From: a virus | Virus record (IMG/VR): IMGVR_UViG_3300030090_001223 | Location: 1 to 37,743 of that record | Reading direction: 5' to 3' (one strand) | DNA length: 37,743 nt | Shown: positions 1 through 37,743 of the stretch, one piece after another | How the letters are laid out: each line of letters begins with the position of its first letter | Numbering within the stretch: the first letter of the stretch is position 1 | Translations under genes and position numbers: made by a program | The notes under the pieces: generated by a model | What the model saw: the letters and a program-made list of their open reading frames with translations, nothing else | What the model was told of the DNA's origin: nothing | Databases searched by the model: none

Positions 1-2
1 CA

Positions 3-1298
3 TCACATGGATACGATGAAAGGATTACTGGTGGTAGAATATACTTTAGAGATTCTAGTTCAAAAGGAGAGTTCCAACTATTAGTTGATATAGATTTAAC
101 CTATGGCTGTAGAACAAATTTAGAGGCAAAGCACGTTGGTTGGTCAACTATATACAGCCAAGCTTCTTTTTTATTTTGTACAGTAACAATACAAGACCCA
201 AATGTTGACACATACAGCTCTTTAAATGGTTATGATGCTGATTTATCTAGTATATCAATAGGAAATACTGGAGAGGGGTATAAGACTAGTACGGTTTCAA
301 ACAGAAGAAGGTTTGTTGCAAATGTTAAATCTATAAATGACAAAGGACAAACAGTTGTTCAGTCAGATAGGTTAATGTATAGTGAGATAAATAAATTTGA
401 TACTTTCCCACCTTCTAATTTTATTGACATAGGTATTAATGACGGAGAAGATTTTGTAAAAATAGAGTCTTATGCTGACAGGTTGTTAGCTTATAAAAAT
501 AAAACTTTATATATAATTAATATAGGTGGTGGTTCTGACACGCAATGGTTTTTAGAAGCAGAGCATAAAAATGTAGGAGTAGAGTTTCACGCAGCGGTGG
601 TAAAAACAGACTTTGGTGTAGCTTGGGTAAATAAAAACGGATTGTATTTTTACGATGGATCGCAAATAAGAAATCTTCAAACAAAAATATTAGAATCTGA
701 GTGGTCTAGTTTTGTTGGAAGCGACACTATGATTGGGTATGAGCCAACCAATAAACACTTAGTTGTTTGCAGAAGTGCTAGTGATAGCGGTAGTAACAAT
801 GGAGACTGTTATATTTATAGTTTTATATCTGGAACTTTTACTTTTGTAGAGACTTTGTTTGTTGACGCTGTAAAAAGTAACTTGCTAACAGATGCTCATG
901 GTAATATGATAGCAAAGACTGGCACAGCCCAAATGGATTCTTATAATGGAGTCGGAACTGGTGGTACTAAATTTGATATAAAGTTAAAAGATGACGATTT
1001 TGGCTTGCCTAATATAGTTAAAAAAATATACGGCATAACTATAGAGTACGCTAGCGGAGCAACTAATAGTAATGGTGTTAAGTATTTTTATACAAATGAC
1101 AGCGGTACAAAACAGGGGACTGCTAATGCTGGTGATTTAGCTAGTACAAGTAATGATTTAGACGTAAACAGAATTACATTTGGCTCTCCTTTGTTAGCTT
1201 CTTCATTTCAAGTTCAGTTAGATTTAGATGGAAATAGCGTGCATAAAATAAACAGTGTTGGTGTAGAGTATAGACCACTATATAAGAGAATTACATAG
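3..1298 (+). CDS. Tail or neck structural protein, 5' truncated
   Basis: The frame is open from the first full codon of the window, so the true start lies upstream; the ATG at 375 is internal. About 431 residues are visible. The sequence is rich in short beta-type segments with aromatic-Gly turns (LAYKNKTLYIINIGGG, VAWVNKNGLYFYDGSQIRNL, KHLVVCRSASDSGSNNGDCY), which looks like repeated blades of a beta-propeller or another all-beta tail protein. No catalytic motif is seen. It is followed with a 1-base overlap by the next small gene, at the head of a run of virion genes, so a tail, neck or stabilisation role is inferred from fold impression and position only. Confidence that it is coding is high; its exact role is not known. 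Confidence 0.8.
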   Translation, partial: SHGYDERITGGRIYFRDSSSKGEFQLLVDIDLTYGCRTNLEAKHVGWSTIYSQASFLFCTVTIQDPNVDTYSSLNGYDADLSSISIGNTGEGYKTSTVSNRRRFVANVKSINDKGQTVVQSDRLMYSEINKFDTFPPSNFIDIGINDGEDFVKIESYADRLLAYKNKTLYIINIGGGSDTQWFLEAEHKNVGVEFHAAVVKTDFGVAWVNKNGLYFYDGSQIRNLQTKILESEWSSFVGSDTMIGYEPTNKHLVVCRSASDSGSNNGDCYIYSFISGTFTFVETLFVDAVKSNLLTDAHGNMIAKTGTAQMDSYNGVGTGGTKFDIKLKDDDFGLPNIVKKIYGITIEYASGATNSNGVKYFYTNDSGTKQGTANAGDLASTSNDLDVNRITFGSPLLASSFQVQLDLDGNSVHKINSVGVEYRPLYKRIT

Positions 1299-1489
1299 TG
1301 TCTATTGATAGAGAAAAAAGATTTTTATATAACTCTAAAGGAGTTAAGACAAAATTACAAGAAGGATATCCATCAAATAATTCTGGTAATGATGGAGAGG
1401 AAAGACTGGTGAAAACACCAGATGGTAAGCTTAGGCTTTACAGAAAAGAACTAGGTGCGTGGCACTTTTTAGAATTTACAAGGAGTTAA
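1298..1489 (+). CDS. Small virion-operon protein of unknown function (63 aa)
   Basis: It starts at a GTG that overlaps the TAG of the upstream structural gene (TAGTG), a typical translational-coupling arrangement. The product is hydrophilic, with a central Asn/Gly-rich turn (PSNNSGNDGEERLVKT) followed by a short beta-rich part (GKLRLYRKELGAWHFLEF). No family was recognised. Its place between a tail-type protein and internal-virion-type proteins suggests a minor virion or assembly component, but nothing in the sequence proves that. Confidence 0.7.
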   Translation: MSIDREKRFLYNSKGVKTKLQEGYPSNNSGNDGEERLVKTPDGKLRLYRKELGAWHFLEFTRS

Positions 1490-1490
1490 G

Positions 1491-2258
1491 ATGACTTTAG
1501 CAGAAATAATGGCAAGTTTGCAAGCTGGTCAAGCAGCTGGATTCGGGGCTACTGGTGCTGATTTAACAATGACAGCTGAGGGAGAGCGTAGGGATATAGA
1601 AGCAGCGCAAAGACAGCTCAGAGAGCAACAAAAAAGAGCTGAAGAGCAAAACCGAAAGAGAGAAAGAAGAAGAGGTTTTGGTAGAGCAATAGGAAGCGGT
1701 TTAGGTTTTCTCGTTGGAGGTTCTGCTGGTCAAGCTGTTGGAAGCGCAATCGGTCAGAGTATAGCTGGAGCAGGGCAAAGAGTAGGTCGTGTATCTTCTG
1801 GTTTGGGAGCTGGAATGTTTTTTAGCGGAGCTAGAGAAGATATTACTGCTGAACAAAGAGATATAAATAGATTTATAGGAGAAGCTAATAGGGGATACCA
1901 GGCTAATGTACTAAGTAGTGCAGTTACAGATTATTTTACTGGAGAGCTATTAGGTAAACTTAAGGTTCCTGGTGCTGGAGAAAGCGCAAAAGCTGTAGAA
2001 GCTTCTAGTGATGTTGCTACTGGTGCAGTTGGTGGTGGTAGAATTGCTGGAGTTGGTTCTTCTAGTTCTTTGCTAGGAGGAGGCAGTCTTTCTGGTGCAA
2101 CAAAAAATATATTAGGTGATTTTCAATTTTCTAATGCATTGTATGGCAATGTGGGAGAAACAGCTGGAAATATGTCTAGGTTAGTAGATAGTGATTTTAT
2201 ATCTAGAGCAAGAAGAGCTGGAAGAAGAAGGGCAAATATGGAAGGGTTTTTAAAATGA
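1491..2258 (+). CDS. Putative internal virion/ejection protein (255 aa)
   Basis: The start has a strong ribosome site (AAGGAG, 5 bases before ATG). Residues about 30-62 form a highly charged helix (Glu/Arg/Gln-rich, coiled-coil-like). A Gly/Ala-rich stretch follows at about 63-110 (FGRAIGSGLGFLVGGSAG, VGSAIGQSIAGAG), resembling the glycine-zipper segments of proteins that enter or cross membranes. The rest is low-complexity Ala/Gly/Ser. In podoviruses, genes at this position commonly encode small ejection proteins that form a channel for DNA entry; I infer that role from composition and from the two longer coiled-coil genes that follow. It ends in a 4-base ATGA overlap with the next gene. Confidence 0.75.
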   Translation: MTLAEIMASLQAGQAAGFGATGADLTMTAEGERRDIEAAQRQLREQQKRAEEQNRKRERRRGFGRAIGSGLGFLVGGSAGQAVGSAIGQSIAGAGQRVGRVSSGLGAGMFFSGAREDITAEQRDINRFIGEANRGYQANVLSSAVTDYFTGELLGKLKVPGAGESAKAVEASSDVATGAVGGGRIAGVGSSSSLLGGGSLSGATKNILGDFQFSNALYGNVGETAGNMSRLVDSDFISRARRAGRRRANMEGFLK

Positions 2259-2905
2259 GTTTTGAAGAATTACTAAAACAAGCAGGATTAGACCAGTATC
2301 AACAGTACTTTGGTCAGACTGGGCAAGAAGTAGCTGGAGCTCTTGGTTTTGAAGGACAGCAAGCAGAACAGTTTGCAAGATTTTTTCAACCATTTGACCA
2401 AGCTAGACTTGAACAAGGAGCCCAAGAAATACAACAGAGACAAGCTACGAGAACTGGATTTTTGCAAAGCGATTTTGACTCTGGATTTAGAGGTCTTACC
2501 ACTCAATTAGGACAAGCCACTAGGCAAATAGGTCAAGCGGCTGGGCAATCTGGATTTACAAGAGCTGGTGCGACAGCTAGGCAAATAGGTGAGGCTAGAG
2601 AAAGAGTTGGTGAAAGTATGCAAGATTTAATGTTAGGCAGACAAAGAGGGATGTTCCAAATAGAACAACAAGCTGGTCAAGAAAGAGCTGGTTTAACTGG
2701 ACTATTACAAAATTACTTAACTGGAGCATTTAGAAGAGGTGAGCAAATTGCACGCCTAGACCCAACATCTCAATCACAACCTGCTCGACAAAGAAGAAGA
2801 ACAGCAAATGAAATAGCATTAGAAATACAACAGAATAATCCAGGAATGGATTATTCAGATGCATTAAGATTTGCAGAACAAGACCTTTATGAGGATAGAC
2901 TTTAA
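2255..2905 (+). CDS. Gln-rich helical virion protein (216 aa)
   Basis: It overlaps the previous stop by ATGA, so translation is probably coupled. The protein is almost wholly helical in character and very rich in Gln, Ala, Arg and Gly (QQRQATRTGFLQSDFDSG, TTQLGQATRQIGQAAGQSG), with a repeated (A)RQIG(Q/E)A phrase. There is no signal peptide or Cys. Composition and position suit an internal virion or ejection protein. No named family was recognised. Confidence 0.75.
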   Translation: MSFEELLKQAGLDQYQQYFGQTGQEVAGALGFEGQQAEQFARFFQPFDQARLEQGAQEIQQRQATRTGFLQSDFDSGFRGLTTQLGQATRQIGQAAGQSGFTRAGATARQIGEARERVGESMQDLMLGRQRGMFQIEQQAGQERAGLTGLLQNYLTGAFRRGEQIARLDPTSQSQPARQRRRTANEIALEIQQNNPGMDYSDALRFAEQDLYEDRL

Positions 2906-2914
2906 GGAGAAAAT

Positions 2915-4060
2915 ATGGCAAACGGATTTGATTACGAATCACCACTAAATAGATTGTTAGGAGTTACTATTCCTCAATTTTTAAATCAACAGTTAGACAG
3001 GCAAGAAAGCTCTAGAAGATTTGACGAGCAAATGCTAGCTCAAGCTGCAGAGAGAAGACAGCGTCAAGCAAACTTTGATAGACAGCAATCTTCTTTAGAT
3101 GAAGAAAGAGAGTTTAATAAACAAAGGGTAATAAAAGACGACTTATACGATATTGATGAAAGCCTAATAGAAAGAATAAACAGTGAGGGTGACTTAGATA
3201 GGAAAAAAGTTTTAGCTGAAAAACTATCTGGTCAATTTAAAACTGATAAAGGAGCAAATGAACTAAATGCAATAATGTCTTCTGTTGAAGGTGAAAAAGA
3301 AAATAGACAATCTGATTTAGATTTATATAAGGAGATTGGTATACTAAGAGATAACGAGTATACTATTCTTAGCAAAAATGTTTCTAGCTCTGGATACGAA
3401 AGTCAATTTAACACTATTGTAAACAATTCTATAAAGCAAGCTGATTTGGCAGATAATAGAGATTTTCAAGCAAAATTTTCAGATGTTAAGTTTATTCAAA
3501 GTAAAATAATACAACTTCAAAAAGATAAATCTACATACACTGCGCCTGGTACCCCAGAAAGAGCATCGGTTGATGAGGAAATACAAGGCCTTGAAACTCA
3601 ATTAAAAAGCGCAAAAGAAACTTTAAATCAATATTTTAGAGGAGAATCAGGTGGTGATACAGGTGGTGATACAGGTGGTAATACTCAAGCTGGGATGACA
3701 AGATTAAAAGGTGGAGGTATAATTCCAACTGCTATATTAAATCAGTTTATTGCTGGAGAAATAGATGATGTTCCAGCAGAATACTATACAGCTTTTAACG
3801 ATGAAGATTATGATGATTTGCTAGTTCAAGAAAAACTAGCTCAAACTAGAAGAAAAAACATCAGACAAGAAGCTATTTCTTCAGTCCCAACTGCAGAAAA
3901 ATTAACTAAAAAAGAACAAGCTTTACTCAGAAGAAGAAGAAAACAAGAAGAAGTGCTTGGCTCAGTAGACTTTACTGGTCAAGAAGGATTTCAATCTGTA
4001 ATTGATTTTTTAAGAAATATAGAAGCTCCTGAAGGATCAATGTTTAGACCAGCTGGTTAG
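2915..4060 (+). CDS. Coiled-coil internal virion protein (381 aa)
   Basis: A good ribosome site (AAGGAG, 6 bases) precedes the ATG. Residues about 25-215 are charged, Gln/Lys/Glu-rich and helical, consistent with long coiled coils. At about 245-256 there is a short tandem linker of GGDTGGDTGGNT, after which a more globular C-terminal part begins (MTRLKGGGIIPTAILNQF). The two-part build, with a flexible Gly-Asp-Thr hinge, resembles internal core proteins of podoviruses, but no catalytic residues are visible. Function is inferred from context only. Confidence 0.75.
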   Translation: MANGFDYESPLNRLLGVTIPQFLNQQLDRQESSRRFDEQMLAQAAERRQRQANFDRQQSSLDEEREFNKQRVIKDDLYDIDESLIERINSEGDLDRKKVLAEKLSGQFKTDKGANELNAIMSSVEGEKENRQSDLDLYKEIGILRDNEYTILSKNVSSSGYESQFNTIVNNSIKQADLADNRDFQAKFSDVKFIQSKIIQLQKDKSTYTAPGTPERASVDEEIQGLETQLKSAKETLNQYFRGESGGDTGGDTGGNTQAGMTRLKGGGIIPTAILNQFIAGEIDDVPAEYYTAFNDEDYDDLLVQEKLAQTRRKNIRQEAISSVPTAEKLTKKEQALLRRRRKQEEVLGSVDFTGQEGFQSVIDFLRNIEAPEGSMFRPAG

Positions 4061-4068
4061 AGTTTTAT

Positions 4069-7000
4069 ATGCCTCAAACTGATTTTCAAAAAAGAATGCA
4101 GCTCGCTAGAGACAGAATGTCTACGGTGCCTAGCGATGTACGTATACAAGGAAACCAATCTAATCAAAATTTCGAAGAAGAAATCTCTAACTGGATACCA
4201 GATTTTATAAAACAGGGATACAATAATTCTATAACTGGTATGGCTAGAGAGCTGGCTATAGGGAAAAAACCTTTTGATATAGAAGAATACGACCCCAACG
4301 TTTTAGAAGACATAGGTTCTGGTGTAGTTAGTTTATTTATGCCAGCAGACTTGATTACTATGGTTGCTGGTGGTGGTGTTGGTGGTTTTGCAGTTAGGAG
4401 TGCTGCAAAAAGAGCTGGTACGATGGCTACAAAACAATTATTAAGGTCTGGAATTTCAAAAAATACTACCAGAGCTATTGTAGATGGAGGCGTTCAAAGA
4501 GTAGTAGGTGGAGCTACTGGATTTGCTGGCTATTCTGGATTAGCTAGCGCCTTAAATCAACAGATACAAGACTCAGAAATAGACTACAAAGAAGTATTAT
4601 CTGAGTCAACAAAAGGTGCTTTGCTTGGAGCTGTTACTGGAGGTATAGGGGCTAGGGCAAAATTTAAAGGTAGTAGCGAAGCTGTAAGAGTATTGCAAGA
4701 AGGCACTGCTTTTGGAGCTTTATCTCCAGCTCTAGAAGGTAGAACCCCTACTCCACAAGACTTTATACATTCTATTGGTACGGTTATAGGTATGAGAGGT
4801 GTAAATGCATCTTTATACTTAGCAAATCAAAAAAGAAAACAAGTAATATCAGAGAGAAGAAGAAAAGAATTAAAGCCGTTGGCAAAAAGACTTGCAACAG
4901 AGCAAGTACAAAAAGAAATGTCAATAGAGGCTACTGCTGATTTATATAAATCAATATCAAATCCAAAAGACATTGTAAAAATTGCTAGCGCTTCCAGAGA
5001 TAAAAAAGGCGCTACCGTATTTAACCTGCAGAACGTAGAGACTGGAAATAAAAGCTCTTTAAGAAAAGACGTCTTTCAGAAAAAATATACTACTACTGAA
5101 AACAAATCACAGTTATTAGAAAAATATAAATTATATGAAGCTGAAAGTCAGTATAGTGACTACGATATACAGATAAAGAGAAGAGAGGCTACTGGTTCTA
5201 AAAGCGCTAGAAGGATAAAGCTTGAGGATATGACGAATACTCAGCTATCTAATTACGCAAAGCAAATAACTGCTGATTATCGAATTAGGGAGTACAAGAA
5301 AAAGTATTTAGATTTAGCTGATTTGCCTAAGAAAACATTATTGGAGCACGCTCTACCACCGTCAATGGTTCAGTTTGTTTTACAAGCTCAAAACAGAGCT
5401 AAAGCTTTAGAATCTAGAGCTTTAATTGATTTAATAAAAAGCTCTGACATTCAAACAAAATTAACTTTTGAAAAATATCAAGGCAGGATTAACGAAATAC
5501 TAAATAAGTTATCTGATAAAGATTTATTAAAAGTTACAAGCTATTTAGAGGGCAGTAAGGAGCCAATTAGGTCAGATTTAAGAGTAAAGGCTAAGCAATC
5601 AAGGCAGATTTTTGATGATATGTATGAATACGCTAGGGGAAGAGGTATAAAAGTCGCTGATTATAGGTCTGACTATTTTCCTCAAATGATTAGAAGAGGG
5701 ATATTAGATACTATTAGTAATGACTTTATGTCTATGGTTAAAAAAAGAAGTCAGTTACTAGAATCTGGTTTAAGCGCAGAGTCAGTAAAAGAACTTAATA
5801 AATTTATAGAAAGATATACTAAAACAGAACTCAGTAAAGAAACAAAAAATGTTGTGCAACATTTAGTTAGAAAAGAAGGTATGACTCACTATGAAGCCTA
5901 TAGGCAGCTTCAGAACGAAGTATTCCTGCAGCAACTGAGACCTTTTGGTAATATAGAAAAGGCAAGAAAGTTAAACTTGCCAGACGAAATACTAGAAAAA
6001 GACCCTTTAAAAGTTATGACTGCTTACAATATGAAATTGGCTAGAAGGGTTGAGATAGCATCTAAATTTGGACTTAGAGGAGAAAGAGCTGAAAAACTAA
6101 TTAATGACATTATGCAGAAAAGTCCATCTGAGGCTAGGGCTATGTCTGCAGTTTGGGAAATATACAGCAGCCAGATAGAGTCTAATCCATACAAAAACTT
6201 TTCTCCTACTGGTAAAAAGCTAGCTGAAAATGTTATGGCATTTGAAATGGGAACAAAAATTGCTCTTGGTACTGCGACAATACCAAACTTAAGTCAGTTT
6301 GCTATATCTACTGCTGTTGAGGCTGGTTATTTTAGAACTATGAAGGGAGCTTTTAGGCTTTTAAATCCAGAAGTTCGCAAGCAACTAGATGCTACTGGCT
6401 CTACATACCACAACGCATTAGACGTTTTGTTGGGGACAAATCTTAATTTACGTTCAGCTGACGGTATCAAGCGATCAATAGTAGACTCTGTAAAAAACCC
6501 CAAAGATTCTTTGTTAAATATATCAAATGGATTAGCAACCTTATCTGGATTCAAAGGTATAAACTATTTTAATAATTTATTAGCTGCTTCTACAGCAGAA
6601 ATATTTATAAAAGACCTTCATAAAATAGCAAATACTTCTAATATTAAAAGTAGAAAGAATTGGGCGGTAACAAATTTAAAAAGATTTGGCATAGACCACA
6701 CTAAAAAACTATCGAATGAAAAAGTTTCTGCTGGTATGTTTGAGTTTGCAAGAAGTAGTCAGCTACAAAAAGATATACTTAAAGACCCTATAGCTTTTAA
6801 CTTACCTAGGTGGAGACCTTGGGTTATATTTAAAAGATTCGGATATAGACAGGCTAATTACATAGGAGAAACTCTTAAGAGAGAGGCTAAAGCTGGTAAT
6901 GTAGCAGCAATACTTAGGTTAGCTGTAGGTGGAGTTGCTGGTGGATATATCGTAGAAAGAGCTAGAAGGCTTTATTTAAAAACTCTTACTGGTGAAGAAA

Positions 7001-7542
7001 CTTTTATAGAAGACAAAAAAGATTTAGACTTAATAATAGATAGTATGGCAGCTGTTGGAGCGTTTGGTGTATTTGGAGACTTGTTGGGCTCCGAAGAGCT
7101 GTTATCAACATCAAAGTTTATATTGACTCCAGTTGTGGTTAGCGATTTAGAAAGAATTGGAATAGGATTAACTTCTTTAGCTAAGAATGTAGATACATTT
7201 GGTGCAGGAGAAATAGCAATGCGAAGAAGTCTTACAGAGTTTGCACCTCTATTTGGCTCCGTTCCTTCTAGGGCAATTAGAAAATACCAAACTCCAGCAC
7301 AAAGAATTGACAAGTTAAATCAGAGAAAGAGTAGACTAACATCTAAGTTGCTAGATATGATGATTGCTGGTAAATATGATTTAGTTAACTCTAATGTAAA
7401 GCAATGGAACTCAAAATTTCCAGAAGCTCCTATAACTCCAACCGATGTAAACTTTAAAAAAGCTCTAAAAAGAGTTCTTAGAAAGAACAGAATGATTGAA
7501 AGAGAAGAATTATTATTGAGAAGGGAGAAAATGGGTGGCTAG
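4069..7542 (+). CDS. Very large internal virion protein (1157 aa)
   Basis: This is the longest gene in the window. The N-terminal third has two weakly hydrophobic Gly/Ala-rich stretches (about 85-130 and 160-200), for example LFMPADLITMVAGGGVGGFA, which could interact with membranes. The middle (about 330-750) is helical and charged and includes a DYRSDYFPQMIRRGILD segment. The C-terminal part has another Gly/Ala/Val stretch near 945-965 (LAVGGVAGGYIVERARRLYL). I see no lysozyme, transglycosylase or protease motif. Size and position match the large ejection proteins of podoviruses (the role of T7 gp16), so a core or DNA-ejection role is inferred. The ribosome site is weak (GGTTAGAG), and the upstream stop is only 8 bases away. 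Confidence 0.8.
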   Translation: MPQTDFQKRMQLARDRMSTVPSDVRIQGNQSNQNFEEEISNWIPDFIKQGYNNSITGMARELAIGKKPFDIEEYDPNVLEDIGSGVVSLFMPADLITMVAGGGVGGFAVRSAAKRAGTMATKQLLRSGISKNTTRAIVDGGVQRVVGGATGFAGYSGLASALNQQIQDSEIDYKEVLSESTKGALLGAVTGGIGARAKFKGSSEAVRVLQEGTAFGALSPALEGRTPTPQDFIHSIGTVIGMRGVNASLYLANQKRKQVISERRRKELKPLAKRLATEQVQKEMSIEATADLYKSISNPKDIVKIASASRDKKGATVFNLQNVETGNKSSLRKDVFQKKYTTTENKSQLLEKYKLYEAESQYSDYDIQIKRREATGSKSARRIKLEDMTNTQLSNYAKQITADYRIREYKKKYLDLADLPKKTLLEHALPPSMVQFVLQAQNRAKALESRALIDLIKSSDIQTKLTFEKYQGRINEILNKLSDKDLLKVTSYLEGSKEPIRSDLRVKAKQSRQIFDDMYEYARGRGIKVADYRSDYFPQMIRRGILDTISNDFMSMVKKRSQLLESGLSAESVKELNKFIERYTKTELSKETKNVVQHLVRKEGMTHYEAYRQLQNEVFLQQLRPFGNIEKARKLNLPDEILEKDPLKVMTAYNMKLARRVEIASKFGLRGERAEKLINDIMQKSPSEARAMSAVWEIYSSQIESNPYKNFSPTGKKLAENVMAFEMGTKIALGTATIPNLSQFAISTAVEAGYFRTMKGAFRLLNPEVRKQLDATGSTYHNALDVLLGTNLNLRSADGIKRSIVDSVKNPKDSLLNISNGLATLSGFKGINYFNNLLAASTAEIFIKDLHKIANTSNIKSRKNWAVTNLKRFGIDHTKKLSNEKVSAGMFEFARSSQLQKDILKDPIAFNLPRWRPWVIFKRFGYRQANYIGETLKREAKAGNVAAILRLAVGGVAGGYIVERARRLYLKTLTGEETFIEDKKDLDLIIDSMAAVGAFGVFGDLLGSEELLSTSKFILTPVVVSDLERIGIGLTSLAKNVDTFGAGEIAMRRSLTEFAPLFGSVPSRAIRKYQTPAQRIDKLNQRKSRLTSKLLDMMIAGKYDLVNSNVKQWNSKFPEAPITPTDVNFKKALKRVLRKNRMIEREELLLRREKMGG

Positions 7543-7777
7543 AAAATTTAAAAAAGTAAAGAAAACTAAGAAAGGAACTCCGTTAAAATACGTGAGGGGT
7601 TCAAAGAATCCATCTGCTAGAGAGGCTGAGATACGAAGAACGAGAGAGCTGTATAGAATGGGAAAGTTGACACCAGCTATGATGGATAAAATATCTAAAC
7701 TAAGGAGTGAAAGTGCCACGAAAAAAAGCAAGCCCAAGAAAAAAAGCAAGTCCAAAAAGAAAAACATCAGGGGGTAA
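7535..7777 (+). CDS. Small Lys-rich protein (80 aa)
   Basis: It starts at GTG with an AAGGGAG ribosome site and overlaps the end of the large virion gene by 8 bases. It is strongly basic throughout (KKVKKTKKGTPLKYVRGS at the N-terminus, KSKPKKKSKSKKK at the C-terminus), with a central helical segment (SAREAEIRRTRELYRMGKL). A nucleic-acid-binding or DNA-packing role inside the virion is plausible from charge and neighbours, but no family was recognised. The last 65 bases overlap the next gene in another frame. Confidence 0.7.
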   Translation: MARKFKKVKKTKKGTPLKYVRGSKNPSAREAEIRRTRELYRMGKLTPAMMDKISKLRSESATKKSKPKKKSKSKKKNIRG

Positions 7778-8021
7778 GTCAGCTGTAATAGCTAAGTACT
7801 CTAAGAGCTCTGGTATATCTAAAGGTACTTTATCTAAGGTATACTCTAGAGGATTGGGAGCCTACTATTCAAGCGGATCGAGACCTGGAACCAGTGCTCA
7901 CGCATGGGCTGCTGGTAGAGTAAGAAGTTTTGCAACAGGAAAAGGCGGAGCTAGAAAAGCTGACGCTGATTTAATTAGAGGTGGTAAAAGAAAAACAACC
8001 ACTAGAAAGAAGAAAAAATAA
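7713..8021 (+). CDS. DUF5824-like small basic phage protein (102 aa)
   Basis: I place the start at the GTG at 7713 and not the GTG at 7707, because AAGGAG (7702-7707) then sits 5 bases upstream. The N-terminus is a Lys/Arg/Pro run, and the C-terminus ends in KKKK. The core (SKGTLSKVYSRGLGAYYSSG, then SAHAWAAGRVRSFATG and KADADL) has the look of the phage domain family DUF5824: a 'RGL.A' helix, a 'W..gRV.SF' helix and a terminal 'DADL'. That assignment is from memory. Function of the family is unknown. Confidence 0.75.
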   Translation: MPRKKASPRKKASPKRKTSGGKSAVIAKYSKSSGISKGTLSKVYSRGLGAYYSSGSRPGTSAHAWAAGRVRSFATGKGGARKADADLIRGGKRKTTTRKKKK

Positions 8022-8140
8022 TGCCTGGAAGACATAGTAAAAAGAAAAAAGCAAATGGATTAACGGCTAAGCAGAGAACATTACCTAAGAAATTACAGCA
8101 AAAGATTTTAAAATCTAAAGCTAGAAGAAAGAAAAGATAA
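8021..8140 (+). CDS. Tiny basic protein (39 aa)
   Basis: The ATG overlaps the preceding stop (TAATG), and its own stop overlaps the next ATG in the same way, so it sits tightly inside a coupled chain of genes. The product begins MPGRHSKKKKANGLTAKQRT and continues with LPKKLQQKILKSKARRKKR; nearly half of the residues are Lys or Arg. The small size, perfect fit between neighbours and similarity in style to the adjacent basic proteins support it as a real gene. Nucleic-acid binding is inferred from charge. Confidence 0.65.
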   Translation: MPGRHSKKKKANGLTAKQRTLPKKLQQKILKSKARRKKR

Positions 8141-8436
8141 TGCCTGCCAAGAAGAAGAGAGACTCACGACTAGCTAGAGCTGGTGTATCTGGTTTTAATA
8201 AGCCAAAGAGAACACCAAGTCATCCTAAGAAGAGCCATATTGTGGTAGCTAAAGTCGGAGATAAAATTAAAACTATTAGATTCGGACAGCAAGGAGCGAA
8301 GACTGCTGGTAAACCTAAGGCTGGAGAATCTCGTGCAACTAAAATGAAACGCAAGTCTTTTAAAGCTAGACATCGCAAGAATATAGCGAAGGGTAAGATG
8401 TCTGCTGCTTATTGGGCAGATAAGGTTAAATGGTGA
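8140..8436 (+). CDS. Conserved small basic phage protein (98 aa)
   Basis: Start overlaps the previous stop (TAATG). I recognise this as a widespread uncharacterised phage family with a very constant layout: an N-terminal KKRDSRLARAGVSGFNKPKR, a SHIVVAKVGDKIKTIRFGQQ strand region, and a C-terminal KSFKARHRKNIAKGKMSAAY ending WADKVKW. I think it corresponds to a DUF of about 90 residues (possibly DUF6321), but I cannot check the number. Its function is not known. The strong conservation from memory suggests a core virion or nucleic-acid role. Confidence 0.8.
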   Translation: MPAKKKRDSRLARAGVSGFNKPKRTPSHPKKSHIVVAKVGDKIKTIRFGQQGAKTAGKPKAGESRATKMKRKSFKARHRKNIAKGKMSAAYWADKVKW

Positions 8437-8440
8437 TATT

Positions 8441-8914
8441 GTGAATAATGAATCAATAATAGATATATTAAAAAAAGCTATGGGGCAGTACGGTGGGACT
8501 TATGATGACTCTATGTATACTCCAGAGGGAGGAAGATCGAGGTTAGGTATGGCTAGAAAATATGGTATCGAGCCAGAATCTATGGCTATAGACACTTTAT
8601 CTTTTTTAAATCCAGCAAATTATATGTTTAAGATAACTGGTAAAAACGTAGAAACTGGTGGAGGACAGATAGAACAGATAGAAGAAAACAGAGGATACCT
8701 ACCTTTAAAACAAGATGTAGATGCAGCTATACAAAATATAAATGACCTTTATGCAAGGCAGAAGGCAAGTGTAGATTTAAAAAGAGCGCTTGGAAACGTA
8801 AATAAACCACCTAAAGTTGACAAACAAAAACAAATGATGATGGAGGCTCTTGGTATGAGCGAAGCTCAGTATGATGATTTTTTAAGACTTAAAGATATGA
8901 TGAAAAATAGATAA
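8441..8914 (+). CDS. Virion-cluster protein with MNxxSIIDIL N-terminus (157 aa)
   Basis: Start is a GTG 4 bases after the upstream gene; the ribosome site (GGTGA) is weak. The N-terminal decapeptide MNNESIIDIL resembles those of the next protein (MNERTLQDIL) and of two C-terminal repeats in the protein encoded at 9902. The rest is hydrophilic and helical, with a Met-rich C-terminus (KQMMMEALGMSEAQYDDFLR). No family was recognised. The stop overlaps the next ATG (TAATG). Confidence 0.7.
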   Translation: MNNESIIDILKKAMGQYGGTYDDSMYTPEGGRSRLGMARKYGIEPESMAIDTLSFLNPANYMFKITGKNVETGGGQIEQIEENRGYLPLKQDVDAAIQNINDLYARQKASVDLKRALGNVNKPPKVDKQKQMMMEALGMSEAQYDDFLRLKDMMKNR

Positions 8915-9792
8915 TGAACGAGAGAACTCTACAAGATATTCTTGGCAAAATTAATCTTGATATGCTGTATGCTGGCAAATCTTCTGGAGAAGGTTCTAGT
9001 CTTGTAGCAGCAATGCAAGCGCAAAGAAAATTAGAGTCTATGCCTCAGAGCGGAGCAGTTCAAAGCTTAACTCCCATAAATCCTATTGACTTAGCTGCGG
9101 AGACAGGATTAACTGCTTTAAGCAGTATGGATAATGTCAATCCATTGGTCGCAATGTTAGCTGGGGTATTAGCACCCAAAGCTTACAGTAGTCTTAGGAC
9201 TACAAATACACCTGCTCTCTTAAAAAAGTATGATATCAAAGTTAACACACCTCTTTATCATAACACGAATCTTGAAAGTGCTAATTTAATTTTAAAGAAA
9301 AATTTAATTGGAGCTAGCAATAGACCAGAGTTTATAAGAGGAGGAGGAAAAAAAGGGCTGAGCACATCAACAACTAGAGATTCTGATTATAGTATTATAC
9401 CAGGGGATGCGGTGAGTAGCGAATTAGATATCCAGCTTATACTTGATAAAAAAGAAGTTTCGAAAGTCAGAGGGACTAAAATTGCTCCTTATGTTTATAG
9501 CAAGGTTGGAGATATCAAAAACAACCCTTTTATGAAGGGAAAAAGATTTTATGAGGCAGAAGAAAGAATATATAATAAATCTGGTATACCAGCTAGTAAG
9601 ATAAAGGCGATGAAATTAAGGTCTCCTGGATATTCTGGAGCTACTTTAAAAACTCTTATTGAAGAGTCGTCTAAAAAAAATATACCTCTTATAGTTGAGC
9701 CTAACAGTCAAGAAAGAGTTCTAAAATTATTACAAACATTTAAGCCAAATCAAAAATCAAAAATTTTAAAAAATATAAAATTTGCAGACTAA
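8914..9792 (+). CDS. Putative ADP-ribosyltransferase-fold virion protein (292 aa)
   Basis: Residues 1-100 are a non-catalytic lead with the MNERTLQDIL motif. Residues about 112-235 carry the motif order of the ADP-ribosyltransferase fold: LYHNT (His116) in a first strand, followed by a helix ESANLILKKNLIGAS; STSTTRD (Ser150-Thr151-Ser152) after a Gly-rich loop; and FYEAEERIY (Glu214/216/217) before a short strand SKIKAMKL. This is the H-S-E arrangement of diphtheria-toxin or rifampin-ART-like folds and also of KptA-type enzymes. T4 Alt is a known example of an ART carried in a virion and injected with DNA; a similar role here is inference. Function could also be structural if the site is degenerate. 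TAATG overlap with the upstream gene. Confidence 0.6.
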   Translation: MNERTLQDILGKINLDMLYAGKSSGEGSSLVAAMQAQRKLESMPQSGAVQSLTPINPIDLAAETGLTALSSMDNVNPLVAMLAGVLAPKAYSSLRTTNTPALLKKYDIKVNTPLYHNTNLESANLILKKNLIGASNRPEFIRGGGKKGLSTSTTRDSDYSIIPGDAVSSELDIQLILDKKEVSKVRGTKIAPYVYSKVGDIKNNPFMKGKRFYEAEERIYNKSGIPASKIKAMKLRSPGYSGATLKTLIEESSKKNIPLIVEPNSQERVLKLLQTFKPNQKSKILKNIKFAD

Positions 9793-9795
9793 AAA

Positions 9796-9909
9796 ATGCC
9801 TAATAAAAAAGCAAAAGAGAGAAAGCGCAGAAAGAGAAAGCTTACAATAGAGAATAAAACTCGCAAAAGATTAATAAAAAAGAAAAAGAAAGAACAAAGA
9901 GATGGATAA
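9796..9909 (+). CDS. Tiny Lys/Arg-rich protein (37 aa)
   Basis: This small gene fills the gap between the ART-like gene and the next one and overlaps the latter's start by 8 bases. The product begins MPNKKAKERKRRKRKLTIEN and continues TRKRLIKKKKKEQRDG; more than half is Lys or Arg. I recall similar MPNKKAK-type miniproteins in other phages. A nucleic-acid-binding role is inferred from charge alone. Confidence 0.6.
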   Translation: MPNKKAKERKRRKRKLTIENKTRKRLIKKKKKEQRDG

Positions 9910-10498
9910 TTTACAAAAAATGTTAGCAGAAATGTTTCCCCAAAGTGAGCAGGCAGCTATATTAAAAAGACAAGAAATGTTTGGAATGAGTGATTACGAC
10001 ACAATTTCAGGAGATGTTAAGCGAAAACTTATGGATGAATCTAATTTTTCATTGGATGAATTAATTAAGGCATCTGCTTTTGCTAGAGAATATGATGATA
10101 AATATTTTCCTCCTTTATTTGAAGACATTAGCGATAGAGCTAGAATTCGTGCAATTCGCCCAGAATCTTTTATAACAGGTATTTTAAGAGCACGTGGAGG
10201 TAAAGAGCCTAGTCCTAGTTTAGATGAATCACCTAAATCTAAGTCAATAGATGATATTTTAAGACAATCTGACATATCAGAGTTTTTATCAAAAGTTGTT
10301 TCTGATAAAACAAATGTAGACGTAAACGAAGATACTCAAGTTATTCCAAGCAATATAGGTAGAATGGATAGACAAACCTTGCAAGAAATACTAAATATGC
10401 AAGAGCCAGTACCTCAAGACACTTCTGGTGTAGGTAGGATGAATATAAATACTCTTATGGAGATACTGAGAATGCAGGAGCCTACTCCTAATAGATAA
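9902..10498 (+). CDS. Late protein with repeated C-terminal motif (198 aa)
   Basis: The last gene of the left late cluster. The N-terminal 130 residues are helical and charged. The C-terminus holds two copies of a 17-residue unit, GRMDRQTLQEILNMQEP and GRMNINTLMEILRMQEP, separated by a Pro/Asp/Ser linker. The core of each copy matches the N-termini of the proteins encoded at 8441 and 8914, which suggests that the motif binds a common partner such as another virion protein. The start is an ATG inside the end of the preceding miniprotein gene, behind AAAGAGATGG with a weak ribosome site (AAAGAG). No family was recognised. Confidence 0.7.
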   Translation: MDNLQKMLAEMFPQSEQAAILKRQEMFGMSDYDTISGDVKRKLMDESNFSLDELIKASAFAREYDDKYFPPLFEDISDRARIRAIRPESFITGILRARGGKEPSPSLDESPKSKSIDDILRQSDISEFLSKVVSDKTNVDVNEDTQVIPSNIGRMDRQTLQEILNMQEPVPQDTSGVGRMNINTLMEILRMQEPTPNR

Positions 10499-10535
10499 AA
10501 AAACGGGGTGCAGAAAATAGATAAAACTACACCCC
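10497..10535 (-). terminator. Rho-independent terminator of the leftward early operon
   Basis: On the minus strand GGGGTG and CACCCC (6 bp) close a 19-base loop, directly followed by GTTTTTTT. It lies between the convergent ends of the late plus-strand cluster (10498) and the bS21 gene (10553), so it stops leftward early transcription. On the plus strand the same hairpin has no adjacent T run, so termination of late transcription here is less certain. Confidence 0.75.
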
Positions 10536-10552
10536 TAGGAGCACCATGAATT

Positions 10553-10729
10553 TTATTTTTTTCTATCTCTTTTAATCTTTTTCTCTCTCTCCCTCCTAAG
10601 CTGGGAGGGCTTAGTGTAAAACCTTCGCTCTTCCAGCTCTAGTAATATACTATTCTCTCTAACTTTCTTTTTAAATTCAGAAAGCATCTTAGCTAAAGGT
10701 TTATTTTTTGTCTTCTTTACTAATATCAT
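10553..10729 (-). CDS. rpsU: Ribosomal protein bS21 homologue (58 aa)
   Basis: I place the start at the ATG at 10729, not at the upstream ATG at 10777, because GGAG sits 5 bases before it and the resulting N-terminus (MILVKKTKNKPLAKMLSEFK) matches the normal beginning of bS21. The rest follows the family: a basic helix (KKKVRENSILLELEERRFYT), then KPSQLRREREKK and a Lys/Arg-rich tail. Length is slightly shorter than the 70-residue E. coli protein, as is common. bS21 sits on the 30S platform beside the 3' end of 16S rRNA and helps mRNA selection; phage copies are known and can enter host ribosomes. It is the last gene before the early terminator and overlaps the upstream gene by 29 bases. Confidence 0.85.
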   Translation of the reverse strand: MILVKKTKNKPLAKMLSEFKKKVRENSILLELEERRFYTKPSQLRREREKKIKRDRKK

Positions 10730-11081
10730 TGCTTCTCCATTTAGTGTAAAACTCTTTCCTAGCCCACTTCTCTGCACTTACCTCCCACTTATTATCATCG
10801 TGAGGGTCTCTACCGCAATGCACAGCCATAGTACCAGCTTGACAGTATTTTCTAATAAACTTTTTGACACCCATTCTTCTAGCATCTAAAGCGTGCTTAC
10901 ATTCGTGTAGAATAGTTAGCATAAAGTCTTCAGCATCTCCTTCTTTCATCTCCATATCTTTAATAACCATTTTATCTTCTTCTGGTATATACATAGCCTT
11001 GACATCTAAATTTTTATCCATAACTATTGTAGGATATATATCGTATGAATGTACTATTGACCTTACAACTAAACTACGCAA
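10701..11081 (-). CDS. HExxH zinc-peptidase-like protein (126 aa)
   Basis: The motif LTILHECKHALDARRMG gives His59-Glu60-x-x-His63, the zinc-binding and catalytic set of zincin peptidases; a possible third ligand or downstream acid lies in KWEVSAEKWA (Glu100 or Glu104). This compact layout resembles small SprT/ImmA-like proteases. The start is TTG at 11081, inside the end of the helicase gene, with AGAAG about 9 bases upstream; the next in-frame ATG (11021) lacks a ribosome site. Substrate is unknown. It could process a virion or host protein, or be a regulator-cleaving enzyme. Cys61 within the motif is unusual but tolerated. Confidence 0.75.
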   Translation of the reverse strand: MRSLVVRSIVHSYDIYPTIVMDKNLDVKAMYIPEEDKMVIKDMEMKEGDAEDFMLTILHECKHALDARRMGVKKFIRKYCQAGTMAVHCGRDPHDDNKWEVSAEKWARKEFYTKWRSNDISKEDKK

Positions 11082-12414
11082 ATGTTAAATCTTCTTTCTT
11101 TCTTTTCTCATGATCGCTAGCCTCTACTATAGTGTTAAATAGTTTACAACTATCTCCAGAGTATCCCATCTCTACAGAGCCAGGAGTACCATACCTATTC
11201 TTAGATACTATCAACATCATCTCGTTTGGCATCCATATCCTACCATTAGAATCTTCTTCTCCATATCTAGAAACATAAGGATAGTGCGTGAACACTACCA
11301 TTTCCGCATCCTGTTCTAACGAACCAGACTCCGCTAAATCCGATAACCTTGGGGTCGCATCTATCCTATGTTCTATGTTTCTATTAAGCTGCGAAACTAA
11401 TATTACGCACATATCATCGCCTTTGGCGAGCCACTTATATCTCATAGTAGTTTCACGTATCTTGTGTCTTAAGTCTCTATTGTCTCTAGATGGGTATTCA
11501 ATAAGACCTATATGGTCATCTATCACAACATCTGGATTAATCTTTTTTATCTCATTGAAAGTCTCTTGCATATCTCTAACATTATCATACATAAAGAGTT
11601 TGTCTTTGTAGTTTTTCTTTATGAAGTCCATAGCTCTATGTATCTCTGGCATAGATTCTTTTGTTCCGTGCCTCAAGCCCTTATAAGATAGGCTATCAGA
11701 CTCCATAGCAATAAACTTCTTCATCATCTCTGTGTTAGGCATCTCCCTGTTAAACATAACTACCTTTTTACCAGAGAGAACAAGCGATCTAGCTATGTTA
11801 GCAGCAACAGTTGTCTTTCCATTTGCTGGTCTACCAGCGATGATTGTTATCTCTCCTCTTGTCATACCGTGTATAACAGAATCCAATTTTTCTAAGCCAG
11901 TTTTTATTATACCTCTACTATTAAATATAGAATCGTTAGTATCATTTAGTACCTGGTCAATGTCAAACTCATTGTTAGAAGGTCTAAGGTTTATAAGGTT
12001 TGACGAGTCATTGTTTAGCTTATTTATAAGAGAGTCTAAGTCTACGGAGTTATCTTCAGCTGTCTTTATTATGTTATGAGAATGATTAATCATTCTTCTT
12101 CGCAGCCAATGTTCGTGTATTAACTTAGCATAATTCTCTGATTGTGCATAGCTAGGTTCTTTTGAAGATATACCAGTTATATCATAAGCTATACTTTTAT
12201 TGCTATGCTTTTTAGATGGAAAGTTATGGGTTACAGAGACAATATCTATAGTCTCTCCGTTCTTGTGCATTTTCTTGATGGTTCTCCACAAGTCTCTATT
12301 GAACCCATTGTAAAAGACATCATCGTCTTCAATCCATTTAGATACTTTTACTATATTATTTGGCTTGTTTATCAGACAACATAACAGAGACTCTTCTGTT
12401 TCTATATTGTGCAT
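11074..12414 (-). CDS. dnaB: Replicative DNA helicase, DnaB type
   Basis: A 446-residue RecA-fold hexameric helicase that unwinds DNA at the phage fork. The N-terminal primase-interacting domain (about 1-105) starts with ETEESLLCCLINKP. The helicase domain has Walker A GRPANGKT (194-201), NREMP in place of the usual SLEM, Walker B DVVIDDHIGLI around Asp299-300, LVSQLNR (339-345) and the family signature DLAESGSLEQDAEMV (359-373). Changes from the consensus (GRPSMGKT, VIDYLQL) are typical of phage members. The ribosome site GAGG overlaps the stop of the upstream gene. No primase or polymerase gene was recognised nearby, so it probably uses host or unseen phage partners. Confidence 0.95.
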   Translation of the reverse strand: MHNIETEESLLCCLINKPNNIVKVSKWIEDDDVFYNGFNRDLWRTIKKMHKNGETIDIVSVTHNFPSKKHSNKSIAYDITGISSKEPSYAQSENYAKLIHEHWLRRRMINHSHNIIKTAEDNSVDLDSLINKLNNDSSNLINLRPSNNEFDIDQVLNDTNDSIFNSRGIIKTGLEKLDSVIHGMTRGEITIIAGRPANGKTTVAANIARSLVLSGKKVVMFNREMPNTEMMKKFIAMESDSLSYKGLRHGTKESMPEIHRAMDFIKKNYKDKLFMYDNVRDMQETFNEIKKINPDVVIDDHIGLIEYPSRDNRDLRHKIRETTMRYKWLAKGDDMCVILVSQLNRNIEHRIDATPRLSDLAESGSLEQDAEMVVFTHYPYVSRYGEEDSNGRIWMPNEMMLIVSKNRYGTPGSVEMGYSGDSCKLFNTIVEASDHEKRKKEDLTFA

Positions 12415-12420
12415 ATAACC

Positions 12421-12801
12421 TCAATCTATTTTAGGTGGTACTCTATCCATAGTAAGAAACTCGTGTCTCTTCTTTGCAGTCTTACTAGAATTATTATTTT
12501 TTATAATGGCAGTAAGATATTTTAATCCCTTGCCTTCTTGTGGTGAGTTAGCTTTTATAAAGTTATTGATTGCCATAATTACCATATCTGAATCACAGCT
12601 TTTAATCTCAGTAAGAAATCCATATATATCCATCTCCGTTAGCTTTACACTTCTGCTGCTATCAATTTGATTCGTAACGTAATCCATAAGATTGAGACAT
12701 TCCTTACTGTACGACATTCTCATATTCTCTATTTGTTTTGTATACTTTTGCTTCTTTACCTGTCCTCCACAAGTGGGACATTTTTCTGTTTTTCTAGGCA
12801 A
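12421..12801 (-). CDS. Zinc-finger protein upstream of helicase, possible loader (126 aa)
   Basis: A GTG at 12810 overlaps the AAAGGAG ribosome site itself, so the better start is TTG at 12801, which lies 8 bases after GGAG and gives the N-terminus LPRKTEKCPTCGGQVKK. Only one CxxC pair (CPTCGG) is present, so zinc binding would need a second molecule or other ligands. The rest is helical (MDYVTNQIDSSRSV, GFLTEIKSCDSDMVIMAI). It ends 6 bases before the DnaB helicase gene. That position is where phages often carry helicase loaders or replication initiators, which is suggestive but not shown by motif. Confidence 0.65.
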   Translation of the reverse strand: MPRKTEKCPTCGGQVKKQKYTKQIENMRMSYSKECLNLMDYVTNQIDSSRSVKLTEMDIYGFLTEIKSCDSDMVIMAINNFIKANSPQEGKGLKYLTAIIKNNNSSKTAKKRHEFLTMDRVPPKID

Positions 12802-13154
12802 TTCGAACACTCCTTTTTTTCTAGCGGCATATTACCAAAAACCTCTGGGTCTAAGTACTCTGACTCAACCTCTCCAGTCCATTTCTTGCTAAGCTGGTAG
12901 GCTTTTTTACAGCTAATACATCTCATAGGTGTATTAGATATAGATACCTTCATTCTCTTCATCTTTCCTTTATGTCTATTGTGAGATTGAAGTCCATTAA
13001 AATCGAACCAATCATCATCAAAGTAATGAAGGAATGTCTCTATTTCTGCATAATTTTTTACTATAGCGTCTTGAGAATAGTTAGCGCTAAAAGATCTAGT
13101 TTCTCTTATTCTCTTGATTTTACTTGAGATAGAAAGCTTACCATCTCTAACCAT
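12756..13154 (-). CDS. Double CxxC protein of replication operon (132 aa)
   Basis: The longer frame back to 13238 lies largely inside the upstream nuclease gene. The ATG at 13154 has AGAGG 8 bases upstream and is preferred. The product has a basic N-terminal helix region (SKIKRIRETRSFSANYSQ), an acidic aromatic stretch (EIETFLHYFDDDWFDFNG) and a C-terminal zinc knuckle pair, Cys79/Cys82 (CISC) and Cys116/Cys119 (CSNC). It overlaps the next gene by 46 bases. The zinc site suggests nucleic-acid or protein binding. No family was recognised. Confidence 0.65.
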   Translation of the reverse strand: MVRDGKLSISSKIKRIRETRSFSANYSQDAIVKNYAEIETFLHYFDDDWFDFNGLQSHNRHKGKMKRMKVSISNTPMRCISCKKAYQLSKKWTGEVESEYLDPEVFGNMPLEKKECSNCLEKQKNVPLVEDR

Positions 13155-13426
13155 TCTTCGTACCTCTGGATTACGTAAATCTGACCTCTGTCCTCTTTTA
13201 CCAGCTGTATGTCCACTTCCTCTGTCGGTTTCAACCATTTAGCTACTCTCTTTCTTACTTTACATTGAACTTTGTATTTTTCAACCATTAAGTCTACTTG
13301 CTCATTTTGCCCCATAGACCTACCATCCGAACCCCACGCTCGCTTAGAACTTAAGCCTTTTTCAATAGCAATGTCAACACATTCTCGCTCAAATCTATTG
13401 CCTTTTTGTTTGCTTTTACTTGCCAT
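13106..13426 (-). CDS. Holliday-junction-resolvase-like PD-(D/E)XK nuclease (106 aa)
   Basis: The N-terminus KSKQKGNRFERECVDIAIEK, followed by RAWGSDGRSMG and QVDLMV, is the layout of archaeal-type Holliday junction resolvases found in phages: an early Glu (Glu13 or Glu15), a Gly-rich loop and the nuclease core Asp45...Gln54-Cys-Lys56. Gln in place of the middle Asp/Glu of D-(D/E)xK is a known variant. Such enzymes cut branched DNA before packaging or in recombination, fitting the SSB, annealing and exonuclease genes of the same operon. A good ribosome site (GAGGTGG) precedes the ATG. It could instead be a general structure-specific nuclease. Confidence 0.75.
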   Translation of the reverse strand: MASKSKQKGNRFERECVDIAIEKGLSSKRAWGSDGRSMGQNEQVDLMVEKYKVQCKVRKRVAKWLKPTEEVDIQLVKEDRGQIYVIQRYEEWLEMVSFLSQVKSRE

Positions 13427-13439
13427 TATTTACACCACC

Positions 13440-13688
13440 TCACGAGCAAGACCCTCCTTCATTTAAGTTTCTCTCTATCCAAAACCTATAGTTAGCTTCA
13501 GCCTTATCGTAGTAGTCATAACAACGACCACATAAGATATAATTTTTATTCTTTTGAATTGCATTACTCTCGCACAAAAGCAATGGAACCCATCTATCAC
13601 TATCTCTTGTGTTGCAGAGAGAACAGTTACTGGGTAAGTTATTTGCTATCTCCTTCTTCAGCCATACGTGTATTTTCTTCGACTTCAT
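13440..13688 (-). CDS. Small zinc-ribbon protein (82 aa)
   Basis: Two CxxC pairs, CSLC (about 22-25) and CGRC (about 53-56), are spaced as in a treble-clef or ribbon zinc site, with a WVPLLLCESNAIQKNKNYIL stretch between them. It begins within the end of the upstream gene, with GGAG about 10 bases upstream of ATG. HNH nucleases often use such a ribbon, but I do not see the His-Asn-His triad, so it is called only a zinc-ribbon protein. Confidence 0.6.
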   Translation of the reverse strand: MKSKKIHVWLKKEIANNLPSNCSLCNTRDSDRWVPLLLCESNAIQKNKNYILCGRCYDYYDKAEANYRFWIERNLNEGGSCS

Positions 13689-13878
13689 TTTTTAGTTTCT
13701 CCGTTTTGGCTTCCATATACTTAGCCAGTTTCTCTGTTTCTTTGTTCATTTCTAGGTAATTTTCTATTAACATTCTTAATGTGTCTGTCGTATAATTTAT
13801 AGAACTTACCACTCTATAAAGAGATTGCAAATCTTGCTGCATCTCCTTGATTGTTGGTTTTTTTGTTTTTCTTTTCAT
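13639..13878 (-). CDS. Small coiled-coil protein (79 aa)
   Basis: A basic N-terminus (MKRKTKKPTIKEMQQDLQ) leads into a heptad-like helical region from about residue 10 to 70 (LRMLIENYLEMNKETEKLAK, then EAKTEKLKNEVEENTRM), predicted to be a coiled coil. It has no recognisable ribosome site. The 3' end overlaps the next gene by 50 bases in another frame. Function unknown. Confidence 0.55.
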   Translation of the reverse strand: MKRKTKKPTIKEMQQDLQSLYRVVSSINYTTDTLRMLIENYLEMNKETEKLAKYMEAKTEKLKNEVEENTRMAEEGDSK

Positions 13879-14010
13879 AATATTTTTGGTAGAGAGAAGA
13901 CGCCAATCCTAGTAATTAAAACTCCAGCCTAAATACCAAGTATTATATTATAAGTACCCTGGTTAATTAAGTTTTTGTTTTAATATCTCTCTACCAATTC
14001 TCTTAACTCA

Positions 14011-14244
14011 TCAACTAGATACTGCCTCATACCCATCGAGGTTTGTATCTCTTGATTCCTTAAACCTTTCGTATCTTTTTCTAAGCTTGTGTAATAATAT
14101 TTTATCTTCTCTTCTAGAGAGATCGTAGATTGCTGTTCCTGGAGAGACCTCTCTTTTTGCATCAACCATTTCATCTAGAGCTTTCTTCCACCCCATAAGG
14201 TTTGCCATTCTCTCTTCTATTTCTACCCACTTTTCTACTTTCAT
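14011..14244 (-). CDS. Small charged helical protein (77 aa)
   Basis: The ATG has AGAGAGG 6 bases upstream, which supports this frame over a competing open frame at 13980..14174. The product is helical (VEIEERMANLMGWKKALDEM) with a conserved-looking DAKREVSPGTAIYDLSRRED segment and a basic helix HKLRKRYERFKESR. Some small phage proteins near replication genes look like this, but no family was recognised. About 130 bases of non-coding DNA follow before the next gene. Confidence 0.6.
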   Translation of the reverse strand: MKVEKWVEIEERMANLMGWKKALDEMVDAKREVSPGTAIYDLSRREDKILLHKLRKRYERFKESRDTNLDGYEAVSS

Positions 14245-14392
14245 TTATATCCTCTCTAAATCTTACCATCAGACCTCTTTTCTCAGCTTGAGTCCAGATA
14301 AATCTAATAAAATTATCTATGTCTTCTTGTGTATTTTTATTTCCTTTTTCTATAATCAAAGATTCTAAATCTTCTACCATTTTAAATTTCAT
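14171..14392 (-). CDS. Small protein downstream of methyltransferase (73 aa)
   Basis: The ATG overlaps the stop of the methyltransferase gene by 4 bases, so coupling is likely. The first 45 residues form a plausible helical domain (MKFKMVEDLESLIIEKGNKN, then DNFIRFIWTQAEKRGLM). The last 24 residues overlap the next gene in another frame and look like read-through of its ribosome site and start. Function unknown. Confidence 0.5.
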   Translation of the reverse strand: MKFKMVEDLESLIIEKGNKNTQEDIDNFIRFIWTQAEKRGLMVRFREDINESRKVGRNRRENGKPYGVEESSR

Positions 14393-15633
14393 AAATACAT
14401 CCTTCTAATTACTTCATAAACTACGTTAGTTGTTACTGCATTTCCAAGAGCTTTATATCTTTGTGTGTCAGATATTCCCTCTGTCCAACCATCTGGAAAT
14501 CCTTGCAGCCTCTCACATTCTACTGGAGTAAGTCTCCTTATACTATCTTTTTGTAGTGTATATTGATTCATTCCAGTATCCAATGTTTGAGCTACACCTC
14601 TACCTACTCTACCTCTTCTAGTCTTAGAATTAGGTACAGATAGATTGATAGAATCTCCTTCTGTGGCTACGGCATAGCCTTTCTTGGTAGCTTCTTTGAC
14701 TTTTATCTTTGTAGCCCCAGTTCTCTGTCCGTGATTGTCAAATCCCTTGTAGTAGTTTGCATCTAAGCTGGTAGATGTATCGCTAATAACAACATCTCCC
14801 TTATTAAACTTAGCACCTACATTGTACAATCCAGTCTTCGCACCTATACCACCACCTTCAGACTTTAACGTTGTAGATATTCCGTTCTGATCATAGACAC
14901 GATATGCTTGAGCGACGTTCTTAGTAATCTCTATCGGCTTATCATCTGTTTCTATCATAGTAATTTTACCGTGATTCTGTCTAACGGTTGGTGCAATTCC
15001 CTCTTGACTATGAACATTGTGACACTCGTGCCCACCTTCACCTTTTAGATTCCTCGTTATAGTTATTTTTCTTTTGTCCTCTGTATTATTCTCTTGAATG
15101 ATTTTTCTGATAGGAAATACTTTTCCTCCACCTTGTCCTCCAAGATATCCGACAATATACACTCTGTCCCTATTCTGTGGGACTCCGAAGTTCTTACTAT
15201 TAAGTAGTTCCCATTGCACCATATACCCAAGGTTGGAGAGAATCCTAATGATTGTCTGGAAAGTTCTTCCAGAGTCATGAGAAAATAGACCTCGTACATT
15301 TTCGAGTATAATATGTTTTGGTTTTTTGTACTTAAGAATCCTTGCGATATCAAAAAAGAGCGTACCTCTCGTGTCTTCAAATCCTTTTCTCTTTCCAGCA
15401 ATGCTGAAAGCTTGACAAGGAAATCCTCCAACGAGTAAGTCGAAGTCTGGTAACTCTCTTTCATTAATTTCTGTTGCACTCCCATAGTTTCTAACACCTT
15501 TAAAACTCCTTTCATATATTTTAATGGCATATTTATCTATCTCAGAATAACCTACAAACTCAGCATCTGGGATAGCTCTCTTTATTCCTAGCTCGAATCC
15601 TCCGATTCCTGAGAACATTGAAAATACTCTCAT
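14389..15633 (-). CDS. dcm: DNA (cytosine-5) methyltransferase, orphan
   Basis: A 414-residue C5 cytosine methyltransferase. Motif I is MRVFSMFSGIGGFELG (SAM binding), motif IV GGFPCQAFSIAG with catalytic Cys73, motif VI ENVRG (Glu111), motif VIII PQNRDRVYIVG (152-162), and motif X KALGNAVTTNVV at the C-terminus. The variable region between VIII and IX (about 170-340) is the target-recognition part and holds repeated Gly-rich phrases such as EGGHECHNVHSQEGIAPTVR. No restriction enzyme gene is next to it, so it is an orphan, probably protecting phage DNA from host restriction. A very strong ribosome site (AAAAGGAGG) precedes the start. The target site cannot be read from the sequence. Confidence 0.95.
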   Translation of the reverse strand: MRVFSMFSGIGGFELGIKRAIPDAEFVGYSEIDKYAIKIYERSFKGVRNYGSATEINERELPDFDLLVGGFPCQAFSIAGKRKGFEDTRGTLFFDIARILKYKKPKHIILENVRGLFSHDSGRTFQTIIRILSNLGYMVQWELLNSKNFGVPQNRDRVYIVGYLGGQGGGKVFPIRKIIQENNTEDKRKITITRNLKGEGGHECHNVHSQEGIAPTVRQNHGKITMIETDDKPIEITKNVAQAYRVYDQNGISTTLKSEGGGIGAKTGLYNVGAKFNKGDVVISDTSTSLDANYYKGFDNHGQRTGATKIKVKEATKKGYAVATEGDSINLSVPNSKTRRGRVGRGVAQTLDTGMNQYTLQKDSIRRLTPVECERLQGFPDGWTEGISDTQRYKALGNAVTTNVVYEVIRRMYL

Positions 15634-15646
15634 TGAGCCTCCTTTT

Positions 15647-15838
15647 CTATTTTATACAACTCGACTCTCTACTGTCGTGCTGTATTGTTATTTCGAAGGT
15701 AATAGTCCTACCTATGTGGTCTACAAAAGACACCATATCTATTGCACCTTTTCTGTAGAACTCTACTTTTTTTACCTCTTTAATATCTCTATTTTTTAAA
15801 AACAGTCTTATTGCTTGAATTAAATTTTTATCGTTCAT
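15647..15838 (-). CDS. Small hypothetical protein (63 aa)
   Basis: Preceded by an excellent ribosome site (AAGGAG, 5 bases) located directly after the hairpin at 15855-15886. The product has an N-terminal basic helix (LIQAIRLFLKNRDIKEVKKV) and a C-terminal beta region (AIDMVSFVDHIGRTITFEIT). No motif or family was recognised. It sits between SSB and the methyltransferase. Confidence 0.65.
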   Translation of the reverse strand: MNDKNLIQAIRLFLKNRDIKEVKKVEFYRKGAIDMVSFVDHIGRTITFEITIQHDSRESSCIK

Positions 15839-15854
15839 AAAGTCTCCTTAATGT

Positions 15855-15886
15855 AGAGGGTGCACGAAACGGATAGTGCACCCTCT
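15855..15886 (-). other. Intercistronic hairpin without U-run
   Basis: A perfect 11-bp stem, AGAGGGTGCAC / GTGCACCCTCT, closes a 10-base loop. It lies between the SSB stop and the ribosome site of the next small gene. Neither strand shows a following T-run, so a classical rho-independent terminator is unlikely. An RNA processing or mRNA-stabilising stem is more likely. Confidence 0.7.
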
Positions 15887-15904
15887 TTCCCTCTACTATG
15901 ACAA

Positions 15905-16477
15905 CTAGAAAGGTAAATCTTCTTCCTTCTTTTTCTGTCCATCCCATACGTATATAGCACCAGCTCTAGGGGTAGTCCTCTCATTGCCTTCATTGTCTAT
16001 CCATTTGCTATGATAGACATCTATAAGCACTGGCATACCAGCCACATCGCTATCATCTACGCTAGGTAGATAGAACCTACCCTCACTATCCTCTTCTATC
16101 TTTACGCTAAAAGACTCTACTAGCTCTTTATAAGACTTGTTAGAGCCACTATTTTCTTCTAGGTTTGGGTGTGTGGAAGGGTCAGGCTTTTTAAATCTAA
16201 AGAATCCTTTAGACTTTACTTTCTTACCTACAAAGGCTTTGCCGCTAATCTCTTTACCATCTCTTTCATAGGTCTCACTACTGTTTTCTTCGGCTACTTC
16301 AAATGTAACTTCGTAAACATCTGCTAGATATTTACTTCTCACTACCAAGTCTTCTTTTACAGTTAACTCTGTAGCGTAGGCTTTATACGTACCCTCTGGC
16401 ATAACTCCAGAAAAGTCTGCTGCTGGGTCGTAATAAGCCTCTGACTTTGAATCTAGTATAGTATCTACACTACTCAT
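15905..16477 (-). CDS. ssb: Single-stranded DNA-binding protein
   Basis: A 190-residue protein ending in EEDLPF, the acidic tip with terminal Pro-Phe by which SSB proteins recruit partners. The body is beta-rich with several aromatic residues and Lys (GTYKAYATELTVKEDLVV, GKKVKSKGFFRFKKPDP), compatible with an OB fold. It overlaps the stop of the annealing-protein gene by 8 bases and has AAGGAG before the ATG. The pairing with a Sak3-type annealase and an exonuclease gives a phage recombination set, in which SSB tips usually load the annealase. The OB fold itself is not proven by motif; the C-terminal tip and context carry the call. Confidence 0.8.
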   Translation of the reverse strand: MSSVDTILDSKSEAYYDPAADFSGVMPEGTYKAYATELTVKEDLVVRSKYLADVYEVTFEVAEENSSETYERDGKEISGKAFVGKKVKSKGFFRFKKPDPSTHPNLEENSGSNKSYKELVESFSVKIEEDSEGRFYLPSVDDSDVAGMPVLIDVYHSKWIDNEGNERTTPRAGAIYVWDGQKKKEEDLPF

Positions 16478-17039
16478 CTACGTTCTCCTTGTTTTTTAGT
16501 AATCCTTTTAAGCTACTAACAGCTTTAGAGTAATTACCCTTATTTAAATTACCAGATCGTAGAGCAGTCTCCACTCTATCTTTCTCTTCTTTTCCAACTT
16601 CCATAGCTAGCTCAAGAATACTATCCTTCTCTTCTTCGCTTAGAGTTACATCTGGCAAATCTTCTCCAGCAAATATGTATAACCCTAAACCGTGTAGAGC
16701 AATAGCTTTTGCTAAGCATCTTTGTATAGATGTGTTTACTTGGAAAGCATCTGGTGTTTTGATAGGTTTGTTTCTATTATCTAGAACTGGGTGTACTTGC
16801 TCTCTAGTCACTCCGTTAACGGTCACAGAGACCTTTACGAAACAACCAGCTTCTGTCTGCATATAAGGCTGTCTATTTCCTTCTATGCCCCACTCGTGTA
16901 CTTCCCAGGTAGCGTCTGGAGCTACTCTCAATAACTCTCTAACTGCCCAAGCCCAACTTAGATATGTAAACATACCTTTTTTTTCGGACTTTGCAGAGAC
17001 ATCTACTCTATCTAGAACTTGAAATACATTATTTTCCAT
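16470..17039 (-). CDS. Sak3-type (DUF1071) single-strand annealing protein
   Basis: The sequence follows the DUF1071/Sak3 family closely: TYLSWAWAVRELLRVAPDA near the N-terminus, then beta strands with FVKVSVTVNGVTREQVHPVL, and the diagnostic SIQRCLAKAIALHGLGLYIF with AGEDLP. Members anneal complementary single strands and substitute for Red-beta in many phages. The C-terminal 60 residues are a variable charged helical tail. Length (189 aa) is typical or slightly short. Neighbours (exonuclease upstream, SSB downstream with overlapping start) confirm the pathway. Ribosome site AAGGAGAA lies 9 bases before ATG. Confidence 0.9.
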   Translation of the reverse strand: MENNVFQVLDRVDVSAKSEKKGMFTYLSWAWAVRELLRVAPDATWEVHEWGIEGNRQPYMQTEAGCFVKVSVTVNGVTREQVHPVLDNRNKPIKTPDAFQVNTSIQRCLAKAIALHGLGLYIFAGEDLPDVTLSEEEKDSILELAMEVGKEEKDRVETALRSGNLNKGNYSKAVSSLKGLLKNKENVDE

Positions 17040-17054
17040 AAGTATTTATTCTCC

Positions 17055-17918
17055 TTAAACCCAAGGACAGAGATGTCTTACGTCGCAGAAACGCTGACAC
17101 TTGACTCCATCCCAAGTTTCTTTATCGTTGCATTTAGTAGGTACCGTCTTACTCTCCAGAGCTTCTAGTAACCTATCTCTTTTCTCTTTAAAGAAGTCTA
17201 ACAAGTGGTCGTTATGTATCTTTGGGACTTCAACTAAATATATGTTCCTCTCTATGCCTCTATCTCTAGCAGCTATCAAACCACCGTCTCTAACTGTCAT
17301 TTGTACATACATTTTTTCTACTTGTTTCCCAGTAGACTCTATCATAAATCTATACATATTTATCTGTAGAGCCCAGTCACCCATATCTGCTTTCTCTGGA
17401 TTCTGGAAATACCTCTTTACTTTTTTCGGAGTACCAGCCTTTCCCCATCTACCACTTCTCTTATAGATTGCACCACTAGGATCATCTTCTAAATAGAACT
17501 CCATTCCTAGTACTTGTGATGCTTTATAAGAGCCAGTATTCTTGTAGTCAATAAGGGCTTTAGATTTACTGTCGTATAAGTCTACGATTCCAGTAATATC
17601 TATTCCCTCTAGGGAAACTTCAGACTCTTCTTGGCTTGCATTATTCTCTAGTATCCTATGATGCATAGTTCCAGCTAGAGAGAATGCATACTCTTGAGGG
17701 TCTATGTAATACTCCTCAGTTCTCTGTAAATAAGCCTGGCAAGTTCCATTAAGCAACTCTGTTACAGACGGCTTTCTATCTGGGTCTCTCTGCTTAGCCA
17801 TCTCTTCTAGAGCTGTAATGTATACTCCCATTCTTTCTACATCCAACTTTCTATCTTCTAGAGCATCCTGGAAAGAGATTGTGTCTCCCTCTGGATACTT
17901 AAAACCGATTGCTGGCAT
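17055..17918 (-). CDS. Cas4/RecB-like exonuclease with probable Fe-S cysteines
   Basis: A PD-(D/E)XK nuclease of 287 residues. Visible motifs: HHRILE (86-91), GIVDLYD with Asp113, IDYKN with Asp124-x-Lys126, and QINMYRF (Gln185, Tyr189), the QxxxY motif of RecB/Cas4/lambda-exonuclease relatives. Cys60 and a C-terminal cluster Cys274-x3-Cys278-x5-Cys284 resemble the split cysteine set that holds a 4Fe-4S cluster in Cas4 and AddB. It would resect DNA ends to feed the Sak3 annealase encoded next to it. It is the first gene of the left early operon, behind the promoter at 17944-17972 and the ribosome site AAAGGA. An adaptation role is unlikely as no CRISPR locus is present. Confidence 0.9.
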   Translation of the reverse strand: MPAIGFKYPEGDTISFQDALEDRKLDVERMGVYITALEEMAKQRDPDRKPSVTELLNGTCQAYLQRTEEYYIDPQEYAFSLAGTMHHRILENNASQEESEVSLEGIDITGIVDLYDSKSKALIDYKNTGSYKASQVLGMEFYLEDDPSGAIYKRSGRWGKAGTPKKVKRYFQNPEKADMGDWALQINMYRFMIESTGKQVEKMYVQMTVRDGGLIAARDRGIERNIYLVEVPKIHNDHLLDFFKEKRDRLLEALESKTVPTKCNDKETWDGVKCQRFCDVRHLCPWV

Positions 17919-17943
17919 TATTTACATTCCTTTTTCATAATTG

Positions 17944-17972
17944 AATATAAGCATAATAATATTTTATTACAA
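17944..17972 (-). promoter_or_regulatory. Leftward promoter TTGTAA-17-TATATT (module L, outward)
   Basis: On the minus strand TTGTAA is followed after exactly 17 bases by TATATT, 25 bases before the exonuclease ATG, with AAAGGA in between. It would drive the replication/recombination operon. It forms a divergent pair with the promoter at 17989-18017 and is homologous to the pair at 24509-24581. Confidence 0.75.
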
Positions 17973-17988
17973 TAATTATATTTTCTTG

Positions 17989-18017
17989 TTGACAAAACAT
18001 TGATTAAGCTATATATT
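17989..18017 (+). promoter_or_regulatory. Rightward promoter TTGACA-17-TATATT, antisense to amidoligase operon
   Basis: A perfect -35 (TTGACA), a 17-base spacer and TATATT, pointing right. There is no plus-strand gene downstream; transcription would run antisense into the 3' end of the amidoligase gene 50 bases away. The flanks (CTTGTTGACAAAA before, TATATTGTAAGTA at the -10) are the same as in the minus-strand promoter at 24509-24537. Confidence 0.75.
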
Positions 18018-18033
18018 GTAAGTACGTAGGGCG

Positions 18034-18066
18034 TAATAATATATATAATATATATATAATATATAT
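18034..18066. repeat. TA-rich tract at left edge of accessory block
   Basis: A run made almost only of alternating T and A follows the promoter at 17989 and ends at the stop of the amidoligase gene. A matching tract follows the homologous promoter at the right edge (24462-24487). It could melt easily or form cruciforms. A terminator role for the leftward operon is possible but lacks a GC stem. Confidence 0.6.
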
Positions 18067-18067
18067 A

Positions 18068-19387
18068 CTATACATTACTTCTTACGTAGCCCATAGCCTC
18101 ATAATCCTCCTTCTTATTATAATCATAGAACTTAGCGATTCTTTTTAGAATATACTTCTGAGTATCTTCTTCTATATCTAATAGAAGAAAGAACTCTGAA
18201 AGAGTTAGGTCTCTGTTAAGTATTATCCTATCTAGCTCTACATTAGTAAAGTGGTCTAGGTTTACAGTTATATCTCTAGCCTTATCTACTATCGCAGTAC
18301 ATATTCTTATCCAATGTAAGAGTTTTTCTTTGTTAAGAGTACCAGAATGATATCTAAACTCTATAGAGCCGTGTAGTATTCTAGCGTGCAAATTCATATT
18401 GCAGTACCTAGAGTCATTGTATTTCTCCATAGAGGGGTCTACTCCCCAAGAACTATACCAAGTATCTATAAAGTCTTGGTTACTTTCTATTCTATGTATA
18501 CTAGACCTAGATAATGGTATCTTTCTACACCATCTACTATTCTCTCTTGAAGGTGGCATCATCTTGTATAGAATATTCTGAACAGACTTACCTAGTAAAA
18601 GTAGACTCTTAAGGTGTTGATACTCTAAGTCTCTACCGTCTACGTGTACGTGAACTCCACAGCTTCTATTAACTTCGTATTCATCGTAGCTAGTAAATGC
18701 TGTTATATATTCTACGTCTTTCCATAGAGCATCTCCATTCTTAGGAACTCTAGATACAAACTCTACTGATCTAGAACCCTCTCCGTGAGCTTGTATGCTG
18801 CCGTCGTGTACTGCTCTCCAGTTACCAGCTACCTCGTTAGCTCCATCCCAATAGTCCCATCCATCAGAATAGCACTCTAACTCTAGACCAACAAGCCTCT
18901 TGGATTTGATCGTCTCAAAAGACCTTGAACTAGAACCCATCTCTCTTGTATGGTAGCTATCTAAGTCTACGTCGTCTCCGTCTCCAGGATAACATTCTTC
19001 GCAGTATGTGTACCCAGTTCCTTCGTGATACATAGAGTAGTCATTGTGAATCTCTCCATCACACGTTTCGCAATGAGTATAGTTTTCATAGAAACATTCT
19101 ACACAATAAGGGTCTCCATTTTCAGTCCATCTAAGGTCGTCGCTATCCTCTGAATGGTGTTGATGACACTCTTCACAAGCATAGACATTCTCCATACACT
19201 CTTCGCATACGTTCTCTTGAGCACTTCCATCTATATCTATGTCTGCTTCGTAGGCTGTACCTTCGTGTACTTCATCACACATATCGCATACGTAAGACTC
19301 TTCATTCTCTACGACTGGACTATCTTCACTAAGAGGTTCTGGAGAATCTCCATCTCTCAGTTGCGCTCTGCTAGGCATATTAGGCAT
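18068..19387 (-). CDS. Amidoligase with N-terminal zinc ribbons
   Basis: Residues 30-135 hold six CxxC pairs (34-37, 61-64, 71-74, 95-98, 106-109, 129-132), enough for three zinc ribbons. Residues about 165-380 match the Amidoligase_2 family, a glutamine-synthetase-like COOH-NH2 ligase fold: LVGLELECYS (Glu169, Glu171), VHDGSIQ, SVEFVS, CGVHVHVDG (243-251), NMNLHARILHGSIEFRYHSG with Glu343 and Arg345. Such enzymes are predicted to join a carboxylate to an amine using ATP, making peptide tags or unusual amides. The substrate is unknown; the ribbons may bind a nucleic acid or protein partner. Ribosome site GGAGG lies 4 bases before the first ATG. It is the last gene of the leftward block, next to a 107-residue gene and a glutamine amidotransferase. 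Confidence 0.85.
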   Translation of the reverse strand: MPNMPSRAQLRDGDSPEPLSEDSPVVENEESYVCDMCDEVHEGTAYEADIDIDGSAQENVCEECMENVYACEECHQHHSEDSDDLRWTENGDPYCVECFYENYTHCETCDGEIHNDYSMYHEGTGYTYCEECYPGDGDDVDLDSYHTREMGSSSRSFETIKSKRLVGLELECYSDGWDYWDGANEVAGNWRAVHDGSIQAHGEGSRSVEFVSRVPKNGDALWKDVEYITAFTSYDEYEVNRSCGVHVHVDGRDLEYQHLKSLLLLGKSVQNILYKMMPPSRENSRWCRKIPLSRSSIHRIESNQDFIDTWYSSWGVDPSMEKYNDSRYCNMNLHARILHGSIEFRYHSGTLNKEKLLHWIRICTAIVDKARDITVNLDHFTNVELDRIILNRDLTLSEFFLLLDIEEDTQKYILKRIAKFYDYNKKEDYEAMGYVRSNV

Positions 19388-19396
19388 ATATCCTCC

Positions 19397-19720
19397 TCAC
19401 GCTATTGCGTAGTTTGTAGTTATTACATAGAAAGCCATATAGTTAACTTCTCTGAGCCATCCTAGAGACTTGAGAGTCTTGTATATATCCTCTGCTTTAT
19501 TGCTTTTAACCTTCACTCCTTCTACATCTTCTATCTGTCTAGCAATAAACTTTAGATAAGATTCAAAACTTTCAGTATCTACGAAAGGATTTCTCTTAGC
19601 TTTATCGTATAGCTTTCTCATTACAAACATCTTAGAGCGTACTCTAATAGGACTAGATATACCAACTACAATAGCAGACTTTTTCTTTCTAACTCCAGAA
19701 ATATCCTTGCCTGGTATCAT
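19397..19720 (-). CDS. Amidoligase-module protein of unknown function (107 aa)
   Basis: It overlaps the end of the glutamine amidotransferase gene by 32 bases and ends 9 bases before the amidoligase start; GGAG lies 7 bases before its ATG. The middle (NPFVDTESFESYLKFIARQI) and end (AEDIYKTLKSLGWLREVNYM) look like a small alpha/beta or winged-helix-like fold. No Cys or catalytic motif. Because it is locked between two enzymes of the module it is a candidate substrate, carrier or adaptor, but that is inference from position. Confidence 0.7.
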   Translation of the reverse strand: MIPGKDISGVRKKKSAIVVGISSPIRVRSKMFVMRKLYDKAKRNPFVDTESFESYLKFIARQIEDVEGVKVKSNKAEDIYKTLKSLGWLREVNYMAFYVITTNYAIA

Positions 19721-20810
19721 CTTCAGTCTCCTTTGGTTTATTATTATATGGTCTACTGTAATTATAATTATTACAGTCTTCGCATATATAATGGTTATCT
19801 AATTTAACAGAGACACCACACCAATCTCCACACCAATCACATTCTATCCCGTGGTCTATCTCTGTATCTCCTTCTTCATACTCGCAATCTATACAAACGA
19901 ACTTGTTCTCTTTATCGTACCAGATTAAGTCCCACCAGTCTGCCTTAGTCGCACAAGAAGAGCATACTTCTTGCTGGGCTACTTGCCTACCACCAATAGA
20001 GCAGCTTGGTTGATTATAGTCTGTTACGTAGTAGTTAGATGCAATAGTATTTGTCTTATACTTCTTTCTACTCCAGTTGATTTTATCAGACAACTTGTCT
20101 GTATCTAGAGTATACAAAGTGTCTACCTTTGTCTCGTGTATAAGAACATTTGCTTCTACTGTGTAACGGCTTCCCTTTACTCTCTTGTTTACAACTCCCA
20201 ATAGAGATTTTTCTAGTATCTCTTTGGTTGATGCATAGAATAAAGTTCTAGCTTCTTTCCAATAGGCAAAGGCAGTAGGTCTACCATTCTCTCTGAGTAA
20301 GTTCAATATATTATTATTGTCCTTAACCCAAGATAGAGCGTAGTCTCCATACAGTTCGTCTAGACATTCTTGAAGATTATTGTTCTCATCTAGTAGAGCA
20401 AATATACATTGAGAATCTACCTCGTAAGACTTGCTTACAGAGACATCTTCGTGATTATATATTACTCCATTATGAGTGCCAATGATAGAACCTATCCTAA
20501 AGGGGTGAGCATTCTCCAGAGATATCTTTCCGTGGGTAGCATATCTAGTATGCCCCAAAACAATATTAGTCTCTGGGGTTAGCTGTTCTCTGATCGTATT
20601 CCAGTCTTTACTCTTTACTAAGTTGCTAGACTTTTTAAGAGATTTAAAGACAATAGGATTACTATCTTTTCTAAAGAACGCTAAGCCAGTAGAGTGTTCA
20701 CCTCTAATCTCTGACTCTCTAGTCAGATTAGTTAGGACTCTATCTATCTTCTTCATCTGAGACTTTGTCTGTGCATTCTGCTTCTTTGCCATTCCGTATA
20801 TCGCACACAT
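19689..20810 (-). CDS. Class II glutamine amidotransferase with C-terminal zinc ribbons
   Basis: An N-terminal nucleophile domain begins directly with Met-Cys2 (MCAIYGMAKK), the catalytic cysteine after Met removal. Family motifs follow: RGEHSTGLAF (36-45), LGHTRYATHG (85-94), HPF (102-104... His102 region), GTHNGVIYNH (111-120), VDSQ (131-134) and GDYALSW (155-161). These bind glutamine and release ammonia. Residues about 280-350 add CSSC, CIDC, CDWCGDWC and CEDC, a zinc-ribbon array like that on the amidoligase. No synthase or isomerase domain (as in GlmS, PurF or AsnB) is attached, so ammonia or glutamyl transfer probably serves a separate partner, most likely the amidoligase. AGGAGAA lies 7 bases before ATG. 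Confidence 0.9.
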   Translation of the reverse strand: MCAIYGMAKKQNAQTKSQMKKIDRVLTNLTRESEIRGEHSTGLAFFRKDSNPIVFKSLKKSSNLVKSKDWNTIREQLTPETNIVLGHTRYATHGKISLENAHPFRIGSIIGTHNGVIYNHEDVSVSKSYEVDSQCIFALLDENNNLQECLDELYGDYALSWVKDNNNILNLLRENGRPTAFAYWKEARTLFYASTKEILEKSLLGVVNKRVKGSRYTVEANVLIHETKVDTLYTLDTDKLSDKINWSRKKYKTNTIASNYYVTDYNQPSCSIGGRQVAQQEVCSSCATKADWWDLIWYDKENKFVCIDCEYEEGDTEIDHGIECDWCGDWCGVSVKLDNHYICEDCNNYNYSRPYNNKPKETEDDTRQGYFWS

Positions 20811-20836
20811 CTATTTATTCTCCTGTTCTAGTTGTC

Positions 20837-20879
20837 GAGTATTATTACATCATAGGCTCTCCTATATCCAATAATACTC
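20837..20879. other. Long bipartite hairpin between glycosylase-like and amidotransferase genes
   Basis: Outer arms GAGTATTATT and AATAATACTC (10 bp) enclose an inner stem ATAGG/CCTAT with a 4-base loop; the two stems are separated by a small internal loop. It straddles the stop codon of the gene ending at 20862. No T-run follows on the minus strand, so RNA processing or stability is more likely than termination. Confidence 0.65.
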
Positions 20880-21278
20880 TAGGTTATCTGGTTCAGTCCA
20901 ACCATAACTTGAATAGAACTTAAAGTCCTTTCTAAGTAGGTTGCTTCTATGAGATGCGTGTAGCTTCTCTTCACCGAGCCAGTGCGGCATCTCTACATTT
21001 TCGGATATACCATACATTTCCATAGTATTGTTATACCCTCTAAGTATCCACTCCTCTATCATTTTATTCTTGTAGAGAAGCAGAGCCTCTTCGTAGCCTT
21101 GCCACATAGTTACAGCTGGATGATTCTTCCAGCCTTTGTACTCTCTACCACTCTTCGTAGGTACGCCTGTTAAAGCGTTGAAGATCTGTAGAGCTTCCAC
21201 TCTCTGTTTACCTAGCCTTCTGTAGTCTAGGCATTGTGCAGAGAGCGTAAAGTCTTTATATGGTAAAAATGTCTGCAT
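20862..21278 (-). CDS. MSMEG_6728-family protein, T4 endonuclease V-like
   Basis: The 138-residue protein follows the MSMEG_6728-type family end to end: MQTFLPYKDFTLSAQCLDYR, RRLGKQRVEALQIFNAL, GWKNHPAVTMWQGYEEALL, then MPHWLGEEKLHASHRSNLLR and a C-terminal PDNLEYYWI. This family belongs, as I recall, to the Pyr_excise group with T4 pyrimidine-dimer DNA glycosylase. Arg20-Arg21, Glu28, His53 and the His107/His110/Arg111 group are the constant polar residues. DNA repair of UV damage is the family-based guess, but the biochemical activity of this branch is not established to my knowledge. It is in the same transcript as the amidotransferase, 51 bases upstream, across a hairpin. Confidence 0.8.
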   Translation of the reverse strand: MQTFLPYKDFTLSAQCLDYRRLGKQRVEALQIFNALTGVPTKSGREYKGWKNHPAVTMWQGYEEALLLYKNKMIEEWILRGYNNTMEMYGISENVEMPHWLGEEKLHASHRSNLLRKDFKFYSSYGWTEPDNLEYYWI

Positions 21279-21284
21279 TAATTA

Positions 21285-21437
21285 TTATCTCCAGAACTTA
21301 TCCTCTAGCCAGGATACTATGTACCTTGCTAGTAGAGTAATGTTTACTACTATAAAAGATACATATATATACACATAATGTGTAAGTCCGTGTGGTTCTC
21401 CACACAAACCGAGTAGATGTTTAAGAGTCTCTAGCAT
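21285..21437 (-). CDS. Small single-pass membrane protein (50 aa)
   Basis: A short gene between 20862 and 21431. Its ATG overlaps the stop of the upstream gene by 7 bases. The protein has a polar start (MLETLKHLLGLCGEPHGLTH), one hydrophobic segment (YVYIYVSFIVVNITLLARYI, about 21-40) and a charged tail (VSWLEDKFWR). A single membrane span with a polar N-terminus suits a small holin-like, antiholin-like or regulatory peptide, but early-operon position argues against a classical lysis gene. Confidence 0.6.
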   Translation of the reverse strand: MLETLKHLLGLCGEPHGLTHYVYIYVSFIVVNITLLARYIVSWLEDKFWR

Positions 21438-21838
21438 CCGCAGCTACCAGATTTACAGCTAGAGTCCATTACTGCCTTATCAAACCACTGGTCTCCAACT
21501 CTTACCACTCTACCATCTACTACATACTCTACAATGTAGCACCACTTTCTAGCTCTAGAGTTATATCCTTTTAGCTTTACTTTACTACCATTGAGAGTAT
21601 ATTCTTTCTCTACATCAAAGCCTTTTAGCTTTGCTAGTTGTAGTAAGTTTTCCCATTCTTTGGTAATAACTTCTCCATCTTCTGATATTATATTTACTTT
21701 CATTTGGAAGGTAGCTTCACTCTCTGAGTAACTACAATTACCCAGCTCTATTTTTACACCGAGCTCCTCTCCGACTGCTTTCAGAGCTTTATTACCTTTC
21801 TCTCTGATCGCCTTCAATGTCTCTCTATCTAGTGTCAT
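21431..21838 (-). CDS. Conserved phage protein starting MTLDRETL (135 aa)
   Basis: I choose the ATG at 21838 over the one at 21871, because the upstream small gene (21825-21998) ends just inside it and the N-terminus MTLDRETLKAIREKGNKALK then matches a phage protein family I recall. The middle is beta-rich (VKIELGNCSYSESEATFQMK), and the C-terminus has a beta region with ARKWCYIVEYVVDGRVVRVG and a Cys/Gly/Ser tail (SSCKSGSCGC). Function unknown; the Cys-rich tail may bind metal or be redox active. Confidence 0.7.
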   Translation of the reverse strand: MTLDRETLKAIREKGNKALKAVGEELGVKIELGNCSYSESEATFQMKVNIISEDGEVITKEWENLLQLAKLKGFDVEKEYTLNGSKVKLKGYNSRARKWCYIVEYVVDGRVVRVGDQWFDKAVMDSSCKSGSCGC

Positions 21839-21998
21839 TAGCTTTGTCTTTCTCTCTATACCATATCGCATAGAGTTGTTTTTTGTTATAAGAGTTTGCT
21901 TTACTCTTGGTTATGTCAAATCTTTTCATAGCCCACTCTACGAGGTGTATCTTCCTAGTATGTGGACATCTAGAGTAACTGTATTGTATATTACTCAT
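21825..21998 (-). CDS. Small basic protein (57 aa)
   Basis: The ATG overlaps the previous stop (ATGAGTAA), and the stop lies 14 bases inside the next gene, so it fits a tight coupled chain. Sequence: MSNIQYSYSRCPHTRKIHLV, followed by EWAMKRFDITKSKANSYNKK. The N-terminal SRCPHTRKIHLVEWA region has a Cys and two His that could be part of a metal site. No family was recognised. Confidence 0.6.
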   Translation of the reverse strand: MSNIQYSYSRCPHTRKIHLVEWAMKRFDITKSKANSYNKKQLYAIWYREKDKANDTR

Positions 21999-22170
21999 CA
22001 GTCTCTTTGTAGTCTTCTATAATAGAATCAAGACTCTGCAGCAATCTTTCGTCTGTCCAGCCATTACTCTCTTCAAATAAATTTTTGTAGACTTCGCATC
22101 TGATCAGCTCTGCAATCTCTGTGAGAGCGTTGAACTGTTCTAGATTAATCTCTCTTACTGGTTGTGCCAT
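21991..22170 (-). CDS. Small acidic helical protein (59 aa)
   Basis: AGGAG lies 5 bases before the ATG, an excellent ribosome site. The product is helical and acidic (INLEQFNALTEIAELIRCEV, GWTDERLLQSLDSIIEDYKE). It ends in overlap with the next start. Function unknown. Confidence 0.65.
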   Translation of the reverse strand: MAQPVREINLEQFNALTEIAELIRCEVYKNLFEESNGWTDERLLQSLDSIIEDYKETDE

Positions 22171-22179
22171 CTCTACTCC

Positions 22180-22380
22180 TTATCTTAGTTTAAAAAATTC
22201 TAGTACTCTATATGTAAATGATTCTCTACAATAGTTTGTCCAGGCAGATAGAACTACATCTCTCTTCATCTTTGCCTCTCCGTTCTTTATTCTATACTTT
22301 TCCATTACAGCTCTGAACTTCGGTAGAGTATTTTCTTGGTCAATGTATTCGTATCTCCAATGTGTATTACTCTTATTCAT
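22180..22380 (-). CDS. Small hypothetical protein (66 aa)
   Basis: GGAG precedes the ATG by about 9 bases. The product is basic with several aromatic residues (HWRYEYIDQENTLPKFRAVM, LSAWTNYCRESFTYRVLEFF). No motif recognised. It continues the closely spaced chain of small early genes. Confidence 0.6.
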   Translation of the reverse strand: MNKSNTHWRYEYIDQENTLPKFRAVMEKYRIKNGEAKMKRDVVLSAWTNYCRESFTYRVLEFFKLR

Positions 22381-22392
22381 ATTACTAGTCTC

Positions 22393-22563
22393 CTATTTGT
22401 TATTGTCTCTAAGTAATTTCTTTTCTAATAGTAATTCTTCTCTAAATTTCTTTATAGCAGCTACTCTGCTATATCCGTAGTATACTCTTTTAAAGAGAGA
22501 GTCATATCTCTCTATATACTCATAAAATAAATACGAGCCATCGCTCTGTCTATCGCTTATCAT
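22393..22563 (-). CDS. Small helical protein (56 aa)
   Basis: The gene fills the space between 22380 and 22565. The product has an aromatic N-terminal half (GSYLFYEYIERYDSLFKRVY) and a basic helical end (AAIKKFREELLLEKKLLRDN). The start is 1 base after the upstream stop and the ribosome site is weak (GGTAGA), consistent with coupling. Function unknown. Confidence 0.6.
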   Translation of the reverse strand: MISDRQSDGSYLFYEYIERYDSLFKRVYYGYSRVAAIKKFREELLLEKKLLRDNNK

Positions 22564-22564
22564 T

Positions 22565-22999
22565 CTACCAGGTCTTTTCCTCTCTGAGAATTGGTCTTAG
22601 CAGCTTGGGGTCTATTCTCTTTGTGGTGCTTCTTCCAGGTTGAGTCTGGTTTCTACGTAGCTTTAGATTGTGCTTGTACATTCTCTCTTTCTCTTCCCAT
22701 TGCTCTAATGAGCTAAGCACTCTATTCATATGTTTGTAGCCTACTTTGATCAGACTACGTTTGTTTCTATCATATACATTGATGTAGGTACCATTATCGT
22801 AGAGATGACTACGCATATAGAATAATATCTCGCTAATCTCTTTCAATGTCTTTCTAGCAAATATTTTCTCTCCGTACATAAATAGCAGCCATTTGTTGTC
22901 TACGTGTTCAATCTCTATAAGGATAGTATCTTTCTTACTGTCCTCATTGTCTACATAACGGTCAATCTCTGTAATATGTTTGTAAGATTGATTTAACAT
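22565..22999 (-). CDS. Hypothetical early protein (144 aa)
   Basis: I place the start at ATG 22999, which has GAGAG 5 bases upstream, rather than the TTG at 23011 in the same frame. An N-terminal alpha/beta part (DTILIEIEHVDNKWLLFMYG, then RKTLKEISEILFYMRSHLYD) is followed by a basic tail (NLKLRRNQTQPGRSTTKRID). No family recognised. It is the first gene after the terminator at 23037-23065, and no clear promoter is seen for it. Confidence 0.65.
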   Translation of the reverse strand: MLNQSYKHITEIDRYVDNEDSKKDTILIEIEHVDNKWLLFMYGEKIFARKTLKEISEILFYMRSHLYDNGTYINVYDRNKRSLIKVGYKHMNRVLSSLEQWEEKERMYKHNLKLRRNQTQPGRSTTKRIDPKLLRPILREEKTW

Positions 23000-23036
23000 T
23001 TGATCTCTCAATTTCTTTAGTTAGAATAAAACTAGG

Positions 23037-23065
23037 TTAAAGAAAAGCCCGTATCTCTACGGGCT
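23037..23065 (-). terminator. Rho-independent terminator after the palindrome-controlled gene
   Basis: On the minus strand AGCCCGT and ACGGGCT (7 bp) close a 6-base loop and are followed by TTTCTTT. It lies 24 bases after the stop of the gene at 23089-23514, so that gene is probably a single-gene unit unless read-through feeds the downstream block. Confidence 0.8.
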
Positions 23066-23088
23066 AATCTTGTAGGATTTTATACTCT

Positions 23089-23514
23089 CTAACTCTCTTT
23101 CACCTCTTTAGCTGGTTTGACTTCTTTTCCGTTAGCGTCTAAAAACTTGTAGGAAGCTTTTATATTGATATCATAAGCATCTACTGAGACTCTAACCTTA
23201 GAAACATTTTTATAATTAGAACCTAGTTTCTCCATCTGTTTAGTAGTTAGAGTTGTTTTTTCATATTTAAAACCCTTCAAAGATTTTACATCTTTTCTAG
23301 TCTTATTCACGCTCTTTTTAATCTCAGAGTCTGTACAAAAGTCTACGTGAGATTCTCTCTCTTTCTTTTCTACTATCTCGCATTCGTTCTTTATAGATGC
23401 TGTATCTATTGAAACGCCTTTAGCTTCTAACTTTGCTAATAAGTCTAACTCTGATTGAGTGATTATTGTACCATTCATTTTAGTACTCTCTTTCTTTTCT
23501 TTTCTAGTTGTCAA
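23089..23514 (-). CDS. Palindrome-controlled early protein, TTG start (141 aa)
   Basis: The frame opens from an ATG at 23619, but that part is simply translation through two palindromic operators. A TTG at 23514 has GGGAGG 5 bases upstream, the strongest ribosome site around, so I start there; an internal ATG at 23478 is a second choice. The product contains MNGTIITQSELDLLAKLEAK, a Cys/Glu/Lys-rich middle, and a C-terminal beta-like part (KVRVSVDAYDINIKASYKFL). No DNA-binding motif is obvious. It has its own promoter and terminator, so it is separately controlled; it could be the regulator that binds the palindromes, but that is only a guess. Confidence 0.65.
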   Translation of the reverse strand: MTTRKEKKESTKMNGTIITQSELDLLAKLEAKGVSIDTASIKNECEIVEKKERESHVDFCTDSEIKKSVNKTRKDVKSLKGFKYEKTTLTTKQMEKLGSNYKNVSKVRVSVDAYDINIKASYKFLDANGKEVKPAKEVKES

Positions 23515-23536
23515 ATTTACCTCCCTTCCACCAAGT

Positions 23537-23585
23537 TGAGATTGAATCTCATTATCAATGTTATTGAGATTGAGTCTCAATAGCA
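23537..23585. promoter_or_regulatory. Palindromic operators A (23537-23557) and B (23565-23585)
   Basis: Two 21-bp imperfect palindromes with shared left half TGAGATTGA and right half of the form TCTCA(T/A)TA, centres 28 bp apart. They overlap the promoter of the 141-residue gene. The half-site form TGAnA-TGA...TCA-TnTCA resembles Fur-type boxes. Confidence 0.7.
23551..23580 (-). promoter_or_regulatory. Leftward promoter TTGAGA-18-GATAAT inside operators A and B
   Basis: The -35 (TTGAGA, 23580-23575) lies in palindrome B and the -10 (GATAAT, 23556-23551) in palindrome A; the TTG start with GGGAGG is about 37 bases downstream. A protein bound to either palindrome would block this promoter. 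The -10 differs from the TATATT of the other six promoters. Confidence 0.6.
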
Positions 23586-23701
23586 TTTCTAAGGACTTGG
23601 GTTTGGGTAAGTACTTCATTTCCCAAATTTACTACAATTCTATATAATATGCAAATAGTTTATAGAGAGAATTTTCTAGGTAGAACCCAGGTGGCTGCGA
23701 T

Positions 23702-23766
23702 TGAGATTGAGACTCATTCTCATTAAGTATAAAAAAGATCTGTACTGATATTGAGACTCAGTATCA
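23702..23766. promoter_or_regulatory. Palindromic operators C (23702-23722) and D (23746-23766)
   Basis: Two further 21-bp copies, both with the core TTGAGACTCA and both followed directly by TTAAGnATAA. Centres are 44 bp apart. On the plus strand each contains TTGAGA followed after 15 bases by TATAAA or CATAAT, a spacing too short for a normal promoter. Confidence 0.7.
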
Positions 23767-23852
23767 TTAAGCATAATCCTGGGTGTAGCACGTTACAAGT
23801 TACGAAATTTTAACTATATAAATCAAGTAATAAAAAATGCGATTTTTTCAAC

Positions 23853-23873
23853 TGAAATTGCGACTCAGTATCA
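23853..23873. promoter_or_regulatory. Palindromic operator E
   Basis: The fifth copy, with left half TGAAATTGCG and right half CTCAGTATCA (sharing CTCAGTATCA exactly with copy D), followed by ATAAGCA. It is the least perfect on its left side. Confidence 0.6.
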
Positions 23874-24014
23874 ATAAGCAGGGGAGGGGCTACGGCGGAA
23901 AAAAGAAGCACACACAAAATAGTGCTATTTTTTAGAATTTAGAAGTGTATTTTCTGCCTTCGTGTATAAGTAGGGTTAACATCACTATCCAATGTATGTC
24001 TATTTCGCTCAAAT

Positions 24015-24269
24015 TTACCTCATTTCGGAGTTTTTTTGATTTTTAGGTGTATAACTATGCATATTAAAGTTTTGGTAGTAAATTCGGCGTTCTACAAACT
24101 CATATTTTTGGTGTACAACGCACCAGTTGTTATGATTGACCCTTAAAAACGCATAAGAATGCTTATTTCCAAGAGAATCTTTTATAATAATAGCAGATGT
24201 ATTGGGATCACTGACAGTATTTATGCTGCAACCAGTACACAGCAACCACACAAAGAGTATTTTTTTCAT
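24015..24269 (-). CDS. Putative small lipoprotein (84 aa)
   Basis: The N-terminus MKKILFVWLLCTGCSINTVS is a short signal peptide with two Lys, a hydrophobic core and a Cys after Thr-Gly, close to a lipobox (a Cys instead of Leu at -3 is not ideal). The mature part is about 70 residues, with NKHSYAFLRVNHNNWCVVHQ and a Tyr/Asn-rich end. Its ATG overlaps the stop of the upstream gene (ATGA). Phage lipoproteins made early often block superinfection; a role in lysis (Rz1-like) is less likely as it lacks the Pro-rich body and an Rz partner. Function is inferred. Confidence 0.6.
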   Translation of the reverse strand: MKKILFVWLLCTGCSINTVSDPNTSAIIIKDSLGNKHSYAFLRVNHNNWCVVHQKYEFVERRIYYQNFNMHSYTPKNQKNSEMR

Positions 24270-24412
24270 TTTGACTTTTTTTCAACCTTTCTTTTTTTAT
24301 CAAGTTTTATATCTAGAGAATTATTACTTTTCCATTCTCCAAATATTTTTGTATAATTTTTTCTATACTTAGTATTATTTGTTACTCTACTCTTGTCTCC
24401 CTTGCCATTCAT
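24266..24412 (-). CDS. Small conserved MNGKGDKxR-type protein (48 aa)
   Basis: The first gene behind the leftward promoter at 24509-24537. The protein MNGKGDKSRVTNNTKYRKNY, then TKIFGEWKSNN, fits a miniprotein type I recall from many phages and bacteria (KGDxxR near the start, a Tyr/Asn-rich link and 'IFG' near residue 23). The tail is Lys-rich. GGAAAG is close to the start codon. The stop overlaps the ATG of the lipoprotein gene. Function of the type is unknown. Confidence 0.65.
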   Translation of the reverse strand: MNGKGDKSRVTNNTKYRKNYTKIFGEWKSNNSLDIKLDKKRKVEKKSK

Positions 24413-24461
24413 AGTCTTTCCAAATCTTTTTGCAAGTTATGTTAATAACTTGTTTTTTAAT

Positions 24462-24487
24462 AATATATATATATATATATTATATAT
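24462..24487. repeat. TA-rich tract at right edge of accessory block
   Basis: An alternating TA run in the leader between the leftward promoter at 24509-24537 and the 48-residue gene. It matches in position the tract at 18034-18066 behind the homologous promoter. Confidence 0.6.
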
Positions 24488-24508
24488 TTGACTGTTCTAG
24501 TTACTTAC

Positions 24509-24537
24509 AATATAAGTCTTATATAAGCTTTTGTCAA
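24509..24537 (-). promoter_or_regulatory. Leftward promoter TTGACA-17-TATATT (module R, inward)
   Basis: A perfect -35, 17-base spacer and TATATT on the minus strand, with a leader of about 90 bases before the 48-residue gene. Flanks CTTGTTGACAAAA and TATATTGTAAGTA match the plus-strand promoter at 17989-18017. It likely drives the lipoprotein genes and perhaps more of the leftward block. Confidence 0.8.
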
Positions 24538-24552
24538 CAAGTAATTTACTAC

Positions 24553-24581
24553 TTGACAAAAATACTTTTTAGAGTTATATT
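24553..24581 (+). promoter_or_regulatory. Rightward promoter TTGACA-17-TATATT, leaderless
   Basis: Perfect -35, 17-base spacer and TATATT; the -10 ends 6 bases before the ATG at 24588, so the expected transcription start is at the A of ATG. It drives the rightward early genes and forms a divergent pair with 24509-24537. Confidence 0.8.
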
Positions 24582-24587
24582 GAGTGT

Positions 24588-24782
24588 ATGGAAAATTATA
24601 AAAAGCAACACGCACGTCTACACTGTGCCAACTGGGATGCTGGTAAGTGTCTAGGCTGTGATATGGAGACTAAAGAGAACAGGTTAATATTGCGTATAGA
24701 TTCTGATAAAGAAAACAAAGAGTGTGTTGTAGACAAAGGATGTGCCTACTTTGATAGAGTAGTGGTACCAGGTATAGTATGA
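24588..24782 (+). CDS. Cys-rich small early protein (64 aa)
   Basis: First gene of the rightward early operon, with no ribosome site, as expected for a leaderless mRNA. Five cysteines (13, 21, 24, 46, 52) are laid out as HCANWDAGKCLGC, a linker with IDSD, then ECVVDKGCAYFD; I recall phage miniproteins with the same 'C.NW..G.CLG ... C....G.C.YF' pattern. Metal binding is likely. Its stop overlaps the next ATG (ATGA). Function unknown; as a first early product it may act on a host target. Confidence 0.7.
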   Translation: MENYKKQHARLHCANWDAGKCLGCDMETKENRLILRIDSDKENKECVVDKGCAYFDRVVVPGIV

Positions 24783-24994
24783 AAAAGGTAAGTCCAAAAA
24801 AGATAAAATTCCTAGAACAGATAATAAACGATGTAATCGTTAGTTCCAATCGCTATAGAGGATCTGCTACATACCATTCAGAGCCAATGTGGGGTTGGGG
24901 AAAGGAAGAATCAAGTGAGAGAAAAAGAAGTAATCAATGCGATAGAGAAAGCTTATCCAAAAATGATGAAGAGGTTCAACCAGATAACGGATGA
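24779..24994 (+). CDS. Small early protein (71 aa)
   Basis: Starts in an ATGA overlap with the previous gene. The first 45 residues look genuine (KKVSPKKIKFLEQIINDVIV, SATYHSEPMWGWGKEE); the remaining part overlaps the next gene in another frame for 80 bases and may simply be read-through. Function unknown. Confidence 0.5.
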   Translation: MKKVSPKKIKFLEQIINDVIVSSNRYRGSATYHSEPMWGWGKEESSERKRSNQCDRESLSKNDEEVQPDNG

Positions 24995-25265
24995 ACAATA
25001 TAAGTTGTTTTGTAGAAAACAGTATGACTATGGTAGCGGCAATATAACTCTAGGAGGAGACCTAGAGAACGATGACGATAGAATGTTTGCTTTGACAGCT
25101 TTAGTTATACGAATGAATGACAAAGTTAATAGATTAAAGAACATTATTGTAAAGCATAGAGGTAATAATGCTGTTGCAGATGAAACCTACCTAGATGCAT
25201 TTCGTGATTTATCTATTTATGGAGTAATTGCTCAACTTGTCTCTGAGAAAGAGTGGGGCAAATGA
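24915..25265 (+). CDS. DUF1599/Nmad1-like protein (116 aa)
   Basis: Start is GTG with AAGGAAG 6 bases upstream. The all-helical sequence has the family's conserved set: KQYDYGSGNI (Asp38-Tyr-Gly), RMNDKVNRL (Arg66, Asp69, Lys70) and DETYLDAFRDLSIYGVI (Glu90, Asp94, Asp98, Tyr102). The family is named 'nucleotide modification associated domain 1' (DUF1599) and is common in phages. The Glu/Asp arrangement recalls all-alpha NTP pyrophosphatases such as MazG. A role in handling a modified or unwanted nucleotide is a family-level prediction. It ends in an ATGA overlap with a small gene. Confidence 0.75.
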   Translation: MREKEVINAIEKAYPKMMKRFNQITDEQYKLFCRKQYDYGSGNITLGGDLENDDDRMFALTALVIRMNDKVNRLKNIIVKHRGNNAVADETYLDAFRDLSIYGVIAQLVSEKEWGK

Positions 25266-25351
25266 GAAAGTTATACTACTTAGTAGAAGCCTTAGTGATA
25301 AAAGCAATGTTAAAAATATTAAGGATAGGTAAAAAAAATGAAATGGACTAA
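25262..25351 (+). CDS. Possible 29-aa hydrophobic peptide
   Basis: An ATGA overlap with the previous gene and a run into the next gene (14-base overlap) suggest a coupled mini-gene: MRKLYYLVEALVIKAMLKIL followed by RIGKKNEMD. It has a short hydrophobic helix flanked by Lys/Arg. It may instead be a translated leader that carries ribosomes to the exonuclease gene. Confidence 0.4.
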   Translation: MRKLYYLVEALVIKAMLKILRIGKKNEMD

Positions 25352-26300
25352 TCAAGAAGTAAAAATACTTAAACAGTATTCAACTACTGCTAAAACTATG
25401 TCTGATATTCACAATGACTTAGCTGCTTTTGGTTACGACAGAACGTATAAGGCTGTAACAAGAAAAATAGAGTCAATGCGTTTAAACAAACCATTTAAAA
25501 AGATGAATATTGTTAACCTGCCTAAGATATTGATTTTAGATATTGAGACTACCCCTATAGCTGTGTGGGCTTGGAGCCTTGGGAAACAGTATATTAGTCC
25601 AATGAGTATAATGAAAGACGAAAACAATAAATCTATGGATTGGTATGTGCTTAGTTGGTCTGCAAAATGGCTATATGATGATAAAGTATTAAGCGATGTA
25701 GTTACACCTAAAGAAGCTAGAGATAGAAATGATAAAAGGATTATGGACTCTGTGTGGAGGTTGCTAGATCAGGCAGATATAGTAATTGCTCACAATGGAG
25801 ACAAGTTTGATTTGAGAAAATTAAAAGCAAGATTTATTGCTAACGCTATGATACCACCTATGCCATATAAAACAATAGATACGCTTAAGGTTGCAAGAAA
25901 AGAGTTTGCATTTAGTTCTAATAAACAGGATTATATTACTAAATTCTTAGGACTAGAAGAAAAGCTAGACACAGAGTTTCAATTATGGTTAGACTGTATG
26001 AACGGAGATGAAAAAGCTTTAGAAAGAATGGAGAGGTATAATAAAACAGATGTTGTTGGTCTGGAAGAGATGTACCTTAAGTTAAGACCTTATATTAAAA
26101 ACCATCCGAACATAGCTGTAATGATGGATGAGAATGTTTGTTCTGTTTGTGGTAGCGACTCTTTAGTAGAGACTGGTAAATTTTATCATACTGGAGCAAG
26201 TAAATATGAAATATTTTACTGTGAAGGATGCATGTCTCCACACATTAGAGGAAAGAGTAATATGCTGCAAACAAATGTTAACACTAGGTCTTCTTCTTGA
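25338..26300 (+). CDS. DEDDy 3'-5' exonuclease with N-terminal HTH-like and C-terminal zinc ribbon
   Basis: Residues 1-52 resemble a Myb/SANT- or homeodomain-like helix-turn-helix (TNQEVKILKQYSTTAKTMSD, then RTYKAVTRKIESMRL). Residues 62-255 form an RNase H-like exonuclease: ExoI ILDIETTP (Asp68, Glu70), ExoII AHNGDKFDLRKL (Asp158), ExoIII YNKTDVVGLEEMY (Tyr234, Asp238). The C-terminus has CSVCG (268-271) and CEGC (295-298), a zinc ribbon. The organisation is similar to YprB-type predicted exonucleases. No polymerase domain is attached, so it may proofread in trans, process recombination ends or degrade host nucleic acid. Confidence 0.85.
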   Translation: MKWTNQEVKILKQYSTTAKTMSDIHNDLAAFGYDRTYKAVTRKIESMRLNKPFKKMNIVNLPKILILDIETTPIAVWAWSLGKQYISPMSIMKDENNKSMDWYVLSWSAKWLYDDKVLSDVVTPKEARDRNDKRIMDSVWRLLDQADIVIAHNGDKFDLRKLKARFIANAMIPPMPYKTIDTLKVARKEFAFSSNKQDYITKFLGLEEKLDTEFQLWLDCMNGDEKALERMERYNKTDVVGLEEMYLKLRPYIKNHPNIAVMMDENVCSVCGSDSLVETGKFYHTGASKYEIFYCEGCMSPHIRGKSNMLQTNVNTRSSS

Positions 26301-26325
26301 CTTTATGTGTAAAATCGCTTATATT
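26297..26325 (+). promoter_or_regulatory. Rightward promoter TTGACT-17-TATATT, nearly leaderless
   Basis: TTGACT, 17 bases, TATATT, overlapping the end of the exonuclease gene. The -10 ends 9 bases before the ATG of the small terminase gene, so the leader would be 0-3 bases. No ribosome site is present. Confidence 0.75.
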
Positions 26326-26334
26326 GTATTATAG

Positions 26335-27102
26335 ATGATTACTCGTAAAATAAATAAGATTAATCATTTTATATACAAAGATATAGAAGAGTTCAAGAGG
26401 TACAATTCCAATATTGATGTTAAATATAATTGGAGGGATGGTACCGAAGGTAACTGGGTAGTTTCAGACGATGGTCAGGTTTGTCAAGTTTTGAAACGAG
26501 GGAAGTTAAAAGCATCTGGGTCTGATAAAGTTATTAAAAATTATATCAGAGTACCTCTTGGAACTTTTGTGTGTACAGATAAAACTAAGATGGAGGGTGA
26601 TCCTAAAAAAAACCTTTATTCGTTTGGCTTGGCTAATACTAATGCCTATAAGCACAAAATTGAGAAAAAGAAAACCACACAAAGAGAGTTTTTGTTTGCT
26701 CAGTTTGTTGCAAAAGGCACTGATTTAGTAGATGCTTTTTTAAAAGCATATCCGACTGAAAACAGGAGGTACGCTGAGAGTCAAGCCAAAATTTTATTAA
26801 AAGCAAAAAGGATACAAAAGTTGATTAGAGAAGAAATAGACAAGGTTTTAGTAGATGCGGACATTACACCTTTGTACTTACTAGAGCAAATGAAATCAAT
26901 AGTGGATGGTCAAAACTCAAATGACAGAGATAAGATACAAGCTATTAAAACATTAATGCAAATTACTGGAATGATGGATACTGAGAAAAGAACAGAATCA
27001 GTAGCTGTATTCCAAGGTTTTACAAAGGAACAATTAGATGCAATCGGCTCAGGACAAGTCAAACAAATTGCAAGCGCTGAAAGAGAAGTTGACGTCAAGT
27101 AG
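26335..27102 (+). CDS. terS: Terminase small subunit (DNA recognition)
   Basis: 255 residues. The N-terminal half (about 1-110) is basic and beta-rich (KYNWRDGTEGNWVVSDDGQV) and may bind DNA. Residues about 118-165 hold the helical pattern of small terminases (FVAKGTDLVDAFLKAYPTEN, then RYAESQAKILLKAKRIQKLI), where repeated 'A...AYP...A...A..LL....I..LI' is typical. The C-terminus ends in a helix plus a flexible tail. It marks DNA for packaging and hands it to the large subunit, two genes downstream. Translation probably starts on a leaderless mRNA. Confidence 0.8.
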   Translation: MITRKINKINHFIYKDIEEFKRYNSNIDVKYNWRDGTEGNWVVSDDGQVCQVLKRGKLKASGSDKVIKNYIRVPLGTFVCTDKTKMEGDPKKNLYSFGLANTNAYKHKIEKKKTTQREFLFAQFVAKGTDLVDAFLKAYPTENRRYAESQAKILLKAKRIQKLIREEIDKVLVDADITPLYLLEQMKSIVDGQNSNDRDKIQAIKTLMQITGMMDTEKRTESVAVFQGFTKEQLDAIGSGQVKQIASAEREVDVK

Positions 27103-27262
27103 CTGCAAACTTTGTGGAAATAGTTTATTTCCAAAATCTTATATAATACATAATTTAGAAAATAAAAAATATTACGTTGAATGTTCTAGCTGCTTAACAG
27201 TTTACACACATAAGTTAGAAATAAAGTATGTTGGTATGCCAGATGTTCACGGAGTAAGTTAG
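27038..27262 (+). CDS. Zinc-ribbon protein overlapping terminase small subunit (74 aa)
   Basis: AAAGGA lies 8 bases before ATG 27038, inside the terminase gene (65-base overlap). TTG codons at 27068 and 27089 are alternative starts. The product has CKLC (about 23-26) and CSSC (about 49-52) around YIIHNLENKKYYVE, a classical zinc ribbon. Position between packaging genes suggests a DNA- or terminase-binding accessory, but there is no direct evidence. Confidence 0.6.
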   Translation: MQSAQDKSNKLQALKEKLTSSSCKLCGNSLFPKSYIIHNLENKKYYVECSSCLTVYTHKLEIKYVGMPDVHGVS

Positions 27263-27296
27263 TTTATTTTACAATTATTAAAAATAAAGGAAGATA

Positions 27297-27641
27297 ATGA
27301 AGTTAGCTGTATATGGAACACTTAGGGCTGGTTCTAAGAATACTGGTATTGTTAAAAACTCTTCTTTGGTGTACCCAGGACACGAAAGCTTTCCAGCGGT
27401 TATACACAATAAAAAAGGTTCTGGAACCGTAGTAGAGGTTCATAATGTATCAGAGGAAGATTTAGTAAGGTATGATATGTATGAAGGTATAAGTTCTGGA
27501 TTGTATAGAAGAGTTAGAGTTGAAGTAGATATGGATGATGGCTCAAAAGAAAAAGTTTGGATTTATGTAGCAGGGGATGAGTTAATGCAAAAAAGCAATA
27601 TGTTTAGAGTAATTCAAAGTGGAGACTGGTACAATAGATAA
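27297..27641 (+). CDS. Gamma-glutamylcyclotransferase-fold (AIG2-like) protein
   Basis: 114 residues with the family's N-terminal MKLAVYGTLRAGSKN (Tyr6-Gly-Thr-Leu-Arg), which binds the gamma-glutamyl group, and YDMYEGISSGLYRRVRVEV, in which Glu63 fits the catalytic acid that follows 'Y' and precedes 'Y.R..V.V'. Such enzymes release a gamma-glutamyl amine or peptide as 5-oxoproline and the free amine. In the phage context it is a natural reverse or trimming partner for the amidoligase and amidotransferase encoded at 18068-20810. AAAGGAAG lies 4 bases before ATG. It sits oddly between the two terminase subunits and overlaps the start of the large subunit. Confidence 0.85.
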   Translation: MKLAVYGTLRAGSKNTGIVKNSSLVYPGHESFPAVIHNKKGSGTVVEVHNVSEEDLVRYDMYEGISSGLYRRVRVEVDMDDGSKEKVWIYVAGDELMQKSNMFRVIQSGDWYNR

Positions 27642-29205
27642 TTTTAATATAAACTCAAGCGGTCTTTCAGAAAAAGAAAGAGTTTTAAATATAGTTTCAA
27701 AAGATTTAATTGCTTTTGGTCAACTGTTTTTACCAGATGACTTTATGAAATCATCTCCAGCTCCATTTCATTACGAAGTTGGAAATAAACTACTAGACAA
27801 AAGTATTAGAAAGCTGTGCGTAGTTCTACCAAGAGGTCATTCTAAATCAACAATGGCTAAAGCTGCTCTGTTGCATAAAATTTATTTTAATCCACAAGGC
27901 AAAAAAGAATTTGCTGCTTGGGTTTCTGAAGAACAGGGACAAGCAGTTGACCACTTAAAATATATAAAAAATCACATTGAGTATAACAATGCTCTTAATT
28001 ATTATTTTGGAGATATGATTGGAGAAAAGTGGACTGAAAAAGAAATAACTACTAGTCGTGGTGACAGAATAATTGCAAAGGGAACTAGTCAAAGATTGCG
28101 TGGTAGGTCTGAGCTTGGAACTAGATATACAAATATTATTTTAGATGACTTTGAATCTGAGTTAAATACAAAAACTCCAGATAGAAGAAGAGAGATTAAA
28201 GAGTGGTTGATGTCAACTGTCTATCCATCTTTAGAAGAATCAAAGGGCAACGAGGGATCCATCTGGTTAATTGGCACTATCGTACATTACGATTCAGCAT
28301 TACAGGCTATATACGATGGATATCTTGAAGCCCAAGAAAAAAATAGTAAATACACTTGGGATGTAATCTTTCATAGAGCATTAGAAGATGGTAAGCCTTT
28401 GTGGGGTTCTTATTTTAGTAAGAATAAAATAAATGAAATACGAAAAGATTATGAAAACGTAGGTCAGTTACACAAGTTTGCTCAGGAGTATATGAATGAT
28501 GCTAGGGACTTGGCTACTGCTAAATTTAAAATAGACAAGCTGCAACATCATGATTATCAAGTTGTTTCTGGGGACAATCAAGTATACTTAAAAGATAAAA
28601 ACACTATCATTCCAGTTAATGTTTACGTTGGTGTTGATTTAGCTTACGAAGCAAATGCTAATAATGACTATCAAGTTATTATGGTTACTGCTGTAGACAG
28701 TGAAAAAAATTATTACATATTAGATTACTATCATGAGCATTTACCGCTTTATGAAATGCCACAAAAAATATTTGAATACGCAAAAATGTATTCTCCAGTT
28801 AGAAGAGTTAACGTTGAACACGTAGGAGCACAGGGAATTATAAAAGATTCAGTTAACAAAATGGGTGGCTTTGATAGAAAAATGGCTCCTGGTATTGCGA
28901 GAGGAGTTAGACCTCCTAACGGAATAAAAAAAGAAGATAGATTAGAATCTTTACTTTGTCCCATAGTAAACAGGGGAAAGTTATTTCATAGAAAAGTTCA
29001 TCAAGAAATAGTGGATGAAATGTTTCATTTTCCAAAAGGAAAGAACGATGACCTTTTAGATGGTCTTTGGTATTCAATAACTAATGCAAGGTCTCCTTTG
29101 AGCGGCAAGTTTGAATCTAATGATTTTATTGCAGAAAGTAAACAAAATCATAAAAAAACTAAGAAATCTGTGTTAAGAAGTTGGGTTACTGGACAAAGAT
29201 TATAA
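27619..29205 (+). CDS. terL: Terminase large subunit (ATPase and nuclease)
   Basis: 528 residues. ATPase: VVLPRGHSKSTMAK (68-81) as Walker A variant, NIILDDFESE (172-181) as Walker B plus catalytic Glu. Nuclease: VYVGVDLAY with Asp340, VNVEHVGAQG with Glu400, and KNDDLLDGLWY with Asp477/478. It pumps DNA into the procapsid and cuts the concatemer. The start is a GTG at 27619 inside the end of the upstream gene; there is no ATG within the first 40 residues, and the ribosome site is poor, so coupled translation is likely. The motor motifs leave no doubt about identity. Confidence 0.97.
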   Translation: METGTIDNFNINSSGLSEKERVLNIVSKDLIAFGQLFLPDDFMKSSPAPFHYEVGNKLLDKSIRKLCVVLPRGHSKSTMAKAALLHKIYFNPQGKKEFAAWVSEEQGQAVDHLKYIKNHIEYNNALNYYFGDMIGEKWTEKEITTSRGDRIIAKGTSQRLRGRSELGTRYTNIILDDFESELNTKTPDRRREIKEWLMSTVYPSLEESKGNEGSIWLIGTIVHYDSALQAIYDGYLEAQEKNSKYTWDVIFHRALEDGKPLWGSYFSKNKINEIRKDYENVGQLHKFAQEYMNDARDLATAKFKIDKLQHHDYQVVSGDNQVYLKDKNTIIPVNVYVGVDLAYEANANNDYQVIMVTAVDSEKNYYILDYYHEHLPLYEMPQKIFEYAKMYSPVRRVNVEHVGAQGIIKDSVNKMGGFDRKMAPGIARGVRPPNGIKKEDRLESLLCPIVNRGKLFHRKVHQEIVDEMFHFPKGKNDDLLDGLWYSITNARSPLSGKFESNDFIAESKQNHKKTKKSVLRSWVTGQRL

Positions 29206-29212
29206 AAAACTC

Positions 29213-29241
29213 TTGACAAATAGCAGTATTTCACTTATATT
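29213..29241 (+). promoter_or_regulatory. Late promoter TTGACA-17-TATATT before the portal gene
   Basis: Perfect -35, 17-base spacer, TATATT, in the 65-base gap between terminase and portal. The expected start near 29248 leaves a short leader containing the AAAGGAG ribosome site of the portal gene. It likely drives the head genes. Confidence 0.8.
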
Positions 29242-29270
29242 ATATATATAGATCTTAAAGGAGTCCTAAT

Positions 29271-31286
29271 ATTAACTACGTAGAAACTTTTGCTGAGCAC
29301 GAAGAAGCTCAGAATAATAGAGATTTATGGAGGCGGTATAGAGACGCCAGAGCTAACTGGGAAACAGAAGCTAGGGATGCCATTGATTTTTCTTTAGGCA
29401 ATCACTATTCTACAGAAGAATCAGAAGTTCTTCAAGCAGTTGGTCAAGGCGATTTTATTATAGACAGAGTTTATGCTGCTGTAGATAAATTAAAATCTTT
29501 ATTAACTTCTAGAAATCCAAAATTCTCTGCACTTGCTAGAGAAGATTCTGACTATAAAATGTCTAATGTATGGCGTACTATACTTGAGTACGTGTGGGAT
29601 ATTTCTAATTGCAATACGCATTTTAAACAAGTGGTGCATGATTATTCTACTACTGGATTAGGGTACTTTTATGTTTATGTTGACCCAGAATCAGATTATG
29701 GGAGAGGTGATGTTAAGATTACAAGTATTAATCCATTCCGTGTGTACGTTGATCCAGCTTCTAGGGATAGACACTATGCGGATGCTTCTCATATTTTATT
29801 ATCTACAATTCTTAGTAGAGACCAGATTCTTGGATTATATCCAAAGCTAGAAGAAATAATTGACAATATAGAAACTTCAACAGATGAAGAAGATTATCCT
29901 TCTTCAACAAAAAAGAACTCATCTTCTTCTTTTACTCCAGACATAGTTAAAGATTATGATAGAGGTGGGTATGAAAAATATAGAATTGTTGAAAGATTTG
30001 AAAAAATAAAAGTACCATATTATAGATTATTTAACAAAGAAACTCAAGAAGAAAAAATAGTTGAGTTAGAAGCATTTAATAAAATTCTATCTGAAAACTC
30101 TCATTTGATAGAATCGGGACTGGTAGAGGCTGTTGAAGTTCTGCAGACACGTATTCGCCATGTAGCTACAGTCGGTCAAGTTCTCCTTTATGAACAAGTT
30201 CTCAATACCGACGTTTATCCTATTATACCAGTCCCAAATATTTGGACAAACACACCTTACCCTAAATCAGATGTTACAAAAGTTAAAGATTCTCAAAGAT
30301 TAATTAATAAATTATTTTCTTTGACTCTTAGCCACGCCCAGGCATCTGCTGGTTTAAAGCTTTTAGTTCCAGAGGGTAGTGTTGATGACATAGGTCAATT
30401 AGAAAGAGATTGGGCAAATCCTAATGCTGTTATTGAGTACAATCCAGAGTTTGGAGAACCTCATTATCCAGCCCCACAACCACTTGCATCTGAGTTTTAC
30501 GCCCTCATAAGTAGGGTAGAAACATATATTGATTTAAACTTTGGTATATCTGAACTAATGCAAGGGTTTAGAAGTGGAGCTGCTGATACAGCTAGGGGAA
30601 CATACTTACTTCAAGAAATGGGAGAAACTAGAGGTAGGTCAAAACTTAAAGATATAGAGGGAAGCCTAGATGTTCTTGGAAAAGTTGTATACAATTTTTG
30701 TAAAGGACATTATGGGTTTAAAAAGACTTTTAGAATTGTGCAACCAAACAATGATTTAACTGAATTTACCATTAACAATAAAGTATATGATGATAAGACG
30801 AACGAGTTAATGAGTATTGACAATGATATATCATTAGGTCAGCACGATATTCGGATAGTATCAGGTTCAACGCTACCATCAAATAGGATGGCTGAGTACA
30901 ATATGTATTTAGATGCGTATAAGTTGGGCTTGGTAGATGACGTCGAGGTGTTAAAGAAAACTGACATCTACGACAAAGAAGGTGTTCTGCAAAGGAAAGG
31001 TGCGATGAGTCAAATGCAGTCGTACATAGGACAACTTGAAGAAGAGGTTAAGAAACTACGTGGTGATTTGCAAACTTCTGAGCGTGAAATGATTAACGCT
31101 AGAAAGCAAACTATTACGCAGAAATTTAAAACAGGACTTGATTCAGTTCTTAATGAAGTGAAAGACAAGGAAAGAAAAAATCTCAATAAGTTGGAAAATG
31201 TAATTGACAAAGCTGATTTGCAAGCCAAGTACGGTAAAAAGCAAGAACAAGGCATACAGGGTGCCGAAGAAGGCGTTGAAGGTTAA
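29271..31286 (+). CDS. Portal protein, probable ATT start (671 aa)
   Basis: The first ATG (29559) would remove 96 residues of clearly protein-like sequence (FAEHEEAQNNRDLWRRYRDA, FSLGNHYSTEESEVLQAVGQ). The frame is closed by TAA at 29256-29258, and AAAGGAG (29257-29263) is followed 7 bases later by ATT, with no ATG, GTG or TTG between. I therefore start at ATT 29271. The protein has the general make-up of podovirus-type portals: VRTS-type aromatic/charged clip and stem regions, RIVERFEKIKVPYYRLFN, ELMQGFRSGAADTARGTYLL, and a long C-terminal coiled coil (about 590-660). It forms the dodecameric DNA gate between head and tail. Scaffold, capsid and terminase neighbours agree. Confidence 0.85.
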   Translation: MNYVETFAEHEEAQNNRDLWRRYRDARANWETEARDAIDFSLGNHYSTEESEVLQAVGQGDFIIDRVYAAVDKLKSLLTSRNPKFSALAREDSDYKMSNVWRTILEYVWDISNCNTHFKQVVHDYSTTGLGYFYVYVDPESDYGRGDVKITSINPFRVYVDPASRDRHYADASHILLSTILSRDQILGLYPKLEEIIDNIETSTDEEDYPSSTKKNSSSSFTPDIVKDYDRGGYEKYRIVERFEKIKVPYYRLFNKETQEEKIVELEAFNKILSENSHLIESGLVEAVEVLQTRIRHVATVGQVLLYEQVLNTDVYPIIPVPNIWTNTPYPKSDVTKVKDSQRLINKLFSLTLSHAQASAGLKLLVPEGSVDDIGQLERDWANPNAVIEYNPEFGEPHYPAPQPLASEFYALISRVETYIDLNFGISELMQGFRSGAADTARGTYLLQEMGETRGRSKLKDIEGSLDVLGKVVYNFCKGHYGFKKTFRIVQPNNDLTEFTINNKVYDDKTNELMSIDNDISLGQHDIRIVSGSTLPSNRMAEYNMYLDAYKLGLVDDVEVLKKTDIYDKEGVLQRKGAMSQMQSYIGQLEEEVKKLRGDLQTSEREMINARKQTITQKFKTGLDSVLNEVKDKERKNLNKLENVIDKADLQAKYGKKQEQGIQGAEEGVEG

Positions 31287-31345
31287 ATATATAATAGAGT
31301 CAAGCTCTACCTAAATATTAGAGTAGAGAGATTCGGAAAGGAAAT

Positions 31346-32224
31346 ATGGAAGACCAAGCAACAGAAAAAAAAGTAGGAAAAACTTACGAGGATAAATTAG
31401 CTGACGAAAGGCAGGGTATTGATATATCAATGCCAGACGTTGAGGTAGTTAGTAAAGAGATTCCAGTTGATGAAAACATGGAAGCTCAAGGAAAAGGAGC
31501 CGAAAGGGTTCCTAGTGAGATTACAGCAGAAGGCAATGAAGAACAGATTGATTATGCTACTGATTGGGAAAATGAAAGTAGAAAATTTCAATCTATGTAC
31601 GATAAGCAAAAAGCTGAATATGACTCTTTACAAGGACAAGTTCAACAGTTAGAACCTTTAAAACAGTTACAATCCGTATTAGAATCTAGACCTGATGTTG
31701 TTCAAGCAATTCAGGAAAGATTACAGGGAAAGCCTACTAGCAGCAATGAAACAAAGTCTGTTGAAAATACAATAGATGAAAATTCATTTGACCCATGGGA
31801 AGCCTATTACAAACCCGACTCTCCATCGTACAAGTTACGTGTAGAGAAGGAAAAGGCTTTGGTTAACGAAGCAGTCTCTGAACAGATGGCTGGTATCCAA
31901 AGTCAAGTTGCTATGCAAAATCTTAAGAGCGAGCTTCAGTCAAAGTATAATATGACAGATGATAAAGAAATTGATCAATTTATTAATTTTGCTATGACAC
32001 CAAGAGAACAACTACCAGTTGATTTCTTAATAGATGTTTATAGACAATTTTACAATAAAGGAACCAATGCTCCATCATCTGAAAATATTCAAGCTGTGAA
32101 TGATGCTCAAGCTATGCCAAAGTCAGCTGGTGTTTTACAAGGGGGCGACCCTAAGGTAAAAAGCGAAGTTGATGTTTCTTGGGATAGAATCTTAAAAGCT
32201 GGCAACGCTGGAAGATTACTTTAA
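31346..32224 (+). CDS. Capsid scaffolding protein
   Basis: 292 residues, acidic and helical. A coiled-coil region lies at about 75-125 (NESRKFQSMYDKQKAEYDSL, QGQVQQLEPLKQLQSVLESR). A disordered N-terminus and a basic C-terminal end (DVSWDRILKAGNAGRLL) are typical for scaffolds that bind capsid protein during assembly. It lies directly between portal and major capsid genes, the usual site. The ribosome site AAAGGAAAT is close to the start. Confidence 0.8.
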   Translation: MEDQATEKKVGKTYEDKLADERQGIDISMPDVEVVSKEIPVDENMEAQGKGAERVPSEITAEGNEEQIDYATDWENESRKFQSMYDKQKAEYDSLQGQVQQLEPLKQLQSVLESRPDVVQAIQERLQGKPTSSNETKSVENTIDENSFDPWEAYYKPDSPSYKLRVEKEKALVNEAVSEQMAGIQSQVAMQNLKSELQSKYNMTDDKEIDQFINFAMTPREQLPVDFLIDVYRQFYNKGTNAPSSENIQAVNDAQAMPKSAGVLQGGDPKVKSEVDVSWDRILKAGNAGRLL

Positions 32225-32245
32225 AATAATTAACGGAGAAATAAA

Positions 32246-33649
32246 ATGTCTGTTACACAAGGAATAAAACTCTCTAGTGATATCACAGCAGCTGCTACTA
32301 GCGCTGGTGTGGGACAAGCTCCTGATAGAAGACGGTTATATGATTTTAGTGATCGAGTTGCTGAACTAGCTCCCGAAGAATCACCCTTTTTCGTATACCT
32401 AAATCAGGTTGCTAAATCACCAACGGATGACTCTGTCTTCCGATATCTAGAGAATAGGTCAAAAATTAATATGACCACTAGGAATTTCTTACTAGCCGCT
32501 GCCGTAAATGGCGGTTCAGCTGTTTCTGCTGGAAGTGCTTATACTTTCACAGTTGATGCTGATACAGCTACTGGTGGTGTTAGCTCTGGTGGAGCTTCAG
32601 TTGACTTTTTAATTAAAGGTATGGTATTTGTTGTTAATACAACTACTGGCGCTGAAACATCAGGATACGCTCAAACAATGGTAAGAATAGAAAGTGCACC
32701 TACTGATAGTGGCACAACTACTACATTTAGTGGTAAAATTATTGACGTATCAAACTCAAATGTTACTGGTTATAACGTTCTAGCTGATAATGACGTATGT
32801 CAAGTTATCGGTACCGCATTCGGAGAAGGAACTGCTTCACCAGATACATTTTCAACTGAAATCGAAGATGACTTTGGATACACTCAAATCTTTAAAACAT
32901 CTTGCGAACTTTCAAACACAGCTATTGCAACACGTTATCGTGGTTATGCAAATGAATTTGAAAGAATTTGGGCAACTAAACTTCGTGAGCATAAAGTAGA
33001 TATTGAGCGTGCTATGTTATTTGGACAAAAAGCTCGTGTTGGTGGAGTCCAATATACTGAAGGTCTAGTAGGTCACATTGTAAAAAATGCAAACCCAACA
33101 ACCGATGATAGCGCATTTTCATATTCATCTGGAACACCTTACTATCGTAGTGTAGCTCAAGCTGAGTTAACATATGATAGATTGCTTTCTGACTTAGAAG
33201 TTATATTTGACCCAGCTCGTGGTGGTTCATCTGACAGATTAGTCTTAGCTTCATTACCTGTAATCACCTTCTTTAACAAGCTAGGTGATGGTGCATTTAT
33301 GGATGCTTCTATGGGTTCTGCTTCTAATATGGTTAATCGTTATAACTTTGAAGAAAGACAAGGTGCTTTTGGTCATAAGATTATGACTATTGATACCGTT
33401 CACGGAACAATGCACTTAGTCAAAGAACCATTATTTAGAGGTTTGTCCTCTGGATTTATGTTAATGGCTGATATGAGCAAACTACAATACCGCCCACTAG
33501 TTGGAAACGGTCTAAACAGAGATACTCATATTATCACTAACGTACAGAATTCAGATGAAGACTTACGTAAAGATATGGTTATAACCGAAGCTGGTCTCGA
33601 AGTAACACTTCCTGAGTGTCATGCACTCTACGAAGTAGAATCAGCTTAA
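32246..33649 (+). CDS. Major capsid protein, HK97 fold (SU10/DUF5309-like)
   Basis: 467 residues following the scaffold gene, ribosome site CGGAGAA. The N-terminal arm ends in PEESPFFVYLNQVAKSPTDD; the middle has FGYTQIFKTSCELSNTAIAT and FERIWATKLREHKVDIERAM, a long helix as in the HK97 spine; then LFGQKARVGGVQYTEGLVGH and an MADMSKLQYRPLVGNGLNRD region. These phrases fit capsid proteins of the DUF5309/SU10 type, from memory. An inserted Ala/Gly/Thr/Ser-rich beta region (about 90-200) may be the extra domain on the shell surface. Codon use (more CGT, GCT) suggests very high expression. Confidence 0.9.
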   Translation: MSVTQGIKLSSDITAAATSAGVGQAPDRRRLYDFSDRVAELAPEESPFFVYLNQVAKSPTDDSVFRYLENRSKINMTTRNFLLAAAVNGGSAVSAGSAYTFTVDADTATGGVSSGGASVDFLIKGMVFVVNTTTGAETSGYAQTMVRIESAPTDSGTTTTFSGKIIDVSNSNVTGYNVLADNDVCQVIGTAFGEGTASPDTFSTEIEDDFGYTQIFKTSCELSNTAIATRYRGYANEFERIWATKLREHKVDIERAMLFGQKARVGGVQYTEGLVGHIVKNANPTTDDSAFSYSSGTPYYRSVAQAELTYDRLLSDLEVIFDPARGGSSDRLVLASLPVITFFNKLGDGAFMDASMGSASNMVNRYNFEERQGAFGHKIMTIDTVHGTMHLVKEPLFRGLSSGFMLMADMSKLQYRPLVGNGLNRDTHIITNVQNSDEDLRKDMVITEAGLEVTLPECHALYEVESA

Positions 33650-33660
33650 GGAGGTTTTAA

Positions 33661-34122
33661 ATGTATAGTAATTATTTAAACTCAAATAGCGGTATAGCTG
33701 GACACGCTTTAAAAATCAAAAAGATAACTGCTAGTGCAGCTTTAAGCGCAAATGACAGTGGTTCAATTATCCTAGTTAACCCTGCAGCTGCAACAGAAGT
33801 TGACCTTCCAAGTCTTTCTGATGCTGGTGTTGGTTGGTACTGCAAGATTGTATTGACAGAAGATACTGATGGTTCAGACCAAGGTATGGGTGCTAAAGTA
33901 AATATTGACTTTGGTTCTGGCAATGATGTTGTTGGTCTTATAGGCGATACTGGAGATGGTGCTGCTGGAGATCAAGCTGTTGACGGTGATGATTTCATCG
34001 CTTGTACTGCAAATGCAAGTCCTGGAGATATGTTTGATATCTTTACAGATGGCGAAAGATGGTACGTACACGGAGTAGCTAAAGACGCATCTGAAGTACC
34101 TTTTGCTACTGCAGCTGGTTAA
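33661..34122 (+). CDS. Putative capsid decoration protein (153 aa)
   Basis: Preceded by the strongest ribosome site in the window (AAGGAGG, 7 bases) and directly downstream of the capsid gene, which points to high-level expression. All-beta, Gly/Asp/Ala-rich (ASAALSANDSGSIILVNPAA, GSGNDVVGLIGDTGDGAAGD), with an aromatic end (DGERWYVHGVAKDA). Composition and position fit a head decoration or cement protein. Not proven. Confidence 0.75.
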   Translation: MYSNYLNSNSGIAGHALKIKKITASAALSANDSGSIILVNPAAATEVDLPSLSDAGVGWYCKIVLTEDTDGSDQGMGAKVNIDFGSGNDVVGLIGDTGDGAAGDQAVDGDDFIACTANASPGDMFDIFTDGERWYVHGVAKDASEVPFATAAG

Positions 34123-34161
34123 TAAATCCGAATAAATAAGGATTGACAGTTTTGGATACTG

Positions 34162-34191
34162 TGGGGCTATTCGTAAAAAGGTTTAGCCCCA
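34162..34191 (+). other. Hairpin after the capsid genes
   Basis: TGGGGCTA and TAGCCCCA (8 bp) close a 14-base loop in the 104-base gap after the decoration-like gene. No T-run follows directly on either strand. It may protect the abundant capsid mRNA from 3' exonucleases or be a processing site. Confidence 0.65.
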
Positions 34192-34226
34192 AACATCCTA
34201 AGAATTTTTAAACATAAGGAAAAGAA

Positions 34227-34436
34227 ATGGCTGATTATAATTCATCAAATACAGATGTAAAAGTTTTTGTCCACGCTGCTAAGCCTGGAAGCAAATCTAA
34301 TTCTGCTGGAGATTTATCTAAAGATGTCTATGATTATATTGTTAGTTTAGATTCAACAAACAATGCAATTATATCAATTTCACATTGCCCTATGCACGGT
34401 GAAAGAGTAATGACAATGGTAGTCTCTGGTTCGTAA
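34227..34436 (+). CDS. Small head-cluster protein (69 aa)
   Basis: Ribosome site AAGGAAAAG before ATG. The product is soluble with a beta-rich C-terminus (IVSLDSTNNAIISISHCPMH, GERVMTMVVSGS). One Cys and two His (HCPMHGE) form a small cluster. Function unknown; its position suggests a minor head protein. Stop overlaps the next start (TAATG). Confidence 0.65.
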   Translation: MADYNSSNTDVKVFVHAAKPGSKSNSAGDLSKDVYDYIVSLDSTNNAIISISHCPMHGERVMTMVVSGS

Positions 34437-34642
34437 TGAACTGTCAACATTGTAATAAGCCAAATAAAGAAAATTGGTTCTATTGCAGAGCATGTGGAAA
34501 GAGAGCATCAGCTCCAAAGTTTACCACAAACTCTTGGATGAGAACTGAGAGGGGAATGAGAACTGACGTAGAATTTAATACTATTGGGATGGAAGAGAGT
34601 GTTAACAAAATGAGAAACCAAGCTTGGGGTATGGATGAGTAA
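34436..34642 (+). CDS. Zinc-ribbon head-cluster protein (68 aa)
   Basis: Starts in a TAATG overlap. The N-terminus MNCQHCNKPNKENWFYCRAC GK holds CxxC-x10-CxxC (Cys3, Cys6, Cys17, Cys20), a compact zinc ribbon (zinc-ribbon_2 type). A hydrophilic tail with repeated Met/Arg/Thr follows. It may be a structural or assembly factor; no known phage family comes to mind. Confidence 0.7.
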   Translation: MNCQHCNKPNKENWFYCRACGKRASAPKFTTNSWMRTERGMRTDVEFNTIGMEESVNKMRNQAWGMDE

Positions 34643-34802
34643 GTTTGGCAAAGGTTTAAAAACTGTTTCTAGTGCAAGTTGTACTGGAGGAAAGGAAAGC
34701 GATATGCCTTATCATACAGGTAGTAAAAAGAATGGTGGTAAAAAGATGAAGAAAAAGAAAGCTGGTAAGAAAAAAAGTTCTAAAAAAGGAATGAGATACT
34801 AA
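34635..34802 (+). CDS. Lys-rich miniprotein (55 aa)
   Basis: ATG overlaps the end of the previous gene. A second ATG at 34704, behind GGAGG and GGAAAG, gives a 32-residue form starting MPYHTGSKKNGGKKMKKKKA, which resembles miniproteins I recall from marine phages; either could be used. The C-terminus is almost only Lys, Ser and Gly. A DNA-binding, head-internal role is plausible from charge. Confidence 0.6.
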   Translation: MSKFGKGLKTVSSASCTGGKESDMPYHTGSKKNGGKKMKKKKAGKKKSSKKGMRY

Positions 34803-34805
34803 TAA

Positions 34806-36086
34806 ATGGCAACTTTTGAAGCACAAGTAGAAGGATTAACAGGTCTATCTATAGATGGTAGTAGTGCACCCACTCAAACTGAATTAACTCAGTTTTTAAC
34901 AGATGGTGCAAAAGAAATACTTACATCTTTACCAGACTCAAAGAAAAAATTATTTACCACTTCTAACGAATTAAATGGTAGCTCTACTAATTATACGGTT
35001 GCTGGATCTGAGGTATTTGCAGTTACAAGAGATGATGGGACTATTAATCAGCCATGTCGTGCTGTACCAGCTGAACTGCAAGGTAGGGTTAGAGATTCTG
35101 ATGATATGATGGCGGCTACAGCAACAGACCCTGTGTATTATATTAGTAACAATCTTTTATCTGTAGTTCCAGAACCATCTAATTCGCAAAACGCTCACGT
35201 TCAAGCATTAGCTTATCCAACTGTTGCCTACACCGATGGTGATAGTGGCATAGCTAAGTTTCCAGATGAAGCTGAATATTTAGTTCCATTATATGCTGCG
35301 ATAAAATCATTGCAAAATGCACTAACAGCAAAATCTGGCAATTCAGACATTACTACAGCTTTAACTGCTATAAATACTGAAATAGATGAAACTCTTAGTA
35401 TAGCAGATAGTGCTGCTACTGAAATAGGATTAGCAAATGCAGAGATAGACAAAGCTACAGCTGAAGTTGCATTAGCTAACACAGAAGTAGACTTAATGAA
35501 CGCAGAGGTTGATTTGTCAAACGCTGAGCTAGATGAAGCTTTAGTATTAGTAGACTCAGGTATAGATACAGCAACTGCTGCAATAAATACAGCTGTTGAT
35601 AGAGTTAATACTGCGGTAGCTTTAGCAAATACACAATTTGATAGTGCCGTAACAGCTAATACAGCAGAAGATATAGAATTAGCTTCATCCCATGTTAATG
35701 CTGGTAATGGATTTTTAAGTGAAGCTCAGGGTAGCTTAGGTGAAGCACAAGGCTTTGTAAGTGAAGTATCAGCTAGGGTAAATCAAGTGCAGGCACAGGT
35801 ATCAGTAGCTCAAGGATTCTTGGGAACTGCTGGAGGCTATGGGAATGTAGCTCAAGGATATCTAGGTACTGCTTCTGCATTTATTAACACAGCACAAGGT
35901 TTTATAGGAACGGCTAATGCTTACCTTTCGCAAATACAATCAAAGTTAAATATCGCACAAGCTTACAGTAGTGAAGCCCAGGCTAGGCTTAATGTAATAA
36001 GTACAGAATATTCTTGGATGGAGAAACAACAAGCAAAACTGCAGTTAGATTATGACAAAGGCATACAAATAGTGAGGGGCGGATAA
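34806..36086 (+). CDS. Fibre-like structural protein with long helical repeats (426 aa)
   Basis: The N-terminal 160 residues are globular (THAT part includes ELTQFLTDGAKEILTSLPDS and DPVYYISNNLLSVVPEPS) and resemble adaptor-type head proteins. Residues about 165-410 are a long Ala/Asn/Glu-rich repeat: first units like ATAEVALANTEVDLMNAEVD, later units like AQGFLGTAGGYGNVAQGYLG and AQGFIGTANAYLSQIQSKLN. These give a continuous heptad- or hendecad-type coiled coil. It ends WMEKQQAKLQLDYDKGIQ. A head-to-tail adaptor domain fused to a fibre-like or needle-like stalk is my reading; the repeats suggest growth by internal duplication. Confidence 0.75.
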   Translation: MATFEAQVEGLTGLSIDGSSAPTQTELTQFLTDGAKEILTSLPDSKKKLFTTSNELNGSSTNYTVAGSEVFAVTRDDGTINQPCRAVPAELQGRVRDSDDMMAATATDPVYYISNNLLSVVPEPSNSQNAHVQALAYPTVAYTDGDSGIAKFPDEAEYLVPLYAAIKSLQNALTAKSGNSDITTALTAINTEIDETLSIADSAATEIGLANAEIDKATAEVALANTEVDLMNAEVDLSNAELDEALVLVDSGIDTATAAINTAVDRVNTAVALANTQFDSAVTANTAEDIELASSHVNAGNGFLSEAQGSLGEAQGFVSEVSARVNQVQAQVSVAQGFLGTAGGYGNVAQGYLGTASAFINTAQGFIGTANAYLSQIQSKLNIAQAYSSEAQARLNVISTEYSWMEKQQAKLQLDYDKGIQIVRGG

Positions 36087-36358
36087 TGGCATTAACTAGC
36101 GTAGCTTTAAATTCTTCACCAAGCTGGACTGTTGTTACTTTAAATAACTCTCCATCTTTTACTCAGGTTACTTTGAACACATCTCCTTCTTGGACTGGTG
36201 TTACTTTAAACACATCACCGTCTTGGACTGGTGTTACTTTACCAACATCTGTAACTTTTATAGTTCCAGGTTCTTGGAACGATATGAGTGTAAATAATTG
36301 GGAAAACGAAACGAGAACATGGAAACAAATAGGGTTGCTAGGAAAGGATTCTGACTAA
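36086..36358 (+). CDS. Protein of five tandem 11-residue repeats (90 aa)
   Basis: Residues 4-58 are five units of the form xVTLNTSPSWT (SVALNSSPSWT, VVTLNNSPSFT, QVTLNTSPSWT, GVTLNTSPSWT, GVTLPTSVTFI); units three and four are nearly identical also at DNA level (33-base repeats). A beta-strand/turn repeat with buried Val/Leu and Trp suggests a small beta-solenoid or spike-like stack. The C-terminus is different (PGSWNDMSVNNWENETRTWK). Start overlaps the fibre-like gene stop. Likely a minor tail or head-fibre component. Confidence 0.7.
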   Translation: MALTSVALNSSPSWTVVTLNNSPSFTQVTLNTSPSWTGVTLNTSPSWTGVTLPTSVTFIVPGSWNDMSVNNWENETRTWKQIGLLGKDSD

Positions 36359-36666
36359 TGGCAGTACATAGCTTAACGGTTAAAAAAATTATATCTAGAG
36401 TAAGACAGGCTTTTCCAGCTGCGCCAGAAACATATATTATGAATTTAATAAATGAAGGTTTGGTTGAGCTAGGCAAGTATAATACTAAAATAGAATACGC
36501 TAAACTTACTACAGTCGCAGACCAACAATGGTACACATTGAGCGACTCTAATGCTGGAGTAGAGATAAATAAAGTTTATAGGTGCGATTTTATGGATTCA
36601 GCTGGTGACTATGTTAAAATACCTAGATTATTAAATAACGAAATACAAACAATGGATATAGACTAA
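36358..36666 (+). CDS. Putative head-tail connector/adaptor (102 aa)
   Basis: TAATG-type overlap with the neighbour on each side. The helical N-terminus (VKKIISRVRQAFPAAPETYI, MNLINEGLVELGKYNTKIEY) followed by beta strands (TTVADQQWYTLSDSN, INKVYRCDFMDSAGDYVKIP) resembles adaptor proteins that sit under the portal. Assignment is by fold impression and position. Confidence 0.65.
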   Translation: MAVHSLTVKKIISRVRQAFPAAPETYIMNLINEGLVELGKYNTKIEYAKLTTVADQQWYTLSDSNAGVEINKVYRCDFMDSAGDYVKIPRLLNNEIQTMDID

Positions 36667-37097
36667 TGGCAAGTAATTATAACAACCCAGAAGATTTTAT
36701 TGCTTGGTTTATTACTGGAGACCATTTAGCAATCGTTACTACAAAAGGGAGTGATACAGATACTGTTCACCATAAAATAGGAGATTATAAGCCTATTGAT
36801 GAGGCAGTAACAAATGGAGTGTTAATACATTATTCTGGAGAACCTAATGCTGTAACAGCAATAACAGATACGCCAGACATAGATAACAGTATGCACTCAT
36901 CATTAATAGATTATGTAAAATTTAGATTATACCAAGACAAAGCTGGTATATCCATAGATGGGAATACATCTGCTGTTGCAATGAGTATGGCAAGATCGCA
37001 CGAAGGAAAATGGAACGAAGCTATTAGAAAGTATGGTATGAAAAAACGGGATAAGACTGGTGCCCCAAGAAGAATTATGCCAGCAGATTTAAGATAG
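36666..37097 (+). CDS. Putative connector/neck protein (143 aa)
   Basis: Overlaps the previous stop (TAATG). Begins with NNPEDFIAWFITGDHLAIVT, a beta-rich region, then a helical part (MHSSLIDYVKFRLYQDKAGI) and a basic C-terminus (EAIRKYGMKKRDKTGAPRRI). The later half, with 'sLidYV.yrLy.dKa' and 'a......W...irkyG..k', matches a pattern I have seen in marine-phage connector proteins; this is memory, not a search. Confidence 0.65.
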   Translation: MASNYNNPEDFIAWFITGDHLAIVTTKGSDTDTVHHKIGDYKPIDEAVTNGVLIHYSGEPNAVTAITDTPDIDNSMHSSLIDYVKFRLYQDKAGISIDGNTSAVAMSMARSHEGKWNEAIRKYGMKKRDKTGAPRRIMPADLR

Positions 37098-37132
37098 CCC
37101 TAGAGGCGGTGGCGGAGGATTAGGAGTATATT

Positions 37133-37743
37133 ATGGCTTTTCCAAAATATCAAAGTAAAGAAGTATTAAACAAAGTTTTAAACTCAGGTGAAGATGCGTT
37201 AAAAGTAGATATAGATAACGTAACTCTTAAGACCGAAGGGTCTGATATAACTGTAGAGGTGCATACTGATAAAGCCGAAGACAGTATGTTAATATTTGCT
37301 AATACGAACAAAGCTGGTAGTGGTACTAGTTATGTTCCTTTAGTAGATAGTGATGGGCATTTACAAGTAGATGCTGTATCATCTGCTTTACCAAGTGGAG
37401 CGGCAACAGCAGCAAATCAATCTACAATTATTGGGCACGTAGATGGAGTAGAGACCTTATTAGGAACTATTGATAGCGATACCGATGCAATTAAAACTGC
37501 TGTAGAGTTACTAGACAATGCTGTAGATGGAAATTATTTAAATGTTAACGCTAATATAGCAGGAACAGACTTTGTTGGTGGCGCTGGTGCAGTAGCATCT
37601 GGAGTACAAAGAGTTACGTTAGCATCTGATGACCCAGCAGTTACAGATTTAGCAGCAATAGAGGTTTTATTAACAGCTGCGAATGTTGACCACGCTGCTA
37701 ATGAAGTATTGTTAACAGGGATTGACGCTGATACAAATGCAAT
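37133..37743 (+). CDS. Tail fibre-like protein, 3' truncated by window end
   Basis: ATG at 37133 with GGAG 6 bases upstream; the frame stays open to the last base (203 full codons). The sequence is beta-rich and repetitive (TTEGSDITVEVHT-like strands, PSGAATAANQSTIIGHVDGV, DNAVDGNYLNVNANIAGTDF), including GVQRVTLASDDPAV, a phrase common in phage fibre proteins as I recall. Repeated 'LL..ID.DTDAIKTAVELLD' and 'LLTGIDADTNAI' units suggest a trimeric fibre shaft. Together with the truncated tail gene at the left end it implies that a tail region is missing between the two window ends, if the genome is circularly permuted. Confidence 0.75.
   Translation, partial: MAFPKYQSKEVLNKVLNSGEDALKVDIDNVTLKTEGSDITVEVHTDKAEDSMLIFANTNKAGSGTSYVPLVDSDGHLQVDAVSSALPSGAATAANQSTIIGHVDGVETLLGTIDSDTDAIKTAVELLDNAVDGNYLNVNANIAGTDFVGGAGAVASGVQRVTLASDDPAVTDLAAIEVLLTAANVDHAANEVLLTGIDADTNA

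Follow-up and report, generated by a model that had tools for sequence, protein, structure and literature searches.

A compact phage gene set pairing a predicted zinc-finger amidoligase with a putative glutamine amidotransferase and an exclusive small protein: a candidate reduced variant of the podoviral amidoligase cassette

Gene clusters that combine amidoligases with glutamine amidotransferases occur in many phage groups. According to the accessible portions of one report (PMC5498523), phiEco32-, LUZ24- and RIO-1-type podoviruses have a cassette amid their replication genes that encodes two amidoligases, one of them a gamma-glutamyl amidoligase, together with an ATP-grasp enzyme, a cyclotransferase and a glutamine amidotransferase (GAT); gene lists are given in the accessible part of another (PMC3890496). 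The hypothesised role of the cassette is peptidoglycan remodelling as a guard against superinfection (PMC5498523; PMC10580990), and these two sources, in the sections available, credit it to Iyer et al. 2009 and Hardies et al. 2013. We confirmed such clusters in Alcaligenes QDWS535, E. coli PJNS034, Klebsiella Asterion, Proteus Privateer and ctOsX528. The GATs of all five also bear C-terminal CxxC arrays, on which no remark was found in the accessible parts of the literature on podoviral cassettes. The amidoligase, GAT and cyclotransferase families are found together in Arthrobacter, ZRK32, QDWS535, PJNS034 and Privateer phages. An earlier note on the DNA described below had stated that phage operons with such enzymes are known without proven function, which is right: the accessible literature yielded no experimental function for phage amidoligase/GAT clusters and no biochemistry for any phage member of the cassette.

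The DNA analysed here (the window, 37,743 nucleotides) is the uncultured tailed-phage record IMGVR_UViG_3300030090_001223, which encodes a P22-like portal, an SU10-type capsid protein, a terminase and a DnaB-type helicase. The features relevant to this work are as follows.

19689-20810, minus strand: GAT, putative class II glutamine amidotransferase, 373 aa, with an N-terminal Ntn-type glutaminase domain carrying Cys2 and a C-terminal cysteine-rich arm
19773-19964, minus strand: C-terminal zinc-finger arm of GAT, residues 283-346, with CxxC at 283, 306, 324 and 343
19728-19733, minus strand: Shine-Dalgarno-like AAGGAG, 7 nt before the p107 start and within the end of the GAT gene
19397-19720, minus strand: p107, member of a small protein family, 107 aa (structure model with pLDDT 77.5 and pTM 0.68)
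19392-19397, minus strand: Shine-Dalgarno-like AGGAGG, 4 nt before the amidoligase start
18068-19387, minus strand: AMI1, predicted ATP-dependent carboxylate-amine ligase of the Amidoligase_2 family, 439 aa (Pfam PF12224, E=2.3e-20, 74 bits, cut-off 22)
18992-19288, minus strand: N-terminal tandem zinc-finger arm of AMI1, residues 34-132, three Cys4 units, placed by CxxC positions, model and charge
27297-27641, plus strand: gamma-glutamyl(amine) cyclotransferase of the AIG2/GGACT family, 114 aa, between terS and terL (PF06094, E=3.3e-15)

Transcription on the minus strand runs from GAT through p107 to the amidoligase. GAT and p107 overlap by 32 nt, 9 nt separate the end of p107 from the amidoligase, and Shine-Dalgarno-like sites (AAGGAG, AGGAGG and AGGAG) precede all three genes. 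The coordinates, the single tight operon and the CxxC arrays on both enzymes are exactly as the earlier note had given them. A pyrimidine-dimer glycosylase-type gene lies upstream of the trio, and an exonuclease and a Sak-type annealing protein lie downstream, which places the trio within a replication/recombination operon; helicase and cytosine methylase genes belong to the same operon. Neither the trio nor the cyclotransferase matched any PADLOC anti-phage defence model. Comparison of the window with three relatives gave dN/dS values of 0.19-0.40 for the trio genes, indicating purifying selection.

The association of the three genes was approached from three sides. A search with p107 returned 63 uncultured viral loci, all with a zinc-finger amidoligase 1-13 nt downstream, and GAT lies directly upstream of p107 wherever this could be tested (62/62). 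The order GAT-p107-amidoligase is strict in these 62 loci, with the genes overlapping or separated by at most 13 nt; co-occurrence of the trio, named beforehand in the earlier note as a point on which its proposal could fail, thus holds throughout. Starting from the amidoligase, 80 viral loci were obtained. Among the 30 with a cysteine-rich arm, p107 is present in 29 and a GAT within 1 kb also in 29; among the 50 armless loci the corresponding counts are 0 and 10. When the comparison is restricted to well-flanked amidoligase loci, a class II GAT is found no farther than 1 kb away in 23/23 with zinc fingers and in 7/33 without. The enzyme pair would therefore function beyond this lineage, since GATs also adjoin fingerless amidoligases and the pairs occur in both gene orders. 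A third search, from the terminase, gave 80 loci, 14 with enough flank, of which 12 have the trio; of the two exceptions, one (L194) is the contig of a trio-bearing locus, L047, and the other (L199) ends inside a second amidoligase. Same-order relatives in 62 other contigs, together with purifying selection, argue against chance. All p107 loci come from a single lineage with common terminase and replication genes, and vertical descent therefore accounts for part of the co-occurrence; most share the terminase, helicase, exonuclease and a gene of the type at 15905-16477. Other genes vary among the 62 p107 loci (methylase in 7, annealing protein in 20, glycosylase in 31), and the trio is never broken.

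Both enzymes retain the residues expected for activity, as the earlier note had read them. GAT matches GATase_6 in Pfam (E=4e-15, 56 bits, cut-off 27), and Cys2, Arg89, Thr92, His102, Asn114-Gly115 and Asp132 are invariant across 29 relatives. Over residues 23-123 it aligns with GlmS (PDB 1xff), with the HTRxATHG, NAHP and HNG segments matched; from this alignment and general knowledge of GlmS, we take the invariant residues to be the equivalent of the GlmS glutaminase site. By its profile score and site residues GAT is thus a class II glutamine amidotransferase and a putative glutaminase. In AMI1, the catalytic-type motifs ExE, DxS, CGxHxH, R/N and ExR are all kept across 44 sequences, in which E169, E171, D195, S197, E209, C243-G244, H246, H248, R281, R327, N332, E343 and R345 are invariant. 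The AMI1 model (pLDDT 86, pTM 0.69) matched YbdK (1r8g, E=1e-4), GshF (3ln7, a bifunctional glutathione synthetase), glutamine synthetase and Dop in the PDB, with E values from 1e-4 to 3e-3. The TM-scores are low (0.2-0.4), so these matches support a glutamine-synthetase/GCS-type fold class, as previously proposed, and not the fine detail.

We hold with moderate confidence that the locus is a compact cassette for glutamine-dependent amide-bond formation, with p107 as an assembly partner, and that it is a reduced variant of the podoviral cassette. GAT would hydrolyse glutamine at Cys2 and release ammonia; the amidoligase would activate a carboxylate with ATP and condense it with this ammonia into a carboxamide. 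Use of GAT-derived ammonia by a synthetase is the usual chemistry of class II enzymes such as GlmS, PurF and AsnB, and a glutamine-synthetase fold is suited to amidation of a carboxylate with ammonia.

Both enzymes carry Cys4 sites outside their catalytic domains. The six CxxC motifs of the amidoligase (residues 34, 61, 71, 95, 106 and 129) make up three Cys4 units N-terminal to the catalytic domain, and the four of GAT make up two units C-terminal to the glutaminase domain. All 29 relatives compared keep the first GAT unit (C283, C286, C306 and C309) unchanged; the second unit is optional and occurs in only part of them. The earlier note was correct in assigning such sites to both enzymes and less so in calling them zinc ribbons: the amidoligase arm is modelled as treble-clef-like hairpin-hairpin-helix units (pLDDT 82-93), and in this model the arrays resemble treble-clef or LIM-like fingers in tandem rather than simple ribbons, the matches to LIM domains being weak in both sequence and fold. 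That ribbons tether both enzymes to a common partner, also proposed there, is not general, because LUZ24-type phages have cysteine arrays on GAT only and ctgrD200 (Caudoviricetes sp., MW202733) has them on the amidoligase only; in known cassettes, zinc fingers are on one enzyme only or on none. In ctgrD200 and in viral contig L048, a zinc-finger amidoligase adjoins a class II GAT as in the window. These two differ from the window in having the amidoligase before GAT and in that p107 was not found in the record, and the GAT of ctgrD200 lacks a Cys4 arm.

The amidoligase arm is strongly acidic, with a net charge of -28 in the window and a median of -20, versus an often basic N-terminal half of p107 (median +3). 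This complementarity breaks down in some members, in which the net charge of p107 falls to -5. The same charges bear on the idea that the cassette acts on phage DNA, a modified base of which would be amidated or given an amine while the fingers contact nucleic acid or replication proteins. An operon shared with a single-strand annealing protein, an exonuclease, a helicase and a cytosine methylase would suit such a role, as would an often basic p107. However, arms this acidic are contrary to nucleic-acid binding and no base hypermodification gene was recognised among the ORFs examined, which makes DNA-base modification highly improbable.

p107 represents a new protein family and is among the core genes of a widespread lineage of uncultured phages. 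It matched no family in Pfam, PHROG, NCBIfam, PADLOC or PDB sequences, and two scans covering 84,980 cellular species detected it in no cellular genome. The loci found from p107 hold 54 distinct homologous ORFs, located solely between GAT and the amidoligase. Relative to L006, the nearest well-separated relative, p107 of the window is better conserved (76%) than GAT (66%) or the amidoligase (51%); its dN/dS is near 0.2. The model has the order strand-helix-helix-helix-strand-helix with weak ends. G20, S29, K30, L37, A41, K42, N44-P45-F46, Y55, Y80, L83, K84 and W88 are nearly invariant, and the alignment of members contains no invariant acidic residue. The C-terminus is a hydrophobic N-x-(G/A)-(I/V)-x motif (ending TTNYAIA or TTNIGV) at nearly fixed length.

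Several identities for p107 were considered and set aside. A hit to JetA (E=0.004) was below the cut-off and confined to 3 of 29 members, and was treated as chance. The fold had no match in the PDB, and its BFVD matches, the best being A0A516M232 (E=3.8e-3), are unnamed small phage proteins without a function. A membrane protein was discounted, the C-terminus lying mostly at or below the transmembrane threshold (Kyte-Doolittle maximum ~1.5). Profile comparison gave no signal of homology either to the ~200-aa protein of LUZ24-type cassettes or to the N-terminal part of the second amidoligase found in relatives.

Since p107 is tied strictly to this version of the cassette, shows no catalytic sign and has no conserved side-chain carboxylate, it is most economically read as an assembly or targeting partner. 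As a dedicated non-enzyme, it would probably bind the acidic finger arms and link both enzymes in an ammonia-passing complex. The enzyme pair does not generally need it, because L048 and ctgrD200 have both enzymes without p107. A role as substrate or tag, the chief competing view of p107, is possible and less likely than that of assembly partner. As a substrate, p107 would be amidated at its C-terminus, or joined to a target through its C-terminal carboxylate or conserved lysines in a Pup-like manner, with the GAT-fold protein as ammonia donor or as de-tagging enzyme. The confinement of its gene to the side of a ligase, the kept C-terminal motif, the near-invariance of Lys30, Lys42 and Lys84, and a ligase fold that is also that of Dop and the Pup ligase family are all consistent with this. 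Pup, however, is disordered, and p107 is predicted to be folded and helical, with long conserved stretches (N44-P45-F46, Y55, L83, W88), and lacks a Gly-Gly-Glu/Gln end; the glutamine-binding residues kept in GAT would be superfluous for a de-tagging hydrolase, and L048 and ctgrD200 do without p107 altogether. Together these points render the substrate reading quite unlikely. A phage protein-tagging system appears very doubtful; in it p107 would serve as tag or carrier, and the amidoligase would activate its C-terminus and either ligate it to, or amidate it for, a target that the zinc-finger arms select. PafA/Dop and YbdK share the glutamine-synthetase/GCS-type fold found in the structure search of the AMI1 model; they differ in domain set, and no Pup-like substrate was recognised at the window locus.

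The trio has further company, and in this respect the earlier note was incomplete: the unit it described is conserved, but it overlooked both the cyclotransferase gene (27297-27641) and the further amidoligase that most relatives encode. The cyclotransferase gene lies ~6.5 kb from the trio on the opposite strand, keeps the YGTLR and DxYE motifs, and occurs in every terL-lineage locus with sufficient flanking sequence (64/64), in 41/45 p107 loci and in 12/12 long contigs. Its product is a probable partner of the trio in trans, and its substrate would be a gamma-glutamyl-amine linkage of the same type. The second zinc-finger amidoligase (AMI2, mostly 560-676 aa) lies directly upstream of GAT in 45/62 p107 loci, giving the operon AMI2-GAT-p107-AMI1 in most relatives. 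Examination of 12 records detected two PF12224 matches in each of ten and a single match in the window and in G003, the clade from which AMI2 is absent. On the GAT tree, whose root serves for drawing only, its presence pattern requires two changes; loss in the window's clade is likelier than gain, although not proven. Because this clade lacks AMI2, the irreducible set consists of AMI1, p107 and GAT.

Cyclotransferases typically act on small gamma-glutamyl compounds, which counts for a metabolic alternative: rather than modifying a polymer, the enzymes may serve auxiliary metabolism, either by producing a small compound of gamma-glutamyl or amide type or by supplying nitrogen salvage. Along the same line, hosts supplied with nitrate or ammonium grew better with Phage-ZRK32, which has an amidoligase, a GAT, an ATP-grasp enzyme and a cyclotransferase (PMC10945688, where the gene-level link is speculative). 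Enzymes acting on free small substrates would have little evident need of the large finger arms that both carry, and the genes sit within a replication operon and are core in the lineage. We regard purely metabolic action as unlikely.

The cyclotransferase and the AMI2 of relatives connect the trio locus with the podoviral cassette. Both comprise an Amidoligase_2 enzyme, a class II GAT with a C-terminal Cys4 arm, a cyclotransferase and a small uncharacterised protein amid replication genes, and most relatives of the window also have two ligases. In contrast, the COOH-NH2 ligase (PF14395) and RimK-type ATP-grasp of the podoviruses were not recognised in the window or 11 relatives. The search for PF14395 was negative in all 12 records, which may be fragments, and positive in 6/8 phage controls; that for RimK ATP-grasp was likewise negative in all 12 of these possibly fragmentary records and positive in 5/8 controls, missing one known case. 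Our own ATP-grasp profile matched no p107 locus. The window lineage further differs in having a zinc-finger arm on the amidoligase and in having p107, where podoviruses have an unrelated ~200-aa protein. As the two features, COOH-NH2 ligase and ATP-grasp, fail, the locus is a variant rather than a member of the podoviral cassette, and the best reading of the trio plus cyclotransferase is a reduced variant with the zinc-finger arms and p107 as new parts. The parts belong to known families; a third protein exclusive to the cassette, the presence of two zinc-finger ligases in most relatives and the small size of the set render a long-standing puzzle testable.

By analogy with the podoviral cassette, the most likely substrate of such a reduced variant would be a gamma-glutamyl or diamino-acid carboxylate of host peptidoglycan peptides, early in infection. 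No finding points to the ribosome or RNA polymerase, which had been listed as possible targets. With two enzymes, p107 and the cyclotransferase, the window lineage has the most compact version found that includes a partner protein of its own; reconstitution is feasible because this minimal set lacks the ATP-grasp and second ligase family, and p107 offers an exclusive handle for target pull-down. If the cell wall is the target, the superinfection-exclusion idea becomes testable; if a protein is, the cassette would represent a new phage protein-modification pathway.

A compact arrangement is also seen in Arthrobacter phage Shrooms, in which an AIG2-amidoligase-GAT block combines the same three enzyme families without an ATP-grasp enzyme. 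It differs from the window in that neither enzyme has zinc fingers, p107 is absent and the cyclotransferase gene is inside the block. A similar AIG2-amidoligase pair has been described for cluster AL (PMC5513430).

In 45 of 62 viral loci carrying p107, the gene immediately upstream of the GAT encodes a further, longer zinc-finger amidoligase. Two examples, drawn from loci L112-L161, are:

L126, 7166-8986: second zinc-finger amidoligase
L117, 7039-8799: second zinc-finger amidoligase

The window's clade and locus L158 lack this second enzyme, and the region N-terminal to its fingers belonged to no Pfam family.

The enzyme pair also occurs without p107, in the phage represented by locus L048:

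L048, 2465-4735: zinc-finger amidoligase followed by GAT

This gene order is the reverse of that in the p107 loci, and the GAT bears one Cys4 unit (two CxxC motifs, a predicted zinc finger); p107 is absent from this phage, which is a helpful case for comparison. In phiEco32/LUZ24-type phages (L010, L011, L015, L016, and L019), the GATs carry one to three C-terminal Cys4 units, whereas the amidoligases have none.

Two p107 genes, L242 and L243, lie 44 kb apart on one contig of 80,282 bases (IMGVR_UViG_3300030708_000851) and clearly differ from each other. The contig probably represents two related phage genomes merged during assembly; a genuine double cassette in one genome is the alternative.

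Three other genes of the window stand out:

4069-7542, plus strand: 1157-aa protein, in the block at the left end
20862-21278: pyrimidine-dimer DNA glycosylase type (PF03013, E=1e-24)
27297-27641: gamma-glutamyl cyclotransferase, between terS and terL

The 1157-aa protein had no match in Pfam (E<=0.01) or PHROG (E<=0.001). The glycosylase-type gene adjoins the GAT directly upstream in the window, and roughly one p107 locus in two has such a gene. The cyclotransferase gene overlaps the terL start and occupies the terS-terL interval in all testable members of the window's terminase lineage, an odd yet constant site for a metabolic gene.

Follow-up and report, generated by a model that had tools for sequence, protein, structure and literature searches.

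Five related 21-bp palindromes stand together in the control region of a virus record from IMG/VR, and the question that they raise is which regulator they serve and what it would do there. The window, that is, the whole 37.7-kb stretch of DNA analysed here, encodes a terminase, a portal protein, a capsid protein, an exonuclease, a DnaB helicase, a Sak annealing protein and a cytosine methylase, and among the Pfam matches of its genes (25 of 27 families listed) neither an integrase nor a repressor family was found; the matches listed include no initiator family. Between about 24.4 and 10.5 kb the genes run leftward, and from 24.6 kb onwards they run rightward; GC skew and gene direction switch at about 24 kb, and the skew switches likewise at the change of gene direction at 10.5 kb. 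The closest DNA relatives of the window are IMG/VR contigs. Cultivated phages gave no DNA match and only distant protein matches, with identities of about 25% for TerL and about 21–23% for the portal protein; the exonuclease reaches 48% to Bacteroides and Cellulophaga phages.

The palindromes and the gene behind them

A repeat search of the window recovered the palindromes at 23537, 23565, 23702, 23746 and 23853 as one family, with spacings of 28, 137, 44 and 107 bp. They follow the 21-bp grid TGA-n-A-n-TGA...TCA-n-T-n-TCA, and all five contain two overlapping 7-1-7 inverted heptamers that are offset by 6 bp. Across the whole window, matches to the pattern TGANATTGAGACTCANTNTCA with up to three mismatches are confined to 23537–23873, where they number 11 when both strands are counted; 0.05 matches would be expected by chance, and none of 100 shuffles reached the observed number. 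The sites, designated A to E, are listed here with their matches to the 21-bp E. coli Fur consensus, no strand being assigned.

23537..23557: Fur-like box A, TGAGATTGAATCTCATTATCA; overlies the -10 of the predicted leftward promoter; 17/21, the top score of the genome, shared with D
23565..23585: Fur-like box B, TGAGATTGAGTCTCAATAGCA; overlies the -35 of this promoter; 15/21; 28 bp from A in L002, L003, L004 and L006
23702..23722: Fur-like box C, TGAGATTGAGACTCATTCTCA; 16/21; absent in L004
23746..23766: Fur-like box D, TGATATTGAGACTCAGTATCA; 17/21, the top score of the genome, shared with A
23853..23873: Fur-like box E, TGAAATTGCGACTCAGTATCA; 15/21; located elsewhere in L006, L007, L008 and L010

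The surrounding features, with their strands, are the following.

23046..23065, - strand: predicted intrinsic terminator, directly after g129
23089..23478, - strand: g129, 129 aa, function unassigned, first gene after the boxes in the leftward direction; Pfam and PHROG gave no significant family
23551..23580, - strand: predicted sigma-70-type promoter, TTGAGA-18-GATAAT; known by consensus match only; spacing and -10 conserved in L002, L004 and L006
24015..24269, - strand: small lipoprotein-like gene upstream of the boxes; homologues in L012, L019 and L021
24509..24537, - strand: strong promoter-like site, TTGACA-17-TATATT, without a Fur box; consensus match
24553..24581, + strand: strong promoter-like site, TTGACA-17-TATATT, without a Fur box; consensus match

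The initial annotation had described five related palindromes in a non-coding control region, two of them overlapping the -35 and -10 of a leftward promoter, and a common trailer on C, D and E. The family at these five starts was recovered in full, and TAAG(C/T)A does follow the last three copies. The statement on non-coding DNA can be refined, as A and B lie within a mechanical ORF (23089–23619) and the conserved protein starts at 23478; therefore, all five copies are upstream of the gene. The overlap with the promoter likewise holds for the predicted TTGAGA-18-GATAAT, the -35 of which lies inside box B and the -10 inside box A, promoter-like matches in the box region being no more numerous than in shuffles. 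No convincing promoter was found at boxes C–E.

Because an intrinsic terminator is predicted directly behind g129, the boxed unit is probably a single gene. The AlphaFold prediction for its product has a pLDDT of 77 and a pTM of 0.40, a confidence too low to make a fold search useful. In L003/L052, the slot behind the boxes is filled by an unrelated protein, which is common to L019. As g129 is replaceable and ended by a terminator, and as the divergent promoter-like sites at 24.5 kb carry no box, control by the boxes seems to be directed at a single, exchangeable gene slot, not at the whole replication operon. Leftward read-through from 24.5 kb must also cross the boxes.

Two further arrangements were observed in this region. 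The divergent TTGACA-17-TATATT sites (24509–24581) form a near-palindromic pair between the leftward and the rightward genes. Boxes C and D are flanked by an inverted repeat, ACCCAGG (about 23686–23692) and CCTGGGT (about 23777–23783); CCWGG is also found in the control regions of relatives, and a cytosine methylase is encoded by the phage.

Likeness to Fur boxes and occurrence of the motif

The textbook Fur consensus of E. coli, TGATAATGATAATCATTATCA, is independent of the phage and was used to scan both strands of the 37.7 kb. With scores of 17, 15, 16, 17 and 15 out of 21, boxes A–E lead the genome, and only one further place reaches the lowest box score of 15/21. Consensus scans for LexA, parS, DnaA, Zur, MntR, Irr and NrdR gave nothing special in the box region, in which no DnaA box was found. 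The initial annotation had likened the palindromes to a Fur-type 7-1-7 box and had proposed scoring them against Fur, LexA and ParB sites; this likeness is borne out by the fit to a 21-bp double 7-1-7 grid and by the top matches to the E. coli Fur consensus, which picks out the five sites as LexA and parS do not.

A 21-bp double 7-1-7 layout has been described for two Fur dimers (PMC7536154), and the structure of one Fur box carrying two dimers has been solved (PMC4506495). Judged by its sequence, each 21-bp site of the phage could accommodate two Fur dimers. The boxes resemble the Fur box of E. coli and P. aeruginosa in the 21-bp grid, in 15–17 of 21 positions of the E. coli consensus and, for A and B, in overlapping a predicted promoter core; they differ from it in the centre, which is GAGAC/GAGTC instead of GATAA, and in the presence of five boxes in one phage region.

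When GTDB genomes were searched for exact matches to the phage motif, at least 115 stretches were obtained, and the matches listed come mostly from Planctomycetota, Poribacteria and Verrucomicrobiota, including marine Opitutales, a selection that tells little about other phyla. FUR genes adjoin the motif in 4 of 83 unselected neighbours, which is the unbiased count because two FUR genes in the set of 85 had been added by hand, and in 1 of 30 in a second set. Genes with a TonB plug adjoin it five times (once more in the second set), hemP twice (once more in the second set), FhuF once (second set) and ferritin (bacterioferritin) once; FUR, TonB and hemP are absent from the families listed for 78 control genes from motif-bearing loci. 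Other frequent neighbours are multicopper oxidases in Poribacteria and DUF1559 proteins in Planctomycetota.

hemP genes were also sought, independently of the motif, in 119 Planctomycetota genomes. With a motif score threshold of at least 18, six of nine hemP loci (four of seven independent ones) carry the motif, in every case upstream of hemP, and shuffles gave none. The strict pattern occurs at 19 sites in 10 of the 119 genomes (reversed control, 0), and it is rare in Verrucomicrobiae (3 of 141 genomes). At Poribacteria fur genes, the motif was found at 0 of 30, which shows no autoregulation of fur via the motif; therefore, the regulon differs between groups.

Among viruses, the motif is present in 38 IMG/VR stretches. 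Tight clusters lie upstream of small terminase genes (L041, L048, L059 and L208/G154), near a large terminase gene (L220/G159), near an HNH endonuclease gene (L217/G170) and at other places. Several viruses thus bear clusters and are apparently unrelated, their kinship being judged from adjacent genes only. A search for a Fur-family gene (PF01475), which was positive in 13 of 14 control genomes, was negative for the window and for 23 further virus records with the motif, many of which are fragments. In G154 (L208/L209), the cluster is present at 210–300 and at 36183–36309, at both contig ends and about 36,009 bases apart, which points to direct terminal repeats or to a circular genome in which the boxes precede the small terminase gene.

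Turnover of the boxes in relatives and clues to the host

In the relatives L002, L003 and L006, the sites are 87–93% conserved, compared with 67–76% for the flanks; in L004, from which box C is deleted, overall identity is equal for sites and flanks (78%). The spacing between A and B, 28 bp in these four, is 23 bp in L008 and L010. L019 and L021, which are near relatives but more distant than L002, L003, L004 and L006, have no boxes, and the boxes are therefore inessential to such phages. Conservation in relatives, on which the initial annotation had made its proposal depend, exceeds that of the flanks in L002, L003 and L006 and does not extend to L019 and L021.

L020 carries a box at the spot where L019 has none, and is 95.5% identical to L019 rightward. 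When L020 (1–220) is set against L019 from 4451 onwards, this identity extends over 5.2 kb; starting at the control region and going left, the two differ sharply, as would be seen after exchange of a regulatory cassette. In the 80,282 bases of G331 (L012), boxes are present in one phage copy and absent from the other. Because L019/L021, L020 and G331 differ in box content, the regulatory input at this spot changes quickly, as would be expected if it follows the host. At the place of the boxes, other short direct repeats are present, CCAGATTATGTATAATAG twice in L019 (4320–4460) and ATACCAGGGCAATTTTA twice in L021 (4331–4395), which are perhaps sites of another regulator. The G331 sequence seems to consist of two phage genomes, related but distinct, that are joined end to end, with two exonuclease genes and two control regions, and is probably a chimeric assembly.

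A bS21 protein (PF01165) is encoded by the phage, probably by the ORF at 10553–10777 of the window (- strand) as a 58-aa protein beginning with MILVKKTKNKPL; it has no match in the phage collection. Its identity to the bS21 of candidate hosts is low, at 21–25% for four Verrucomicrobia, mostly marine, and 38–40% for a Poribacterium and a Theseobacter. A host search with the DNA polymerase exonuclease gave only weak hits in 141 Verrucomicrobiae genomes. A Bacteroidota host, to which the likeness of the exonuclease (up to 48%) might point, is argued against by the Shine-Dalgarno (SD) motifs that precede 30 of 52 genes.

Proposed control by host Fur, competing explanations and a possible link to iron

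The five palindromes are probably boxes for the Fur protein of the host, through which iron-loaded Fur would most likely repress the g129 promoter, titration of Fur being an added possibility. In an iron-replete cell, host Fe(II)-Fur would occupy all five boxes; Fur on A and B would cover the -35 and -10 and shut the leftward g129 promoter, and C, D and E would reinforce the array or affect leftward read-through. The promoter would open if the cell is short of iron or if many phage genomes have titrated Fur. We infer the binding, the repression, the response to iron and the titration, as well as the identity of the host. The initial annotation had treated a host Fur-type box, a phage-coded repressor and iterons as equal options; the sequence supports the first, and the other two fall well behind, as no Fur-family gene was found in the phage, the spacing is irregular and no initiator was found. 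Control by host Fur stands well ahead because the sites are the best matches to the Fur consensus, genes of the Fur regulon neighbour the motif in bacteria, no phage-coded Fur was found in the records searched, the irregular spacing is not accompanied by an initiator among the families listed, and LexA, parS and DnaA sites do not stand out.

The boxes might instead serve chiefly to titrate host Fur as copies of the phage genome accumulate, which would derepress host iron uptake (TonB receptors and others) and leave the local promoter a secondary role. Five strong boxes in 37.7 kb compare with 2–3 exact-pattern matches per whole genome in, for example, G002 and G005, the promoter core includes only two of the five, the boxes stay when the gene slot behind them is exchanged, and titration by multicopy Fur boxes underlies the Fur titration assay known from the literature. 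We nevertheless judge this unlikely, as two boxes lie exactly on the predicted promoter, the -10 and spacing of which are conserved, and clusters of the boxes are confined to regulatory DNA. Operators of a phage-coded regulator, with an accidental likeness to Fur boxes, are less probable still: groups of related palindromes close to divergent promoters are a typical form of phage operator, and similar clusters stand upstream of terminase genes in other phages, but the window and the 23 other motif-bearing records lack a Fur-family gene, the Pfam matches listed for the window genes include no repressor family, and the motif is present in viruses without visible kinship and before bacterial iron genes.

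The 7-1-7 layout is common to boxes of the FUR superfamily, and several motif-bearing genomes carry two or three FUR genes, both of which would suit another host regulator of this superfamily with a similar box, such as Zur, PerR or Mur. That the neighbours of the motif are iron genes (TonB, hemP, FhuF and bacterioferritin), and that the consensus scans gave no special match to Zur in the region, makes this very improbable. An origin of replication with iterons, or a structured RNA, is hardly credible. Gene direction and GC skew do turn at about 24 kb, but the skew turns at the 10.5-kb switch of gene direction too, the spacing (28/137/44/107) is irregular, the region lacks a DnaA box, and the sites are not linked to an initiator-type protein; boxes A and B together fold well as RNA (z -3.5 to -4), but C, D and E fold no better than shuffles, and no Rfam family scored above the cut-off.

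For control by host Fur, the one clear precedent found comes from Stx1 prophages, the stx1 promoter of which has a Fur site (PMC10042803). There, as is proposed here, phage DNA uses host Fur at the -35/-10 of a phage promoter, which is a predicted one in the present case; however, stx1 has one site and is a cargo gene of a prophage, whereas the present phage, which yielded no lysogeny gene, has five boxes in its central control region. The Ferrojan horse hypothesis and a paper on iron reprogramming of virocells, which suggests host-level control through Fur, also link marine phages to the iron state of the host (PMC12282109); they concern iron in tails or host expression, whereas the link here would be made by DNA sites in the phage genome. 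No report of Fur boxes in free phages was found in the open-licence literature, which is no proof of novelty.

It is possible, although we rather doubt it, that unrelated free marine phages carry arrays of host Fur boxes at the heads of key operons as a widespread strategy, both to sense iron at promoters of their own and, once their DNA is replicated, to titrate Fur so that the infected cell turns on iron uptake. Across much of the ocean, life is limited by iron; for the question of how the iron state of the host is answered by phages, the box array provides a concrete, testable DNA element that is kept in relatives, swapped between near-identical phages and recurrent in other viruses. If Fur binds, the timing of infection or the iron uptake of the host would be tied directly to cellular iron. 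The array suggests that a marine phage reads, or soaks up, the iron regulator of its host during infection.
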